Shown one piece after another: positions 1 through 64,000 of a stretch of 64,000 nucleotides of DNA. The position numbers were made by a program, and so were the translations under genes. The DNA is from Geitlerinema sp. BBD 1991-9 (GTDB lineage Bacteria; Cyanobacteriota; Cyanobacteriia; Cyanobacteriales; Geitlerinemataceae): the NCBI GenBank assembly GCA_001657325.1, contig LWRO01000024.1:1-64000 (forward strand). Direction: 5' to 3'. The notes under the pieces are model-generated. The model ran no database searches. It was not told the origin of the DNA and worked only from the letters and a program-made list of their open reading frames with translations. How positions within the stretch are numbered: position 1 is the first letter of the stretch; every line of letters starts with the position of its first letter.

Positions 1-82
1 CTTGTCTGTTGAGGAGCCGTGTGAAAGGAAACTTTCACGCACGGTTTTGAAGACGAGTTCAATGGGGTAACTCAATGAGCTT
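1..82 (+). mobile_element. 3' end of a group II intron (domains V and VI)
   Basis: Positions 14-47 form the 34-nt hairpin typical of group II intron domain V: it opens GAGCCGTGTG, closes with a GAAA tetraloop at 28-31 and returns through CACGCACGGT. The following GAAGACGAG and short GAGTT/AACTC stem fit the start of domain VI. The exact 3' splice site is not certain; it should lie near 75-86. The rest of the intron, including any reverse transcriptase gene, lies to the left of the window. Domain V is the most conserved part of these ribozymes, so the call is firm, though the intron class is not determined. Confidence 0.85.
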
Positions 83-443
83 AGTTCAACACTATCCGCA
101 AGTTCACGATCGACTCATTGCCCTCGATCGAGATTTAGACATCTTACGTCAAAGCAAATCCGAGATTCTCGCGTTTTGGGACAGCGCCACGGTCTCGATG
201 GATTTATACCTCAGTGTCGATCGAGGTAAGGACTACGTGAGCGTTTCGCACCAGGACGTTCGCCCGATCGATCGGCGCACGGAATGGGCGAATATCTGGA
301 AATGGGAAAACGGAAATTTCCTCGAAGTAGTCTTACAACTCGGCTGGGGACAACCCCATGAAGCCGCATACCGACGAGGCTCGCTGACTTCGGGAAGCGA
401 GTACGTTCACGGCGTTCGATCGGGATGTCGCCCGATCGGTTGA
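75..443 (+). CDS. Partial ORF behind a group II intron (probable 3' exon), unknown function
   Basis: The reading frame is open from the intron boundary to a stop at 441-443 (about 120 codons). It carries native-looking CGATCG motifs and acidic/aromatic sequence (for example TEWANIWKWENGNFLEVVLQ). I do not recognise a family. Because it begins inside the 3' end of a group II intron, the ATG at 75 is probably not a true start. The more likely reading is that this is the C-terminal exon of a gene whose 5' exon lies left of the window. The last 30 residues look less protein-like, so a frameshift near 360 is possible. Confidence 0.35.
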   Translation: MSLVQHYPQVHDRLIALDRDLDILRQSKSEILAFWDSATVSMDLYLSVDRGKDYVSVSHQDVRPIDRRTEWANIWKWENGNFLEVVLQLGWGQPHEAAYRRGSLTSGSEYVHGVRSGCRPIG

Positions 444-561
444 TCGGTTTGTCGTGTAGATAACATCTCTCATCTAGGTTTTGCCGCCACAATATCTTCG
501 ATGCCAAACGTGCGTCGTTCTGTCTGAATCTCTGTTGTACCCGATGCTTGTTGTTGCAATA

Positions 562-596
562 CCCCCCTCTTCCGAATTGGAAAGCAGGGGGTTTTA
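562..596 (+). terminator. Rho-independent terminator-like hairpin
   Basis: CCCCCT at 562-568 pairs with AGGGGG at 586-591 around a 17-nt loop, and TTTTAT follows. It lies downstream of the intron-interrupted ORF and upstream of the antiporter gene, so it would end transcription of the former. Confidence 0.6.
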
Positions 597-719
597 TGTT
601 GCTCGATCGATTCTTAAGCCAGGTTTTTGAAACAAAACGTGGATTTTTTCCGATCGATCCGTCACAATTTTCAGGATAGACCCCACATTTCTTAGATCGA
701 AAGGCACCGTCAACCTCTA

Positions 720-2948
720 ATGGCAAACGAACACAATTTTATATTAGAACTCACCACAGTTCTAAGCGCCTCTGCGCTCGGTGGCTATATTGCCAACCGT
801 CTGCGACAACCCGTTTTATTAGGCTATCTCGCCAGCGGATTACTCGTTGGACCTTTCGGTCTCGGACTGGTTAACGATACCGCTCAAATTGGTACACTCG
901 CTGAAATTGGCGTAGCATTTTTGTTGTTTGCCTTGGGCGTCGAATTTTCCCTAGCCGAGCTTCGGCGGGTGAAAGATATCGCCATTCGAGGAAGTTTGTT
1001 CCAAATCGGATTGACGATGTCTCTGGGGGCGATCGTGTCTGTAGCCTTTGGTTGGGCTGGACATCTGACACAAGGCATTTTTTTAGGAGCAATTCTCTCG
1101 CTATCGTCAACAGCAGTCGTTCTCAAAACACTCACGGAACGAGGAGAAACCAATACGCTTCACGGTCAAGTCATGTTGGCGATTTTGATCGTTCAAGATT
1201 TAGCACTGGGGTTAATGTTAGCGGTTTTGCCTGCACTCAACGCGCCGGAAAATATTGCGTCGGCTTTGTTTGCTGCGGCTTTGAAAGCCGTGTTGTTTTT
1301 CACAGCGGCTTTTATCGTGGGCAAGTGGCTCGTTCCCCCGATAATTCGCTATATTGCGGCAACGGAAAGTAGCGAGCTTTTTCTATTAACGGTGATTGCA
1401 TTGTGTTTGGGAGTCGCAGTCATTACAGCGGGTTTAGGATTGTCGATCGAAATGGGGGCGTTTGTCGCCGGATTGATGTTGGCAGAAATTGACTATGCCG
1501 ATCAGGCTTTGGCGAAAGTGTTGCCCCTGCGAGATACGTTTGCGAGTTTGTTTTTTGCTTCGATCGGGATGTTGGTCAATCCTGAAATGTTGTGGGAAAA
1601 TCTCAGCTCGATCGTGGGTTTAGTAATGCTAGTCACGATCGGAAAATCGGCAATTGTCTTGCCGATCGTTTTACATTTTCGCTATTCCTTTAAAACGGCA
1701 GTAATTGCAGCATTTGGACTCAGTCAAATTGGAGAGTTTTCATTTGTTTTGGCGTTGGAAGGGAAAGAAGCCGGACTGCTTGACCCCGAACAATATTCAT
1801 TACTGTTGGGAACGACAGCAATTACACTGCTGTTAACGCCTTTGGGGATGCGTTGGTCTCCAACTCTCGCCGATCGAATGACTGAAGTATCGTTTTTGAG
1901 TCGGATCGTCCAACGGTTTCGATCGACGAGAGAACTTTCAATTCCCGAGACCATTTGCAATCATGTTGTTGTTGCAGGACACGGGCGAGTCGGGCAAATT
2001 CTGGTGAAGATTTTGCGCGATCGCGGTCATCAAGTTCTGGTTATTGAAAATAGTGAAGCGGCGATCGTGCGACTTCGATCGGAGGGAATTCCTTACATTT
2101 TCGGCGATGCGGACTCGGAACTCGTCCTCGAAAAAGCGCATTTGGAAAAAGCACAAGCTCTCGCCATCGCACTTCCCGATCCCGCCAGTACGCGCTTGCT
2201 GCTCAAACGCGCCCTCGAATTCGCTCCCGATTTAGATATTGTCGTTCGCTGTCACAGCAATAGCGAAATTGATTTGCTCTCTCAGTTAGGAGCCAGAGAA
2301 GTCGTTCAGCCAGAGTTTGAGGCGGCGTTGGAAATGGGAGCGCATATGCTCGTCACCCTCGGAGAAAGTCTGACATCCATTCAACGATCGCTCGGAAAAA
2401 TTCGGACCGATCGATATCGCAGCATTCGATCGGATCTCCGTCCGGTTCGTGAAAGCGACATCGACGACGTGACTCAACCGTTTCATAGTGAATGGGTGGT
2501 GATTCCTGAAACGTCGCCGCTGCACTGGATGACGATGGCTGCGTCAGACTTACGAAGCTTGACAGGGGTCACGGTCATGGCGATCGAGCAGGGGAACGAT
2601 ACGATGTATTATCCCAAAGGACAAACGACACTTCGGGCAGGCGATCGACTGTTGATCGTTGGAAAACCAGAAGAAATTTTGGCGTTTTACGATGTGTTAG
2701 AAGGTCGCAGATCGATCGATGGGGGATTCAATCATTGGGTGACAATTTCTGACAGTTCTCCGTTAGTGGGGATGAGTCCCCATCAGATTTTACAGGCTTA
2801 CCAAACACACGTTCGTGCGCTGCGTCGTCATGGCAAACTTTACAGTGTTATTGAGGAGGAAACGATCGAATTAGAACCGGGTGATTGTTGTTTGTTCGCT
2901 GGTGATACTCTACAAGCGCAGTACGTGGCGGAGTTAGCGGTTCGTTAG
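720..2948 (+). CDS. KefB-type cation:proton antiporter with RCK domains (CPA2 family)
   Basis: 742 residues. Residues 1-390 are a hydrophobic Na+/H+ exchanger domain with about 12 membrane segments, opening with the CPA2-like GYLASGLLVGPFGLGL and FALGVEFSL motifs. A TrkA-N (RCK_N) nucleotide-binding domain follows at about 414-530, with the dinucleotide motif GHGRVG. Two RCK_C-like segments follow, ending FPKGQ-like and ELEPGD turns. The family exchanges K+ or Na+ for protons at a membrane and is gated by ligands bound to the RCK part. Which ion and which membrane (plasma or thylakoid) cannot be read from sequence. It stands alone on the plus strand; its end overlaps the convergent Uma2 remnant by 15 bp. 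Confidence 0.9.
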   Translation: MANEHNFILELTTVLSASALGGYIANRLRQPVLLGYLASGLLVGPFGLGLVNDTAQIGTLAEIGVAFLLFALGVEFSLAELRRVKDIAIRGSLFQIGLTMSLGAIVSVAFGWAGHLTQGIFLGAILSLSSTAVVLKTLTERGETNTLHGQVMLAILIVQDLALGLMLAVLPALNAPENIASALFAAALKAVLFFTAAFIVGKWLVPPIIRYIAATESSELFLLTVIALCLGVAVITAGLGLSIEMGAFVAGLMLAEIDYADQALAKVLPLRDTFASLFFASIGMLVNPEMLWENLSSIVGLVMLVTIGKSAIVLPIVLHFRYSFKTAVIAAFGLSQIGEFSFVLALEGKEAGLLDPEQYSLLLGTTAITLLLTPLGMRWSPTLADRMTEVSFLSRIVQRFRSTRELSIPETICNHVVVAGHGRVGQILVKILRDRGHQVLVIENSEAAIVRLRSEGIPYIFGDADSELVLEKAHLEKAQALAIALPDPASTRLLLKRALEFAPDLDIVVRCHSNSEIDLLSQLGAREVVQPEFEAALEMGAHMLVTLGESLTSIQRSLGKIRTDRYRSIRSDLRPVRESDIDDVTQPFHSEWVVIPETSPLHWMTMAASDLRSLTGVTVMAIEQGNDTMYYPKGQTTLRAGDRLLIVGKPEEILAFYDVLEGRRSIDGGFNHWVTISDSSPLVGMSPHQILQAYQTHVRALRRHGKLYSVIEEETIELEPGDCCLFAGDTLQAQYVAELAVR

Positions 2949-3575
2949 TGAGTTGGGTTTGGTCGTTTCGACTGTCTCAAAATTGACGTTGGCATAGATG
3001 TCTTGGAGTTTGAGTTTTACGCCAGTTGACGAAAGTTCTAATACGTCTTCTTTAGATTCGTGGTAGGTAATCAGCCATTTACCCTCATCCGTTTTGACAT
3101 ACCGATCGACAGCATATCGATATTGGTCGATAATAATGTATTCTTGAAAGTTAGGGATCGATCGATAGTCATCGAACTTATCCATCTTGTCATAAGCCTT
3201 TGTCGATCTTGACAAAACTTCCACAATTAAAGAAGGATTTAAAATCGTATCTTGACGACTTTCATAATACACCACATCTCCAGCAACTACCATCACGTCG
3301 GGATAGGTAAAAATGTTGCGTTGAGGAATCCACAGGCGAATATCTCCCGAAAAAACCTGTGTTTTTTGACCTCGTGATCCAAAAAATAGATGAGCAACGA
3401 GTGCCACGATAATTGCATTGTGATTAGTCGTCCCTCCTGACTATTTACACGAGTTCTCCATTTCGATATTCGTGTTTAATTCGATATTCGTGTTTAATTT
3501 CTGAAGATTCCTCAGATTTTAAATACTCGTCTGGGGAAGTTTTGCGAACTGTTGTATCGACAACCCCGATAGGAA
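2934..3575 (-). pseudogene. Uma2-family (DUF820) endonuclease-like gene, frameshifted
   Basis: The open part (3407 to 2934, 157 residues) holds the Uma2 core: YPDVMVV, NPSLIVEVLS, and a DKFDDYRSIPNFQEYIIID stretch with the acidic residues of the PD-(D/E)XK fold. The N-terminus continues upstream in another frame as VVDTTVRKTSPDEYLKSEE, then hits TAA just before 3440. One extra base near 3437 (GTGTAAATAGTC where about GTGCAAATGTC is expected) breaks the frame between NGELV and SGGTTNHNAII. An 18-bp tandem duplication repeats IKHEYR in the same stretch. The family is abundant in cyanobacteria and often tied to mobile DNA; its cellular role is poorly known. Here it is a decaying copy. The original start codon is not clear. 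Confidence 0.8.
3463..3498. repeat. 18-bp perfect tandem duplication inside the Uma2 pseudogene
   Basis: The unit TCGATATTCGTGTTTAAT occurs twice with no spacer (3463-3480 and 3481-3498). It keeps the reading frame and doubles six codons (IKHEYR on the minus strand). Confidence 0.95.
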
Positions 3576-3635
3576 CTCCCAAAATTTACGATTTACGATT
3601 TTTGGAAGAGGGACGTTACCCCAATTTTAACACGA

Positions 3636-3674
3636 ACAAAACTCCCCGAGTTTCGAGCTTAAAACCGGGGAGTT
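3636..3674 (-). terminator. Rho-independent terminator of the M16 protease gene
   Basis: On the minus strand AACTCCCCG (3674-3666) pairs with CGGGGAGTT (3648-3640) and is followed by a TTTTG run. It lies 26 bases past the protease stop codon. Confidence 0.8.
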
Positions 3675-3699
3675 GTTCTGGAAAACTGTAGCGTTCTAA

Positions 3700-5001
3700 C
3701 TATTCTGGGCGAACGATGACGACACCGTAAGCATTGGGAGAAAGATACTGTTGCGCGGCGTGTTGCAAATCCCGAGGCTCGATCGATCGAATGGTTTCGG
3801 GATAGCCGATCGCCGGGTCGAGATCGCCGAGTAATGTATGAAAATAACCATATAAATTAGCGCGATCGCTCGGTCGTTCGTTACCGAAAACAAAACGGTT
3901 CGCCACTTGCGTGCGAATTCGATCGATCTCCGAATCCAACACGGGTTCTACGTGTAACTGTTCGATATGACGGACGATCGACGCTTCGACTTCCTCGAGA
4001 TTGTCCGTCGGGAGTTGTGCGGAAATTTGAAACACACCTTGCAGTCGATAGCTGACATTTCCCGCACCGATGCTGGACACTAAACCCCGTTCTTCTCGTA
4101 ACTCGCGAATCAAACGTCCGGTACGCCCTTGTCCTAAAATCGAAGCCAACACGTCGAGGGCGTGGGTTTCTTCGAGTTGCATCAAACCCGGAACTCGCCA
4201 CATCACCGATAAACGCGCCTGCTGCAAACTTTCATCGACGTAATCGCGGCGGGTGATGTCTGAAAATTGCGGCTCGAGGGAAGGAAGTTCCAGCGGTGAG
4301 GGCGAAGACGGTACGATAAACTCATCGTGTCGAGAAACCTGTCCGAAGGCATCGGCAACGGTGTCGATGAGTTCGTCAACGGGAAGGTTTCCCACTGCCA
4401 CCGCCGTCATCGATCGAGGGTGATACCACGTGCTGTGAAATTCGCGCATTTGTTCGGGAGACAGCGATTCGATAATCTCCTCAGAACCCAATACCGGACG
4501 GCGGTAGGGCAGTCGATCGAAGGCTAACTCGATCGTGCGCTGGAACTGACGGCGACGGGGATTGTCTTGGGAACGTCGAATCTCTTCCAACACCACGTGA
4601 CGCTCTCGATCGAACGCATTGTCTGCAATTTGAGGGTTCATCACCACGTCCATCTGAAGCGGTGCCAGTTGTGCGAAGTCCTGGGGCGCACTGGTGATGT
4701 AATAGTGAGTGTAATCCTGGCTCGTCGCCGCGTTCGTCACGGCCCCCCGCGCCTCGATGCGACGCTCGAACTCGCCCATTTGCAAGCGTTCGCTCCCTTT
4801 GAAAATCATGTGTTCGAGAAAATGAGCCGTTCCCACGATCGAATCGGGTTCGATCGCCGATCCCACGTTCAACCACAAACTTAAATTGACGGCTTCAACG
4901 GGAACTTGCTCGGCAATGACGGTTAAACCACCGGGAAACGATCGAATTGTGGGAGCGTTGAGCGCGGGTGTAGCGGGGGGACTCAGGAGAATAGAAGTCA
5001 T
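3700..5001 (-). CDS. M16 family zinc metallopeptidase (inverted zincin)
   Basis: 433 residues. The inverted zinc motif HFLEH is at residues 60-64 and the third ligand Glu lies near 140 in the ERHVVLEEI stretch, so the catalytic set is complete. The N-terminal half is the M16 catalytic domain and the second half the M16_C domain (RDYVDESLQQARLSVMW). No signal peptide is evident, so a cytoplasmic or plastid-processing-peptidase-like role is likely; substrates are unknown. Cyanobacteria often carry a catalytic/non-catalytic M16 pair, but no partner is next to this gene. It is transcribed away from crtD, with a 154-bp AT-rich divergent spacer (5002-5155) that must hold both promoters. Confidence 0.92.
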   Translation of the reverse strand: MTSILLSPPATPALNAPTIRSFPGGLTVIAEQVPVEAVNLSLWLNVGSAIEPDSIVGTAHFLEHMIFKGSERLQMGEFERRIEARGAVTNAATSQDYTHYYITSAPQDFAQLAPLQMDVVMNPQIADNAFDRERHVVLEEIRRSQDNPRRRQFQRTIELAFDRLPYRRPVLGSEEIIESLSPEQMREFHSTWYHPRSMTAVAVGNLPVDELIDTVADAFGQVSRHDEFIVPSSPSPLELPSLEPQFSDITRRDYVDESLQQARLSVMWRVPGLMQLEETHALDVLASILGQGRTGRLIRELREERGLVSSIGAGNVSYRLQGVFQISAQLPTDNLEEVEASIVRHIEQLHVEPVLDSEIDRIRTQVANRFVFGNERPSDRANLYGYFHTLLGDLDPAIGYPETIRSIEPRDLQHAAQQYLSPNAYGVVIVRPE

Positions 5002-5155
5002 GCGAAATCGCTTTAGGAATAGGTGCTAGAGAAGACTCGATCGAAAATCTTGAGTTTTGAAGTTTGAATCGCGATTTGAAGGGACGCTGTCTTCTATCTT
5101 AAGTTACTATAAGTATTAAGAAATGTAAATTAGATAAGAATTTCATAAAAAACTG

Positions 5156-6673
5156 ATGACAAATTTTCGCGTTCCCGTTCGCGTTGCCGTCATCGGCGCA
5201 GGAATCGGCGGACTCACCGCCGCCGCACTTCTGGCGAGACGGGGTTATGCCGTTTCAGTTTTCGACCTCGCCCTCGTTCCCGGTGGTTGTGCATCCACCT
5301 TCAAACGAGATCGATTCACCTTCGATGTCGGCGCAACTCAAGTCGCCGGACTCGAACCGGGTGGCATCCATCACCGAATTTTCTCCGAACTCGACATCGC
5401 AATTCCCGCAGCAACGCCTTGCGATCCCGCCTGTGCTGTTTTCCTACCTGGCGAAACAAAACCTGTCAACATCTGGCGCAATCTGGATAAATGGCGAGAA
5501 GAACGACAGCGACAGTTTCCCGGTAGCGAACCGTTTTGGCAACTCATGGAAAATCTGTTTCGCTGGAGTTGGGCGTTTCAATCCCGCGATCCCGTTCTAC
5601 CGCCCCGCGATCTCTGGGATTTGACACAACTCGTGCAAGCCGTTCGCCCCGATACACTACTCACGTTACCGTTTACCTTTTGGACGGTGGGAGACGCACT
5701 GCGTTGGTTTCAACTCGACGACGATCGACGGTTGCGAACATTTCTCGATCTCCAACTCAAACTTTATTCCCAAGTCGAAGCCGAAGACACCGCCCTACTC
5801 TACGCCGCCACCGCGCTAGGTGTTTCCCAGGAACCCCAAGGCCTCTACCACCTGCACGGGAGTATGCAAGTTCTCAGCGATCGACTCGTCGAAGCCTTAA
5901 AGCGGGACGGAGGATCGTTAAAAATGCGCCACACCGTCGAATCGATCGAAACTCAAAATAACCGAGTCACCGGCGTGCGCGTTCGCAACCAAAAGACTGG
6001 AGAAATCCTTACCGAACCTGCCGATCTCGTCGTTGCCAACGTCACCGTTCAGAACCTCATCAACCTCCTCGGCGATCTGGCTTCGATTCGCCCATACCGA
6101 CACCGCGTCGAAAAGCTACCGTCCGCATCTGGTGCTTTTGCGATTTATCTGGGTGTTAAAGATCGTGCCGTTCCCGCCAACTGTCCGCCTCACCTACAGT
6201 TTTTCGACGATCCTCACAAACCCATTGCGGAAAACAATTCCTTATTCGTTTCCGTCAGTCGTCCCGGTGACGGACGCGCACCCGAAGGCAACGCAACCCT
6301 CATCGCCTCATCGTTTACCGATACGCGGATGTGGTGGAACTGCAAAGATTACGACGCACTCAAACAACACTATACGAACGACGCGATCGATCGACTCGAT
6401 CGCTATTTCGACTTATCCACCGAAAATCTCCTGTACGTCGAAGCTGCAACCCCGAGAACGTTTCAGCGGTTCACCGGCCGTGAATCCGGTATCGTGGGCG
6501 GTATCGGACAGCGCATCTCCACCTTCGGCCCCTTCGGATTTGCCAACCGCACCCCTGTTAGCAACCTTTGGCTCGTCGGCGACAGCACCCACCCCGGCGA
6601 AGGTACTGCAGGTGTCAGCTACTCGGCCTTAACGGTCGTGCGACAAATCGAAGCGAAATGGCAGCATTTGTAA
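5156..6673 (+). CDS. crtD: FAD-dependent carotenoid desaturase, CrtD-like (C-3',4' desaturase)
   Basis: 505 residues. The Rossmann FAD motif VIGAGIGGLTAA begins at residue 11, and PGGCAS with FDVGATQVAG is typical of the CrtI/CrtISO superfamily. A C-terminal FAD-contact block (LWLVGDSTHPGEGTAGVSYS) closes the protein. The internal segment around LQLKLYSQVEAEDTALLYAA matches my memory of the cyanobacterial CrtD group, which makes the 3',4' double bond of myxol-type carotenoids, rather than CrtH carotene isomerase. CrtH-type activity remains an alternative. Only 32 bases separate it from ktrB, so a crtD-ktrB-ktrA transcript is possible although the functions are unrelated. Confidence 0.75.
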   Translation: MTNFRVPVRVAVIGAGIGGLTAAALLARRGYAVSVFDLALVPGGCASTFKRDRFTFDVGATQVAGLEPGGIHHRIFSELDIAIPAATPCDPACAVFLPGETKPVNIWRNLDKWREERQRQFPGSEPFWQLMENLFRWSWAFQSRDPVLPPRDLWDLTQLVQAVRPDTLLTLPFTFWTVGDALRWFQLDDDRRLRTFLDLQLKLYSQVEAEDTALLYAATALGVSQEPQGLYHLHGSMQVLSDRLVEALKRDGGSLKMRHTVESIETQNNRVTGVRVRNQKTGEILTEPADLVVANVTVQNLINLLGDLASIRPYRHRVEKLPSASGAFAIYLGVKDRAVPANCPPHLQFFDDPHKPIAENNSLFVSVSRPGDGRAPEGNATLIASSFTDTRMWWNCKDYDALKQHYTNDAIDRLDRYFDLSTENLLYVEAATPRTFQRFTGRESGIVGGIGQRISTFGPFGFANRTPVSNLWLVGDSTHPGEGTAGVSYSALTVVRQIEAKWQHL

Positions 6674-6705
6674 GATATTAAAATAATTCAACTTACCCAA
6701 CTCGT

Positions 6706-8040
6706 ATGACTGTCGCGCGAACCATTTGCCTCGGTTTTCTCGGAACGATCGCTGTCGGGACGCTACTCCTGATGTTGCCTCCGTGTGTCGAAGATGGCAC
6801 TTGGAACGATTTCGTCACGGCACTATTTACTGCAACATCAGCCACCTGCGTGACGGGATTAATCGTTGTCGATACGGGTAGCTATTACTCCTTCTGGGGA
6901 GAGTTCGTCATTTTGCTACTCATCCAGGTGGGTGGATTGGGATATATGACCGCAACGACGTTTTTACTGTTGTTACTCGGTCGTAAATTTCGCGTTCGCT
7001 ACAAACTCGCGTTACAAGAGTCTTTAGATTCCGTGGGATTGTCTAGTGTGTCGCAATTAATTCGATCGATCGTCGCTACGACAATACTCATCGAACTAAC
7101 GGGGGTATTTTGCCTGTTAGTAACGTTCGTTCCGGAATTGGGTGTTCGTCCCGGTTTGTGGCAGGCTGTTTTTCACAGTATTAGTGCTTTTAATAACGCT
7201 GGATTTAGTTTGTTTCCCGATAGCTTGATGCGCTACGTTTCTACTCCGTGGCTGACGATCTCGATCTCATTTTTAATTATCCTAGGGGGCATCGGCTATC
7301 AAGTTGTATTTGAAGGCTTTTTGTGGTTTAGAAATACCTTTTCAAAATATGGGAAGCGCTTTCGCTTTTCACTGCACGCAAAAACAGTGACCAGTACGAC
7401 ACTCTTTTTGCTGATTGGGGGAACGCTCGGATTTTTCGCAACTGAACTTTATAATACCGAGACATTTCAACCGCTTGCTTTAGGAGATAAAGCCATTGCT
7501 GCTTGGTTTCAGTCCGTGACGACGAGAACGGCAGGATTTAATAGTATTGATATCGGTCAAATGACGATAGCAGGGTTGTTTTTAACCATTGCACTCATGT
7601 TTATCGGCGCGAGTCCAGGAAGTACGGGCGGCGGAATTAAGACCACGACGTTTCGCATTCTCATCAACTGTACGAAGTCAGTTTTACGGGGGCGGGAAGA
7701 CGTGGTGTTGTATCAGCGTCAAGTCCCAGTAGAATTGATTTTAAAAGCGGTTGCAGTGGTGATGGGATCGATGATGACGCTAGTCGGCGCGACCATAATT
7801 TTAGCGGTCTCCGAACAAGGTCTAGAGTTCATTCAAATCTTATTTGAAGTTGTTTCTGCTTTTGCAACAGTTGGCTTGTCGATGGGAATTACTGCTAAAT
7901 TTTCAATATTCGGAAAATTAGTCATTACAGCAATCATGTATATCGGACGGGTGGGAATTTTAATTCTTATGTCAGCTATTTTAGGCGATCCTAAGCCAAG
8001 CGCCCTGGAATATCCCGACGAAGATTTGTTAGTTGGCTAG
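6706..8040 (+). CDS. ktrB: Potassium uptake channel-like subunit KtrB (TrkH/KtrB family)
   Basis: 444 residues, the usual KtrB length, entirely membrane-embedded. The four pore-loop repeats with their filter glycines are all visible: TCVTGL, NNAGFS, RTAGFN and ATVGLS. The segment GASPGSTGGGIKT between repeats is also typical. KtrB moves K+ across the plasma membrane, usually with Na+ dependence, and assembles with an octameric KtrA ring. KtrA is encoded 37 bases downstream, so the two form an operon. In cyanobacteria Ktr is important for osmotic adaptation. No third subunit (KtrE) is seen nearby. Confidence 0.92.
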   Translation: MTVARTICLGFLGTIAVGTLLLMLPPCVEDGTWNDFVTALFTATSATCVTGLIVVDTGSYYSFWGEFVILLLIQVGGLGYMTATTFLLLLLGRKFRVRYKLALQESLDSVGLSSVSQLIRSIVATTILIELTGVFCLLVTFVPELGVRPGLWQAVFHSISAFNNAGFSLFPDSLMRYVSTPWLTISISFLIILGGIGYQVVFEGFLWFRNTFSKYGKRFRFSLHAKTVTSTTLFLLIGGTLGFFATELYNTETFQPLALGDKAIAAWFQSVTTRTAGFNSIDIGQMTIAGLFLTIALMFIGASPGSTGGGIKTTTFRILINCTKSVLRGREDVVLYQRQVPVELILKAVAVVMGSMMTLVGATIILAVSEQGLEFIQILFEVVSAFATVGLSMGITAKFSIFGKLVITAIMYIGRVGILILMSAILGDPKPSALEYPDEDLLVG

Positions 8041-8077
8041 TTCGCTTGAGATAATTCACTGAAGTTTTATTGAGAGG

Positions 8078-8782
8078 ATGTTTGGCGTGAATTTATCATC
8101 GTTTAATTTCTTGAAGAATTGGCAAGTTGAAACACAACAGTTTGCAATTATTGGATTGGGTCGCTTCGGTCGAGCAGTTTGTGCGACCTTGCATCATCTT
8201 CGTTACGATGTCTTGGCGGTCGATCGAGAGGAAAAATTGGTCAATCAAGCCTTAAACGATCGAATTGCCGATCGCGTGCTGTGTTTGGATACAACAGAGC
8301 CGTCCGCGTTGCAAGAAGCGGGTTTGTTTGACTTCGATATTGTTATCGTCGCCATCGGGAACTATCTGGCAGAAAGTATTATTACCACGTTGAATTTAAA
8401 AGAAGGTGGTGTGAAACACGTGGTCGCGAAGGCCTCATCAGAAGTTCACGTGAAGTTGTTGAAAAAAGTCGGAGCCGATCGGGTCGTATTTCCAGAACGG
8501 GAGATGGGATGCGAACTCGCTCGATCGTTGACCCGTCCTCGCATTCTCGATCAGTTCGAACTCGACCCCGATCGCAGTATCGTCGAAATTGCAGTTCCCG
8601 AAAAATTTACAGGAAAGACACTGGCTGAGTTGGATTTGCGGAAGTCCTATGGCATTAGTGTTTTAGCTGTGGGTGAAGAAAACAACCTCAAAATTAATCC
8701 CGGGCCTGGAGAAAGATTGGAAAAAGGGCAAGTGATGGTTGCGCTCGGCTCGAATCGCGATCTCGATCGATTGCCACTCTAA
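8078..8782 (+). CDS. ktrA: Ktr regulatory subunit KtrA (RCK_N + RCK_C)
   Basis: 234 residues. The nucleotide-binding RCK_N domain starts with IIGLGRFGRAVC at about residues 23-34 and an acidic residue ending the second strand (AVDRE). The RCK_C domain fills the last 80 residues. KtrA forms a cytoplasmic ring that gates KtrB in response to ATP/ADP; in several bacteria its RCK_C domain also binds c-di-AMP, which shuts uptake. Whether this copy binds c-di-AMP is inference, but cdaA and a PgpH-like gene are in the same window. An N-terminal stretch of about 20 residues before the fold makes the exact start slightly uncertain. Confidence 0.9.
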   Translation: MFGVNLSSFNFLKNWQVETQQFAIIGLGRFGRAVCATLHHLRYDVLAVDREEKLVNQALNDRIADRVLCLDTTEPSALQEAGLFDFDIVIVAIGNYLAESIITTLNLKEGGVKHVVAKASSEVHVKLLKKVGADRVVFPEREMGCELARSLTRPRILDQFELDPDRSIVEIAVPEKFTGKTLAELDLRKSYGISVLAVGEENNLKINPGPGERLEKGQVMVALGSNRDLDRLPL

Positions 8783-8809
8783 ACCTCGTCAAAATAGGGT
8801 GAGGTTTTG
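8781..8809 (+). terminator. Terminator of the crtD-ktrB-ktrA unit
   Basis: AAACCTC (8781-8787) pairs with GAGGTTT (8801-8807) and the descending arm runs into TTTT. It starts at the ktrA stop codon. Confidence 0.7.
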
Positions 8810-8894
8810 CGAAAGGGGAGATGAAAAAATTGCGTCGAAATGTTTGAAATCCTATGGCTTTCTCATCCGGAGCCTCGAACCGAGAGTTTGCCAT

Positions 8895-9536
8895 TTACGG
8901 ATGAATCTGACCGAGAATCAATCGCAATCGATCGTAATCGTCCTTGAGAAGCAAACTGAGGGTTCTCCCCGCACGTACCAACCACTCTCGATCGGCTTTG
9001 CGCGTTTGATACACTTCCCGAATCGCCGCCGCCGTCAGCGATTCCACTGGCGCACCCGCCACTTGCAACAGCGTCCGCAGAAAATCCAGTTCCTCGCTGA
9101 ACCGAATCACTTCCTCATCCGTACAATAGGAAACCGCTTGGTGAATTTGAGGCGGACGAGGCGGTAAATACTGATAGACTCGCCGTCCGTCAGCTGGCGT
9201 AAAACCGACGATCGCCGATCGAAACTCCGTTTTCAACATCGCAAAAATCTGAGGCTGTTGTTCCCGCAACTCATCGAGAGACAACCCCAAGGCTTGCGCT
9301 CGGTGAACCGAATCGATCGGCATCGTCGTCGCATGGTATACCACGGCATACACCACATTGCCCGACTCCTCATCTGTGGCCTTCACCCAGCTGCCAAACG
9401 GCGGCATCGTTGGAAACCGCAATTCGCTCGAGTCGAGACACTGCGCTAAAAACTCCGTCGTCGACGTTTCGATCGCCTCCGCAAAATGATTGGGCGATCG
9501 ATCGTCGTTGGCAAACTGAGGCAAAGGCAAACGCAT
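8895..9536 (-). CDS. HAS-barrel-like conserved cyanobacterial protein
   Basis: 213 residues, soluble. The N-terminal 120 residues (RFPTMPPFGSWVKATDEESG, VVYAVVYHATTMPID) resemble the small beta-barrel called HAS-barrel; the C-terminal part is helical. I recall cyanobacterial proteins of this type but know no proven role, so function is open. It starts 6 bases after the ndhS stop, so the two are almost certainly co-transcribed; that hints at, but does not show, a link with the NDH-1 complex. Confidence 0.6.
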   Translation of the reverse strand: MRLPLPQFANDDRSPNHFAEAIETSTTEFLAQCLDSSELRFPTMPPFGSWVKATDEESGNVVYAVVYHATTMPIDSVHRAQALGLSLDELREQQPQIFAMLKTEFRSAIVGFTPADGRRVYQYLPPRPPQIHQAVSYCTDEEVIRFSEELDFLRTLLQVAGAPVESLTAAAIREVYQTRKADREWLVRAGRTLSLLLKDDYDRLRLILGQIHP

Positions 9537-9542
9537 CGATCG

Positions 9543-9740
9543 TTACTTCTTACGGCCGGCTTTGGCATCGATCGCTTCGAGTTCCGACAAGAGAAACGTC
9601 ACCGAACGATCCCAGTTGCCCCCCTCAAACAAAACGGCGGCCTTGCCGTCGCTCACGCGCTGCACCGATCCTTGAAACTGGAAATAGGTATCGTCGGGAT
9701 TAATCACTCGTACCGCCGTTCCGGGAAAAATCATTGTCAT
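9543..9740 (-). CDS. ndhS: NAD(P)H-quinone oxidoreductase subunit S (ferredoxin-docking)
   Basis: 65 residues, matching the short cyanobacterial NdhS proteins. It consists of one SH3-like beta barrel: [21 protein letters not shown], then [17 protein letters not shown] and the [10 protein letters not shown] end. NdhS sits on the stromal/cytoplasmic arm of the photosynthetic NDH-1 complex and supplies the docking site for reduced ferredoxin in cyclic electron flow. The start could be either Met 1 or Met 3 (9734). It lies between rodA and the HAS-barrel gene on the minus strand. Confidence 0.88.
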
Positions 9741-9791
9741 GGGTAATCGGTAATCCGTAATGCTCGATCGATCGTTATTATCTCAGAAATC

Positions 9792-11042
9792 TCAGAACTT
9801 CAAGCGTTGCCGGTGGTTTGCGACCGATTCGACCAAACCGATGGCGATAAAATTCGTCAGCAGTGCCGATCGACCATAACTCATCCAAGGCAGTGGAATC
9901 CCCGTCACTGGCGCTAAGCCGATGGTCATACTGATATTGACAATCGCTTGAAACACCAACATCGACAGCACGCCGATGGCTAACAGCGATCCGAAATTAT
10001 CTTTCGCGTTCTGAGCGATCGCCACTAGACGCAGACAAATCAACCAGAACACCAGCACGACCGCCATCGCCCCGACAAAGCCGAGTTCTTCACCCACCGC
10101 CGAAAAGATAAAATCCGTATGCTGTTCGGGAATAAAACCACCTTGAGTTTGCGTACCGTGGCCTAACCCTCGTCCCCAAAACTCTCCCGCACCGATGGCA
10201 ATCCGAGACTGAATCAAGTGATAACCCCCTCCGAGGGGATCTCGATCGGGATCGAGAAACAGGATAATCCGATCTTTCTGATAGGGTTTCAGGAGATTCC
10301 AAAACACCTCCCCCAACTTACCGGATAGCAGGTTAATGCCGATTGCCACAGACGCACCGATCCAACGCCCGGGAATCGTCAGCCATGCCAATACGCCAAC
10401 CCCTGCTACCCAAACAAACCACGCTGGAAACACCGTTCCGAACAGAATGGCAGAGACCAACGGTGACACTAACAAGACCAACCAGCCCGGGTTTGCATTA
10501 CCCCAGTACAACATGCCGACTGTAATGGCACCGAACACCAGCGACGTTCCCAAATCCGGTTGTAAAAACACCAGACCCCAAGGAACGGCAGTAATCGCTA
10601 GGGTTTGCAGTACCACCGGGAGACTCGCCGCCGTGCGAGCTTCCAACAGTGCCGCCAGGGTGATAATCACCCCGAGTTTAGCGAATTCCGATGGTTGTAC
10701 GTGGAAGCCCCCGATCGAAATCCATCGCTGTGCGCCCAACGCCGTCGTTCCAACGAAAATGACCGCCAGCAGTGAAAGGTTCGTAATCCCGTAGATAATC
10801 CACTTCCACTGCATCAGAACTTCGTACCGCCAGCGGGCGATCGACAGTGCGAGGATAACGCCAACACCGCCAGTCAGCCAATGTTGCCACCAATCCGTAT
10901 AGTCTTGTTCCAGCTGGGTACTGCGAACGATCAATCCAGCAAACGCCGTCAAACCCACCGCCAATCCGAACAGGAACCAATCCACGGACTGCCAAGGTTG
11001 AACGAGGCTTTGCCAACTAAACCGAGTGAGAGATTTTTGCAC
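9792..11042 (-). CDS. rodA: Rod-shape-determining SEDS glycosyltransferase RodA
   Basis: 416 residues from the GTG at 11042. SEDS proteins polymerise peptidoglycan glycan strands with a class B PBP. About ten membrane segments are visible, along with the family signatures GAQRWISIGGFHVQPSEFAKLG, QPDLGTSLV, IAIGAGEFWGRGLGHGTQTQ and the C-terminal GIPLPWMSYGRSALLTNF. An upstream start at 11111 would overlap the end of mrp by 53 bp and add basic residues atypical of the family, so I prefer GTG 11042 (VQKSLTRFSWQ), 16 bases after the mrp stop, although it has no clear Shine-Dalgarno. RodA rather than FtsW is chosen from the overall match; division FtsW is the alternative. Confidence 0.88.
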   Translation of the reverse strand: MQKSLTRFSWQSLVQPWQSVDWFLFGLAVGLTAFAGLIVRSTQLEQDYTDWWQHWLTGGVGVILALSIARWRYEVLMQWKWIIYGITNLSLLAVIFVGTTALGAQRWISIGGFHVQPSEFAKLGVIITLAALLEARTAASLPVVLQTLAITAVPWGLVFLQPDLGTSLVFGAITVGMLYWGNANPGWLVLLVSPLVSAILFGTVFPAWFVWVAGVGVLAWLTIPGRWIGASVAIGINLLSGKLGEVFWNLLKPYQKDRIILFLDPDRDPLGGGYHLIQSRIAIGAGEFWGRGLGHGTQTQGGFIPEQHTDFIFSAVGEELGFVGAMAVVLVFWLICLRLVAIAQNAKDNFGSLLAIGVLSMLVFQAIVNISMTIGLAPVTGIPLPWMSYGRSALLTNFIAIGLVESVANHRQRLKF

Positions 11043-11058
11043 GATCGGACGTCGAGTT

Positions 11059-12150
11059 TTACTTCTGAGACAGCGCAGCCACCGATACTTTTGCCGCAAT
11101 ACGCTTGGCAACGGCTGTCAGTTCGCGTGCTGAAGCCGAGTCGGGTTGAGACACGACAATGGGAACGCCATCGTCACCGCCTTCGCGCAGGGGAATTTCC
11201 AAGGGGACGCGGCCGAGTAACGGGACGTCGAGTTCGCTGGCCGTTTTCTCGCCACCCCCCGATCCGAAGATATCGTACTGTCGATCGGGCAGGTCGGGAG
11301 GAATGAAATAACTCATATTTTCGACGATGCCCAACACGGGAACGCCCAGCTGCTCGAACATTTTGAGACCTTTGCGAGAGTCGAGTAAAGCCACGTGCTG
11401 GGGAGTCGTGACGATCGCCACACCGGCCATAGGAACAGCTTGGGCCAAGGTCAGTTGTGCGTCTCCCGTACCGGGGGGCATATCGACAATCAAGTAATCG
11501 AGATCGCCCCACTGAGCTTGATAGAGAAACTGACGAATGACACCGTTGAGCATCGGGCCGCGCCAGATCACGGGCTGGTCTTTGTCGATGAGAAAGGCCA
11601 TCGAAACCACTTTCACGCCGTGGTTGAAGGCGGGTTCGAGGACTTCTTTGCCGTCGGGGGCTTGCCGAACCATCACTTTAGCATCGGCGAGACCGAGCAT
11701 ATTCGGTCCGTTGGGGCCGTAGATGTCTGCATCGAGCAGTCCCACTTTCGCACCCACCTGAGCGAGAGCAACGGCGATGTTTACAGCAACGCTGCTTTTG
11801 CCGACTCCACCTTTACCACTGGAAATCGCAACGATGTTTTTCACGCCGTCGATGCCCTGACGATCGGGAATTTCAGCCTGTTTGGGCGTTTCGGCCGTGA
11901 CGTCGACCTCAACGGCTTCAACACCGGGAATCGATCGAACCGCTTTTTCGCAATCTTCGACGATGAACTCGCGCAGGGGACAGGCCGGTGTCGTCAACAC
12001 CAACGTAAAACGAACCGTTCCGCCCTCGATCGCGACGTTGCGGATCATGTTGAGTTCGACCAAGCTCTTTTGGAGTTCGGGATCTTGCACGGGACGCAAA
12101 ACGTCCAAGACCGATTGGGGCGTAAGTTCCTTCGAGATCTTCGGTTCCAC
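11059..12150 (-). CDS. mrp: Mrp/ApbC-family P-loop ATPase, iron-sulfur cluster carrier
   Basis: 363 residues. An N-terminal MIP18 (DUF59) domain of about 90 residues (VLRPVQDPELQKSLVELNMI, with a Cys in TPACPLREF) precedes the deviant Walker A SGKGGVGKSS near residue 110. The Walker B-like YLIVDMPPGTGD and DADIYGPNGPNMLGL follow. Family members bind and transfer Fe-S clusters. The C-terminal CxxC found in many Mrp proteins is not visible, as in some other cyanobacterial copies. AGGAGG on the minus strand sits five bases before GTG 12150, which decides the start over the TTG one codon earlier. The 236-bp spacer to hemF is divergent. Confidence 0.9.
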   Translation of the reverse strand: MEPKISKELTPQSVLDVLRPVQDPELQKSLVELNMIRNVAIEGGTVRFTLVLTTPACPLREFIVEDCEKAVRSIPGVEAVEVDVTAETPKQAEIPDRQGIDGVKNIVAISSGKGGVGKSSVAVNIAVALAQVGAKVGLLDADIYGPNGPNMLGLADAKVMVRQAPDGKEVLEPAFNHGVKVVSMAFLIDKDQPVIWRGPMLNGVIRQFLYQAQWGDLDYLIVDMPPGTGDAQLTLAQAVPMAGVAIVTTPQHVALLDSRKGLKMFEQLGVPVLGIVENMSYFIPPDLPDRQYDIFGSGGGEKTASELDVPLLGRVPLEIPLREGGDDGVPIVVSQPDSASARELTAVAKRIAAKVSVAALSQK

Positions 12151-12390
12151 CAAAACCTCCTAATATCAACAATGCAGTATGCCGAGACAGATTGTTTAAC
12201 AATGTATCTTTTTATTTTAAAAAATGTAGGTTCTTAAACAGAATTCGCAATTGACGGCAACGTTCCCTATGATATGGAATGCTGCAACCGACAACCGGCT
12301 ATGCCGACCGTCAAAGGAACCTCATACTCGCCCCGGCCGATATCCTGATAAATTTTTAACCGTACAGCGATTTTGTAAACTCCTTTCGTT

Positions 12391-13434
12391 ATGACTGCAA
12401 CTTCCACGTCCTCTGCGTCCACCACACCCGCCCCTCCTCCCAAAGATTCCCGAGATCGGGTCAGCCAGTTTATGAAACAACTGCAAGACCAGATTTGCGA
12501 TGCACTCGAACGCATCGACGGTCGGGAGCGGTTTCGCGAAGATATGTGGGAGCGTCCGGAAGGCGGCGGCGGACGATCTCGAGTTATTCGCGGGGGCGAC
12601 GTGTTCGAGCAAGGCGGCGTCAACTTTTCTGAAGTGTTCGGGTCGCAACTTCCCCCCTCAATTTTGAAGCAACGACCGGAAGCCCAAGGACACGGCTTTT
12701 ACGCGACGGGAACCTCGATGGTGCTACACCCGCACAATCCTTACATTCCCACGGTTCACCTGAACTACCGATATTTCGAGGCGGGGCCGGTTTGGTGGTT
12801 CGGCGGTGGGATCGATTTGACCCCGTACTATCCTTTTGAAGAAGACGCGGCTCATTTTCACCAAACGATTCAAAAAGCCTGCGACAAACACCATCCGGAA
12901 TACTATCCGGTGTTTAAGCGCTGGTGCGACGAGTATTTCTACTTGAAACACCGTCAGGAGACCCGGGGTGTCGGTGGGATCTTCTTCGACTATCAAGACG
13001 GTCGCGGTCAACTCTATCGGGGGCCTAACTCTGACGGCCCAGCGGCCGAATACAGTCGATCGATCGGCGACATCGAACCTCGGCGTTGGGAAGACCTGTT
13101 CGCGTTTGCCGTCGATTGTGGGAATGCCTTTATTCCCGCCTACGAACGCATCGTTCAACGACGGCGGGGTATGGAGTACGGCGATCGAGAGCGCAATTTC
13201 CAGCTGTACCGACGGGGTCGCTACGTCGAGTTCAATTTAGTTTACGATCGCGGCACGATCTTCGGACTGCAAACCAATGGACGGACTGAATCGATTTTGA
13301 TGTCGCTGCCACCTTTAGTTCGTTGGGAATACTGCTACGAACCCGAACCGGGTACGCCAGAAGCGAGACTGTACGACATTTTCCTCAAACCCCAAGATTG
13401 GGCGAATTGGACATCGGAAGTCGCCGGAGGCTGA
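12391..13434 (+). CDS. hemF: Oxygen-dependent coproporphyrinogen III oxidase
   Basis: 347 residues, normal length. The enzyme uses O2 to decarboxylate two propionates of coproporphyrinogen III in haem and chlorophyll synthesis. Diagnostic stretches are [49 protein letters not shown] and the catalytic-region [12 protein letters not shown]. The first 18 residues are a Ser/Thr/Pro-rich low-complexity extension without known role. It is transcribed divergently from mrp-rodA. Confidence 0.95.
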
Positions 13435-13784
13435 GTGGGAGGCGGCGGCTCGATCGAGCGAGTTGAAGTGAAATGGCTTTCCCGTCCCGAAGCGGCGGGA
13501 GGAGAGATGTTTGGTATTCTAGACTGAGGCGGCCGTTCGCTCAGTCTTGGCTCGCCTAAAAATCGGCTTTCCTAGAAGTCGCACCCGTTCGAGCCATTTT
13601 GAGACCGATCGAGTTCGCGAACTCCTGACGGTGTTTTGGCACGTAGAAAGGGATCCAATTAAAGTGTAAGTGCGAGCCAACCCGGTCAGCCTAGGATCGC
13701 TGATTGAATCAAGGGTTCAGCACAGTGAACATCCCCGGACTTCAGACCGGGAAGTGTCGAGTTTGTAAGTGCGAGGAAGGGTCT
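13435..13784. other. Intergenic region hemF - STAS gene
   Basis: 350 bases without a gene. It holds one clear hairpin (13521-13547, AGACTGAG with CTCAGTCT around an 11-nt loop) without a following T-run, so it is only a weak terminator candidate for hemF. A duplicated phrase about a 'gtgcgag' element (13668 and 13769) surrounds an upstream in-frame TTG at 13704. Confidence 0.5.
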
Positions 13785-14153
13785 GTGATCCATATCGAAC
13801 AGAAAACACATACTACTCAAGATGGGACGACAGTGATCGTCCTAGCACCGGCCGGTCGCTTGGATATCACAACGGCTTGGCAATTTCGCCTCAAGCTTCA
13901 GGAATGCATCTCGAAACTCAGTCGCCACGTAGTCGTTAATCTCGGACAGGTCAATTTTATCGATAGCTCTGGTTTGACTTCTCTCGTGGCAGGAATGCGG
14001 GATGCCGATAAGGTGAAGGGAAGCTTTCGCATTTGCAACGTACACCCCGAAGCCAAGCTGGTATTTGAAGTGACCATGATGGATTCCGTGTTCGAGATTT
14101 TCGATACCGAGGAAGAAGCCCTCGAAGGTGTGCCTCGCAACGTTGCCAGTTAA
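13785..14153 (+). CDS. STAS-domain anti-sigma-factor antagonist
   Basis: 122 residues from GTG 13785, preceded by GAGGAAGG four bases upstream, which argues against the TTG at 13704. A single STAS domain: beta-strand opening, LDITTAWQFRLKL, then VNLGQVNFIDSSGLTSL. The DSSG motif at 60-63 holds the serine phosphorylated by a partner-switching kinase in SpoIIAA/RsbV proteins. It would free a regulator from an anti-sigma or HATPase kinase when unphosphorylated. No kinase or PP2C phosphatase gene is near; the partners must be elsewhere. Confidence 0.88.
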   Translation: MIHIEQKTHTTQDGTTVIVLAPAGRLDITTAWQFRLKLQECISKLSRHVVVNLGQVNFIDSSGLTSLVAGMRDADKVKGSFRICNVHPEAKLVFEVTMMDSVFEIFDTEEEALEGVPRNVAS

Positions 14154-14315
14154 GGGACGGTGCTGTCCCGACACGTCGTCGCCCGTTTTCACAGCTACGT
14201 GCGTTCGCAACGGGTGAATTGGGCCGCGACGGGCAACCGTATGTCTCGATTCGGAGATCGCGGGAAATTGCCTAACTACAAAAGCGCCCTTGGCAAAATA
14301 CTGCACGTCAGGAGA

Positions 14316-14360
14316 CAATGATATTGACAGGCTCCCACCCAGAGAATTTCGGGGGATTCT
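14316..14360 (-). mobile_element. Possible decayed IS200/IS605-type right end
   Basis: Read on the minus strand, GAATCCCCCGAAATTC and then GGGAGCCTGTCAATATCAT resemble the hairpin-plus-tail ends that follow tnpB genes in cyanobacteria. The stem has lost pairing. No recognisable tnpB coding remains next to it. This is a pattern match from memory only. The rest of the 447-base gap (14154-14600) shows nothing I can name. Confidence 0.3.
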
Positions 14361-14600
14361 GGGGTCAAACAGCCAGCGGCGATCCAGCCGATCCGATCTG
14401 ACCTAGCCCGAGGATCGATGCCCCAAACCTTTGACCGAAAAGGTGTTTTATCGAAGCCGGATTTTGACATCTCGCCAATCGACGTGCCGATCTTAACATC
14501 GATCGAGGGGAGCTTCTGAGATGCCGAGGAGATCGTCCCCCACGTTTGAAAGATGCGAGCTTCTGCTCACCACACTGTAACTCAACTGCCCGTCAATCCT

Positions 14601-15338
14601 GTGGAAAACGTTCGCACTGTTTCGGATACCAAACGAGCTTTCTATCAAATTCATACGCGACCCGTCAACTCGATTTATCGCCGGGTCGTGGAAGAGTTAA
14701 TGGTCGAGATGCATTTGCTCTCGGTTAATGTCGGTTTTCAATACGATCCCGTTTATGCTCTTGGGGTTGTCTCGTCTTTCGATCGATTGATGCGAGGTTA
14801 TCGACCGGAAAAGGACAAAGACTCGATTTTTGAAGCACTCTGTCGTTCGACCGGCGGCGACCCCCATCAGTACCGTCGCGATGCAGAAGCGATAGCTGCG
14901 GCAGCTCGAGTACTGTCTCAAGACGATCTGAGTGCGATTTTAACGCAACCGGAAACGGTCTCGATCGACAATCCTTTGAAACATCAACTGCAGTCGATCT
15001 CGAGTGCCTCGAATTTTAAGTACAGCCGCCTGTTCGCGATCGGGTTACTGGCTGCCATCGAACAAGTCGATGCCGAACTCGCCAAGGACGACAAGCAACT
15101 CCCCGCTCTCTTGTCCGAGGTAAGTGGTGTGTTAGCTTTACCCGAAGACAAGCTCAAAAAGGATCTCGAGCTTTATCTGAGCAACGTCGGCAAGATGGAG
15201 CAAGCCCAAAGCGTCATGGCTGACGTTCTTGCTGCCGAGCGTAAAAAACGCGCCGATCGCGAACGAGCGAAAGCAGAATCCTCTCAGTCGCCTGAAGGCG
15301 AAGTGGAAAGCCAAGAGCCGGAAACTGAAAACAGTTAG
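14601..15338 (+). CDS. thf1: Thylakoid biogenesis / photosystem II protein Thf1 (Psb29, Psp29)
   Basis: 245 residues from GTG 14601 (ENVRTVSDTKRAFYQIHTRP), the usual start of the family; the ATG at 14553 would add 16 residues not seen in relatives. The core VEELMVEMHLLSVNVGFQYD and GVVSSFDRLMRGY is diagnostic. The C-terminus is a charged coiled coil (about 200-245). Thf1 associates with FtsH protease complexes and supports photosystem II assembly and repair in thylakoids. The gene is convergent with uppS, 62 bases apart. Confidence 0.92.
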   Translation: MENVRTVSDTKRAFYQIHTRPVNSIYRRVVEELMVEMHLLSVNVGFQYDPVYALGVVSSFDRLMRGYRPEKDKDSIFEALCRSTGGDPHQYRRDAEAIAAAARVLSQDDLSAILTQPETVSIDNPLKHQLQSISSASNFKYSRLFAIGLLAAIEQVDAELAKDDKQLPALLSEVSGVLALPEDKLKKDLELYLSNVGKMEQAQSVMADVLAAERKKRADRERAKAESSQSPEGEVESQEPETENS

Positions 15339-15400
15339 AAAGAACGGGAGATCGAGAAAGCCACAGGGCTTTCCCATCTCCCCAACGTCCGCGCCCTTTC

Positions 15401-16159
15401 TCACCGGGGGCGAACTTTACCAAAGCGTCGGTCTCGCTGTTGGTAAGAGGTGAGCGCTCGATGAAAGGCTTCTCGATCGAACGCCGGCCATAAGGTCTCA
15501 GTCACGTACAGTTCTGCATAAGCCACCTGCCACAACAGAAAATTGCTGATTCGCATCTCGCCACTGGTGCGAATTAGCAAATCGGGATCGCCCAAGTTGG
15601 CTGTATACAAATGCTGGGAAAACAACGTTTGATCGATACAGTCCGGATCGAGGCTTCCCTGGCGCACTTGCTGGGCGATCGCGCGACACGCTTCAACGAT
15701 TTCTTGCCGTCCGCCGTAGTTGGTCGCAACAGTAAACTGAATCCCCGTATTGCCTTGCGTTTCCGCCATCGCGCGTTCGATTTCCGATTGCAGAGATGGC
15801 GGGAGAGTTTCCAAATGCCCGACAAAGCGAATTCTGACGTTTTCCGCCATCATTTCCCGTAACTGCTGCCGCAACACGCGCTCGAACAGCGTCATCAGAA
15901 AATCCACTTCTTCCAGGGGACGACCCCAATTTTCCGTCGAAAACGCATAAGCCGTCAGCGCCCCGATGCCCCAGTCATCACAACAGCGCAATAGGTTTTT
16001 GAGCGCGTCTACTCCCCGTTGGTGTCCGACAATGCGGGGAAGCCCCCGACTTTGCGCCCAGCGACCGTTCCCGTCCATAATGACCGCCACGTGTTTCGGT
16101 AGGCGAGCAGGATCGAGATCGGCGGGTAACGTTCGTAAGAGAGTTTGCTTCGCACTCAT
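15401..16159 (-). CDS. uppS: Isoprenyl transferase (cis-prenyltransferase, UppS type)
   Basis: 252 residues from ATG 16159, which has TGAGGAA six bases upstream; an in-frame ATG at 16183 lacks such a site. The catalytic Asp motif [12 protein letters not shown], the [10 protein letters not shown] loop, FSTENWGRP and the C-terminal [18 protein letters not shown] are all intact. It condenses isopentenyl diphosphate units to make the polyprenyl carrier lipid of peptidoglycan and glycan synthesis. It is the last gene of lysA-cdaA-uppS on the minus strand. Confidence 0.95.
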
Positions 16160-16299
16160 ACCGGATTCCTCAGTGTCCACCATTAACCACAGTCAAACTA
16201 CGCGCTGACTCGATCGCTTTCCTCACGTTAACCCCTGCATTGTATCTGCTCGTTTGCCAGACCAGGGGGCGATCGAACGGTGAGGAGCGCGTGTCTGTC

Positions 16300-17238
16300 T
16301 CATTTTTTGTCACTCGAAGTCGAACGCCGGAACAGATGCCAAAGCGCCGTTCCGCCCCGCGTACTCAACCGACGGCCGAGACTGCGCCAGTTGGAAGCCA
16401 CGGTTTCCACATCTGCGGTCTTCGAGACTCGTGATTCTAACAGTTCCTTTAACTTACTGCTCGTCAGCGGCCGATTCAGCACGCCTTGCTCGGCGAGAGA
16501 AATCGAACCCGTCTCTTCAGAAACTACGACACACAAACAACTTTTCACGCGCTCGGTAATCCCCATCGCCGCTCGGTGGCGCGTTCCCAGTTGGCGGGAT
16601 GCCGTGCGCTCGGACAGGGGCAGGATAATCCCAGCCGAGACGATCCGCGACGCTCGAATCAACACTGCACCATCGTGCAGTAACGTACTCGTTTGAAAGA
16701 TCGTCTGCAACAGTTCCTTCGACACTTCGGCGTTGAGCTTGACGCCCGGCACTGAAAAATCGCGTTCGTCGATGGGCTGGTTCGTTTCGAGAACGAGTAA
16801 CGCTCCCGTGCGGTTCTGAGAGAGTTCCTTCACCGCATCGACCACTTCGTCAATGATACTGTCCGATTTCGGCAAGTTGTCCCGAGACGATTGAAACAGC
16901 CCGCCGAGATCGCCACGTCCGAGTTGCTCGAGAACTTGACGAAACTCCGATTGTAACGTAACGGCCATAGCCACGGCCGAGACAATGGTGATTTTGTCGA
17001 GGACGAAGTGCAACAACTTGAGGTTTAAGGTGCCACTGAGAGCCGCCGCAACAATCAAAACCACCAACCCTTGCACCATCCAGAGCGTCCGACGCTCGCC
17101 GACGACCACGAGGATCGTGTAGGTTAGCACGAATACCAACCCCACGTCGATCGCGACCCAAAATTGTTGGAGCGATCGCAGCAGCGAGGACGGATTCCCG
17201 CTGGAGTTCGCTAGCCATTGCTGCCACAGAGATTCCAT
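16300..17238 (-). CDS. cdaA: Membrane diadenylate cyclase CdaA (c-di-AMP synthase)
   Basis: 312 residues. Three membrane segments occupy about residues 28-95. The DAC (DisA_N) domain carries the catalytic DGA at 189-191 and the RHR at 220-222. The enzyme joins two ATP into c-di-AMP, a messenger controlling K+ and osmotic balance and, in cyanobacteria, night and carbon responses. It lies between lysA and uppS as in other cyanobacteria, 130 bases after lysA. The C-terminal about 50 residues are basic and likely disordered. Both catalytic motifs are intact, so I expect activity. Confidence 0.93.
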   Translation of the reverse strand: MESLWQQWLANSSGNPSSLLRSLQQFWVAIDVGLVFVLTYTILVVVGERRTLWMVQGLVVLIVAAALSGTLNLKLLHFVLDKITIVSAVAMAVTLQSEFRQVLEQLGRGDLGGLFQSSRDNLPKSDSIIDEVVDAVKELSQNRTGALLVLETNQPIDERDFSVPGVKLNAEVSKELLQTIFQTSTLLHDGAVLIRASRIVSAGIILPLSERTASRQLGTRHRAAMGITERVKSCLCVVVSEETGSISLAEQGVLNRPLTSSKLKELLESRVSKTADVETVASNWRSLGRRLSTRGGTALWHLFRRSTSSDKK

Positions 17239-17368
17239 CGACCCCTGGATTCTCCTCGTACTTCTGATTGCCCCAAAATGCCCCGCGTGGCGTTTCGATA
17301 CCCGGCGTGCGGTTCGTAAGCCCGAGAACCAGATTTCATACCTCGAGATACACTCGAACGCGCCCTCG

Positions 17369-18781
17369 CTATCCGTCTTGAGGTCGCACCAACCGCTCCG
17401 GCAAACGGTCTTGCCGAATCAGATCGGCATCGGTTTCCCGTTGCAAGATGATGCTTGCTTCTCCCTCACCGACCAACACAGCGGCCGGACGCGCCAACCG
17501 GTTGTAGTTGGAGGACATACTGTAATTGTAGGCTCCCGTTCCCATGACGACGAGAAGATCGCCCGTTTGCGTTTTTGGAAGTCGAGCGTCGCGCACGACA
17601 ACATCCCCAGACTCACAGTGTTTGCCAGCCACCGTCACCGTTTCCGTAGCGAGTGCGCTCATGCGGTTCGCGACGACCGTGCGGTAAATCGATTGATAAG
17701 TAATGGGGCGGGGGTTGTCAGACATTCCCCCATCGACCGTGACGTATTGTCTCACTCCCGGTACGTTTTTTTGCGAGCCGATGGTATAAGCCGTCACGCA
17801 AGCCGATCCGATCAGCGATCGACCCGGTTCGCACAGCAGTCGTGGATTCGGTATCCCAGCTTCGCGACAAGCCGCCGAGACGTTTTCGCATACGGTTTTG
17901 ACCCACTCGTCAATACTCGGCGGATCGTCGTCCTCCGTGTATCGAATACCCAAGCCACCGCCCACGTTCAGCTCTGTGACGGGAAGCCCGTACTCTTTCG
18001 CCCGTTGGAACCACGACACCATGACCTTGGGTAAGTCGCAGTGGGGTTGCAGCTCGAAAATTTGCGATCCGATGTGGGCGTGTAAGCCGATACAGGACAG
18101 GTTGGGGTGTCGGGTGAGAAATTCCAGCACCGCATCGAGGGAATCGGGGTCGAACCCGAACTTACTGTCGAGGTGTCCGGTGCGAATGTATTCGTGGGTG
18201 TGGCACTCGATCCCAGGGGTGAACCTCAGCATCAAGCGCACGGGGTTCGATCGATCTCCAGTCAACGTGGCGAGAGTTTCGAGTTCGTGCCAGTTATCCG
18301 CCACGATGACGATTCCAGCCGCGATCGCTCTTTCGAGTTCTTGGCGAGATTTATTGTTGCCATGGAGGTAAATGAGATCGGGATCGATTCCGGCTGTTAA
18401 CGCCGTGTAAAGTTCGCCGCCACTGACGACATCCGTGCCGAGGCCTTCGCTGGCAACAATGGCGTAGACAGCTAGGCAGCTCCAAGCTTTCGAGGCAAAC
18501 AAGACAAGGCTGTCGCCCTCGTAATATCGCTGGAACGCCTCGCGGTATTGACGACAAGCCGTTCGTAACGTGGCTTCGTCGAGAATATAGAGGGGAGAGC
18601 CGAACTGACGCACCAAGCTCGTCACGTCGCAACCGCCGATTTCCAGTGCGTCCCGTTCGTTGACGCGAGCAGTTAGGGGTAGGAGTTCTTGGTTGGGCGA
18701 CCGAGCGGCAAGGGGACGGTCGGCATCAGCGAGGTAAGAAGAACCAGATAATAACGTTTCGAGAGGACGGATCGATACCAT
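17369..18781 (-). CDS. lysA: Diaminopimelate decarboxylase
   Basis: 470 residues from ATG 18781 (MVSIRPLETLLSG); a frame extension to 18853 is not family-like. The enzyme makes lysine from meso-diaminopimelate with PLP. The PLP lysine is in FASKAWSC near residue 98. Gly-rich GGGLGIRY and the C-terminal CESGDV catalytic Cys-Glu and MGTGAYNYSMSSNYN are intact. It is first in the minus-strand lysA-cdaA-uppS set and divergent from rimI. Confidence 0.95.
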   Translation of the reverse strand: MVSIRPLETLLSGSSYLADADRPLAARSPNQELLPLTARVNERDALEIGGCDVTSLVRQFGSPLYILDEATLRTACRQYREAFQRYYEGDSLVLFASKAWSCLAVYAIVASEGLGTDVVSGGELYTALTAGIDPDLIYLHGNNKSRQELERAIAAGIVIVADNWHELETLATLTGDRSNPVRLMLRFTPGIECHTHEYIRTGHLDSKFGFDPDSLDAVLEFLTRHPNLSCIGLHAHIGSQIFELQPHCDLPKVMVSWFQRAKEYGLPVTELNVGGGLGIRYTEDDDPPSIDEWVKTVCENVSAACREAGIPNPRLLCEPGRSLIGSACVTAYTIGSQKNVPGVRQYVTVDGGMSDNPRPITYQSIYRTVVANRMSALATETVTVAGKHCESGDVVVRDARLPKTQTGDLLVVMGTGAYNYSMSSNYNRLARPAAVLVGEGEASIILQRETDADLIRQDRLPERLVRPQDG

Positions 18782-18972
18782 GATGGAGACGAGATCGTGT
18801 GAGTAATAAAGCGTGCCAACCATACAGCCCAAGCGATCTGGCCCGGACTTCAATGCGGCTCGATACGGTACGTTTCGAGCGAGGAGATAAGCGGCGATCG
18901 CCTGTGGCTCGTTAGATCGTAGTGTACAATCTAGGGCTGCCGATTCCCAAATTCGTTCGATCGACTCATCCC

Positions 18973-19509
18973 GTGCCGTCTCTGCATCTTAAACCCCTCA
19001 CCGTCGCCGCTTTACCCGACATCGTCGAACTCGATCGATTGTGTTTCGGACAACTATGGACTGAAGACGGCTACCGACGAGAACTCGACAGTCCCAACAG
19101 CGATGTTTTGGGTGTATTTTCCAGCGAAGCCGAACCGTTTTTCCTATTGGGGTTTGGGTGTCTGTGGGCAATTCTCGACGAAGCCCACTTGACGGTTCTC
19201 GCCGTTCGCCCCGAATACCGACGCCAAGGATTGGGGGGCCTGCTCTTGCAAACCTTACTCCGATCGTCGAGAGATCGCGGACTCGAGCGCGCGACCTTAG
19301 AAGTGAGTGCCACCAATCGAGCCGCTCGATCGCTTTACGAACAGTTTGGGTTCCGAGAAGCGGGACGGCGTCGAGCTTACTATCCCAATGGGGACGATGC
19401 GTTAATTTTGTGGTTAAGTGGGATACAAAAAAACGACTTTTTACAAAATTTAGACGATCGAGATCGCCAAATTCGCGCTCGTCTCAGCACACTAGGTTGG
19501 CAAATCTAA
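18973..19509 (+). CDS. rimI: Ribosomal-protein-alanine N-acetyltransferase (GNAT)
   Basis: 178 residues from GTG 18973; an in-frame TTG at 18922 gives 17 more residues without family support. One GNAT fold: acetyl-CoA loop [15 protein letters not shown] and the RimI-typical [17 protein letters not shown] with [11 protein letters not shown]. The family acetylates the N-terminal alanine of ribosomal protein S18, though cyanobacterial relatives may have other targets. The last 30 residues extend past the usual end. Confidence 0.85.
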
Positions 19510-19675
19510 AGAACTCGTAAAATTCAGCCGAAATTTTAGCCGATCGGACTTCGAGAACGGCGAATTTCCAATTCGTAGCAAGACCTCAGTGAGTTTTGCT
19601 ATGCTAATTCCTACAGACTCGCACCCGTGTAACTGGTTCCCCGCCCTCAACACTGTTCGGTATCGGAAGTACGCC

Positions 19676-22144
19676 ATGTTTGAACGATTTACAGAAAAAG
19701 CCATCAAAGTAATTATGCTCGCCCAGGAGGAAGCTCGCCGCCTGGGACACAACTTCGTCGGCACAGAACAAATCCTCCTCGGTTTGATCGGTGAAGGTAC
19801 TGGTGTAGCGGCTAAAGTTCTCAAATCGATGGGGGTCAACCTCAAAGACGCGCGCATTGAAGTTGAAAAAATTATCGGTCGCGGTTCCGGGTTCGTGGCC
19901 GTCGAAATTCCCTTTACCCCCCGGGCTAAGCGAGTCTTAGAACTCTCTCTCGAAGAAGCTCGCCAACTGGGCCATAACTACATCGGCACAGAACACCTCC
20001 TACTCGGACTGATTCGTGAGGGTGAAGGGGTCGCCGCACGGGTGCTGGAAAATCTCGGAGTCGATCTGTCCAAGGTTCGAACGCAAGTCATCCGGATGTT
20101 GGGTGAAACGGCGGAAGTGGCCGCTGGCTCCGGTGGTGGACGCACCAAAACGCCAACCCTCGACGAATTCGGGTCGAACCTCACGCAGATGGCCGTTGAA
20201 GGCAAACTCGATCCCGTCGTCGGCCGTCAAACGGAAATCGAACGCGTCATTCAAATTCTCGGTCGCCGTACCAAAAACAACCCCGTCCTCATTGGCGAAC
20301 CGGGAGTTGGGAAAACCGCGATCGCCGAAGGTCTCGCCCAACGCATCGCGAATGGCGACGTTCCCGATATTTTAGAAGAAAAGCGAGTCGTAACTCTCGA
20401 TATCGGGTTGTTGGTGGCGGGGACGAAGTATCGAGGCGAGTTCGAGGAACGTCTCAAAAAAATCATGGACGAAATCCGCCAGGCCTCCAATGTGATTCTC
20501 GTCATCGATGAAGTTCACACCCTCATCGGTGCAGGTGCGGCGGAAGGGGCGATCGACGCCGCGAACATTCTCAAACCGGCCTTGGCTCGAGGCGAACTCC
20601 AGTGCATCGGGGCGACGACCCTCGACGAATACCGCAAGCATATCGAGCGCGATGCCGCCCTCGAACGTCGTTTCCAACCCGTGATGGTGGGCGAGCCGAG
20701 CGTCGAGGAAACCATCGAAATCCTCTACGGCTTGCGCGAACGCTACGAACAACACCACAAACTGAAGATTTCCGACGAAGCCCTCGAAGCTGCGGCAAAA
20801 CTGTCCGATCGCTATATCAGCGACCGCTACTTACCCGATAAAGCGATCGATCTCATCGACGAAGCCGGCTCTCGGGTGCGATTGTTACAGTCTCAACTGC
20901 CCCCAGCCGCCAAGGAACTCGATAAAGAGTTGCGGAAAGTCTTGAAAGAAAAAGACGACGCCGTGCGATCTCAAGATTTCGATCGAGCAGGCGTGCTGCG
21001 CGATCGAGAAATGGAAATCAAAGCCGAAATTAAAGCCATCGCCCAAAGCAAAAAAGGCGACAGCACTAATAGCGACGATTCTCCAGTCGTAACCGAAGAG
21101 GACATCGCCCAAATCGTGGCCAGTTGGACGGGGGTTCCGGTGAACAAACTCACCGAATCCGAATCCGAAAAGCTGCTGCACATGGAAGATACCCTTCACC
21201 AGCGCCTCATCGGACAAGACGAAGCCGTTCGCGCTGTCTCCCGAGCGATTCGCCGCGCTCGTGTCGGCTTGAAAAATCCCAACCGACCCATTGCTAGCTT
21301 TATCTTCTCCGGTCCGACCGGGGTCGGAAAAACAGAACTCACCAAGGCGTTAGCCTCTTACTTCTTCGGCTCAGAAGAAGCCATGATCCGGCTCGATATG
21401 TCGGAATACATGGAACGCCACACGGTATCTAAACTGATCGGCTCGCCTCCGGGTTACGTCGGTTACAACGAAGGCGGACAACTGACAGAAGCCGTGCGCC
21501 GTCGTCCCTATACGGTGGTTCTGTTCGATGAAATCGAAAAAGCCCACCCCGATGTCTTCAATATGCTGTTGCAGATCCTCGAAGACGGTCGCCTGACCGA
21601 CGCGAAGGGCCGTACAGTAGACTTCAAAAATACCTTAATCATCTTGACCTCAAACATTGGTTCGAAGGTGATCGAGAAAGGAGGCGGCAGTCTCGGGTTC
21701 GAGTTCGCCGACGACAAGACGGAAGCACAATACAATCGCATCCGTAACTTGGTCAACGAAGAACTCAAACAATACTTCCGACCCGAATTCCTCAACCGTC
21801 TCGACGAAATTATCGTCTTCCGTCAACTCACCAAAGACGAAGTCAAAGAAATCGGCGATATCTTGCTCAAAGAGGTGTTCGGCCGCCTCGACGAGCAAGG
21901 GATTACCTTGGAAGTCACCGAGAAGTTCAAAGATCGCCTCGTCGAAGAAGGCTACAACCCCAGTTACGGGGCGCGTCCGTTACGTCGGGCGATCATGCGC
22001 TTACTCGAAGACAGCCTCGCTGAAGAAATCCTGTCGGGACGCATTCAAGACGGGGATACGGCGCTGGTCGATGTCGATGACGACGGTAAGGTCGTCATTA
22101 GCTTGAAAGAACGATCGGAAGAGATGCTCGTGTCAGCTGAGTAG
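19676..22144 (+). CDS. clpC: ATP-dependent Clp protease ATP-binding subunit ClpC
   Basis: 822 residues from ATG 19676, with GGAAG seven bases upstream; the frame is open to 19589 but the family starts [24 protein letters not shown]. Order: Clp_N double repeat (1-150), first AAA+ domain with Walker [13 protein letters not shown]/middle coiled coil (about 410-470), second AAA+ with GPTGVGKTE and the C-terminal ClpB_D2 domain. It unfolds proteins for ClpP/ClpR in the cytoplasm. It is essential in cyanobacteria. No clpP is nearby. A strong terminator follows. Confidence 0.97.
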
Positions 22145-22166
22145 AGACGGATTCGATCGAAGGTTA

Positions 22167-22201
22167 AGCGGGGGAGTGGAAACGCTCCCCCGCTGTTGTT
22201 T
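22167..22201 (+). terminator. Terminator of clpC
   Basis: AGCGGGGGAG (22167-22176) pairs with CTCCCCCGCT (22185-22194) around an 8-nt loop, followed by GTTGTTTA. Confidence 0.85.
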
Positions 22202-22305
22202 AGGCGGTTGCCATCAGCAAGGGGAGTGCTAAGGTTGGAATAGTCCTCTCCGTTCGTCCCGAGCCGCAGAAGGGGAGGGGTTGTAGCATTCAAAAGCGCA
22301 GAAAG

Positions 22306-22680
22306 ATGGGGAACCCGAAATCGATTGGTTTAACCTTAGTGGCGAGTAGTGCCGCCGTTCTGAGTACGATGTTGTCGGCTTTACCCGGTGCGAGTTATCC
22401 AGCTGGGGCGTGGCGCACGCGAGAAATCGGCAATATCAGCCGCGAAGCTTGCATTCGCAAAGCCGAAGACGCGATGAATTACGAGCGCCTGTTCGACGTT
22501 CAACGTGTTGGCGATTTTGGAGATATGGGAACGTACGGACACACCGATACTTCCATCTTTTATATCCTCTGTTTGTTTTCTGCCGAAGGGATGACAGCCG
22601 CTATTTTCTGCTCGAACGAGACGAGTAGCAACGAACACCTGAACATTTGTGATGGTTTAACGGACTTTATGATGCGTTAA
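22306..22680 (+). CDS. Small secreted protein, unknown function
   Basis: 124 residues. A signal peptide is clear: basic start, hydrophobic GLTLVASSAAVLSTMLSALP, cleavage probably after GAS or near residue 30. The mature part of about 95 residues has four cysteines (in EACIRK, LCLFS, IFCSN and NICDG), compatible with two disulfides in the periplasm. I recognise no domain. It sits alone between clpC and the HD phosphohydrolase. Confidence 0.65.
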   Translation: MGNPKSIGLTLVASSAAVLSTMLSALPGASYPAGAWRTREIGNISREACIRKAEDAMNYERLFDVQRVGDFGDMGTYGHTDTSIFYILCLFSAEGMTAAIFCSNETSSNEHLNICDGLTDFMMR

Positions 22681-22812
22681 TGGGGGATGCTGAGACGGTA
22701 TGAGATAGAAATAGGAGAAGAACAACCTGAAATCCGAGCCGATTCTTCACCGTAAACATCCGCTCGTTTCATCATCCGATCGCCACTTTATTCAACGTCA
22801 CGGGAACGGTCT

Positions 22813-25365
22813 TTATCGATCGGACAATACGGCTTTAGGATACGCAATACGCTTGTGATTGAACTGTTGCCACACCTGAACGAAAATTTCCGCAATTTTG
22901 CTCATATCGGCTCGCGTCAATCCCGAATCGACGAGTTGGTTGTCTTGCCATCGGGCCCGTAGAATTTTGTTGACCATGGCAAACGCCTCTTCTGGTGTTG
23001 CGTCTTTGAGAGACCGTAACGCCGCTTCACAGGAGTCAGCGAGCATGACAATTCCCGTTTCGCGAGATTGGGGAATCGGGCCGTCGTACCGGAAATCTTG
23101 CTCGCGAACCTCTCGATCGTTGCGATGTTTTGCCTGATAGTAAAAATAGGCGATGAGCATCGTGCCTTGGTGTTCGGGAATAAACGCCTGAATGGCTTTC
23201 GGAAGGCGGCTTTTTCTAGCCATGACTAACCCTTCACTCACGTGTTTTTGAATGATAGCAGCACTTTTCCAGGGATCGTTAATTCGATCGTGCTTGTTCG
23301 GGCCGCCCATTTGATTTTCCACGAAACTGAGCGGGTCGTGCATTTTCCCAATATCGTGGTACAGCGTTCCCGCGCGAACCAGTTCGACGTTGCAACCTAA
23401 TGCCTTGGCTGCCGATTCTGCCAAAGTGGACACGAAGAGGGTGTGCTGAAACGTTCCGGGTGCCTCCGCTGCCAAGCGCTTTAAGAGCGGCCGGTTGGGA
23501 TTTGAAAGTTCTGCCAGACGCACCGGGGTCACGAGGTCGAACAGATGCTCCAAATAGGGACTGACTCCCAAAACTAAAATGCTCCAGGCCACGCCCCACA
23601 AACCTTGTAAAAACGAGGTTTCCAGGAGCAACGACCAAATGGGGCCAGTCGAGCCTCTCAAGAGGAGATCGATCGGCACGGCAACCAGGAAGGCTAGTGC
23701 CTGCGCGATGCCCACACCAACCCCTAAGAGGGCGAGTTCTTCCCTCGACCGAAGTCGTCCCGCCATCACCCCGCCGAGGATACCACTGATCGCCCCACTG
23801 AGGAGATAACCGAACTCAATTTCCAAACCCAACGGTAGCAAAACCCCCAGGAGTGCCACGACTGTCGATCCCACGAGCGGCCCGTAAAAGCTCCCAATCG
23901 CTAGTCCGATCGCCGGCAAGCTGGTCGTCGGTGCGTTGAGGGCAATCGTGAGGGGGGCACTCAAGCTCAACAACAGCATTAACAATCGATCTCGCTGGCG
24001 AATTTTCGGGTGCACTCGCTTTTCCACCAAGCCGTAAACAGACACCGCAACCCAAACGACGCTTCCAAAGGCAATCCAGCCTAAGCCATTGACGGGATCG
24101 CGTCGCACTAAATTAAAGTGATCGAGCAAGACAAACTGCGAGCGCGTAATCGATTCCCCAGCTTCGACGATAACCTGTCCTCGCTCGACCGTCACAAAAA
24201 CAACTTGCACGTCCTGGGCCGCTTGTTCAGCTCGCTCGCGTGTTTTCTCGGGATCGTCGACGAGGTTCGGTTTCAAGGCTGAGACCAGTAAAGCCGTTGC
24301 TAAGGCATTACTCGGCGATGACGGCTGGAGTGCCGAGAGTTGCATTTGCGCCGAAGTTTCGATCGATTCTGGGGGAACGCCTTCTGCAATGCCCTGGACT
24401 AACATTTGCTTGGCGACCTGTAACACGTTCTGTTGAGTTTCTTGCCACGTCACATCTGATAAATCGAACAGCTTGCTCGTGTAAATCTGTGGGGGGGCGA
24501 GGTCTCCCCGCCCGTCCGGCGAAACCTCAGACAGACTGGCGATGGCTGTGGTATAGAGTTGACGTACAGTTTCGATCTGACGCAGAAGCTTGGCGAAGTC
24601 TTCCGCTGAAAGTTTTTCGCGGGTGATTTGAAGTTGCCGAACAGCTTGGCTGGTGAGACTGTTTGGCGTTTGGAGCAGGTTCGTCAGCCCCTGAGACACG
24701 CCGTTGAACGCACCGAGGCGTGTTGCTTGAAGGAGTCGATCTCGATCGACATTGAGGGGAATATCGGACGTTTCGGGCGTTGGCAGTGCTTCGGGAATCC
24801 CTGAGGGATCTTGAGGAGAAATAGCCCATAGAATCGCCTGCCATTCCCACACCGAACACTCGCGAAGATAGCGTTGAATTTCAGTAGACAACCAACCCGT
24901 TGGCGCATAGGGAAATTCCCCCACGATATCGCGCAGGGCATTACCTTGTTCTAGGTAACGTTCGATCGTATCAAAAACCTCAGTGTTCACTTCCGGATCG
25001 CTGGTTAACACGCGAGTCGCGCCCACTTCAGCCTTGCGGCGATTTTCATCAGTGGTTTTCGTATCTTCTACCTTCACCGACTCTGGCGCAACGATCGTTT
25101 GTGGGGCCCGCGAACCGATTCCCAATTCAGGTTGGTTGTAAAATCGCTGCCCAAACGCACCCGTCAGACAGAGAACCGCCACAAAGGCCGACACAGAATC
25201 CGAAGCCGAGCGACCGGCCGTCGAACGTTGTCGAGGGTTTTGCGGCCGTCGATGCTCGGGCTTGCGGTCGGCGGACGAGATCGCGTTGGGGGACGCTGTA
25301 ACTCGCTCTCGCCACCACTGCCATCGGCATTCGATCTGCCGTGTCAGAGATTGCAGGGCTTTCAT
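22813..25365 (-). CDS. 7TM-HD family phosphohydrolase, PgpH-like
   Basis: 850 residues from ATG 25365 (a GTG at 25377 is also in frame). Order: cytoplasmic N-tail, one membrane segment near 65, a large extracytoplasmic 7TMR-HDED domain (about 90-420), seven membrane helices (about 430-620), then a cytoplasmic HD domain with LYHDIGKM near 673 and the upstream HTLFVSTLAE, HEGxxL-like EHQGTMLIAYFYY and ADSCEAA motifs. Listeria PgpH of this architecture cleaves c-di-AMP, so this is the probable counterpart of CdaA in the same window. Activity is inferred from family. Confidence 0.88.
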   Translation of the reverse strand: MKALQSLTRQIECRWQWWRERVTASPNAISSADRKPEHRRPQNPRQRSTAGRSASDSVSAFVAVLCLTGAFGQRFYNQPELGIGSRAPQTIVAPESVKVEDTKTTDENRRKAEVGATRVLTSDPEVNTEVFDTIERYLEQGNALRDIVGEFPYAPTGWLSTEIQRYLRECSVWEWQAILWAISPQDPSGIPEALPTPETSDIPLNVDRDRLLQATRLGAFNGVSQGLTNLLQTPNSLTSQAVRQLQITREKLSAEDFAKLLRQIETVRQLYTTAIASLSEVSPDGRGDLAPPQIYTSKLFDLSDVTWQETQQNVLQVAKQMLVQGIAEGVPPESIETSAQMQLSALQPSSPSNALATALLVSALKPNLVDDPEKTRERAEQAAQDVQVVFVTVERGQVIVEAGESITRSQFVLLDHFNLVRRDPVNGLGWIAFGSVVWVAVSVYGLVEKRVHPKIRQRDRLLMLLLSLSAPLTIALNAPTTSLPAIGLAIGSFYGPLVGSTVVALLGVLLPLGLEIEFGYLLSGAISGILGGVMAGRLRSREELALLGVGVGIAQALAFLVAVPIDLLLRGSTGPIWSLLLETSFLQGLWGVAWSILVLGVSPYLEHLFDLVTPVRLAELSNPNRPLLKRLAAEAPGTFQHTLFVSTLAESAAKALGCNVELVRAGTLYHDIGKMHDPLSFVENQMGGPNKHDRINDPWKSAAIIQKHVSEGLVMARKSRLPKAIQAFIPEHQGTMLIAYFYYQAKHRNDREVREQDFRYDGPIPQSRETGIVMLADSCEAALRSLKDATPEEAFAMVNKILRARWQDNQLVDSGLTRADMSKIAEIFVQVWQQFNHKRIAYPKAVLSDR

Positions 25366-25805
25366 ACGCGAAACCACGTTCGGTGAGCAGACAGAACCTC
25401 ACAGGCTATATTATAGGGTTGCCTTATTAGAACGATCGGTTAGTTGGGGTAGCCGAGTAAATTCCTTGGAGGGCGTTAAAAAGTCGGTCGCAATCGATCG
25501 AACGCCTACCTTCTGGAATCGATATCCCCCAAACCTCTATCTCGAGCAATATCTTAAGGTATTGGCGAACTCGAACCACGACCGGTACAGCATCGATCCT
25601 GATGTTGGCGAGGATATCAAACATCGATCGCTCTCAGGCAGACCCACGAAGAGAGTATCTGTCGTGCAGACGGAACCACCAAACGACTATCCGTCGATTT
25701 GTGCGAGATTACGCTCGAACCAATCACGTGTGAGACGGAGCGGACTTCACTCACCGGTCTTAGAAGATGCCAAACTAGAAGCAATACTCTCGTTAGACGG
25801 CACTG
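25366..25805. other. Intergenic region upstream of gmd
   Basis: 440 bases between divergent genes. Open frames here run through both neighbours and show no family resemblance, so I call none. It must hold the promoters of the HD gene and of gmd; no clear box stands out. Confidence 0.4.
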
Positions 25806-26783
25806 ATGAAAAAGGCACTGATTTGCGGTATCTCCGGTCAAGATGGCTCCTATTTAGCCGAGTTTTTACTCGATCGCGGCTACGAGGTCTGCGGAACGTC
25901 CCGAGATGCTCAAATGTCGTCTTTCCGCAATCTCATACGTTTGGGAATCCGAGATCGAGTCAAACTCGAATCTATGACACTGACCGACTTCCGTAGTGTT
26001 CTACAGGTTCTCGACAAAGTGAAGCCGGACGAAGTGTACAATCTCGGCGGTCAAAGCTCGGTGGGACTCTCTTTCGGACAACCCGTTGAAACACTCGACA
26101 GCATTGCGACTGGGACGTTAAATCTTCTCGAGGCCATTCGTTTCATCGGAGCACCCATTAAACTCTACAACGCGGGTTCGAGTGAGTGTTTCGGCGACAC
26201 GGGAGGCCGAGCGGCTACCGAGGAAACACCATTTCGCCCTCGAAGTCCTTACGGTGTTGCCAAAGCTGCAGCATTTTGGGAAGTGGCAAACTACCGAGAA
26301 GCTTACGGGTTGTTTGCCTGCTCTGGCATCCTATACAACCACGAATCGCCTCTGCGTCCCGAACGCTTCGTCACCCAAAAAATCGTTGCGACAGCCTGTC
26401 GCATCGCCAATGGCAGTAACGAAAAACTTTGTTTGGGTAACATTACCGTGCAGCGAGATTGGGGCTGGGCCCCCGAATACATCCAAGGGATGTACCGAAT
26501 GTTGCAACAAAACGAACCCGACGACTACATTATCGCCACTGGCAAAACCTACGCGCTCGAAGAGTTCGTGAGTACTGTTTTCTCACACCTCGGCTTGAAC
26601 TGGCAAGACCTCGTCATCACGGACGAAAGCTTGTATCGCCCAACAGATATCGCCGTCAGTCGAGGCAACCCCAAAAAAGCACTCGCACAAATGAGATGGC
26701 AAGCCCAGTACGATATGCACGACGTTGCCCGGATGATGGTCGACGCACGTTTAGCAGGAGAACCGGAGCGCAAAGCCTCTTAA
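25806..26783 (+). CDS. gmd: GDP-mannose 4,6-dehydratase
   Basis: 325 residues, extended SDR fold. The NAD(P) motif GISGQDGSYLAEFLL is at the N-terminus, followed by YNLGGQSSVGLSF, the Ser of NAGSSECFGD and the catalytic YGVAK. NHESPLRPERFVTQKI and RDWGWAPEYIQGM are typical of Gmd. It converts GDP-mannose to GDP-4-keto-6-deoxymannose, the precursor of GDP-fucose or GDP-rhamnose for surface glycans. No fucose synthase gene follows; the downstream gene is a TnpB remnant and then a GT4 glycosyltransferase. Confidence 0.92.
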   Translation: MKKALICGISGQDGSYLAEFLLDRGYEVCGTSRDAQMSSFRNLIRLGIRDRVKLESMTLTDFRSVLQVLDKVKPDEVYNLGGQSSVGLSFGQPVETLDSIATGTLNLLEAIRFIGAPIKLYNAGSSECFGDTGGRAATEETPFRPRSPYGVAKAAAFWEVANYREAYGLFACSGILYNHESPLRPERFVTQKIVATACRIANGSNEKLCLGNITVQRDWGWAPEYIQGMYRMLQQNEPDDYIIATGKTYALEEFVSTVFSHLGLNWQDLVITDESLYRPTDIAVSRGNPKKALAQMRWQAQYDMHDVARMMVDARLAGEPERKAS

Positions 26784-27281
26784 TCCTCGGACTGGAACTT
26801 CAGAGGCAACACGAGATGTTGGACGAGTACTCAAGCTGAGTCACAGCTTTCGCCACGGCGACTTCGCTGTTGTGGCCGATCGGATTATGGTTCGATCGAT
26901 CGCTCGGCGTTCGTGTTGGCACAAAAAGTTTGGCGGTTATCTCGTCCTGAAAGTCTCTCGACTACTGCGGATCGAGAAGAGGTCGTTGCGAGCGACCGGT
27001 TCTTGGCATACCTCAAAATTTTCTGTTTGTCAAGTTCAAGGACTCCCCAACCTAGGACAATCGCACACTAATTTTGCGTTAACGAGAGAATCGGCATTGT
27101 AGCGATCCAACAGTTGAGATCGCCCCAAACGATCTGCAACAAGATCCTAAAATGCCGACAGTTATTGAGACCGATATTGAGATCGATCGGGAGTATGCAA
27201 TTGCTCTGAACATTGTTACCCCACTTGGGGACGGTTTTCACAAAATTGACTAGAATGAAACTACTTGTGAAATGTAAGGCT
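26784..27281. other. Intergenic region between gmd and the tnpB remnant
   Basis: About 500 bases with no supportable gene. A small CCCC-ACTT-GGGG hairpin (27219-27230) just upstream of tnpB may belong to the left part of the element. No tnpA-like sequence is recognisable. Confidence 0.4.
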
Positions 27282-28334
27282 ATGCAACAAGTCCTTACCG
27301 CTAAGCTCAAACTAGAACTATTTTCCGATCGAAATTCACGCTTGAGACAAGTCTATTTGTCCGATCGAGATGCCCTCAACTACACTTCACAAGTTGCCTT
27401 CGATCGCGACAAACGACTCGATAGGTACAAATTGCAGAAGACGGTCTCTTACGAGATTCGTACTCGCTATAGACTACCCTCTCAAATGGCGTGTCACGTT
27501 CCGTACTGCGTCGCCAATACAGACAAGAGAATTTGGACGAAGACGAAACAAAACGTCGCCTATTTCCAAGCGAAAAAAAACAAGAAACGATACCAGGAAT
27601 TGGACAAACCACTAAAGTTCGTGTCTCGCACGTGTACCCTCAACCCCGAACGGGACTATTCTTTGACTAGACAAGGGGAGATCGGGATGACGTTACAAAG
27701 ACGTATCGAGGTTCCGTATAGCAACGACCACAAGCACGTCCAAATGATTCCGTCGAGAGAGGCTAAAATTGGGGCAGCAAAAATCTACTATACCCGTTCG
27801 ACCCAAACCCATTATCTTTGGGTAAGTTTGGCACTCGACATTCTCGATCGACAACCGATCGATATCAAACGCATCGTGGACGTCGATGTGGAACAGCGTT
27901 ATCTGGCTGTGACGACCGACATCCACAATCGAACAGCGCTCCCCAAAAGCAAGTTGTGGGTCGATCGGGTTCCTCGCTCTCAAAAAGCGAGCCAGTCCTT
28001 ACAGCATCAAAGCACTCAGAGCGCGAGGCGGCGATTTTTGGCGTTGTTGAGACGAGAGAGATGCTTCGTCGCTGACCGAAAGCACGGTATCGTCGAGCAA
28101 GTTGCTATGCCCGCTACACTCATTGGTGAAAGTTGTCGTGGAGAACTTCATGCGGATTGGGGGGGAGCGAGGAATATGGCAATGAGAATGCGGTTCGTTC
28201 GGCAAAACTGGACGAGTACGAGGCGTTTGTCAGCTGTCCCTGATGTTTCATTGAATGAAGCGAAAGCAGCAAGGTTTTTGCACTTTGCCCAATTGCAGTG
28301 GACGATAGAACCAAGCCCCGCTTCTCATCTTTGA
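27282..28334 (+). pseudogene. TnpB (IS200/IS605 family) with the RuvC centre and zinc ribbon deleted in frame
   Basis: 350 codons without a stop, from MQQVLTAKLKLEL. The N-terminal half follows cyanobacterial TnpB: YRDALNYTS-like DALNYTSQVAF, LPSQMACHVP, PKFVSRTCTL-like KFVSRTCTL. The first RuvC Asp is in VDVDVEQRYLAVTTD, though its glycines are changed. After ERCFVADRKH and TLIG the frame jumps straight to LHADWGGARNMAMR and the usual C-terminus VRQNWTST. About 100 residues are missing, including the catalytic Glu and the CxxC zinc ribbon. Nuclease activity should be lost. No tnpA is present. Confidence 0.82.
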
Positions 28335-28352
28335 TTCAAGGGGAGTGTTGAC
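28314..28352 (+). mobile_element. Right end of the TnpB element (guide-RNA 3' region in intact relatives)
   Basis: AAGCCCCG (28313-28320) and AAGGGGAGTGTTGACA (28338-28353) match the hairpin-and-tail ends of cyanobacterial IS200/IS605 elements, with the loop partly decayed. It directly abuts the GT4 coding region, whose first ATG is at 28356. Confidence 0.6.
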
Positions 28353-28355
28353 ATC

Positions 28356-29558
28356 ATGAAAGACAAGCAAAGCGATCGACTCAGCGGTGGAGATCGAGGT
28401 ATGACTTCCCCTCACGTTTTCGTGTTTCTTGAAATTTTTGCTTGTGAGGGCGGGATTCAATCCTACGTGAAAGACGTACTGCACGCCTATCGAGAAGCTG
28501 TAGCGATCGAGGGTTTCTCCAAACGGGCCGAAGTTTTTCTACTGCGAGATCCCAGGGATTGTCACAATCCCTTCGATCCCCTCAAACATCCCGGTGTTCC
28601 CGATGTGTTTTCCTTTCGCTACCTCAAATCTCCCTTTCCTTGGTGGGGACGGGTGCGTTTGGGGTGGGCGTTGTTCGTGCGATTGTTGAGAGAGCGGCCG
28701 GAATGGTTAGTGTGCGGACATATTAAACTCGCACCTTTGGTTGAGGTATTGTGTAAATTTCTCAACATTCCCTATACGGTCATGACTTACGGGAAAGAGG
28801 TCTGGGAACCCCTTCCCTATCAGTACCGAAGTGCCTTGCGCCATGCTGAGAGTATTTGGACGATCAGTCGGTACAGCCGAGATCGAGCTTGCCGCTCCAA
28901 CCGTCTCGATCCGGAGAGATTTCGGATGTTACCTTGCTCGGTAGACGGAGAAACGTTCTATCAGACTTCCAAACCCCAACATCTCATCGAGCGCTACGGT
29001 TTAAAGGGTTCCCGCGTTCTAATGACGGTGGCGCGGTTGTGGTCGGGGGATATTTACAAAGGGGTTGATGTTACCCTTCGCGCCCTACCTCGCATTTTGG
29101 AGGTGTTTCCCGAGGTCAAATACCTCGCCATCGGGCGGGGTGATGACAAACCCCGCCTCGAACGCCTTGCTGAAGAATTAGGGGTGGCCGATCGCGTCGT
29201 GTTTGCCGGATTCGTCCCCACGGAAGAACTCCCCGATCACTATCGCGTTGCCGATGCCTATATCATGCCGTCTCAAGAGGGATTCGGGATCGTCTACCTC
29301 GAAGCGATGGCGACGGGACTTCCCGTTTTGTCGGGTGACGACGACGGCTCGGCCGATCCCCTCCAAGACGGGAAACTGGGCTGGCGCGTCCCTCACCGCG
29401 ATCCTGAAGCCGTCGCGAAAGCCTGCATCGAGATTCTCAAAGGCGGCGATCGACGGTGTGACGGTGAGTGGCTGCGGCAAGAAACCCTCGCGCATTTCAG
29501 TCGTCCTGCCCTCGCACAGCAATTACAGAACTTGATGCAGGAGCGGCAGGAACACTGA
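28356..29558 (+). CDS. Glycosyltransferase family 4 (GT-B)
   Basis: 400 residues from ATG 28356; Met 16 at 28401 (MTSPHVFVFLEIF), with GAGG close by, is the more family-like start. N-terminal GT-B donor fold EIFACEGGIQSYVKD, a C-terminal domain with VARLWSGDIYKGVD (nucleotide contact) and the E-x7-E motif SQEGFGIVYLEAMATGLPV. Retaining GT4 enzymes transfer sugars from NDP-sugars, here plausibly GDP-mannose-derived given gmd 1.6 kb upstream. The first 15 residues may be read from sequence contributed by the abutting IS end. Confidence 0.88.
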   Translation: MKDKQSDRLSGGDRGMTSPHVFVFLEIFACEGGIQSYVKDVLHAYREAVAIEGFSKRAEVFLLRDPRDCHNPFDPLKHPGVPDVFSFRYLKSPFPWWGRVRLGWALFVRLLRERPEWLVCGHIKLAPLVEVLCKFLNIPYTVMTYGKEVWEPLPYQYRSALRHAESIWTISRYSRDRACRSNRLDPERFRMLPCSVDGETFYQTSKPQHLIERYGLKGSRVLMTVARLWSGDIYKGVDVTLRALPRILEVFPEVKYLAIGRGDDKPRLERLAEELGVADRVVFAGFVPTEELPDHYRVADAYIMPSQEGFGIVYLEAMATGLPVLSGDDDGSADPLQDGKLGWRVPHRDPEAVAKACIEILKGGDRRCDGEWLRQETLAHFSRPALAQQLQNLMQERQEH

Positions 29559-29582
29559 GATCGGCTTGCGATGGCTTAAGCG

Positions 29583-30119
29583 TTATCGTTCGTTGGTTTG
29601 GCCCCCCCCCATCCGAATTTCCGAGCAAAACGAGGCATAACTCGTTCCGTTGGTCTCGCGGACGACACTGGTGCGTTGTCGGAAGTTCGGACTGACAAAC
29701 CACAGGCGTTCCTCAGCTTTAAAGGCATCGGTTTGTGTCACGAGCGTTAGTGCGTCGTCCGTGCCGAGGACGTACTCGCCCGTGACGACGGCTTCGCTAC
29801 TTTGTGGGTTCCATCGCCAAAACCGTCCAGTGTTCGGACGATCGCCGTTTGCAACAAACACTAAGATCGTCGAGCCTCGGCTTTGGCTCGATGACGTGCC
29901 AACTGTACCTTCCCAACGGGTACGAACGGCACACAGAGCATCCGAGTCAGAAATTCCCAACTTCTGACAGCGTTCGGCCACGTCTCGATCGTCAACGGTC
30001 AACCGATCGATCCAAACATCCGATTTTCCCGCTTCTAATTCCTGGGGGGGTAGCGCGTGGCTCGTCCGTTGTGAAAACCACTTCCCCGTACACTGTTCGA
30101 TAAATTCGATAACGTCCAT
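29583..30119 (-). CDS. cpcS: Phycobiliprotein lyase, CpcS/CpeS family
   Basis: 178 residues, usual length. The family start MDVIEFIEQCTGKWFSQRTSH, with the conserved AGKSDVWID, then GSTILVFV, ERLWFVSPNFRQRTSVV and the end YASFCSEIRM are all visible. S-type lyases hold phycocyanobilin or phycoerythrobilin in a lipocalin-like barrel and attach it to Cys-84 of phycobiliprotein subunits. The last codons contain an uninterrupted run of nine G (C at 29602-29610), giving a GGG tail of variable potential. The gene stands between two tnpB remnants and is not linked to phycobiliprotein genes here. Confidence 0.9.
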   Translation of the reverse strand: MDVIEFIEQCTGKWFSQRTSHALPPQELEAGKSDVWIDRLTVDDRDVAERCQKLGISDSDALCAVRTRWEGTVGTSSSQSRGSTILVFVANGDRPNTGRFWRWNPQSSEAVVTGEYVLGTDDALTLVTQTDAFKAEERLWFVSPNFRQRTSVVRETNGTSYASFCSEIRMGGGQTNER

Positions 30120-30285
30120 CTATTTTTGCCGTTCTTTTCAAATCACAAATTGTAAAGTGATGAAAGCTATTTTACGCCATTGCTGAAACCGAAAAATCGG
30201 AAAACTCCCGATCTCGAAGCACGCGAAAACCACTTCGATCGAACCCGATCGATAAAAATCGTAAATTACACAGAAGGGAGCCAAG

Positions 30286-30822
30286 CCCACGTCTTTTAAA
30301 CGTGGGATGTAGCGTTAGAGCTTTTCAGCTCCGAGTTTAAAAACACACAGCTCAATTTTAAGCTACACCGATCTGAGCTTTCAGTCACGGCAATGCTCGA
30401 CCTCACGTACCCGTACAAGCTGAAGCTCACTCCAGAACAACAACAGACCGACGAGACCTGTCTCGAAACCTCTCGTCGAGTCTGGAACTACGTCTTGGCT
30501 GAGCGTAAAGACTGGTATAAGTCGAGAGCCTGTCCCACCTTTTCCAGTGAGCAGTCAACAACCAACAGTGAGCAGTTGCCACTGTTCACTGTAAAAGATG
30601 TGGGAAAACGGACAGGGATTTTCCAGATTTAAGAAACCTGGGAGAACGCGCTCCCTGTTGTTCCCCCAGTTGGGGAAAGACCCGGTTCGAGGCAACCGAG
30701 TCAAGCGTCCTGGGATAGGGTTAGCTTCTCGGCAGGAAGCGTTAGGGATCGATGTCGGGTTGAGCAATGATTTGCCCACCTCTGCAAGACTTCCACGAAT
30801 TCTATTCGTGGGAGTGTCAAAA
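30286..30822 (+). mobile_element. Second IS200/IS605-type remnant with hairpins at both ends
   Basis: A left hairpin CCCACG/CGTGGG (30286-30291 and 30301-30306) and a perfect right hairpin CCACGAAT/ATTCGTGG (30793-30800 and 30804-30811), followed by GAGTGTCA, bracket a broken tnpB. The right end resembles the one at 28338-28353. The true outer limits are uncertain. Confidence 0.6.
30393..30785 (+). pseudogene. tnpB fragment, multiply broken
   Basis: The start MLDLTYPYKLKLTPEQQQ and RRVWNYVLAERKDWYKSR are the N-terminus of a TnpB of the MLxLTYxYKL group. After 30530 homology resumes in another frame as GFSRFKKPGRTRSLLFPQ, with PVRGNRVKRPG, and again at ALGIDVGLSNDLPTS, the first RuvC Asp motif. 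Large parts between and everything after it are missing. It is a different TnpB lineage from the copy at 27282. Confidence 0.75.
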
Positions 30823-30887
30823 ATCGTACATCGTAATAAGATTTGGGGTATCCCACCCACAGCGTGCAACATACCCCTCATCAAGCT

Positions 30888-33800
30888 ATGGAAACCGCTC
30901 TCGATCGATTTTGGGAACTGGTCGGAGGTGCGTTAAGCCTCGATCCGGGAGCCTTTAGTGCTGTGAACGACCTGGCTCTCGGCACCACCACAGCTGCGCT
31001 CGTCGTCTTCCTGGCTGGGTTGTCACAAACCATCGGACAGTGTGTCGTCCTGTTCGTCAACCGTGTCAAACCCTTTCGCTTCGTTCTCAGCCTCCTCGTC
31101 GCAGCGCTGCTGTTCGCAGCCAGTTACGGGGCTTGGGCGTTGAGTACCTGGTTGGCTGGAAACCTCTTTCTCGAAGAACTTCTCGACTTTCCCGACGTGG
31201 CGCGAACGCTGGCCCTCAGTTACGCCCCCCAACTGTTCGGTTTCCTCGTCGGACTGCCATACATCGGGATTCCCATTTCCATCCTCTTATCCCTGTGGAG
31301 CTTGTTGGGGATGATAACGGCGTTGAAAGTGCTGACGAGTCTTGGCACCTGGGGGGCGTTCGCCTGTGCGGGGTTAGGGTGGTTGTTGCTGCAACTGTTG
31401 CAACGAACTGTCGGTCGTCCCGTGTCGGCCTTGGGCTGCTGGCTGACGAATTGGGCTGCGGGAATGCAACTCGTCACCGATCGAGAAGGCCTCGAACAAC
31501 TGGTGACAGCTGGGCCGCCAGTGACTTCGGAGTTCGATCGAGCGACGGAAAAAGTCCGCACCCGTACCCGTTTGAAATCCCTTCGATTCGATCCTTGGAA
31601 AGTTTTCCTAGCCCTGGCCGTCGCCACTTTTTTGTTGGTTTTGGTGCTGTCGTCGGATTTCCAAAGCTGGCTGAACGCTTGGTCTCGCCTACTCAGCGAC
31701 ACCTTCCAACTCGCCATCGACCTCGGCACGATCTTCTTCTTAGGACTCTTCGTTTCAATTTTGCTCACGCCCCTGGAAGCGCTCACTTGGTGGGCGGGAT
31801 GGTACGGTCACGAACCCATGAATATGGGAACGGCGGTTGAATCGCCGCCGCCTCGCACGGATATTGCTCGCTACGTTCTCTATCTCGACGGCATCAACCA
31901 AGGAAGTTACAGCTACCTGCCCGAAGTCGAACGGATGCTCGACACTCTGGCCGAAGCGTTACCGCCTAACGTTCTGGTCGTTAAAGGCATCATTCCCTAC
32001 TCTGTCACCAACCGACCCCTCAGTGAAGATCGGTTATTTGCAGCTTGGTGGCGCGTGGTCGAATCGCTGACCGAGCGCAATCCGGCCAACCCCATTGGCT
32101 TCATTATCAACGCCCGCAACGTCGTCTCAGTGGCCGTTTCAGCCGATCCTCGCTACGGGCCAATTCACAATCAAGGACTCGCTCGCGTGCTGTTCGACAG
32201 CCTGCTCAGTCACGGCTATCCCCTTGGCAGTCGAACGCCCATTACGTTGATCGGGTACAGCGGCGGCGGTCAAATGTCGATGGGCGCGGCTTCGTTTTTG
32301 AAGGAGGCCACCCAAGCGCCGATCGAGGTGATTTCGCTGGCGGGGGTGATTAGCGGGAACACGGGCGCGATGACGATCGAGCGTCTCTATCACTTAGCTG
32401 GGGACAAGGATTTCGTCGAGAAAGTGGGGGCGGTTCTTTTCCCCGGACGCTGGCCGGTATCGGTGTTGTCGAACTGGAATTTTGCCAAACGACGGGGGCG
32501 CATCGCGTTCGTTTCCCTGGGTGAAGTCGGTCATAACTGTGAGGACGGGCCGATGGGACACGAGGCAACGTTAGCGGATGGTCGAACGCATTTGGAGCAG
32601 ACGATCGATCTGATGACGGGAATCCTGCTGAAAGACTGGACGCGCACGGGACTCGATCCCGATGACTTTCGCACGCCGAGTAACTACGAACGCTATTGGA
32701 AAGCGCCGTTTAACCAACCGTCGTTTTATCCGATCGAGAGAACGATCTCGATCGATCGATATCGTCCCATTGCCCCTTGGGTCGGCCGCGCCATTTTACC
32801 CAATCGAGACGAACGGTTTTCGGGGGACGGAATTGGGTTTGAAGTTCACTGCGCTGCTCCTGAATTTGCCCATCTCGTCGGACGAACGGTAAATTTGCGT
32901 TGGTGTGCCAACGCAACTCAGGTGCGCTCTTACGTGCAACTCGTCACGGAAGACTTGCGCTTTATCGACCAAGCTCGCGTCAGTCAACGTCAGGGAAACG
33001 TGCATCCCACTCGGATTGACGGTTGGAAAACGGTGGGTCCGTTGGAGTCGATCGCGGCTTCTCATCCCCACGACGATGTTATCGTAGCCTTGCAAGGTTC
33101 CGTCACCGTGGAAGAAATGGAGTCCGGGGTTACGTTGCGAATCGATCGAGACCCCTTGCAAGTGTCTGGACGCTACACCGGCCTCGTCACCTTTATCGAA
33201 GCACTGGAGAACGATCGATATCGCGTGCGCCACTACAACCGCGACTCGAATGCTTTCGACGGGCCGGAAGCGGTGGTGTGCGTTCCGGCCGTTATCGACG
33301 ATCGACGAGGGGTTTTTCCCTCGTCTAATCGAGACTTAGAAAATTCCCCAGTTAATGAAAAAGGTTGGTATATCTACGGCGCACACAATGCAGGGGGTAA
33401 TGCAGACGGTACGTTTGTCGTCACATCCCTCGCTCCGCGCCAACTGTTCGATCTCCCGGTCGATCGCGTCATCAGCGGTGAAAAAGCAACCCTCGAATTT
33501 ATCGATCGAGATTATTGGAAAGACGCAGCAGCGTTAAAAGGCCGAGTTCGCACCATCGATCTCGCGCCCAGGGAAGCCCCGGTGGTATGGCAAGAAGGCG
33601 ATCGCGCCCTCTTGATGCACGTGTACGGCGGCATCGGCGGCAACAAGGCAGATTTCGCCCCGATGGGCATTTACTTCGGTCATTTTTCCTACGGAATCGC
33701 GCGAGTCGTGCGCGAACCCCTCACCGACGAGTTGCGCTTCGAGATCGAATACCGCCAAATCTACACCCATAACCCTGATGGAATTATTGCCGGGAGTTTG

Positions 33801-34472
33801 GCTTGGAATCATTACGCTGGCGATCGACAGTGGGGATGGCTCGGTTGTCGCCCCCTCTGTGACACGATCGTGAAATTTCCGCCCCTCACTGAAGACTACG
33901 ACTTCGACGGCTTTAAATTTTCGCCGTTCGATCGATTGGTGCGAGAACTCGACGTTATGGGGGCGCGATATCGCATCGGCGATGGAACCGGAACGACCTT
34001 CGTTACCCCCGTCAACTCCTGCGTTCAGGATTCGTCTCAGGCCGTGTACAACGCCCTCAAACGCACGGTTGCCGAAATCGAGTTGAATCCGAACATCGTC
34101 AAGTGGTTGCGAGATCGCCCCGAACACCCCCAAACTCAGCGATTTCGACAACTGGCCACCCTCGTCAAAACCTTGGAAGCGGAACTGACCCCCCTCGGGA
34201 AAGTCCGCCCCGATTGGCAGTACGGCGAACCTACCTTGGGACAATTTCCCGCCGAAACCCCAGTAAAATCGATGGCGAACTTGTTGGCGAGTTGGCGAAC
34301 CCTGCTCCCGCGTCTCGCTCACGATCGAATGGCGTTGATTTTCCTCCAACTCGGCGCGTCCCTGCGATTGCAGCAGTCGTTTCAGGTTGGCGGCTTTGAT
34401 GCCGAGATCGAGCCTCTCGCCCCGACAGATTTTCAGCGTCGCCTTCCGAAAATCGTCGAGATCGATCGCTAA
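30888..34472 (+). CDS. Large membrane protein with alpha/beta-hydrolase domain, unknown function
   Basis: 1,194 residues from ATG 30888 (the frame is open to 30843, inside the IS end). Residues 1-310 contain about eight membrane segments, reminiscent of Yip1/CAAX-protease-type annotations. A soluble alpha/beta-hydrolase-like domain follows (about 335-600): RYVLYLDGINQGSYSYLP, and the nucleophile elbow LIGYSGGGQ with Ser near 458. HNCEDGPMGHEATLADGRTH could supply a catalytic His. The remaining 600 residues form beta-rich and helical regions I do not recognise. A lipase or esterase acting at a membrane is plausible but unproven. It is followed 27 bases later by DUF3611. Confidence 0.75.
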   Translation: METALDRFWELVGGALSLDPGAFSAVNDLALGTTTAALVVFLAGLSQTIGQCVVLFVNRVKPFRFVLSLLVAALLFAASYGAWALSTWLAGNLFLEELLDFPDVARTLALSYAPQLFGFLVGLPYIGIPISILLSLWSLLGMITALKVLTSLGTWGAFACAGLGWLLLQLLQRTVGRPVSALGCWLTNWAAGMQLVTDREGLEQLVTAGPPVTSEFDRATEKVRTRTRLKSLRFDPWKVFLALAVATFLLVLVLSSDFQSWLNAWSRLLSDTFQLAIDLGTIFFLGLFVSILLTPLEALTWWAGWYGHEPMNMGTAVESPPPRTDIARYVLYLDGINQGSYSYLPEVERMLDTLAEALPPNVLVVKGIIPYSVTNRPLSEDRLFAAWWRVVESLTERNPANPIGFIINARNVVSVAVSADPRYGPIHNQGLARVLFDSLLSHGYPLGSRTPITLIGYSGGGQMSMGAASFLKEATQAPIEVISLAGVISGNTGAMTIERLYHLAGDKDFVEKVGAVLFPGRWPVSVLSNWNFAKRRGRIAFVSLGEVGHNCEDGPMGHEATLADGRTHLEQTIDLMTGILLKDWTRTGLDPDDFRTPSNYERYWKAPFNQPSFYPIERTISIDRYRPIAPWVGRAILPNRDERFSGDGIGFEVHCAAPEFAHLVGRTVNLRWCANATQVRSYVQLVTEDLRFIDQARVSQRQGNVHPTRIDGWKTVGPLESIAASHPHDDVIVALQGSVTVEEMESGVTLRIDRDPLQVSGRYTGLVTFIEALENDRYRVRHYNRDSNAFDGPEAVVCVPAVIDDRRGVFPSSNRDLENSPVNEKGWYIYGAHNAGGNADGTFVVTSLAPRQLFDLPVDRVISGEKATLEFIDRDYWKDAAALKGRVRTIDLAPREAPVVWQEGDRALLMHVYGGIGGNKADFAPMGIYFGHFSYGIARVVREPLTDELRFEIEYRQIYTHNPDGIIAGSLAWNHYAGDRQWGWLGCRPLCDTIVKFPPLTEDYDFDGFKFSPFDRLVRELDVMGARYRIGDGTGTTFVTPVNSCVQDSSQAVYNALKRTVAEIELNPNIVKWLRDRPEHPQTQRFRQLATLVKTLEAELTPLGKVRPDWQYGEPTLGQFPAETPVKSMANLLASWRTLLPRLAHDRMALIFLQLGASLRLQQSFQVGGFDAEIEPLAPTDFQRRLPKIVEIDR

Positions 34473-34499
34473 ACACCTTGTCAACGCGCTGTAAACGCT

Positions 34500-35111
34500 A
34501 TGTCTGAAACTTCGATACCGTCCCCCTCCACTAACACCCCCATGCAAATTGCGGCGGCCTTCCGACGTGCGGGGTGGGTGGGGTTGTGGCTGCAATCGAT
34601 TTTTGCCATCATTCCAGTTTTGATTCTGCTGTTCGTTCTTCTTTTTCGCGGCCACCTCGGGCAAGGAAACCCCATAGGTGCGATCTTGTCCTATGCCTGT
34701 TTGCTGGTGCTACTGTTTACGATTTACTGGAGTTTTCGCTATACCCAGGTCGCCAAGCAACTGGAAGACCCAGAGCGTCGGCCTCATAAGTCGGCAGTTT
34801 TTCGTTGCGTGTGGATTGGTATTGCAGCGAATACAATCGGTGCGGTTTGCGCCTTGCTGGTGAACTTGGGACAGGTGGGACAGATGCTATTTACGGTGCT
34901 TTCGCTACCGCCTGGGGCCTCGACGATGACGACTCCCCTGCAAGGATCGGCAGTTTTCAATCGCGGCCCGGCGATTACTGCGCTACAAATTGTCGGTTTG
35001 CAAGCTTCGGCAATTATTATTGCGGCTGAACTGGCGGGGATTGCGGTGGCGCTGTGGCTGTTGTACTATCTCACACCTCGATCGAGAACCGACACGGTAT
35101 CGCGTTCTTAG
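34500..35111 (+). CDS. DUF3611 family membrane protein
   Basis: 203 residues with four membrane segments (about 25-50, 60-85, 100-125, 165-190). FRRAGWVGLWLQSIFAIIP and RGHLGQGNPIGAILSY resemble the DUF3611 family shared by cyanobacteria and chloroplasts. Its role is unknown to me; plant relatives have been discussed as envelope proteins. It probably shares a transcript with the large hydrolase protein 27 bases upstream. Confidence 0.75.
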   Translation: MSETSIPSPSTNTPMQIAAAFRRAGWVGLWLQSIFAIIPVLILLFVLLFRGHLGQGNPIGAILSYACLLVLLFTIYWSFRYTQVAKQLEDPERRPHKSAVFRCVWIGIAANTIGAVCALLVNLGQVGQMLFTVLSLPPGASTMTTPLQGSAVFNRGPAITALQIVGLQASAIIIAAELAGIAVALWLLYYLTPRSRTDTVSRS

Positions 35112-35521
35112 GGGAAATCGAACGGGTTCCGTAGATCCCTCGAGAGCCGCCCTCTCGATCGGAGACCGCTTTCAGCGATTTTACGGGCTATTGCTTGAAA
35201 ACCTAGGTTAGATAGGAGGTTTGGGGAATTTTCTGAATTCGCGCTTAAAGTTTTTTGTAAAGACACGTCAAAGCTTCCGGTTAAGCTGAAAACCCTGAAG
35301 CGTTTCGCGATACGATCGAAATAGGTGGATTGACACAGGTGTCAACCGTGCTTTGAAAGTGTCGACATCGGCGAGGAAAGCGATCTCGATCGCACTCGTA
35401 TTACCTCGATCGTCACGTTAAACCCCTCAGCACGATCGCCCGAACCTCCGATTTCGGTTACTGAAGTTCGGCACGAGATCTGAAATACTACAATCGTTCG
35501 GGATAGCAAGGAGCTTCGGAA
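35112..35521. other. Intergenic region upstream of the second STAS gene
   Basis: 410 bases. It contains a short perfect palindrome (35330-35345) and, nearer the gene, TACTACAAT at about 35490, which may be a -10 element. Nothing codes. Confidence 0.4.
35330..35345. promoter_or_regulatory. 16-bp operator-like palindrome
   Basis: TTGACAC, a 2-base spacer, then GTGTCAA: perfect 7-bp arms. It includes a -35-like TTGACA and lies 177-192 bases before the STAS gene. A dimeric regulator site is possible; no partner box is identified. Confidence 0.4.
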
Positions 35522-36022
35522 GTGGCTATGGCGATCGTACTGCGACCTCACGGTAAGCTCGACGCAAGAGGTGGAATAAGACTCCGGCGCAAGCTTGAAA
35601 AACTCGTTGCCTCGAGTAATAAACGCCACACGACTTGGATTGTCGATTTGGCTGACGTGCGCGAAATCGATCGCAATGGCTTGACGGCACTGCTCGCTTT
35701 GCGTCGCTGCTCTCAAAATCGGGACTGTCGTCTTCTGTTACGAGACGTTTCAGAACCGGTGTGGACGCTGCTCGAAGTCGCCCATCTCGATGAAACCTTT
35801 GAAATTCGCAACTCTAAGGGCAAACCTCGGAAAACGCCGCCAAAGTCTATGTCTGAGCAAACGCTCGGCGATGCCGAGCGTCTCTCTGATGTAGCCTCCG
35901 ATGTCGCAAAACGACCCCCTGCGCCCGTTGCTCGCAAACGTCCCAAGCCGTTACCGCCCGTTATCTCCCAACCCCCATCGGTAGAGATTCGCGATTCGTA
36001 TTCAGTACAGTTAGAAGCCTAA
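35522..36022 (+). CDS. STAS-like protein lacking the phosphorylatable serine
   Basis: 166 residues from GTG 35522; ATG 35528 two codons later has AAGGAG upstream at a better distance. Residues 1-100 follow the STAS fold: RPHGKLDARGGIRLRRKLE, WIVDLADVREIDRNGLTAL. The usual DSSG or DSTG has become DRNG, so switching by phosphorylation at this site is not possible. The C-terminal 60 residues are Pro/Lys-rich and likely disordered. It could be a constitutive antagonist or a structural relay; 36 kb of neighbourhood shows no matching kinase. Confidence 0.7.
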   Translation: MAMAIVLRPHGKLDARGGIRLRRKLEKLVASSNKRHTTWIVDLADVREIDRNGLTALLALRRCSQNRDCRLLLRDVSEPVWTLLEVAHLDETFEIRNSKGKPRKTPPKSMSEQTLGDAERLSDVASDVAKRPPAPVARKRPKPLPPVISQPPSVEIRDSYSVQLEA

Positions 36023-36111
36023 CATTCCGTTAGAAACCTAACCGCGTACACCTAATAGAGGAATAACATGAGAGGAAGTGGACGACGTGGGGGACGTGAT
36101 ACGATCGTTAT

Positions 36112-38442
36112 ATGTCAAACCCCGCGAGAATTTGGAGCTTCATCGCAACCGACTCCCCTCCGTCGGAATTTGTTCGATCGCTTCAAAAACATACCGTTGG
36201 TGGGTGCGGACGCTTGGCAGTTTTACTTTGGAGCCGAAACGTCCGAGACCCAAACGCTTTACCAGGATTCCTCGACTGGCGACAGTATCGCCCTACCGGC
36301 CCGTTTGAATTCGCTGATGAAATGCAGCGAGCCGTCCGCCGTCTGACACAAGCGATCGAGGGTAGCGAACGGGTTGCGATCTGGGGCGATTTCGATGCGG
36401 ACGGCGTTACGGCAACGTCGGTGTTGTGGGACGGATTGGGACAGTTTTTCGATCGCGAAGCGTCTCTGAAGGAACCTCGAGATCGCCAGTTGACTTATGT
36501 TATCCCCAACCGCTTCACGGACTCTCACGGTTTGAACCGACGGGGACTTCAAGCCTTAGCGGACGACAAAATCTCGCTCGTCGTCACCTGCGACACGGGA
36601 AGTACGAACCTCGAAGAGCTGGCATTTGCGCAGGAGTTGGGTATTGACGTTATCGTGACCGATCACCACACTCTACCCGAGGTTCGTCCGCCTGTCGTCT
36701 CGATCGTCAACCCTCGTTATTTTCCGGAAGACCATCCGCTCTATAGTTTGTCGGGGGTCGCGGTAGCCTACAAACTCGTGGAAGCTCTTTATGAAGCGCT
36801 TCCCGAGATTCCCCAACAACCGTTAGAACACTTGTTGGATTTGGTGGCGATCGGATTAATCGCCGATTTGGTGGAATTGCGCGGTGACTGTCGCTATTTA
36901 GCACAACGAGGAATCGAACAGTTACAGAAACAATTGGTGAATTCCACACGCCCTGGTCTCGCGCAATTACTGCAATTGTGCAAGCGAACGGGCGATCGAC
37001 CGACGGATATTTCGTTCGGTATCGGGCCGCGCATCAATGCGGTCAGTCGGATTCACGGCGATGCGAGTTTCTGTGTGGAGTTGCTGACGAGTCGCGATGA
37101 AGTACGGTGCAAGCAGTTGGCTGGGGATGCGGAATTGGCGAACGCACGGCGTAAGGAATTGCAAAACCGCGTGACGAATCAGGTCAAAGCCAAGTTGGCT
37201 GCGTGCGATCTCTCGACAACTTGCGTTATCGTGTTGAGCGATCCGCAGTGGGAGGTCGGCGTGTTGGGGTTGGTGGCCGGTCAAATCGCACAGGAGTACG
37301 GCCGGCCGACGATTTTACTGTGTGAGGAGGTGACGGGGGAACGACCGATGGCCAGGGGTTCGGCACGATCGATCGATCGAATCGACCTCTATCGCTTGGT
37401 GAAATCTCAAGCACATTTGTTAGATCGTTTCGGCGGCCATCCTTTTGCTGCGGGGTTGAGTCTTCCCGTGGAAAACTTACATTTGTTTGCGGAAGCGATC
37501 GATCGAGAACTCGCTCAACAACTCGGCGGAACGATCGAACTGGCCTCGGAGATTTCGATCGATTTGACGGTGACGGTTTCGGAGTTGGGAAAAGATCTGT
37601 TTAAAGAACTCAAATGTCTCGAACCTTGTGGTATGGGAAATCCTCCACCTCGCCTGTTAGTTCGCGATTGTTGGTTTGAGAATGTTTGGAATAAAAATAT
37701 TAAAGACCGCACTGGACGAAAGGTCAGATACATTCGCACGGGCTTTGAGTTATGGGATAAAACGGTCGAAAAGGGGTTTCCAGGCGTTTGGTGGGAACAC
37801 TATCAAGACGAACTGCCAAACGGCCGCTGTGATGCGATCGTCGAACTGGATTTTAATACGTATGATAAGCGCTATGAAGTTCGTTTGATCGACGTGCGTT
37901 TGGTTATCGATCGACCGACTGTCGAAATTGCAAAACCGTCTACGTTCCAAATTTTCGACTGGCGGCAGATTTCAGAAATTCCACATCCTCACCCGCCGTT
38001 ACTTCAGTCTTGTCCGAGTAGTTGGGGACAGTTACAGCGGTGGTTTCGCCAAGTCCGAAAGGACGCGATAGAAATGCAGGGATTTGCCCTTGCCTATTCG
38101 GAACCGGAAGTGGTTGCGCCGGAAGCACTTTGGCAGCAGTTGGTGGGGATTGCTAAATACTTGAGTCGAACGGGTAAAGTTGTCACCAAGCAACAGTTTT
38201 ACGACAAGTTGAATTTGAGCGATCGAACGCTAGAAATTGGTTTCTCGGCACTTCGATCGATCGGCTTTACAGTCGATTTTTCTCGGGATAAGATTCGAGT
38301 TTTTCAATCAGAAGAATCAAATCGAACGATCGATCGATACGTTACAAGCTTCTTTTTTGAGGCGATCCGAGAAGAACAATTTCGTCGTCACTATTTTAGT
38401 ACCGTTTCGACTTCGATATTGCGAAGCTCGATCGCTTATTGA
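36112..38442 (+). CDS. recJ: Single-stranded-DNA-specific exonuclease RecJ
   Basis: 776 residues. The DHH phosphoesterase motifs are present in order: WGDFDADGVTATS (metal Asp), VVTCDTG, VTDHHTLPE, and the DHHA1 signature FGGHPFAAGLSL. An OB-type segment follows at about 465-600. The last 150 residues are a cyanobacterial-type extension. RecJ degrades ssDNA 5' to 3' in repair and recombination. No Shine-Dalgarno precedes ATG 36112, and the sequence before GDFDADG is unusually long (about 100 residues), so the true start could be internal. Confidence 0.9.
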   Translation: MSNPARIWSFIATDSPPSEFVRSLQKHTVGGCGRLAVLLWSRNVRDPNALPGFLDWRQYRPTGPFEFADEMQRAVRRLTQAIEGSERVAIWGDFDADGVTATSVLWDGLGQFFDREASLKEPRDRQLTYVIPNRFTDSHGLNRRGLQALADDKISLVVTCDTGSTNLEELAFAQELGIDVIVTDHHTLPEVRPPVVSIVNPRYFPEDHPLYSLSGVAVAYKLVEALYEALPEIPQQPLEHLLDLVAIGLIADLVELRGDCRYLAQRGIEQLQKQLVNSTRPGLAQLLQLCKRTGDRPTDISFGIGPRINAVSRIHGDASFCVELLTSRDEVRCKQLAGDAELANARRKELQNRVTNQVKAKLAACDLSTTCVIVLSDPQWEVGVLGLVAGQIAQEYGRPTILLCEEVTGERPMARGSARSIDRIDLYRLVKSQAHLLDRFGGHPFAAGLSLPVENLHLFAEAIDRELAQQLGGTIELASEISIDLTVTVSELGKDLFKELKCLEPCGMGNPPPRLLVRDCWFENVWNKNIKDRTGRKVRYIRTGFELWDKTVEKGFPGVWWEHYQDELPNGRCDAIVELDFNTYDKRYEVRLIDVRLVIDRPTVEIAKPSTFQIFDWRQISEIPHPHPPLLQSCPSSWGQLQRWFRQVRKDAIEMQGFALAYSEPEVVAPEALWQQLVGIAKYLSRTGKVVTKQQFYDKLNLSDRTLEIGFSALRSIGFTVDFSRDKIRVFQSEESNRTIDRYVTSFFFEAIREEQFRRHYFSTVSTSILRSSIAY

Positions 38443-39321
38443 TTTTAATGAAAATCGTTTTCTTGAGAGTCATGGTATAATTAAATTACCTGCAATATCA
38501 AGATTTTTGTAAGTACAAATTTGGGTATATCTCACTTTTGTAGATTCACAATCTCAACAAGTTTTCAAAATTTTTTAGAATTTTTTTAGAAAAATTACCA
38601 TAAGGGCAATCGATGTATTAAATATCTATATTCATCACAGAAATGAAATGTACCCCATTGTGTGTATGCTTCGATCGAGGCTAAAACTTAATTAGCAGGA
38701 AACAAAAGTAAAAGTGTTTAGAGCTGGTTAGTCATGTTGAGGAAGGTTGCCGAGATACTGCTTAACAATTTTCAGGAAGTTTTATGTTTTTATCCCGGTT
38801 AAAAATTTTGATTTAGATCGCTAAGAAATTAGATATTTTTTTGCATTTTTTTCATCATTTAATGTTTCTGATTATTAATTATTTTTGAATTGGTTGGCTG
38901 TAGAAAACAACACAACTTATTTAAAAATCTTGCTGTAAGGACATAAAAATTTTGCTCTAAAGTATGAGTCTTTAGATCGGTGTGATACCATTTCAAAAAA
39001 TTCATGCCATAGATGTCTGTCGGGGCGAACGGTGTTCGCCCAAGTTCAGCCGAAGATCTCTAGCAGGATTATCGAGAAATGGTGTGACATCCACCTCATT
39101 CCAAATCCAACAGACCCCAAAAAAGAGATCGACAATCGAATTACCGAATAAGAATGTCTTTGAATTGTGTTAGGCAGTACGAAGGAGGTCGGCAAAAACA
39201 ATATCAATTTCAAATGTCGTGCTAAAATTCCGTGGCAAACGCTCGAAAAGCTCCTACAATATTCACACCAACCGATCCGAGTTATATTTTAATCCCAGCT
39301 TAATCTCAACAGACTTTACCT
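38443..39321. other. AT-rich 879-bp gap with palindromic remnants
   Basis: The first 530 bases are strongly AT-rich and hold no gene I can support. From 38980 the composition changes to that of repeats: an 8-bp hairpin (GGGCGAAC/GTTCGCCC, 39023-39041) inside inverted ACCATTTC ends. A 63-codon frame at 38982-39173 spans this repeat and is not credible as a gene. Confidence 0.5.
38987..39083. repeat. MITE-like palindromic element
   Basis: ACCATTTC (38987-38994) is inverted as GAAATGGT (39076-39083), 97 bp end to end. Inside is the hairpin GGGCGAAC-GGT-GTTCGCCC (39023-39041), whose core recurs in the 28-bp palindrome at 51532-51559. Confidence 0.5.
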
Positions 39322-40254
39322 ATGTCCGACTCAGTACAACCGAAACTCATCATCCACGGTGGTGCAGGTAGTTCTCTGCAAGGCAAAGGCGGTATTGAAG
39401 CCGTGCGCCAATCGCTTTACAACATTCTCGATGAAGTGTACGGATTGCTGCGAGACGGAAAAAGCGCGACCGATGCGGTCGTTCGTGGATGCCAACTCCT
39501 TGAAGACGAACCTCGCTTTAACGCTGGAACGGGTTCGGTGTTGCAGTCAGACGGTCAAATTCGCATGAGTGCGTCACTGATGGATGGTATCGCACATCGC
39601 TTCAGTGGTGTCATCAACGTATCGCGGGTGAAAAATCCCATCGAGATGGCGCAATTTCTGCAACAGGAGCGCGATCGAATCCTCTCGGACATCGGTTCTG
39701 CCGAACTGGCGCGAGAACTCAGCCTTCCGGTTTTCAATCCCACTACGGACAAACGCCTTAACGAGTGGTTGCAAGACCGTCAAGATAATTTTCAGCGGAC
39801 GATGGCGAACGTCATTGCTGAAGATGCGGGACGGGGAACGATCGGTGTTGTGGCGTTGGACGCACGAGGCCGTCTTGCGGCGGGAACGTCAACAGGGGGG
39901 AAAGGCTTCGAGCGTATCGGACGAGTCAGCGATTCAGCGATGCCAGCGGGGAACTACGCCAACCGCTTCGCGGGGGTGAGTTGCACGGGAATCGGCGAGG
40001 ATATCGTCGATGAATGCTTGGCGGCGCGAATTGTGGTGCGGGTGACGGACGGACTGTCGTTGCAAGAGGCGATGGATCGATCGTTTGCGGAAGCAACGGA
40101 AAACCAACGGGATCTCGGCGCGATCGCCCTCGACGCACGAGGTAACATCGCTTGGGGGAAAACGAGCGATGTGGTTTTGGCTGCCTATCACGACGGCCAA
40201 CAACGGGGCGATAGTTTGGAAGCCGAAGATGGAACGCTCGTCGTGGTGGTGTAG
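39322..40254 (+). CDS. Isoaspartyl peptidase / plant-type L-asparaginase (Ntn hydrolase)
   Basis: 310 residues. IIHGGAGS opens the family and the autocleavage site is at GTIGVVALD, with the nucleophile Thr at residue 173; cleavage would give alpha and beta subunits. The substrate-binding GNYANRFAGVSCTGIGE follows. The enzyme hydrolyses beta-aspartyl dipeptides and asparagine and helps recycle isoaspartyl residues. In cyanobacteria it also degrades the aspartyl-arginine dipeptide released from cyanophycin. The Nudix-like gene starts eight bases after its stop, so the two form an operon. Confidence 0.93.
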   Translation: MSDSVQPKLIIHGGAGSSLQGKGGIEAVRQSLYNILDEVYGLLRDGKSATDAVVRGCQLLEDEPRFNAGTGSVLQSDGQIRMSASLMDGIAHRFSGVINVSRVKNPIEMAQFLQQERDRILSDIGSAELARELSLPVFNPTTDKRLNEWLQDRQDNFQRTMANVIAEDAGRGTIGVVALDARGRLAAGTSTGGKGFERIGRVSDSAMPAGNYANRFAGVSCTGIGEDIVDECLAARIVVRVTDGLSLQEAMDRSFAEATENQRDLGAIALDARGNIAWGKTSDVVLAAYHDGQQRGDSLEAEDGTLVVVV

Positions 40255-40262
40255 CGATAACG

Positions 40263-40805
40263 ATGAAACCTTGGGAAACGATTTCGCAGTTCGTTGCCAT
40301 TCGATCGCCTTGGTTGACGCTCGTTGGGGAGCGATTAAAGGACGATCGAGAGCAATTGTTAGATTATTGGCGCGTTGAAAAAGCCGATTCGGCGGTCGTC
40401 GTCACCTTGCATCGAGATCGATTCGTATTCCCCAAACCCGCCTATCGTCCGGGGATGGGTGAGGTGATGCTCGATTTTCCGGGGGGGCGCGTTCCGTCCA
40501 ACCAAACCCCGATCGATGTGGTTCCGGAGATTTTAAAGCGGGAGCTAGGAGTTGCTGAAGACCAACTCGCTCGCTCGATCTCACTCGATTCCCGAGGTTG
40601 GCCGGTTAACAGTTCCTTTTCCAATCAAAAACTGTTTGGCTTTGTGGCGGAAATTCGAGATGACGTGGAACTCGACCCGCAGTTTCTCCACCATTCGAGT
40701 TATTCGGCGAAAACGTCAGAGGAGATCGATCGACTGCTGGAAGAGTTGACCTGTTTGCAATGTCGTTCGGTGTTGTTGGAGTGGTTGAAGCAGCGGTCAT
40801 GCTAA
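40263..40805 (+). CDS. Nudix hydrolase-like protein with a degenerate Nudix box
   Basis: 180 residues. The fold is suggested by WLTLVGERLKD, then DSAVVVTLHRDRFVF and PGMGEVMLDFPGGRVP, typical of the ADP-ribose pyrophosphatase-like group. The expected G-x5-E-x7-REUxEExG is altered: the helix reads TPIDVVPEILKRELGV, so the first Glu and the REUxEE pattern are only partly kept. It may be inactive or act on a different substrate. It is coupled to the asparaginase gene. Confidence 0.65.
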   Translation: MKPWETISQFVAIRSPWLTLVGERLKDDREQLLDYWRVEKADSAVVVTLHRDRFVFPKPAYRPGMGEVMLDFPGGRVPSNQTPIDVVPEILKRELGVAEDQLARSISLDSRGWPVNSSFSNQKLFGFVAEIRDDVELDPQFLHHSSYSAKTSEEIDRLLEELTCLQCRSVLLEWLKQRSC

Positions 40806-40945
40806 CAGGCGTTTTGACTTAAATGCCAAACAAGAGGCCCGCTCGCTTCTCCACGTGCCAATCTCGATCGCTGACTCGATCGAGATTGACAATATAGAAA
40901 ATTGTCGGCTGAGAACTCGATCGACCGTTCAGACTTGCGCTCGCC

Positions 40946-42901
40946 TTAGTGTCGCAACAATACAGATCGATCGATCTGTCTGATTTTTTTCTTCAAATTG
41001 CTGAAACGACGATCGTTGAGAATGACGAGTATATAGTCAATCTCGAGAAATTTCAATTGTTCGATCAGTCGATCGAGTAACTTTTGATTGACATCTTCAC
41101 TTTCAATGAATTTTTGCTTGCGAATAATTCCGAGAATCAAGCAACGGTCTTCAGGAAAGTGAGCCAAGACCTTCTCGACCAAATAGACTTCTTTGATTTG
41201 AGAGATCGATACAATTTTTTGCTTGATGCGAGCGATCTCGAGTGCTTCCAGGGAATGAGGCTTAAATCGATCGTGCTTTGTAATGATGGATCTTTCCTGT
41301 TTGGACTCGAGCAGAATTTGATAATGTTGCTCGGCTTGCTTTTGATAGTTGTTTGCCTCTTCAGTTCGACCTGTTTTATCGAGAAAGTTGTAAATCAATT
41401 CACAGCCCGGAATCACCCAATCTCGTTTTTGGGCGATTGCTTTTTCGACAAGCTCAATGCCTGCCTCATCCGATTGTTTCAATAAAATTCTTCCAAGCGT
41501 GTAATTGGCTTCTACGCAGTCTGGATATTGTTCTAAGGCAATTTTTAAACAAGGAACTGCCGCCTCCTCGCCCTGCAATTCCAAGGTGTAATAAGCTCGA
41601 TCCCAAGCTTGTTGTTCGTTCAGTGTCTGTGTTTGTGTTTTTTGCTCTAGAGCTTCCAGTTTACACTTTGTTTCTTGTAGATATGCATAATGTTGCCGCC
41701 AAGATGTCGAGGCTTCTGCTTTCCAATCTCGACTAAATTCTATCGTGAATTTCTTTAAAGATGTTCCTAAAAGCTGCTCTGCTGCAGGTGTTTGTATCGC
41801 TTTGATATAGAATAGTTTTAGTATTCGATCGATTGAATCTGAATAACCCAGTGCTTCAAGTCGTTCGGTCAGACAAGGATGCGTGTCAGTATTCTGCGTT
41901 TTTTCCATTAAGGCTTGTTCTAGCCACTGCTGGCTATTTTCTTCAGAGATTGGACTCTGCAAGCTCGTTAACATTGAGACATAAATATTCTCGGGTGGCT
42001 CCGCCTGATGCACGATCTGTTTTTGGATGTCGATCCAAAAAGAATTTTCTAGAAAACAAGATTTGACTGCAATATTGATGAGAGCATCAGCTGTGTTTTT
42101 TGCGCCAGCAAGCTGTTTGGCACATCGATCGGCTTCATACTCACTCATCCGTGCCAGAACAAAAGAGTAGGCATTAAAAGACGGCCAATACCAGTTTAGA
42201 AAACCATTAAACAAAACGGATGCATCCTGTTGTTCGTTCTGGTGGAATTGCTCGTAAATCTGCATCCAAGTCTGGCGAATTCGATAAATCCATCCGGCAA
42301 AGCTAGAATGGTTACCGGAGAGATGCCCTAACTCGTGAGCGAGAACAGCTTTGAGCTGCGGTAAAGACAGGGATTGCATCAAAGGTAGCCCTAAAAGTAA
42401 ATAGTTTTTCGGCCATCCGAAGATCCCCAGGCGTGGAATTTGAACGACTGCTGCATTGAATTCTCGATCGAGTAAAATATTGTGGAATTTAGGTGCTTGA
42501 AGTGCCGTCGTCAGCTCGTCAACGAGTGCAAATAATTGGGGAGATTGACGGCGACTGAGCTTGACACCTTTAGGTTTAGGAAAAGTGACCCAAAGTGATT
42601 TCAAAATGAGTGATACTGGAATTAATAGCATAACTAAGAGATTGAGCAACCCCGTGTTTACGGCGCGATAGAAAATGAAAAACGATACAATCAGGCCTAC
42701 GACAGCCAGCAAACCCACAAGCACTAAAAAGATGTAAGCGTATCCTAGTATCGCCCATAGGGCCACTTGTAAGCGGTAATACCCAGGATGATGCTTGGAG
42801 AAGTTCTCCAGCTTTTTAACTAAGGCATCAAATTTTTCCGGTTTAATTGCCATAAGAAATAACTGCAAAAGAGATCGAAAGACCCAATCGATCGATTTCA
42901 A
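40946..42901 (-). CDS. Membrane M48 family metallopeptidase with TPR-like C-terminus
   Basis: 651 residues. Two or three membrane segments lie at about 45-105. The zinc site HELGH is at 189-193 (AVLAHELGHLSGNH) and the third ligand Glu is in YEADRCAKQ. The catalytic part resembles Ste24/HtpX proteases. From about residue 400 to 560 are helical TPR-like repeats (YYTLELQGEEAAVPCLKIAL), and the end is an alpha/beta segment. Family members clear damaged membrane proteins. A second start at Met 18 (42850) is possible. The gene is flanked by AT-rich spacers. Confidence 0.85.
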   Translation of the reverse strand: MKSIDWVFRSLLQLFLMAIKPEKFDALVKKLENFSKHHPGYYRLQVALWAILGYAYIFLVLVGLLAVVGLIVSFFIFYRAVNTGLLNLLVMLLIPVSLILKSLWVTFPKPKGVKLSRRQSPQLFALVDELTTALQAPKFHNILLDREFNAAVVQIPRLGIFGWPKNYLLLGLPLMQSLSLPQLKAVLAHELGHLSGNHSSFAGWIYRIRQTWMQIYEQFHQNEQQDASVLFNGFLNWYWPSFNAYSFVLARMSEYEADRCAKQLAGAKNTADALINIAVKSCFLENSFWIDIQKQIVHQAEPPENIYVSMLTSLQSPISEENSQQWLEQALMEKTQNTDTHPCLTERLEALGYSDSIDRILKLFYIKAIQTPAAEQLLGTSLKKFTIEFSRDWKAEASTSWRQHYAYLQETKCKLEALEQKTQTQTLNEQQAWDRAYYTLELQGEEAAVPCLKIALEQYPDCVEANYTLGRILLKQSDEAGIELVEKAIAQKRDWVIPGCELIYNFLDKTGRTEEANNYQKQAEQHYQILLESKQERSIITKHDRFKPHSLEALEIARIKQKIVSISQIKEVYLVEKVLAHFPEDRCLILGIIRKQKFIESEDVNQKLLDRLIEQLKFLEIDYILVILNDRRFSNLKKKIRQIDRSVLLRH

Positions 42902-43252
42902 GATCGACAGGCTTACAATATGAGGTTTCAGCGCTAAGCCGCTTGATTGTTTGGGTACGATCGCGCAAAATTTCTTTACATGACCATCAATTAATTAAAG
43001 ATATAGTTTCAGATTAAACGTTTCTTTTTCGGTATTCACTCAAGTCAAGATTTTATTAAGATTTTATTGACTTCGTTTTACAGACTTGGAGCAAAAATAT
43101 TTCTTGTTTTTTGACAGTGTTAATGGTATATTAAGTGTTTGAGCCTTTACGAAGTCCTGGATTTGGAGATATTCAAGGTTTCGAGTCTCAAAGTCAGTTC
43201 TGCCTAACTCCCCAAGACCTCGACATCCGAGCCTCGAAATAGGGTGACGATA

Positions 43253-43353
43253 GGGTGCATCTCAATTTCGGAGAATGACCCCTCCACCTTCTGCACCTCC
43301 CCTTAGCCAGGGGAGGATGGGTAGGGTTGCGATCGCAAAAGTGAGATGCACCC
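43253..43353. mobile_element. 101-bp MITE with 12-bp TIRs and 8-bp target duplication
   Basis: GGGTGCATCTCA (43253-43264) is perfectly inverted as TGAGATGCACCC (43342-43353). TGACGATA flanks both sides (43245-43252 and 43354-43361), a perfect 8-bp direct repeat expected of transposon insertion. Inside is CCTCCCCT...AGGGGAGG, a second stem, and one HIP1 octamer. It encodes nothing. A truncated relative is at 51221-51280. The rest of the 42902-43507 gap shows nothing else I can name. Confidence 0.85.
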
Positions 43354-43507
43354 TGACGATAGCGCTCAAAGCATTACATACAAGTGGGGGATTGTCGCGA
43401 TTTGCCTTCATACGGTCGTGCGATTTATTTGTAAATTGGCGCTGTGAATTGGTGCTGTAAATTGGTGCTTTATCCCTAAGTCCAATTTCAACAGCTCGAT
43501 CGAGCAA

Positions 43508-44893
43508 TTAACGCTCGAACTTGCCCAATACCGACCCCGGATAGGGAACCCGAATCAATTGGTTGGCCATTGGAGAATCGATCGCAACCTTAGCCCCGTC
43601 AGGCCAGCAAACTTCCAAGCGATCGACTCGTTGATGCGATCCCAAACCGAAGTGTGCCACGGGTTCCATCTGACACAAATAGCCACTTCCTGCATCGATC
43701 GATCGAACCTGGCGTTCCCCAGCGACTGTCAACCGACAGATGGCTCCTCGCGCTGGGGCCCCGTAACGAGTCAGCGGTAACACCCGCAGCCAACCTGCAT
43801 CTGTCCGTCGCGGCCGGTACAGCGTCAGCGGTTGCGCTCCCGTTTCACCGTGAGCGACGACCAACTCCAACCGTCCGTCACCGTCGAAATCTCCGATCGC
43901 CGCCCCCGTTCCCAAGCCATCGGGTTCCCACGCATCACCGATATCCAACTGTCGCCAGGCCCCATCGCGCAGTCCGAACAAGCGATTCGGTTCCCCTTGA
44001 TTGTTGAAAAAAATCTCCTCAATGCCGTCGTTGTCAAAGTCCGCAGCAACGATCGCCCGAACTCGCGACGGTCGAGCCATCTCCTGGGGGGCGACATCGC
44101 GAAAATGCCCCGTTGCCCCTTGTAAAAACAAGCGGTGCGCCCCTTCCCAATTGCCGTAAACGATATCGAATTTTCCGTCTCCGTCTGCATCGAGAACGGC
44201 AATTCCGCATCCGTGCGTGTAAGCATCGCTCAATCCAGCACTTTCAGCCGTTTCTCGGTAAGTACCGTTCCCGCGATTGCAAAATAACAGGTTCGTTCCT
44301 CGATCGCTGGTGGCGAAAATATCCATTCGATCGCTCACCAAGGGAAGCGAGACCAACCCTCGCACAGTTGTCGCGAGAGCGAGTCCCACGTCGGGAGCGA
44401 CATCGGCCAAAAGACCCATTTCGTTCATTTCGTACAGGCGCATCGGGCCGGTTGCGTTGGCGACGACAATACCGTACCGACCGTCACCGACACGATCGAG
44501 ACAAACAGCCGCCTGTCCGACGGTGGAGTTGAGTGCGTCTTGGTGTTCGGGACGGGAAAATAAATCGACCCATTTATTGTTTTGACAACACCACAGTCGG
44601 TGATGGCCTTTGTGTCCGCTCGGCGATGGAGCGTTGAAAACGTACAGTTCTTCGCGGCCGTCTCCGTTGACATCTGCGGCAACGACCCCGAGGGACGATC
44701 GATTGACATCCGCTAAAACGGAATCGGCAATATCGACGAACGTCTCCCCGTTCCACTTCAGCACTAAATTCGGTCGATCGAACCCCGCAATGACGATCTC
44801 AAACGCCCCGTCTCCATCTACGTCCGTCACCGCGATTCCATGATGGCGCTGGACGGGGTTATCGAGCAACAGATGACTGTAGTTCGTAAACAT
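43508..44893 (-). CDS. FG-GAP/VCBS repeat protein, CRTAC1/UnbV-like
   Basis: 461 residues forming a beta-propeller-type repeat protein: Asp-rich loops DVDGDGAFEIV, DVNGDGREELY, DADGDGKFDIV, DFDNDGIEEIF and DFDGDGRLELV look like calcium sites. The C-terminus has an ASPIC/UnbV-like end (VDRLEVCWPDGAK). No signal peptide is seen, unusual for this mostly extracellular class, so either the start is further upstream or it is cytoplasmic. Function is unknown; adhesion or a scaffold role is typical of the family. Confidence 0.8.
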   Translation of the reverse strand: MFTNYSHLLLDNPVQRHHGIAVTDVDGDGAFEIVIAGFDRPNLVLKWNGETFVDIADSVLADVNRSSLGVVAADVNGDGREELYVFNAPSPSGHKGHHRLWCCQNNKWVDLFSRPEHQDALNSTVGQAAVCLDRVGDGRYGIVVANATGPMRLYEMNEMGLLADVAPDVGLALATTVRGLVSLPLVSDRMDIFATSDRGTNLLFCNRGNGTYRETAESAGLSDAYTHGCGIAVLDADGDGKFDIVYGNWEGAHRLFLQGATGHFRDVAPQEMARPSRVRAIVAADFDNDGIEEIFFNNQGEPNRLFGLRDGAWRQLDIGDAWEPDGLGTGAAIGDFDGDGRLELVVAHGETGAQPLTLYRPRRTDAGWLRVLPLTRYGAPARGAICRLTVAGERQVRSIDAGSGYLCQMEPVAHFGLGSHQRVDRLEVCWPDGAKVAIDSPMANQLIRVPYPGSVLGKFER

Positions 44894-45060
44894 GGGCGCT
44901 TGACAGTCGAGGTGAGGAGTGTTGGCGAGTCCGTCTTGTGCTTAGAGACATCGAGTGTCAGACGCACTCACTGTTTAAAATTCTAACGAATCTAGAGAAA
45001 TCGTTCGTCCAACCGCTCGCTCAGTCCGTTGTTTGTTACCCCATCCCCTTCAGGAACACC

Positions 45061-45300
45061 TTATGAAGAGGGTTTCTTCCCTATCTTGAGTTCTTGCTTA
45101 GATTTCCTCAGTTGTTTCCATAAATCTTTAACCGCTTCGTAAGCTTCGTTGGGAGAAATTTTTCCACTCGTTTCTAAATTACAAATGTAGTTGACTTTTT
45201 GCGCGAATTCTTGAAGATTGGCGTTAAAAACGACATTTTCAGGCTTGAATTCACCGTAGTAGCGACTGCGAGGAAACAAAAAATCCGAACGTTCGTCCAT
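45061..45300 (-). CDS. Small conserved cyanobacterial protein
   Basis: 79 residues: FLFPRSRYYGEFKPENVVFNANLQ, then YICNLETSGKISPNEAY and a basic helix. I recall short cyanobacterial proteins with this pattern (possibly DUF7219) but no function. No membrane segment or signal. It stands alone; the FG-GAP gene lies 167 bases further along the same strand. Confidence 0.65.
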   Translation of the reverse strand: MDERSDFLFPRSRYYGEFKPENVVFNANLQEFAQKVNYICNLETSGKISPNEAYEAVKDLWKQLRKSKQELKIGKKPSS

Positions 45301-45524
45301 TATTTACTCCTTGCGGTTTTGATGCGGGTTCTCAAAAAAATTGATATGACACTCAAATGTTACCCCTACAACGTTTTATCTGATATTAATTTTGAGTTTT
45401 GGAGAAAAGTTGTCTGGAACACAAATCTCGATCGAACCTCCTATATTGTAACGAGGTTGACGATCGATGTCGCCTTTTTGAACCAGTTCTTCATGAAATG
45501 GACTTTCGCTTCCTCCAAACTGTA

Positions 45525-47474
45525 TTAAGGCGATTCTGACGATTCCCAAATCACTTGATAAAGATCGACCGGTTTTTGCCGCCCTTTGAGCAATGCCGAA
45601 CCGATGGGCTGAATCGAAAAATGCCCTTGGACGTAGCGGTAGGTCGCTTCGCTAATCAAAATTCGACATAAACCGCCGTCCATATCCTTATTGAAACTTT
45701 CCAAGCGGGCCGCGACGTTAACGCTGTCGCCAATAATTGTATAGTCTTCTCGCTGAGAACTGCCCAAACTGCCGACGACGAGCGGCCCGGTTGAAATTCC
45801 CACTCGCATCGCAATAATCGGTTGTCCGTTGCGCTGCCAAATTTGATTGAGTTCCTGTAATTTTTGACCCATCTGTATGGCACAGCGCACGGCTGCTACG
45901 GCATCGGCCGCAATTTCCGTCTCCGTTTCTCGTAAAATTGGCACGCCGAACACGGCCATCACCGAATCGCCGATAAATTTATCGATCGCGCCGTCGTTCT
46001 CGAGAACCACTTCGGCCATGCCTTCCATGTACTCGTTGAGCCATTGCATCAACGGTTCGGGGTCGATTTGCTCGGCAAGGGTACTGAAGTTTTTGATATC
46101 TGTAAATAACACCGTCGCCGTTGCCTTTTGTCCCGTCAACCGTCCCTCTTGTAAGATGCGATGGCGCTGTCGCCAGATCTCTTCGGCCACGGTCGGAGTC
46201 ACGTGACGGCCGAATAGGTGCATCATGAGTTGGCGGTTTTGGCGCTCCAAATGGGCGATGTAGCTCGTCAAGGCAACGGCAGAACCGATCGTTCCCAACC
46301 ACGGTGGTGCAACGGGAATCCACCAGCCGATCGAAAAGGCCCCGTAAGCGACGATTGCCAGCACCCCAGAGACGGCGACGATGCCGATCGCGGTCCATCG
46401 CTGCTGGCGTAATTGCCAACTCAACAGCGCTCCGACAAACGACCACAGCCCGATCCAGAGTATTTCGAGGGATTCCGGCCAAACGCGAATTAAGGGGCGA
46501 TCGTCGAGGGCAGCACTGAGAATTTGACTGGCGAGGTTGGCTTGAAACTCTACACCCGCTAGTCGATCGGGAGAGGTGAAGAAGTCAGACAGGAGACCTA
46601 AGCTGTAAGGGGTGTAGAAAAAATCGTTGAGGCTCGGTGCAACGGGGCCGATGAGAACGATTCGATCGCGAAACATCTCGGGGGCAACCGTCCCGTCGAG
46701 GACGTCGCTCACGGAGACTGTCTCGAAACTCCCGGACGATCCGCGAAAGTTGACGAGGATTTGGTATCCTCCAGCATCGGCGCGAACGTAACCGCCGTCG
46801 TTGGATTCAAAGGGTTTGAAGACGGCGTTGCCGAACTGCAAATATTCCGGGTGGGTTTGGGCAGATGGGTCGAAGTTCGGCTCTGCATCGAGGTACAGCC
46901 ACGCCAACACCAGGGCTAAACTCGGGTAAGACCCGCCACTGTCGTCGTTGAGGAACAGCAAGCCTCGGCGTAGGGTACCGTCTGCATCGATGGTGACATC
47001 GTTCACGCCGACGCGATCGTTTTCAGCGAGAACGGGGGGTGGCCCGATCGAGCCGCCGACGCGATCGGGAACTTTTTTCTCGATGCCGATGAGGTTGGGG
47101 GTGGACTGAAAGACTTCGACAAGTCGATCGTAGCCCGGCTGGACGGGGATGTTGCGGTAAAAGTCGAGACCGATCGCCCGAGGTTCTCGATCGCGAATTT
47201 TCTCGATTAACGTCGCTAAATCGGCATCGGATATCGGCGATCCCAGACGTTCGATATCGGCTTCAGTCATGCCGACGATGACGATTCGATCGTCGCGCGA
47301 TTCGGGAGGGCGCAAGGTAAAAAAGCTATCGTAAGCCGCCCATTCCAACGATTGAAGCAGACCTAGCGCTCTCAATACCAGAACGATAGCGGTTACGCCC
47401 AATCCCCCAAGGACGACACCGCGCCACTCACCGATCTGTTCTCGTAGCTGTTGTCTGAGGTTCCCCTCAAGCAT
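45525..47474 (-). CDS. CHASE2-domain class III adenylate/guanylate cyclase
   Basis: 649 residues. One N-terminal membrane segment, an extracytoplasmic CHASE2 sensor (about 50-330, IVIVGMTEADIERLG and RDRIVLIGPVAPSLND), three membrane helices (about 340-410) and a class III cyclase domain (about 440-620). Metal-binding Asp residues are in VLFTDIKNFS and FIGDSVMAVFG; the substrate Lys in DKFIGD and the TIIGDSVNVAARLE block fit adenylate cyclase. All catalytic residues seem present. The CHASE2 ligand is unknown. It is divergent from the exbB-type gene. Confidence 0.92.
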   Translation of the reverse strand: MLEGNLRQQLREQIGEWRGVVLGGLGVTAIVLVLRALGLLQSLEWAAYDSFFTLRPPESRDDRIVIVGMTEADIERLGSPISDADLATLIEKIRDREPRAIGLDFYRNIPVQPGYDRLVEVFQSTPNLIGIEKKVPDRVGGSIGPPPVLAENDRVGVNDVTIDADGTLRRGLLFLNDDSGGSYPSLALVLAWLYLDAEPNFDPSAQTHPEYLQFGNAVFKPFESNDGGYVRADAGGYQILVNFRGSSGSFETVSVSDVLDGTVAPEMFRDRIVLIGPVAPSLNDFFYTPYSLGLLSDFFTSPDRLAGVEFQANLASQILSAALDDRPLIRVWPESLEILWIGLWSFVGALLSWQLRQQRWTAIGIVAVSGVLAIVAYGAFSIGWWIPVAPPWLGTIGSAVALTSYIAHLERQNRQLMMHLFGRHVTPTVAEEIWRQRHRILQEGRLTGQKATATVLFTDIKNFSTLAEQIDPEPLMQWLNEYMEGMAEVVLENDGAIDKFIGDSVMAVFGVPILRETETEIAADAVAAVRCAIQMGQKLQELNQIWQRNGQPIIAMRVGISTGPLVVGSLGSSQREDYTIIGDSVNVAARLESFNKDMDGGLCRILISEATYRYVQGHFSIQPIGSALLKGRQKPVDLYQVIWESSESP

Positions 47475-47704
47475 TTGTACGTCTCCACCGCGCGACGTTC
47501 AACGTTCCGCAATTAATGCTAACGCGATGGTGTCCCCCAAATCGCGTTGAGTCTCGGTTTCTCTTACCTGGAATCTTGGGGAGTGAGATGCGAGGGGAGC
47601 GAGATTCGATACAATCTCAGCAATAACGAAGTCTCAGCACGCGGGTATTAACATCCGGCTTAGACCGAGTTCGTCGATCGATCGATTGGAGGAAACGAGT
47701 AACG

Positions 47705-48382
47705 GTGAATATCGGAGAACTCTTCGACAAAGGCGGTGTTGCGATGATTCCGCTGTTAGTGCTTTCAGTACTGTCCGTTGCCACGATTGTGGAACGGATG
47801 TGGTTTTGGGCTAAAGTGCTGACGAAGGAGCGCGAATTGGTCGATCGAGTTTTGGACACGGCGAAACGCGATTGGGGACTGGCGGAAGAAATTGCCCGTC
47901 AAGCCCGAGATCGACCTATCGGACGGTTTCTGTACGCACCGCTACACCTACACGATCCCGCCCCGGAAGTGTTTCAATTGGCGTTAGAAGCCTCTGCAGA
48001 TGAAGAACTGGCGAGTATGCGCCGAGGCGACAAAATTCTCGAGGGAACGATCGTCATTGCGCCGTTGTTGGGGTTGTTGGGAACGGTATTGGGATTGATC
48101 GAATCGCTCGGTTCGATCAGTATTAGCGATTTGGGAACGACGGCAACTCAGGGCGTGACGCTGGGCATTGGGGAAGCGCTCATCAGTACGGCAATGGGGT
48201 TGATCGTTGCCATTGTCAGTTTGGTGTTTTACCGTTTGTTCCAAGCGTTTTTGTTCAATCAAGCCAAGGTTTTTCGGAAAAGTGGTAACGAACTCGAACT
48301 ACTCTACCGTCAGTTTTGGTCGCAACGTCAAAAGCAGGAAGCGATGAAATCGGAAGCCATGTCTGAAGTCGGTGATGGCTGA
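47705..48382 (+). CDS. exbB: MotA/TolQ/ExbB proton-channel family protein
   Basis: 225 residues from GTG 47705, with GGAGGAAACG upstream. Three membrane segments: near 15-35, and the conserved pair [24 protein letters not shown] and [23 protein letters not shown]. ExbB-type pentamers use proton flow to drive an ExbD dimer. The following exbD-like gene is a natural partner. No TonB or TolA gene is in the window, so the energy acceptor is unknown. Confidence 0.88.
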
Positions 48383-48473
48383 TCGGCTAGAGACATCGGG
48401 ATTGTTTGGATGTCCGATTTTCCTTGGCTTTGTGGGTTATTTCCTATTTCTTCACGTTCTCTATTCTTTCGCT

Positions 48474-49124
48474 ATGAAACTGCATTTCGACACGCCCAAC
48501 GATGACGTTCGCATTGAAATCGTCCCGTTGATCGACGTTATTTTTTGTATTTTGACGTTCTTTATTCTCGGGGCAGTGGGATTGAGTCGCCAGCAAGCGA
48601 TTTCTCAGAACCTACCGCAAGCGAGTACCGGTGAAGCTCAAGCACTCGAGCGAGTTCAGGTTAGGATCGATGCCTGGGGGCGAATTTCAGTCGATGGCGA
48701 TCCTGTGACTTTTGACGAACTGCCACAACGCCTCGAAGCCTATTTACGACGCAAACCCAACGGTTCGATCGTGGTGGATGGCGATCCGCTGGCGCGATAC
48801 GACCGGGTGTTACAAGTCTTCGACGTTCTTCGCACGGTGGGGGGAACGCGCGTCTCGTTGGGCATTCGGCCCAGTCAAATCGATCCGGTGGAACGCAACC
48901 GACGCAACAATCCGTTCGATCGAGAAATTCCGGGTTCTCCCGCTCCTTCACCGGGCGTGTTTCCGTTTCCCACGGCACCCGAGACGAATGGCGGCGCTCC
49001 ACTCGATCGAACCCCTTCGGATGGGGAATCGATCGTTCCTGAGGAATTGGACGATGGAACGTTCGATCGAGAAAGTTCTGATGAAGATTTCAACGGGGAA
49101 TCGATCGTCCCTGACGAACCCTAA
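48474..49124 (+). CDS. exbD: ExbD/TolR family protein
   Basis: 216 residues from ATG 48474 (MKLHFDTPNDDVRIEIVPLID), the usual family start. The frame is open from 48372, overlapping exbB, and that longer form would add a second membrane helix, which is atypical. The channel Asp is in VPLIDVIFCILTFFIL. The periplasmic domain spans about 60-145. The last 65 residues are Pro/Asp/Glu-rich, with two copies of GESIVP and a net negative charge, probably disordered. It partners with the ExbB upstream. Confidence 0.85.
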   Translation: MKLHFDTPNDDVRIEIVPLIDVIFCILTFFILGAVGLSRQQAISQNLPQASTGEAQALERVQVRIDAWGRISVDGDPVTFDELPQRLEAYLRRKPNGSIVVDGDPLARYDRVLQVFDVLRTVGGTRVSLGIRPSQIDPVERNRRNNPFDREIPGSPAPSPGVFPFPTAPETNGGAPLDRTPSDGESIVPEELDDGTFDRESSDEDFNGESIVPDEP

Positions 49125-49351
49125 TGCTGAGAGTCACCCAGATAAGCCCGAGATCGCCGTTTTCGGGGTTTTTCGATCGTTATAAGTGACGCTTTCTCAA
49201 CCGTCGCACGGAAATGGTTCTCCTCTCCCTGAAGCCCGAGACTGCGAAAATCGTATCGAGATCGACGAAATTGCGTGTTATCGGGATTTGCCAATCGAGC
49301 AGTGAAAGAAAAACTAGGGACGTACTTTTTGAAGTTGAGAGGACACTCATC

Positions 49352-49990
49352 GTGTTGGAAACGTTAATTTGGAGTCTACTGGTTGGTAGTCTGGGAATAG
49401 AAAGTGTGATGGCGGCATACTGGATACAGTCGAAACAGACCGAGATCGCGCGACAACAGGAAGAGGAGGACGAGTTTTTGGTGCAATACGACTCCCAAGA
49501 CGGACGTTTGGACGTCGAACCTTCGACCAACGGTTCGGAAGTTCCCAATCCGTTTGAGAGCTTTGAGGATCTGCCTCGGGATTGGCGTTTGTCGGGATGG
49601 GAATATAAGATTATTCGATCGAGCCGAGATATTTTTCGCGATCCGGCGATCTTGCAGCGGGTGCGTGAAGAGGAAGCAGAAGCTGGATGGATTTTGTTGG
49701 AGAAACTCGACGATCGACGATTGCGCTTCAAACGTTCGATCTCGCTCGGCCAGGTGATTCCGCTCGATCGATTGCGTTTCGATCCCTACCGCTCTCACAT
49801 CAAGGCGGGAGGCGATTTCTGGAACCTGTTCGGTGCGGTTGTGGCATTATTGGTTTTGACGTTACCCGCTTATCTGGGTTATCAACTCGTGGCAACGACT
49901 CTCTACAAAAGTCGATCGATTCCGGCGTCGAATTCCACATTTCCGACGATGCCGACATCACCTATGCCCGATTCGCCCCCGGCACCGTAA
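49352..49990 (+). CDS. Two-membrane-segment protein next to exbBD, unknown function
   Basis: 212 residues from GTG 49352 with GAGAGGA at a suitable distance; the frame is open to 49214 but earlier starts lack support. One membrane helix at 3-25, a cytoplasmic acidic linker, a 50-residue soluble block (WRLSGWEYKIIRSSRDIFRD and ILLEKLDDRRLRFKR) reminiscent of a cyanobacterial 'WEYK' domain, a second helix at about 160-182 and a Pro/Ser-rich tail. It may be a third part of the exbBD unit. No TonB-like motif is clear. Confidence 0.65.
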   Translation: MLETLIWSLLVGSLGIESVMAAYWIQSKQTEIARQQEEEDEFLVQYDSQDGRLDVEPSTNGSEVPNPFESFEDLPRDWRLSGWEYKIIRSSRDIFRDPAILQRVREEEAEAGWILLEKLDDRRLRFKRSISLGQVIPLDRLRFDPYRSHIKAGGDFWNLFGAVVALLVLTLPAYLGYQLVATTLYKSRSIPASNSTFPTMPTSPMPDSPPAP

Positions 49991-50072
49991 CAAAGTTCTG
50001 TTCGTTTGAAATCGGGTTGGGTTGACAATCTTGCAGTCGATGGGTTTAAGTAAAAGCGTTTAAAAAAGTCTA

Positions 50073-51077
50073 TTGAATCCATTGTTCGCTGTGAAGAATC
50101 AAGATAGTGGAAACTTCGATCGACGCGATCTTTCGACTTTAGAATTTGACAAATACCATCGGATCGATCGGGTCGATATTCGAGATTTGACCCCTCTAGA
50201 ATTTTTCGATCGATACCGAAAACCCGGCTTGCCAGTTATCTTACTCGGACTCGTTAACGAACCGGATTGGAGTCTCGATTATCTCTGCAAACAGCTTGGA
50301 GATCGAGAATTTTTATGTCGGTTTTACGGTCGAGATCGACAATCGATCGACAAACGACAATGGGACAGTATCGGCAGCGGGATTGAGGTACGACCCATGC
50401 TGTTTTCGCAATATGCTGAATTGATTCGATCGGGAGAAGCGCATCGCAACGATATTTATATGGCAAAATGCCCGATTCGAGACACACCTTTAGCGAGCGC
50501 GAAATCGCTACAGAGCTGGGGCGAGCGATTGGGATTCGATCGATCGGCCAGTGGCTTAAATTTCTGGATCGGTCCCGGCGGACACGTCGAAAGCTTACAT
50601 TACGATACGTTTGACGGGACTCTCGCACAACTCCACGGAAGCAAACGTCTCGTCTTGTTTCCACCTTCACAACTCAATAATCTCTATCCGTTTCCGCTCC
50701 TCAAACATTTAACGTGTGGCTTAAAACTGAGATCGTGGTTCAGTCAAGTTTATCCCGATCGACCCGATTTTGAAGCGTTTCCTCATCTCCAAGAAGCTTT
50801 AAAATACCGTTGCGAAGTTATTTTACAACCTGGGGAAGTGTTATATATTCCCGCTGGATGGTGGCACGAAGTGACCGCATTAGGAAACGAACTCGTCTGT
50901 TCCGTTAATCGTTTTTGGCGAGTCTCGCCCCCTTTAAGAACGCTGTTACAATGGAGTGCGTGGCGCACCTATTTGGGAATTGCGCTGTCGATGCCTTATA
51001 TGCTTTCTCAACTCGCTCTAGCCAGCTTAAAACCCAATCGTAAAGAATCGATCGAAAAAATCATGCGGATGTTTTGA
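50073..51077 (+). CDS. Cupin-like (JmjC-type) Fe(II)/2-oxoglutarate dioxygenase-like protein
   Basis: 334 residues from TTG 50073 (a GTG at 50091 is also possible). The iron site HxD is in ESLHYDTFDG and the distal His in PAGWWHEVTAL. GPGGHVE before the first His and the LFPPSQ turn after it are typical of the cupin_8/JmjC group. Family members hydroxylate proteins or RNA-binding partners. A hydrophobic C-terminal helix (ALSMPYMLSQLALASL) may touch a membrane. No obvious substrate is nearby. Confidence 0.82.
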   Translation: MNPLFAVKNQDSGNFDRRDLSTLEFDKYHRIDRVDIRDLTPLEFFDRYRKPGLPVILLGLVNEPDWSLDYLCKQLGDREFLCRFYGRDRQSIDKRQWDSIGSGIEVRPMLFSQYAELIRSGEAHRNDIYMAKCPIRDTPLASAKSLQSWGERLGFDRSASGLNFWIGPGGHVESLHYDTFDGTLAQLHGSKRLVLFPPSQLNNLYPFPLLKHLTCGLKLRSWFSQVYPDRPDFEAFPHLQEALKYRCEVILQPGEVLYIPAGWWHEVTALGNELVCSVNRFWRVSPPLRTLLQWSAWRTYLGIALSMPYMLSQLALASLKPNRKESIEKIMRMF

Positions 51078-51220
51078 TATAGAGTTTATCGATCTGAGTT
51101 CGCCAATTCAAAAATGAAACACAACACCGGCGGGTTTATGAATAAAGGCTCATCGGCTAGACTTCGATCTTTCACGAATAACGACCTCACTGAAAATCGA
51201 CCCAATGAACTATCACCATC

Positions 51221-51280
51221 AGGTGCATCTCACTTTTGCGATCGGAACTCCATCCATCCTCCTCTGGCTAAGGGGAGGTG
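51221..51280. mobile_element. Truncated copy of the 43253 MITE
   Basis: About 60 bases, starting AGGTGCATCTCACTTTTGCG and ending GGCTAAGGGGAGGTG, match the reverse complement of 43291-43353 with scattered differences. The other terminus is missing. It lies upstream of an IS30 remnant. Confidence 0.75.
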
Positions 51281-51303
51281 TCAAACGTCTAGCCGAACGT
51301 TTA

Positions 51304-51496
51304 AAGCCATCAATCAAGTTAGCCTAGAAAAATTTTCACGCCTTCCTCAATCTCAGCGAAAGACCCTAATATTTGATAACGATAAAGAATTTATCGATCG
51401 AGAAGAACTTGCTCAAAACCTCAGGCAGACTGCTATTTTGCCAATCCTTATTATTCTTGGGAACGCGGACTCAACGAACAGATAAATAGAGGGTCT
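51304..51496 (+). pseudogene. IS30-family transposase fragment, frameshifted
   Basis: The frame opened at 51114 carries KFSRLPQSQRKTLIFDNDKEF, the DDE-region motif of IS30 (normally TFDNGKEF). At about 51428 the homology moves one frame on: DCYFANPYYSWERGLNEQIN, the next IS30 block with its catalytic Glu region. The N-terminal two thirds and the end are gone. It is a relic. Confidence 0.8.
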
Positions 51497-51531
51497 TCTG
51501 AGTTTGAGGTGATAAGCTGATTTTATACCCA

Positions 51532-51559
51532 GTAGGGGCGAACGGCCGTTCGCCCCTAC
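51532..51559. repeat. 28-bp perfect palindrome
   Basis: Arms GTAGGGGCGAACGG and CCGTTCGCCCCTAC, 14 bp each with no spacer. This sequence type is widely dispersed in cyanobacterial genomes. It lies in the gap between the JmjC gene and the GT2 genes. Confidence 0.9.
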
Positions 51560-51627
51560 CCAAATCTTGTATTCAGTTCAACAAATTACACTGTAATCTT
51601 AGGAGACCCTAAATGGAATACTTTGAC

Positions 51628-51651
51628 AATTTGTACCCAAGGGTACAAATT
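51628..51651. repeat. Inverted repeat with 11-bp arms
   Basis: AATTTGTACCC, two bases, GGGTACAAATT. A hairpin or operator. It is followed at 51782-51809 by a 14-bp tandem repeat (AACTTGAATTGGCA/G). The 51613-51909 frame covering this is not credible as a gene. Confidence 0.6.
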
Positions 51652-51823
51652 TCAAAATCTGGCCACCAGAAGTGTTTCAAAAAGGGGTTGATTGAGTCAA
51701 CGATCGTCCCCGAAAATCTCTTGACTATCGAACACCTTCTGAAGTATTTTATAGTCAGAGATCGGAGACCGTTACATTTCAAACTTGAATTGGCAAACTT
51801 GAATTGGCGAACTAAAATTAGCG

Positions 51824-52753
51824 CTACGATACAGATTGCCGTGCTTTTGCCTCCGATGTCTGCTGCTTGTTCAAGTGTCCGCCGAATTTTTGTAACTCAT
51901 ACAGTTTGACACCAATATGATATTCGTACTGACTTAACAAGCGACCGTAAATATATCCTGCTCGTCCGTCCAAAAAGCCCAGCCGAAACACGTAAAATAA
52001 CAGGAATCGCAAAAACGGTTTAAAGGGAAGGCGAACCCAGATTTTCTTCAAAAACCGCTTGCGCTGAACCGAATCCCCGAACAAGTTCGCGCCGATAGTT
52101 CCCGATTCTCCTTTCCCGAGCAACAGGTTGTAATAAACGCGGGCTTCCCAGTTCGAGTAACGATTGTGACGGGCTAACCAGTGGTAAATATCGCGAAAAT
52201 CGATATGTAGCATATCGTTTTTCAGATAACCTGCCTGACTGGGTAAAACCACGTGTTCGTGAACTTCGTTATCCCCTGTATTCGGAACGTCTTCTGTGTG
52301 CAAATTTTCGTAGCGCCCGAGTTTATGTTTGAACAAGCGTAAATTCCAATCGGGATATTTTCCACCGTGACGAATCCATTTGCCGAGAAAGAACACGCGA
52401 CGGTTGAGATAATAGCCATCACATTGGTTTTGTCGGATAACTTCGTCAATTTCGTCCCAAAGTTCCGGTGTAATGCGTTCGTCACAATCGACGATTAACA
52501 CCCATTCGTGACTGAACGGTAAGTTATCGAGCGACCAATTTTTCTTTTTCGGCCAGCCACCGTTAAAGTGAAATTGCACGACTTTCGCGCCGTAGCTTTC
52601 AGAAATTTCACAACTTCGATCCTCACTTTGAGAATCGACAACAAACACCTCATCGGCTCTAGAAACGCTTTCCAGGCAAGCGGGAAGGTTCGCTTCCTCG
52701 TTTTTAGCCGGAATGAGAACGGAAATGGGAACTTTCTGGCTCGGTGAAGACAT
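51824..52753 (-). CDS. Glycosyltransferase family 2 (WaaE/KdtX-type)
   Basis: 309 residues. GT-A fold with SVLIPAKNEEANLPACLESV, EVFVVDSQSEDRS and the metal DxD-like VDCDERITPELWDE. The segment RHGGKYPDWNLRLFK is typical of the WaaE/KdtX group that adds a hexose to lipopolysaccharide core or related glycans. The C-terminal part has one hydrophobic stretch (FKPFLRFLLFYVFRLGF) that may bind the inner membrane. It follows the GT2 gene upstream by 60 bases on the same strand. Confidence 0.9.
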   Translation of the reverse strand: MSSPSQKVPISVLIPAKNEEANLPACLESVSRADEVFVVDSQSEDRSCEISESYGAKVVQFHFNGGWPKKKNWSLDNLPFSHEWVLIVDCDERITPELWDEIDEVIRQNQCDGYYLNRRVFFLGKWIRHGGKYPDWNLRLFKHKLGRYENLHTEDVPNTGDNEVHEHVVLPSQAGYLKNDMLHIDFRDIYHWLARHNRYSNWEARVYYNLLLGKGESGTIGANLFGDSVQRKRFLKKIWVRLPFKPFLRFLLFYVFRLGFLDGRAGYIYGRLLSQYEYHIGVKLYELQKFGGHLNKQQTSEAKARQSVS

Positions 52754-52813
52754 CAGCTTACCAACACATAGGTCAAAGGGTCATTTCAATGTGGAGATGG
52801 GGTAGAACGGCAT

Positions 52814-53767
52814 TTATCGAGATGGCTGTGAAGGCGACAGCATTCCCTGAATGGCATGAAGTAGATAGCCGATCTGACCGTAGGCATATACTAGATTATC
52901 AAAGCGGCGAGCTGGATCTCGGGCATATTTTACAGATTTGTAAAGCCCTCGGAGAATGCGCTCGCCACCCCGGAACAGCTGTGGAAAACCTGCGTTACCC
53001 GACAGTTGCTCGCGATAGCACTCGCTGATGCCTTGCCACCAACCGCGTCGCATAAACCAAGAACGATTGACCCGCTCGGGGGCGACGTTATGCGCGACCA
53101 GGGCATCGGGAAGGTAGGCAACTTCCCAACCGAGTTGGAGTGCCTTTTCGGTCATGTACAGTTCTTCGTTAGAGAGGAGCTTTTTTCCGACACGTCCGAG
53201 GTTGGGGTCGAATCCGCCAATTTGTTGGAGAAATTCGCGACGGATGGAGTAGTTGAGACCGCGGGGCGTGAGACCGGGTTGTGTGATTGAAACGACCTCG
53301 TCACCGAGATTGTAGAGTCCGAGTGCGCCCGCCATTTCGTCCGATAGCCAAGGCGGAGCGGTGATACCTGGCGGCCAAATCAGTGTGACTTTGCCCCCAG
53401 CAACGGCAAGTTTATCGTTCGCTTCGTAGGCGCAGTCGAGCTGTTTGAGCCAGGTGGGACTGGCTTCAGCGTCGTCGTCGAGGTAGGCGAGGATGGGAGC
53501 GGTGGTTTCTTGGAAGCCCCGGTTCCGCGCGATGGAGAGTCCGAGGGTCGGTTCCCAGACGTAGCGCAGGCGGGGATGGGGCATCCGAGCTTCGACAACG
53601 GCTTTGGTATTGTCGGTGGAGCCGTTATCGACAACGATAATGTCGTAGTCCTCGAAGTCTTGTTGGTTGAGTAGACTGTCAACGGCCGCGCCGAGGTAGG
53701 TGTCGCGGTTGTGGGTGCAGATGATTGCGGAAATTTTGGGGTCGGACATAGAAGCCTCGATCGCCAC
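52814..53767 (-). CDS. Glycosyltransferase family 2
   Basis: 317 residues; Met 7 (53749) is an alternative start. SAIICTHNRDTYLGAAVDSL, VVDNGSTDNT and LAYLDDDAEAS (DxD) define a GT-A enzyme, and GGFDPNLGRVGKKLLSNEE fits the acceptor-side motif of exopolysaccharide transferases. The sugar is not predictable. It is first in a two-gene unit with the WaaE-type gene and is preceded by an 11-bp iteron array at 53820-53852. Confidence 0.9.
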   Translation of the reverse strand: MAIEASMSDPKISAIICTHNRDTYLGAAVDSLLNQQDFEDYDIIVVDNGSTDNTKAVVEARMPHPRLRYVWEPTLGLSIARNRGFQETTAPILAYLDDDAEASPTWLKQLDCAYEANDKLAVAGGKVTLIWPPGITAPPWLSDEMAGALGLYNLGDEVVSITQPGLTPRGLNYSIRREFLQQIGGFDPNLGRVGKKLLSNEELYMTEKALQLGWEVAYLPDALVAHNVAPERVNRSWFMRRGWWQGISECYREQLSGNAGFPQLFRGGERILRGLYKSVKYARDPARRFDNLVYAYGQIGYLLHAIQGMLSPSQPSR

Positions 53768-53819
53768 AGGCTGTGTCTGTTATAGCCCATCAGGCAGCAG
53801 TTGTGATGGTTTACAGTAT

Positions 53820-53852
53820 TTAAAGACTCAATAAAGATTCGATAAAGACTTG
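53820..53852. repeat. Three 11-bp imperfect tandem repeats upstream of the GT2 gene
   Basis: TTAAAGACTCA, ATAAAGATTCG and ATAAAGACTTG follow one another, one helical turn apart, 53 bases before the GT2 start (minus strand). A GTTTACAGTA motif just outside is reminiscent of an RpaB-type half-site. A regulator-binding array is possible. Confidence 0.45.
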
Positions 53853-53921
53853 ATCGAATCCTGAAAAAAGTCGATCGAGCGTTGACTCGATCGAGATCTG
53901 GTCCTCAGATTGTCTCAATCC

Positions 53922-53950
53922 AAAAAATCCCCCTGGCAATGCCAAGGGGA
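53922..53950 (-). terminator. Terminator of the first 71-residue gene
   Basis: On the minus strand TCCCCTTGGCA pairs with TGCCAGGGGGA, then TTTTTT. It ends the unit at 53993-54208. Confidence 0.85.
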
Positions 53951-53992
53951 GAACATGAGGATATCGAGTCAGAGTTTAGAAGTCTCGAGTTC

Positions 53993-54208
53993 TTACGCCA
54001 AGCAAAGGTCATTCGCAATTCGTACTCGCCCGCGCAATACCGAACGCAGGAGGCGGTTAGCCGAGCGACGGTCTTCTTCATTCAAGCTGTCATCGAGTGT
54101 AGCGGCCATGAGTCCGTAGCGATCGGCCAACGTTAAGCACCCTGTTTCTGTCACAGCAGCGAGAATTTCAGAAATTGCACCGGGGAGGAGTTGAACTTGG
54201 GGAAACAT
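53993..54208 (-). CDS. 71-residue protein, tandem paralogue 1, unknown function
   Basis: Starts at MFPQVQLLPGAI; the longer frame to 54394 is upstream sequence, not protein. Conserved with its neighbour: ETGCLTLADRYGLMAATLDD and EEDRRSANRLLRSVLRGRV. Soluble, mostly helical. I recall similar short cyanobacterial proteins but no function. Its own promoter-like upstream segment and terminator repeat those of the paralogue 441 bases away. Confidence 0.75.
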   Translation of the reverse strand: MFPQVQLLPGAISEILAAVTETGCLTLADRYGLMAATLDDSLNEEDRRSANRLLRSVLRGRVRIANDLCLA

Positions 54209-54352
54209 CGCATTGGTCTGAACTCGATACTTTGAGTATCTCCCCAAATCATTGAAATTACGGTGATGTGCTATGCCTCTCCTCCGTGATAATCCTAGTG
54301 TTTTGGGGTGACTGGAGAGAGACCGTGTTGGTGATTTCGATCGCATTTGCAA

Positions 54353-54380
54353 CAAAAACCCCCTGTCGTCACACAGGGGG
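54353..54380 (-). terminator. Terminator of the second 71-residue gene
   Basis: Minus strand: CCCCCTGT pairs with ACAGGGGG, followed by TTTTTG. It separates the two tandem paralogues, so each gene is an independent transcript. Confidence 0.85.
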
Positions 54381-54433
54381 AAGCTGAGGAACATCGCGTT
54401 AAAGGAAGAAATCTACAGGTCTTGAGTATCGAG

Positions 54434-54649
54434 TCAGCCCCCAGCAAGCTCGTCTACAACTTGCACGCGCCCACGCAGAACGGCTCTTAGGAGTCGGTTG
54501 GCGGAACGACGGTCTTCTTCGTCGAGGCTATCATCGAGGGTAGCCGCCATCAGCCCGTAGCGGTCAGTTAAAGTCAAGCATCCCGTTTCGGTGACTGAAG
54601 CGAGGATGTCAGAGATCGCACCAGGAAGGAGTTGGAGTTGAGGGAACAT
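54434..54649 (-). CDS. 71-residue protein, tandem paralogue 2, unknown function
   Basis: MFPQLQLLPGAI, then ETGCLTLTDRYGLMAATLDD and EEDRRSANRLLRAVLRGRV: about 80% identical to the protein at 53993-54208 and the same length. The upstream segments share a CTGAACTCGAT...AGTATCTC phrase (plus strand). The duplication unit is 441 bp and includes promoter, gene and terminator. The C-terminal residues differ (VVDELAGG against IANDLCLA). Confidence 0.75.
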   Translation of the reverse strand: MFPQLQLLPGAISDILASVTETGCLTLTDRYGLMAATLDDSLDEEDRRSANRLLRAVLRGRVQVVDELAGG

Positions 54650-55285
54650 AACGCTGGGCTGAACTCGATGGTTTCAGTATCTCTCTGGCCTCGAGAAAAT
54701 GCGGTGATTTACTCCGCGACACTCAGTAATTCTTGCGTGAATATACGGTGACAGCGTTTACTGCGGTATGGTGATGTGGAATAGGGGAGGGTTGTGATTT
54801 CGATCGCTCATCGATGGAGGATGTGACCACTGGGGCAATCAAATGCTGGGGAATCGATCGAAACTGGATTGAGAGTCATATCTTACTGTCATATTTTTAG
54901 AGCGTATTTTTAAATATCTATAAAAGAATGATTCGAGCGAAAACTCAAGGAAGACAAGTGGTTTTACGGGAGCGTAGTCTGGGATGAATTACGATCGCAT
55001 CGATATCAGATGGCTCAAAATTCCGATCTGCCAACAATCAACCCGCCTTACATTATGTCAAAAAACAGTTGAAGTCTGAATGTCTAAATATATCAACGCC
55101 GATTCAAAAATCACATCTCTGTTTCACGAACACAAATTGACTGAAATCGAAATGAAAACCGTCTCAAGAAAATTTCAATCGACTGTAGTTTCCCCAATCG
55201 ACATTTTTACTAACAGATAAGCTTCCTATTTTATCCACAAAAAACAGACATTCAAAAAGATCGAGTTCGACAGGTTAGTTTAACT
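54650..55285. other. Intergenic region upstream of the TPR-GT61 cluster
   Basis: 636 bases. No coding sequence is supported. TATAAAAG near 54920 is a possible -10 box. Composition falls to the AT-rich level of the cluster from about 54880. Confidence 0.4.
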
Positions 55286-57463
55286 GTGCAGTCTGACGCT
55301 CAAACTCAACAACTCGCTCATAAACACTACTTAGAGGGGAACGCTCATTTTAATGAAAATCGCCTTGAAAACGCAATTGAGTGTTACCAAAATGCCATTC
55401 TCTTACAACCAGATATCGCCGACTATCATTACAACCTCGGTAACACCTATTTTTCAAAACAGGACATCGATCGATCGATTCCTTGCTACCAAACCGCAAT
55501 TCAAAACAAATCCGATTTTGTCGAAGCTTACTTTAATCTCAGCCACGCTTACGAAATACAGCAAAAAATCGAGACGGCGATTCGAGGCTATCATCGAGTT
55601 ATCGCTTTCGATGCTGATTGTGTAAAAGCGTTCGATCGATTGGCAAAATTACAGCTTCAACAAGGGAACTTAGAAGAAGCGATCGAACACTATCAAACCA
55701 TAGTTCGACACGGATCGGATTGTATAAACTGTTACACACGCTGGTTAATCTCTTTAGAGAGCCAAGGAACGCTCGATAATTGGAGGCGAGATCGATTGCT
55801 GTTTATTCAAGATTTACAAACTCAAAATATATCATCTCAGATTTTCTTTTTTCTCGGCAATACTCTATATCGTCAGAACCTTTGGAATTTGGCGATCGAA
55901 GCATATCGACGGTCGATCGATCTCCAGCCAGATTTTTTCAAAGCTTATCGCACCTTGGGAACACTCTACAATCAATGTCAACAGCATCAGAAAGCGATCG
56001 AATGTTTAAAAACTGCTTTGCAACTTCAGCCAGGAAACGAGAAAATTTGCATTGAACTGGCACAAAGTTTTGCATTTTTAAAACACTATGATATCGCCAT
56101 TTCTCTGCTAAAAAAATTCATCAAAAACTATCCCAATGCTGCTGAAGTATCTTATTATTGCGGAAAATTACTATGGGTAACGTGCCGTTTCCAAGAAGCG
56201 ATCGAGCAATTTCGTCAGGCGGGAAGGCTAGAAACTTATCGGGGACGCGATGTTTTCAGCTTGGGAATTGCATTAGCGCAAGCTGGAAAAGTCGAAGAAT
56301 CTCTAGAAGCTTTAAATCCCCAGCAGCGTGTCTCTCCACCTCAAGGGTACTTCACTACAACTCGAGATTGGATGGTTTCTAAGGGATTAGAACATCGATA
56401 TCAAATCGTCAATTCCTCGTATTCCGTAGAACTCCAGCCTCCCCAAAACCTCGAAGCTGTGATAGGAGAAACATTTCAGTTTTCTGAAACGTTTGTCGCG
56501 GAAATTCCTGAAGGACGTGCGTATTGGAGTGGCGATGCGAGTCGCGACGATTACGCTAGTGCAGTAATTACGCCTGATAATTATTTTTTAGCAGATGTTT
56601 CGATCGATTTTACCGCCGTTCTCAATCCCACTCTCGATCGACATCCAAGTCAACACCGTCTTTTGAAAATGTCTAAACTCGCACCTATTGAAGAAATTGA
56701 CGGAACCGTTGCTGTTATTTCTCCAATTAACTGCGATAACTACTATCATTGGATGATATATTTACTACCACGATTACTACTCATAAAATCTATCAATATT
56801 GATTTGAACGAGATTGATATATTTTGGATGGACAGTTTCTGTAAATCTTTTCAAAAAGAAACATTTCAAAAACTAGAAATCCCCGAAACAAAAGTTTTAA
56901 CCGTCGATCGATCTCCTCATATTCGTGCTAAAAGTCTAATTGTTCCGTCACTAACTGGAAATTTATTTACTGTCGATCGAGCGTCTTGCCAACGGGTACG
57001 AGATTTGTTTTTGCCCGATCTTTGGAAAAACATTCCTCAAACGAAACGACTTTACATTCGTCGAAGCTTCAGCAAAAATCGCCGCGTTGTGGATGAAGAA
57101 AAACTTATTGGTTTTCTAGAGCAATATAATTTTGAGTCCGTCGAATTAGAGGGGCGATCGATTCAAGAACAAGTACAGCTATTTGCCGAGTCAGAGATCG
57201 TCATCTCACCACACGGTGCGGGATTAACCAACATCATATTTTGTCGTCCTCAAACAAAAGTTATTGAATTATTGCCACCGAATTATCCTCAAAAATTTTA
57301 TTGGATTTTAAGCACTCAATGTCAGCTTTTATATTATTGCTTAATGGAAGAAAATTTCGGTGTCCTCCACTTTGAGTCTGTTTTGTTGCCAAACGTCATG
57401 CAAGAAGATATTTGGGTAAATCCGGAGCGACTGCGAAACATCCTGAATTCAATACTATCGTGA
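55286..57463 (+). CDS. TPR protein fused to a GT61 (DUF563) glycosyltransferase, unit 1
   Basis: 725 residues from GTG 55286. About ten TPR motifs fill residues 5-350 (GNAHFNENRLENAIECYQNAI, LGNTYFSKQDIDRSIPCYQTAI). A linker TTTRDWMVSKG leads to a GT61 domain at about 380-725, with YHWMIYLLPRLLLI and SPHGAGLTNIIFC. GT61 enzymes are inverting sugar transferases. TPRs suggest protein or glycan partners. Lower GC and richer AT codons than the 1-50 kb genes. Units 2 and 3 follow on the same strand. Confidence 0.87.
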   Translation: MQSDAQTQQLAHKHYLEGNAHFNENRLENAIECYQNAILLQPDIADYHYNLGNTYFSKQDIDRSIPCYQTAIQNKSDFVEAYFNLSHAYEIQQKIETAIRGYHRVIAFDADCVKAFDRLAKLQLQQGNLEEAIEHYQTIVRHGSDCINCYTRWLISLESQGTLDNWRRDRLLFIQDLQTQNISSQIFFFLGNTLYRQNLWNLAIEAYRRSIDLQPDFFKAYRTLGTLYNQCQQHQKAIECLKTALQLQPGNEKICIELAQSFAFLKHYDIAISLLKKFIKNYPNAAEVSYYCGKLLWVTCRFQEAIEQFRQAGRLETYRGRDVFSLGIALAQAGKVEESLEALNPQQRVSPPQGYFTTTRDWMVSKGLEHRYQIVNSSYSVELQPPQNLEAVIGETFQFSETFVAEIPEGRAYWSGDASRDDYASAVITPDNYFLADVSIDFTAVLNPTLDRHPSQHRLLKMSKLAPIEEIDGTVAVISPINCDNYYHWMIYLLPRLLLIKSINIDLNEIDIFWMDSFCKSFQKETFQKLEIPETKVLTVDRSPHIRAKSLIVPSLTGNLFTVDRASCQRVRDLFLPDLWKNIPQTKRLYIRRSFSKNRRVVDEEKLIGFLEQYNFESVELEGRSIQEQVQLFAESEIVISPHGAGLTNIIFCRPQTKVIELLPPNYPQKFYWILSTQCQLLYYCLMEENFGVLHFESVLLPNVMQEDIWVNPERLRNILNSILS

Positions 57464-57545
57464 TTTGCAAATATTTAAAAATACGCTTAAAAATACACTG
57501 TTTTTGGACATTCGACTTAAAAACTCAACAAAAAACAAACTGATT

Positions 57546-58616
57546 ATGTCTCTCGCCTTGCACGCTTATCATCGATCGATCCAATCTGAATCCGAAAATG
57601 CCAGCGCTTATTACAAATTAGGGCAATGGCTCGATCGATCGAATAAATTGAGTGCAGCAACTCGCGCCTATGCTCGTGCAATTTGGCTCGATCGAGATGC
57701 TTATCCCTTTTCAATTTTGTTCGATCGAGCGTTAAACTTTCAGAAAATCAATAAGTTTGAACTTTCGATTGAATGTTACCGAGAGCTTCTCAAAATGCTG
57801 CCTCAAAGTTCTCGAATTCATTATAACCTCGGACAGCTATATCAAGAACGAGGAGACGATCGAAGTGCGATCTTGCATTTGCTTACAGCCATTCAATTGA
57901 ACCCCGATAACATTTCTCCTAGACTGCTTTATAAAATTGCCGATCGAAAAGCGCAACAAGGCTCTCTCAAAATCGCAGTTTCGCTGCTTGAAAAATTGCT
58001 TCAGTACCAACCCAACCGTGCCACGACGCATTACAATCTCGGACTCTTTCACCACAAAATTGGGAACCGCCAAGCAGAAACTCGATCTAAACTTCAAGCC
58101 TTCGCGCTCAAACCCGAAATTTTGCGAGATCGAGATTGGATTCAATTAGGAATTCATGCTTATCATCATCTCGGTGCAACCGTTGCACGTCAATTTTACA
58201 AAACAGCTATCGATCGATTCCCCGATAAGTTACACTTACAAATCGAGTATGGAATGATGTTAAATGCTCTTGGCGAACGAAATCGAAGTCAAGCTGTGTT
58301 TAAAAATGTTCGAGAGCGGCTTTACGAGTCTGTTCAAAACAATATCGAATTCGTTCGAGCCTTCGATCGATGGTATCGCTCTCGCTCTCAAAAAGTGATT
58401 GACGAGATAAGCCAACTGCGTCAAACTTTTTTAAATGAAATTGCAGTCGATCCTCACAGCACCGAAGCGCAAGTAGCTTTGTTGCCAATTCTTCATCAAT
58501 ACGAAGCCCAACTCGTCCCTCCGAAACGTCCGGTTAAAACGTCTAAAATACCACCGCTAACAGGAATGTGGACGAGTACGCGAGATTATCTTAATACTAT
58601 CGATCGATCGTCGTGA
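57546..58616 (+). CDS. TPR half of a split TPR-GT61 gene, unit 2a
   Basis: 356 residues from ATG 57546; the open frame to 57465 has no homologous start. About eight TPR motifs (ASAYYKLGQWLDRSNKLSAA, RIHYNLGQLYQERGDDRSAI). It ends with the linker motif TSTRDYLNTIDRSS and stops at TGA 58614-58616, just where units 1 and 3 continue into GT61. The last codons contain CGATCGATCG. The next frame starts at GTG 58613, overlapping four bases (GTGA). It is either a natural two-subunit form or a switched-off fusion. Confidence 0.8.
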   Translation: MSLALHAYHRSIQSESENASAYYKLGQWLDRSNKLSAATRAYARAIWLDRDAYPFSILFDRALNFQKINKFELSIECYRELLKMLPQSSRIHYNLGQLYQERGDDRSAILHLLTAIQLNPDNISPRLLYKIADRKAQQGSLKIAVSLLEKLLQYQPNRATTHYNLGLFHHKIGNRQAETRSKLQAFALKPEILRDRDWIQLGIHAYHHLGATVARQFYKTAIDRFPDKLHLQIEYGMMLNALGERNRSQAVFKNVRERLYESVQNNIEFVRAFDRWYRSRSQKVIDEISQLRQTFLNEIAVDPHSTEAQVALLPILHQYEAQLVPPKRPVKTSKIPPLTGMWTSTRDYLNTIDRSS

Positions 58617-59716
58617 TACATTCCACTCACGTCAGAAAAAAGATTCAACTGCGATCTCCCCACACTCTCGACGATCGAAACCATCCTCGATTCAATATTC
58701 TCAAGTATCGATCGCCGGAAACCTTCGTCGCCACAATTCCTGATGGTTACACGGTTTGGGGTGGAAACACCTCGATCGGATCTCGCGGTATTCTCGCCTG
58801 TATCACTCCAACTCGAGAACTTCTCGCCGACGTTTCACCTCGCTTTCCACAGCCAGATGTCGATTACACCTATCCTTCTCCACAAACCCACTGGGTATTT
58901 GACGTTCCGGCGTTACCCGATCTCGAAACATTTGGGGGAACCGTTGCGGTTCTCGCTGCATTTGCAGGCGATGTTGGAACCGCCAATTATTTTCACTGGT
59001 TTATCGATCTCGTTTCGCGAGTGGGTTTACTCCAGCAGGCGGGAATCGATTTACAATCGATCGATGGCTTTCTCGTCGATCGATTTAACCCCAATATTTC
59101 CTTTCAGCGCCACAGCTTAGACGTATTGGGAATTCCGACAGAAAAAGTTCTCAGCATTCACGAACATTCCCATCTTCAAGCTCAACACCTCATCGTTCCT
59201 GCAATTCCCGGAAAACTCACCTTCGCCTCCCAATTCACGGTTGATTTTTTACGAAATACCTACCGCAATCGATTCCGTCAAGCCGGTGTCAACTCTTCAA
59301 AACGGTTGTATATTACTCGTCAAAATGCTCAATATCGGCGAGTTCTCAACGAAGATGCTGTGTTGCAAGTGCTTCAGCCTTTGGGATTTACTTCGATCGC
59401 ACCCGAAACACTCAGTTTTCCCGAACAAGTCTCACTATTTTCTCAAGCTGAAGCCATTATCGCACCTCACGGTGCCGGGTTGACCAACATTGCGTTTTGC
59501 GAGCCTGATACAAAAATTATCGAACTGTTTCCCGCCGATTACGTGCTTCCGTATTACTGGATTCTCGCCAGTGAGGCGGAACTCAATTATTTTTATCTCG
59601 TCGGAAAAGGCATCGATTGCCCAAATTTGCATCGATTGGTGTATCCTAATTCGATGAATGCAGATTTGTTCGTTAATCTTGACGAACTTCGTCTTTTGAT
59701 ACAAAAAATATTTTAG
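58613..59716 (+). CDS. GT61 (DUF563) glycosyltransferase half, unit 2b
   Basis: 367 residues from GTG 58613, with no Shine-Dalgarno of its own, so translation probably depends on coupling through the GTGA overlap. NYFHWFIDLVSRVGLLQQAG and APHGAGLTNIAFCEPDTKII define the GT61 domain, close to unit 3 (EAELNYFYLVGKGIDC against EAELDYFYLVGKGIDC). The first 20 residues align with the linker of the fused units. The transferred sugar is unknown. Confidence 0.85.
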   Translation: MIHSTHVRKKIQLRSPHTLDDRNHPRFNILKYRSPETFVATIPDGYTVWGGNTSIGSRGILACITPTRELLADVSPRFPQPDVDYTYPSPQTHWVFDVPALPDLETFGGTVAVLAAFAGDVGTANYFHWFIDLVSRVGLLQQAGIDLQSIDGFLVDRFNPNISFQRHSLDVLGIPTEKVLSIHEHSHLQAQHLIVPAIPGKLTFASQFTVDFLRNTYRNRFRQAGVNSSKRLYITRQNAQYRRVLNEDAVLQVLQPLGFTSIAPETLSFPEQVSLFSQAEAIIAPHGAGLTNIAFCEPDTKIIELFPADYVLPYYWILASEAELNYFYLVGKGIDCPNLHRLVYPNSMNADLFVNLDELRLLIQKIF

Positions 59717-59717
59717 C

Positions 59718-61952
59718 TTGCTTTGGATGAGAATAGTGGACGACCAAAACCAGGACTTTTATCGAACATCTACTTCGTGCAATACATCAATCGATCGATG
59801 CAAACAAAAAATTTTAATAAATCCCGAAGATGCTGACAACTACGATCGATTAAGCAATCTCTATTTTGAATCCCAAAATTACGTCCTGGCTATTCGTGCT
59901 TACTGTAAATCTGTTACATTAAAGTCAAGCCAATACCTTCCAGAAAAATTGATAGATTGGTCGGTTGAGATCGCCCAAAATGGAGATTTTGATGCCGCTA
60001 TTTTGGGCTTACAGAAGGTGCTACTTTTTAACGATCGATCGGCTCTTGCCTGTTTTAATTTAGGTGAAATTTATCGACAACGATCTCAATTCGATCGAGC
60101 TATTAAATATTTATTAAAAGCTTTGTCCATTGATTGCAGTTTCTCAATTCAACCACTTAATAAAATTGCAATTTATTTTCATAAAAAGGGAAACACCCAA
60201 AAAGCAATTAAAATTTATGAAAATATTGCTACAATTAAAAACAATGATGGATTGATATGGTACAATTTGGCAATACTAAGCAAACAACTCAATCGAAGCA
60301 AACTGACGTTTGACTATTTTTTAAAAGCTTTCAATTACAAGCCAGAATTATTGAACGATCGAGATCTGATCGATCTTGGAAATGATATTCATGACAAAAT
60401 GGGAATTGATGCCTTAATTGACTTCAAGAAGAAAACCATCTTGATTCACTCCAACCATGCTCTTTCTTATGTCACTCTTGGGTCGATCTATCACGATCGA
60501 GGACTGCATTTAGAGTCTCAAAACTACTTTTTTGATGCCTTAAATCGATTGCAAGAATCGATTGAAAAATGCTCTAAATTTATTGCGATGTATTTGGGCT
60601 GGAGTGAAAGCCGAAATACACAAATTTCACTCGATCGAAAATCGATCGATCGAGCTGAACTCATCAAAGCAATCAAAGATTCGCCAGATTCCGAACAAAC
60701 CATCGAAATGCTCAAAACATTTATCGATCGAAAAGCAGAATCATCGATAAAATCTGAGTCGATCGATTCCGAGTCTGCAATCTCCCCCCCAGATGGCTTT
60801 CACGACAATACGCGCTCCTATGTCGAAGCATCCGGAGAAAGCCAGTACTTGGCCATTTCTCCCCCTCGTTCCGTTCACCTCAAGCCCGCTATTAGTATTA
60901 ATATTAATATTCCACCGAGCTTGAGTGTCGATCGATACGATTTACCCGAAACATTTGTCAGTATTATCGCCAACGGACGAGCGTGTTGGAGCGGAAACAC
61001 CAGTGTTAAAACCCTTCACGCCAGCGCCATTATTACGCCAGAAAACAAACTCCTGTCTGACGTATCGCCGAGCTTTCCGATTCCCATACTCTCAAAGCCA
61101 TTACCACCGCCCGATCGAAATTGGGTATTTCATATCGATCGACTTCCATCCTGTACCCAATTCGACGGTTCGATCGCGGTCTTAGCAGCCTTAGCCTCTG
61201 CGGAAGAAAAGCCATCTTCAAATTATTTTCACTGGCTCATCGACCTCCTTCCTCGTATTGGCTTATTACAACAAAGTGGAATTCACTTTGACGAAATTGA
61301 CTATTTTATCGTCGATACCCCTCTCACAGACTTTCAAAAAGATAGTCTTCTCGCTCTAGAAATCGATCTCGCAAAAGTCATTGATGTCAGTCAGTATTCC
61401 CACATCCAAGCGCAGCGTCTCATCGTTCCGTCGATCGCGGGAAAACTCACCCACGCTACGAAATGGAGTTGTCGTTTTCTAAGAACTGCATTCGTCCGAG
61501 CCTTTAAAATTGCGACAACAACTGCAAAAACACGATTGTATATCAGCCGAGATCGTGCAAAATACCGACGAATTCTCAACGAAGACGAACTCCTCGGAAT
61601 TCTCGAACCTCTGGGCTTTCAATGCGTGCGTCCTGAAACACTTTCTTTTGAGGAACAAGTCCGTCTATTTGCTAGTGCAGAAATCGTCATCGCACCTCAT
61701 GGCGCGGGACTGACCAACACTATATTTTGCGAACCCGGAACGAAGATCGTCGAAATTTTTTCACCGAACTATATCCTGCCCTATTTCCGAATTCTCGCCA
61801 GTGAAGCGGAACTGGACTATTTCTATCTCGTCGGAAAAGGCATCGATTGCTTGCACCTTCGATCGATCCTCTATCCCAACCTCATGACCGAAGATCTCGT
61901 CGTCGAGATCGACGATCTTCGCGCCCTGTTCGACCTCGCTGGGATCGCCTAG
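59718..61952 (+). CDS. TPR protein fused to a GT61 (DUF563) glycosyltransferase, unit 3
   Basis: 744 residues from TTG 59718; ATG 59727 is the likely start. TPR motifs span about 25-300 (CFNLGEIYRQRSQFDRAIKY). The linker has PPDGFHDNTRSYVEASGESQ. GT61 at about 400-744: NYFHWLIDLLPRIGLLQQSG and APHGAGLTNTIFCEPGTKIV. It is most like unit 2b. The TPR half is the most AT-rich part of the window, while the GT61 half is nearer average, which suggests different histories for the two halves. Confidence 0.87.
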   Translation: MLWMRIVDDQNQDFYRTSTSCNTSIDRCKQKILINPEDADNYDRLSNLYFESQNYVLAIRAYCKSVTLKSSQYLPEKLIDWSVEIAQNGDFDAAILGLQKVLLFNDRSALACFNLGEIYRQRSQFDRAIKYLLKALSIDCSFSIQPLNKIAIYFHKKGNTQKAIKIYENIATIKNNDGLIWYNLAILSKQLNRSKLTFDYFLKAFNYKPELLNDRDLIDLGNDIHDKMGIDALIDFKKKTILIHSNHALSYVTLGSIYHDRGLHLESQNYFFDALNRLQESIEKCSKFIAMYLGWSESRNTQISLDRKSIDRAELIKAIKDSPDSEQTIEMLKTFIDRKAESSIKSESIDSESAISPPDGFHDNTRSYVEASGESQYLAISPPRSVHLKPAISININIPPSLSVDRYDLPETFVSIIANGRACWSGNTSVKTLHASAIITPENKLLSDVSPSFPIPILSKPLPPPDRNWVFHIDRLPSCTQFDGSIAVLAALASAEEKPSSNYFHWLIDLLPRIGLLQQSGIHFDEIDYFIVDTPLTDFQKDSLLALEIDLAKVIDVSQYSHIQAQRLIVPSIAGKLTHATKWSCRFLRTAFVRAFKIATTTAKTRLYISRDRAKYRRILNEDELLGILEPLGFQCVRPETLSFEEQVRLFASAEIVIAPHGAGLTNTIFCEPGTKIVEIFSPNYILPYFRILASEAELDYFYLVGKGIDCLHLRSILYPNLMTEDLVVEIDDLRALFDLAGIA

Positions 61953-62001
61953 GCCTATAATTGGGTCGAACAGCAGCAAACCCGTCGTTTCCCATCGATT
62001 C

Positions 62002-63075
62002 ATGAAAGCACTGATTCTCTCCGGTGGTAAAGGAACCCGCTTGCGTCCGCTCACCTATACGGGGGCGAAACAACTGGTACCCGTCGCCAACAAGCCCATT
62101 CTGTGGTACGGCATTGAAGGGACTGTCGCGGCGGGGATTACCGACATCGGTATTATCATCAGCCCCGAAACCGGCGACGAAGTCAAAGCGCTCACCGGAA
62201 ACGGAGAGCGATTCGGTGCGAACATCACCTATATTCTGCAAGAAGAACCCGCCGGACTCGCTCACGCGGTTAAAGTCGCCCAACCGTTTCTCGGCGATTC
62301 TCCCTTTATCATGTACCTCGGCGACAACCTCATCGAGAACGACTTAACACCGTTTCTTCAAGCCTTCAAAGACCACCACCTCGACGCACTCATCCTCCTG
62401 CGTCCCGTCGAAAATCCCACAGCTTTCGGGGTTGCAAAGGTTGACGAAAGTGGGCGCGTCTTGCAACTGGTTGAAAAGCCGGAAGTTCCCCCCTCGAATT
62501 TAGCGTTAGTGGGGATTTACTTCTTCTCGCCTGGCGTTCACGAAGCCATCGAGCAAATTCAGCCCTCCGCGCGGGGTGAGTTGGAAATTACCGATGCTAT
62601 TCAAAACCTGATCGATCGATCTCAACCCGTCGAATCCCGCATCCTCGAGGGATGGTGGCTCGACACCGGGAAAAAAGACGATCTCCTAAGCGCCAACCAA
62701 ATTATCCTCGACTCGCAAATTCAAACCGTCATCGAGGGAGAACTCGACAGTGAAAGCCAAGCCATCGGACGGGTGAAAATCGGACGGGGATCTCGCGTCG
62801 TCAACTGCTCGATTCGCGGCCCCGTCGTCATCGGCGAAAACTGCTACCTTGAAAATTGTTTCATCGGCCCCTACAGTAGCATCGCCGACCGGGTGCGCTT
62901 GATTGATGTCGATCTCGAGCATAGTGTAATCTTGCAAGAGGCACGCATTGAAGGCATTCACCAACGGATCGTCGATAGCTTGATCGGTCGTCGCGCTCAC
63001 TTGGGAGCTGCCCGCCCGCGACCGAAAGCCCTACGGTTTATGGTGGGCGACGATTGCCAAATCGAGTTAGTTTGA
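62002..63075 (+). CDS. rfbA: Glucose-1-phosphate thymidylyltransferase, long form
   Basis: 357 residues. Nucleotidyl-transfer motif ALILSGGKGTRLRPLTYTGAKQLVPVANKP, with EEPAGLAHAV and the metal YLGDNLIEND. The C-terminal 110 residues are a left-handed beta-helix (IGRGSRVVNCSIRGPVVIGE), which marks the long, actinobacterial/cyanobacterial-type RmlA form. It makes dTDP-glucose for rhamnose and other deoxysugars. rmlB, C and D are not in the window. It follows the GT61 cluster by 49 bases. Confidence 0.93.
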   Translation: MKALILSGGKGTRLRPLTYTGAKQLVPVANKPILWYGIEGTVAAGITDIGIIISPETGDEVKALTGNGERFGANITYILQEEPAGLAHAVKVAQPFLGDSPFIMYLGDNLIENDLTPFLQAFKDHHLDALILLRPVENPTAFGVAKVDESGRVLQLVEKPEVPPSNLALVGIYFFSPGVHEAIEQIQPSARGELEITDAIQNLIDRSQPVESRILEGWWLDTGKKDDLLSANQIILDSQIQTVIEGELDSESQAIGRVKIGRGSRVVNCSIRGPVVIGENCYLENCFIGPYSSIADRVRLIDVDLEHSVILQEARIEGIHQRIVDSLIGRRAHLGAARPRPKALRFMVGDDCQIELV

Positions 63076-63092
63076 GAACCTCGCCCCTCGAT

Positions 63093-63593
63093 ATGGATTA
63101 CGAAACCCTCGATAAACCGAAACTCGTCCGACAGCTGCGCCGTACCCTCGCCCCGCGCATCGGAGTTGAAGACGCACCGCTCCCTGTGGGTGAATACGCT
63201 GCGATGTTGCAGGACGAGGACGACGAAGATTTGACCCTGTTGCGACACGGAACGGACATCTACAACATTCCCCTCCTCGTTCCGCGTCGATTCGGCTTTG
63301 TCTTGCTGACGTTGCGGAAAGTTTGGCGAAAAATCCTCAAGCCGATCTTGATGCGTCAGGTGGCCTACAACAGCGCTAATACACGGGTTATCGAAGGGTT
63401 GAACGGTCGCCTGTCTGGGGTGTATCGAGAAGCCGAGGACTTAAAACGACAACTCGACACGCAAATTTCCGAAACCACAGAACGCTATGAAGAGACGATC
63501 GATCGATTGCAACAGCAGATCGATCGACTCCAAGCGCTCCAACACCAACAAGCTCAAACCCTCGAAACGTTGCTGCGAGACTCGCCGCCATGA
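63093..63593 (+). CDS. Coiled-coil protein of the glycan region, unknown function
   Basis: 166 residues from ATG 63093 (MDYETLDKPKLVRQLRRTLA); the frame opens at 63054 inside rfbA. The first 100 residues are mixed and the rest a coiled coil (about 110-160, heptads around LKRQLDTQ and IDRLQQQIDRLQ). Similar N-terminal and coiled segments occur in larger glycan methyltransferases, but no transferase domain is present here. It starts 17 bases after rfbA and overlaps the next gene by four bases, so the three form an operon. Confidence 0.65.
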   Translation: MDYETLDKPKLVRQLRRTLAPRIGVEDAPLPVGEYAAMLQDEDDEDLTLLRHGTDIYNIPLLVPRRFGFVLLTLRKVWRKILKPILMRQVAYNSANTRVIEGLNGRLSGVYREAEDLKRQLDTQISETTERYEETIDRLQQQIDRLQALQHQQAQTLETLLRDSPP

Positions 63594-63928
63594 CTCATTG
63601 TCCCCGCTGCGATCGACCCGTTCCCACTGATGCCGTCTCCTGTCCTCACTGTCGCTATTCTCTCAAAGCTTTCGGACATCCCGGCATTCCGTTACATCGA
63701 GCGGCTAAAGACGAATTTCTCTGCAACAGTTGCGTCTACCATCACGACGACACCTGTAACTTTCCCCAACGTCCTAACGCCACCACCTGCACGCTCTATC
63801 AAAACCTCGACGAGTCGATCGAAGATCCGCTCCCACCCCGGAACAAACCCGTTCCTTGGTATCGGCGCTATCCCGCACTTTGGGTATTGCTCGCTTTGTT
63901 CGTGGTGAGTTTGCTATTGGCACTGTAA
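63590..63928 (+). CDS. Zinc-ribbon protein with a C-terminal membrane anchor
   Basis: 112 residues. An N-terminal CxxC-x(11)-CxxC ribbon (CPRCDRPVP, SCPHC) is followed by a second Cys-rich part (CNSCVYHHDDTCNFP, TTCTLY) that could hold another metal. One membrane helix (YPALWVLLALFVVSLLLAL) ends the protein, so it is tail-anchored with the ribbons in the cytoplasm. It overlaps the previous gene by four bases (ATGA). Function unknown. Confidence 0.75.
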   Translation: MTHCPRCDRPVPTDAVSCPHCRYSLKAFGHPGIPLHRAAKDEFLCNSCVYHHDDTCNFPQRPNATTCTLYQNLDESIEDPLPPRNKPVPWYRRYPALWVLLALFVVSLLLAL

Positions 63929-64000
63929 GCTCACCCCGGTCCAAAGATGCGGGGCTTTCGCACTAACCCGTTACACGATCTGGCAGGGAGCAAGATAGAG

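What the first reader, a model, noticed from the sequence alone, without database searches (positions are those of the whole stretch)
55286..61952. Three tandem TPR-GT61 glycosyltransferase units of low GC: an undescribed glycan system
Three homologous units (725, 750 split, 744 residues) lie head to tail next to a long-form rfbA, two GT2 genes and a gmd-GT4 pair further left. TPR fused to GT61 resembles the O-GlcNAc transferase layout (TPR plus transferase) but with an unrelated GT domain, so protein glycosylation with TPR-selected targets is a fair hypothesis. The AT-rich TPR halves suggest horizontal gain or domain shuffling.
Basis: partly seen in the sequence, partly recalled or inferred. 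Interest (0 to 1): 0.6.

Follow-up and report, generated by a model that had tools for sequence, protein, structure and literature searches.

The report
Three repeat-armed sugar transferases in cyanobacterium
A cyanobacterium carries three neighbouring enzymes that join a protein-gripping repeat arm to a sugar-transfer domain related to animal protein-glycosylating enzymes; the design proves to be common in filamentous cyanobacteria, where one branch sits beside a dedicated calcium-binding surface-protein gene that may be its target.

Summary
Three TPR-GT61 units lie head to tail at 55286-61952; unit 2 is two ORFs (383 + 367 aa) with a 4-base overlap. All three GT61 domains score far above Pfam's cut-off and keep the Asn-Arg-Arg and His residues that work in animal GT61 enzymes. 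The unit 3 model is a TPR superhelix of 18 helices followed by a POMGNT2-like GT-B domain. The array is not a recent triplication: unit 1 is closer to a Baaleninema gene (58%) than to its neighbours. It ends 49 bp before the genome's only long-form rmlA over cut-off. TPR-GT61 fusions are widespread in cyanobacteria, so this is not a one-off system. The main new result is outside the window: one TPR-GT61 clade, including this genome's own copy on contig C21, often sits right behind a small RTX gene with a shared C-terminal module, in several cases followed by TPR-methyltransferases or TPR-sulfotransferases. That suggests modification of an oscillin-like surface protein. The window array lies outside that clade and has no RTX neighbour, so its acceptor is unknown. 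Best reading: TPR-guided cytosolic glycosyltransferases acting on exported proteins, with a polysaccharide role the main rival. No activity is shown.

The parts
55286..57463 (+). Unit 1: TPR-GT61 protein, 725 aa (TPR about residues 14-310, GT61 486-660)
   Evidence: nearest relative L011 of G002 (Baaleninema simplex contig), 58%
57465..58616 (+). Unit 2, TPR half, separate ORF of 383 aa
58613..59716 (+). Unit 2, GT61 half, separate ORF of 367 aa; start overlaps the preceding stop by 4 bases
59718..61952 (+). Unit 3: TPR-GT61 protein, 744 aa; modelled TPR helices 21-341, GT61 fold 374-744
62002..63075 (+). Long-form rmlA (glucose-1-phosphate thymidylyltransferase), 49 bp after unit 3; the only TIGR01208 match over cut-off in the genome
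52814..53767 (-). GT2 glycosyltransferase on the other strand; nearby, not counted as part of the array
51824..52753 (-). GT2 glycosyltransferase on the other strand; nearby, not counted as part of the array

Best explanation
The array encodes three cytosolic glycosyltransferases in which an N-terminal TPR superhelix grips a polypeptide acceptor and a C-terminal GT61 domain of GT-B fold transfers a sugar from a nucleotide-sugar donor, by the donor-binding Asn-Arg-Arg triad and the acceptor-side His used by POMGNT2 and EOGT. They modify proteins bound for the cell surface before export, as the GT41 enzyme Ogt does with the pilin PilA in other cyanobacteria. Shown here: gene order, domain content, model fold (unit 3), conserved pocket residues, lineage. 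Inferred: cytosolic site, protein acceptors, donor (a dTDP-sugar is hinted at only by neighbouring rmlA and, in the nearest relative of units 2 and 3, rmlD), co-transcription with rmlA.
For: GT61 and TPR matches. The GT61 profile matches POMGNT2 (best E 1.6e-8) and EOGT (1.1e-7) among PDB sequences. Unit 3 model mean pLDDT 88.8; its GT61 part aligns to POMGNT2 7e9k_B at Z 18.8, rmsd 6.0, 290 residues; its TPR part to OGT and designed TPRs. N-H-R-R kept in all 3 units; over 128 GT61 domains His in 127, first and second Arg in 128 each, Asn in 22, set against the residues named in PMC13123520 (passages). A paralogous clade is linked to a dedicated RTX gene: 31 of 54 assessable TPR-GT61 loci against 0 of 7 without TPR; in a second, partly overlapping sample 10 of 41 against 0 of 35; control ORFs 4 of 482. 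TPR proteins next to RTX-linked TPR-GT61 genes carry methyltransferase, sulfotransferase, GT2 or MptE-like domains; TPR-GT41 and TPR-GT10 were seen beside TPR-GT61 loci without RTX. Precedent: Ogt, encoded beside pilA, is involved in PilA glycosylation (PMC12288463, passages).
Against: The array itself has no RTX ORF in the window and I noticed no pilin or other candidate acceptor gene beside it when reading the ORF lists; its three GT61 domains fall outside the RTX-linked clade. GT61 also contains polysaccharide enzymes (plant xylan transferases, per PMC13123520). Neighbours rmlA and GT2 genes fit polysaccharide work. The Asn of the triad is replaced in 106 of 128 relatives, window units included in the 128, so donor use in the wider family may differ from the animal enzymes. 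No biochemical evidence.
Confidence: 0.5

Rival explanations
1. The units are polysaccharide (exopolysaccharide or O-antigen) glycosyltransferases using dTDP-rhamnose or a related donor; the TPR arm docks them to other enzymes of the assembly line instead of to a protein acceptor.
For: rmlA 49 bp downstream is the genome's only TIGR01208 match over cut-off; the TPR-GT61 gene nearest to units 2 and 3 (L065, same protein as L007 of G003) overlaps an rmlD gene by 4 bases (TIGR01214 E 9.7e-107); two GT2 genes nearby.
Against: rmlA is the genome's only copy and may serve generally; its rmlD lies on another contig (C17); no flippase or polymerase was noticed among the window ORFs (read by eye); the solved GT61 members it resembles glycosylate proteins or O-mannosyl peptides; related enzymes are linked to RTX genes.
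Confidence: 0.35
2. The array is decaying: unit 2 is a broken gene and the low GC marks relaxed selection.
For: Unit 2 is split at the TPR-GT61 linker and the whole array is AT-rich.
Against: Units 1 and 3 are open over more than 2 kb each, the pocket residues are intact in all three units including split unit 2, and the two halves overlap by GTGA, as translationally coupled genes do.
Confidence: 0.08
3. The array acts in trans on the RTX protein encoded on contig C21, beside that locus's own TPR-GT61 enzyme (an alternative target within the best explanation, so its odds are not exclusive).
For: The genome holds the RTX-TPR-GT61 pair on C21, and that RTX is its only strong match to the linked-RTX module (1.0e-29; next 8.2e-10). 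The unit 1 relative in Baaleninema has an RTX ORF 965 bp upstream (HemolysinCabind).
Against: Different contig and clade; the Baaleninema RTX ORF lacks the module and one such neighbour can be chance.
Confidence: 0.12

Closest known systems
POMGNT2 and EOGT (animal GT61, endoplasmic reticulum)
   Same: GT61 domain, GT-B fold (Z 18.8 to POMGNT2), Asn-Arg-Arg and His residues
   Different: No TPR arm is described for those enzymes in the passages read; they are secretory-pathway proteins; sequence identity only about 17% to POMGNT2; donor and acceptor unknown here
OGT / SPINDLY and cyanobacterial Ogt (TPR-GT41)
   Same: N-terminal TPR superhelix followed by a GT-B transferase; TPR half matches OGT structures; the gene pairing of some relatives with a surface-protein gene resembles the Ogt-pilA pairing
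   Different: Catalytic domain is GT61, not GT41
RTX-linked TPR-GT61 clade of filamentous cyanobacteria (found here; own copy on C21)
   Same: Same TPR-GT61 architecture; unit 3 GT61 is 39% identical to the C21 one
   Different: Window units lie outside the clade and have no RTX neighbour; their triad has Asn where that clade mostly has Val
Oscillin / SwmA (RTX glycoproteins of cyanobacterial motility)
   Same: The linked genes encode RTX repeats, as these surface proteins, described as glycosylated, do (PMC3034196, passages)
   Different: The linked RTX proteins are smaller (211-474 aa complete, against 646 for oscillin); homology beyond repeats was not tested

Membership tests
GT61 (Pfam PF04577) | Domain score above the curated cut-off | tested here: met
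   103, 110, 126 bits against 27
GT61 (Pfam PF04577) | GT-B fold like solved members | tested here: met
   Unit 3 model residues 374-744 to POMGNT2, Z 18.8, rmsd 6.0, 290 aligned; units 1 and 2 not modelled
GT61 (Pfam PF04577) | Asn-Arg-Arg donor triad and acceptor-side His | tested here: met
   All 3 units; assignment by motif order and alignment, not by superposed coordinates
GT61 (Pfam PF04577) | Transferase activity | not testable with these tools
   Needs protein and assay
OGT/SPINDLY (GT41) | N-terminal TPR superhelix | tested here: met
   18 helices at 21-341 in the unit 3 model; TPR families in units 1-3
OGT/SPINDLY (GT41) | GT41 catalytic domain | tested here: not met
RTX-linked TPR-GT61 clade | RTX gene within 2.5 kb on the same strand | tested here: not met
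   No ORF of 90 aa or more with 2 or more RTX motifs in the window; met for the C21 copy
RTX-linked TPR-GT61 clade | Place inside the 48-row clade (SH-aLRT 100) | tested here: not met
   Units group with L011 and with L007 outside it; quick tree with long-branch warnings
Exopolysaccharide / O-antigen cluster | Flippase, polymerase or ABC exporter beside the transferases | tested here: inconclusive
   None noticed when reading the ORF lists; no dedicated search was made

The most novel reading that the evidence does not exclude
TPR-GT61 enzymes are a second, GT41-independent class of bacterial TPR-guided protein glycosyltransferases, and in gliding filamentous cyanobacteria one clade, with TPR-fused methyltransferases and sulfotransferases from the same gene cluster, builds the glycan on a dedicated oscillin-like RTX surface protein. 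The window array is an older side branch of the class with the full Asn-Arg-Arg triad and acceptors still to be found.
Probability: 0.35. Interest if true: 0.75.

Novelty: new variant of a known kind. Interest (0 to 1): 0.5.

Why it matters
If right, it gives a genetic handle on how filamentous cyanobacteria such as Microcoleus, Trichodesmium, Planktothrix, Arthrospira and Moorena sugar-coat surface proteins of the kind thought to guide gliding. The RTX review calls oscillin fibrils highly glycosylated. Of the 3 held papers with both 'oscillin' and 'glycosyltransferase', the one on cyanobacteria speaks in the passages I saw of slime (hps) glycosyltransferases, not of enzymes for oscillin, and finds no close oscillin homologue in its Phormidium strain. 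It would also show that the OGT design, a TPR arm on a transferase, arose with a second catalytic family.

Tried and rejected
Recent triplication: rejected, unit 1 is 58% identical to a gene of another genus and 41% to unit 3; units 2 and 3 are 50% identical. Recent horizontal gain: not supported (CGATCG density, older lineages). Gmd/GT4 pair as part of the system: rejected, 26 kb away. A type IV pilin link: Pilin_GH genes lie just after TPR-GT61 in L159 (568 bp) and L161, but only 1 of 41 by the rule (which missed L161), so left as anecdote. A split-versus-broken test of unit 2 by close relatives was not possible: none of the 38 other genomes is of the same genus. Promoter and terminator scans of 54600-64000 gave no more sites than shuffles (18 against 14.7; 8 against 9.7) and decide nothing. 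EOGT 9wjk does not appear in the fold lists shown, which says nothing against it. Papers on the TPR-GT61 fusion: searches gave 0 papers; the listings (2; 20 of 664 shown; 7; 20 of 55 shown) showed no title on it; this covers only the held open library, and apart from passages of one review those papers were not read.

The RTX rule (4 or more GG.[GDNA].D) misses some: L136 has a HemolysinCabind ORF just upstream, and L127's is on the other strand. Rows dropped for short upstream sequence or an open 5' end: 15 of 69 TPR loci and 3 of 10 others; 9 of 50 and 1 of 36 runs. In one search the window's units 2-3 run was counted as 'no TPR' because my home-made TPR profile is weak; the loci were picked by me's list (most long frames and about 20 short ones), not all. 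The two samples overlap: L152 and L110, L186 and L113 share the same DNA.
Full report
WHAT IS THERE. On the + strand, 55286-61952 holds a 725-aa ORF, a 383-aa ORF overlapping a 367-aa ORF by four bases (GTGA), and a 744-aa ORF, with one base between units as the ORFs are listed; rmlA-long starts 49 bp later. Pfam finds Glyco_transf_61 in all three units at 103, 110 and 126 bits (cut-off 27) and TPR families in each N-terminal part. Unit 3's TPR half is weakly detected by sequence, but the AlphaFold model (40 rows, mean pLDDT 88.8, pTM 0.77) shows 18 helices from 21 to 341 before the transferase domain. The genome has five GT61 genes: these three, a TPR-GT61 gene on contig C21, and a 404-aa one on C13 in which no TPR was found.

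THE CATALYTIC DOMAIN. A profile of four GT61 parts of this genome finds only POMGNT2 and EOGT among PDB sequences at E up to 0.01 (8 sequences, best E 1.6e-8). The model's residues 374-744 align to POMGNT2 7e9k_B with Z 18.8, rmsd 6.0, 290 residues; the next rows, matches to the TPR half, start at Z 14.7. The 2026 EOGT paper (PMC13123520; outline and passages seen) names N245, R372, R377 and H248 of EOGT, equal to N163, R294, R298 and H166 of POMGNT2. The window units have N-x-x-H and the two Arg; over 128 GT61 domains His is kept in 127, each Arg in 128, but Asn in only 22 (Val 49, Ala 23, Thr 15, Ile 8, Gly 7, others 4). The window units therefore keep the full set, while the RTX-linked clade mostly has Val. 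In the passages I saw, Proteobacteria are said to have Gly there. The first Arg is assigned by motif, since spacing differs; coordinates were not superposed.

HOW COMMON. GT61 occurs in 76 of 292 evenly drawn genomes of the phylum. A collection scan with the GT61 alignment gave 349 relatives, of which the best 79 loci were kept; 69 of 79 encode a TPR arm by my count (one, L065, added by hand on its Pfam hits), and tandem pairs are frequent. So the array is one case of a widespread protein type. Two relatives carry extra domains: Methyltransf_24 inside a TPR-GT61 protein (L070), FkbM methyltransferase (L104).

LINEAGE. In a quick tree of 128 GT61 domains, unit 1 groups with L011 of the Baaleninema simplex contig (support 99, 58% identity), units 2 and 3 with L007 of G003 (98), and the C21 copy falls in a 48-row clade (100). 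The program warns of long branches, one being unit 2 with L007. The array is thus of mixed, old descent.

THE RTX LINK. Reading flanks showed a small RTX gene just upstream of many TPR-GT61 genes; Pfam confirms HemolysinCabind in 5 of 5 such neighbours first tested (a sixth upstream ORF, in L066, is an S41 peptidase). By a motif rule, 31 of 54 assessable TPR-GT61 loci have an RTX ORF within 2.5 kb upstream on the same strand, 3 more (Moorena) only downstream, against 0 of 7 assessable loci without TPR; many of the 31 are close relatives around Microcoleus. In a second, self-picked set from the phylum scan it is 10 of 41 against 0 of 35; 2 of these 10 are the same DNA as loci of the first set. 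Fisher p is 0.0047 and 0.0014 and ignores kinship; other ORFs in the fetched stretches have an RTX gene upstream in 4 of 482 cases. The own genome has roughly 50 RTX frames in 5.98 Mb and a Microcoleus about 40 in 6.8 Mb (my count from the listed rows), so about 1% is expected. All 23 tree rows scored with the link fall in the 48-row clade; rows with clipped flanks cannot score, and one of these, the Baaleninema gene beside unit 1 in the tree (L011, the same gene as L099), does have an RTX ORF 965 bp upstream, so the link is not strictly confined to the clade. Against the link: 20 of 54 loci and 31 of 41 have no such neighbour by the rule. Of the 20, L126, L127 and L136 are inside the clade (L136 has an RTX ORF the rule missed; L127 one on the other strand), and G182 and G276 copies with an RTX-free upstream (L168, L169) are inside it too. 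The window array is among those without.

A DEDICATED PARTNER. Most linked RTX proteins share a C-terminal module ending in a short motif like F-E-L-F. With lineages left out in turn, the module model still finds all 14 left-out rows at E 1.3e-15 or better. It matches 45 of 51 linked RTX ORFs below 1e-5 (47 distinct sequences; 14 of them are rows of the model); of 13 unlinked ones 3 match, all extra copies in the same clusters. The six linked ORFs without it are Baaleninema (the same gene twice), L153, L174, L114 and L175. In 7 of 7 genomes searched, the best match (about 1e-29 to 1e-34) is the RTX gene beside a TPR-GT61 gene; the genomes were chosen for having the pair, and in four of the seven that gene is itself a row of the model. 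One Planktothrix (G276) has a further match (2e-21) not beside a TPR-GT61 gene known to me.

OTHER ENZYMES IN THE CLUSTERS. C-terminal parts of TPR proteins next to TPR-GT61 genes, ten selected by me, gave Methyltransf_24 (5), sulfotransferase (1), GT2 (1), GT10 (1), GT41 (1) and MptE-like (1); two more TPR-sulfotransferases came. The GT41 and GT10 cases (L119, L140) are in loci without an RTX gene.

MECHANISM. Cyanobacterial Ogt, whose gene is adjacent to pilA in many species, is involved in PilA glycosylation (PMC12288463, passages); that it is a TPR-GT41 protein is recalled. Oscillin and SwmA are RTX surface proteins, described as glycosylated, tied to gliding and swimming (PMC3034196, passages). 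By analogy TPR-GT61 enzymes of the linked clade likely modify their RTX neighbour, and the window units likely modify some other exported protein. The step from clade to window array is inference. The rmlA neighbour, and an rmlD neighbour in L065, hint at a dTDP-sugar donor, but this rmlA is the only one of the genome over cut-off and may be there for general use.

VERDICT. Real, open-framed and unusual in layout, but a member of a widespread protein type on which my searches found no paper; the surprise lies in the RTX-linked paralogues.

Noticed in passing
L145:879-4510 (own genome, contig C21): RTX gene (319 aa) followed about 117 bp later by a TPR-GT61 gene (851 aa): the genome's own copy of the RTX-linked pair.
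   Followed up: yes
window 53993-54208 and 54434-54649, minus strand: Two tandem paralogous ORFs of 71 aa each between the GT2 genes and unit 1; the longer ORF 53993-54394 that holds the first has no Pfam or NCBIfam match at 0.01.
   Followed up: partly
L159:5373-5888 and L161:5600-6115: Type IV pilin-like genes (Pilin_GH) right after TPR-GT61 genes in two genomes of another family; possible second kind of acceptor.
   Followed up: partly
L132:3322-10323 and L142:3201-9031: Two Heliobacterium species carry arrays of four and three GT61 ORFs in which my profile found no TPR.
   Followed up: no
L109:1316-6325, L113:4633-9807, L126:4759-9201, L133:4699-9192: Giant proteins of 1480-1724 aa, in Planktothrix and relatives, with TPRs on both sides of the GT61 domain (Pfam on L109 and L113).
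   Followed up: partly
L140:6925-9093 and L119:9142-11322: TPR fused to a GT10 fucosyltransferase and to a GT41 domain beside TPR-GT61 genes: the same arm is reused with several transferase types.
   Followed up: partly
G276:C1:1993307-1993591: A second RTX gene with the C-terminal module in a Planktothrix genome, not near a TPR-GT61 gene known to me.
   Followed up: no
window 50073-51077: Cupin_8 / JmjC-like protein (E 1.3e-39), a type that includes protein hydroxylases (function recalled).
   Followed up: no
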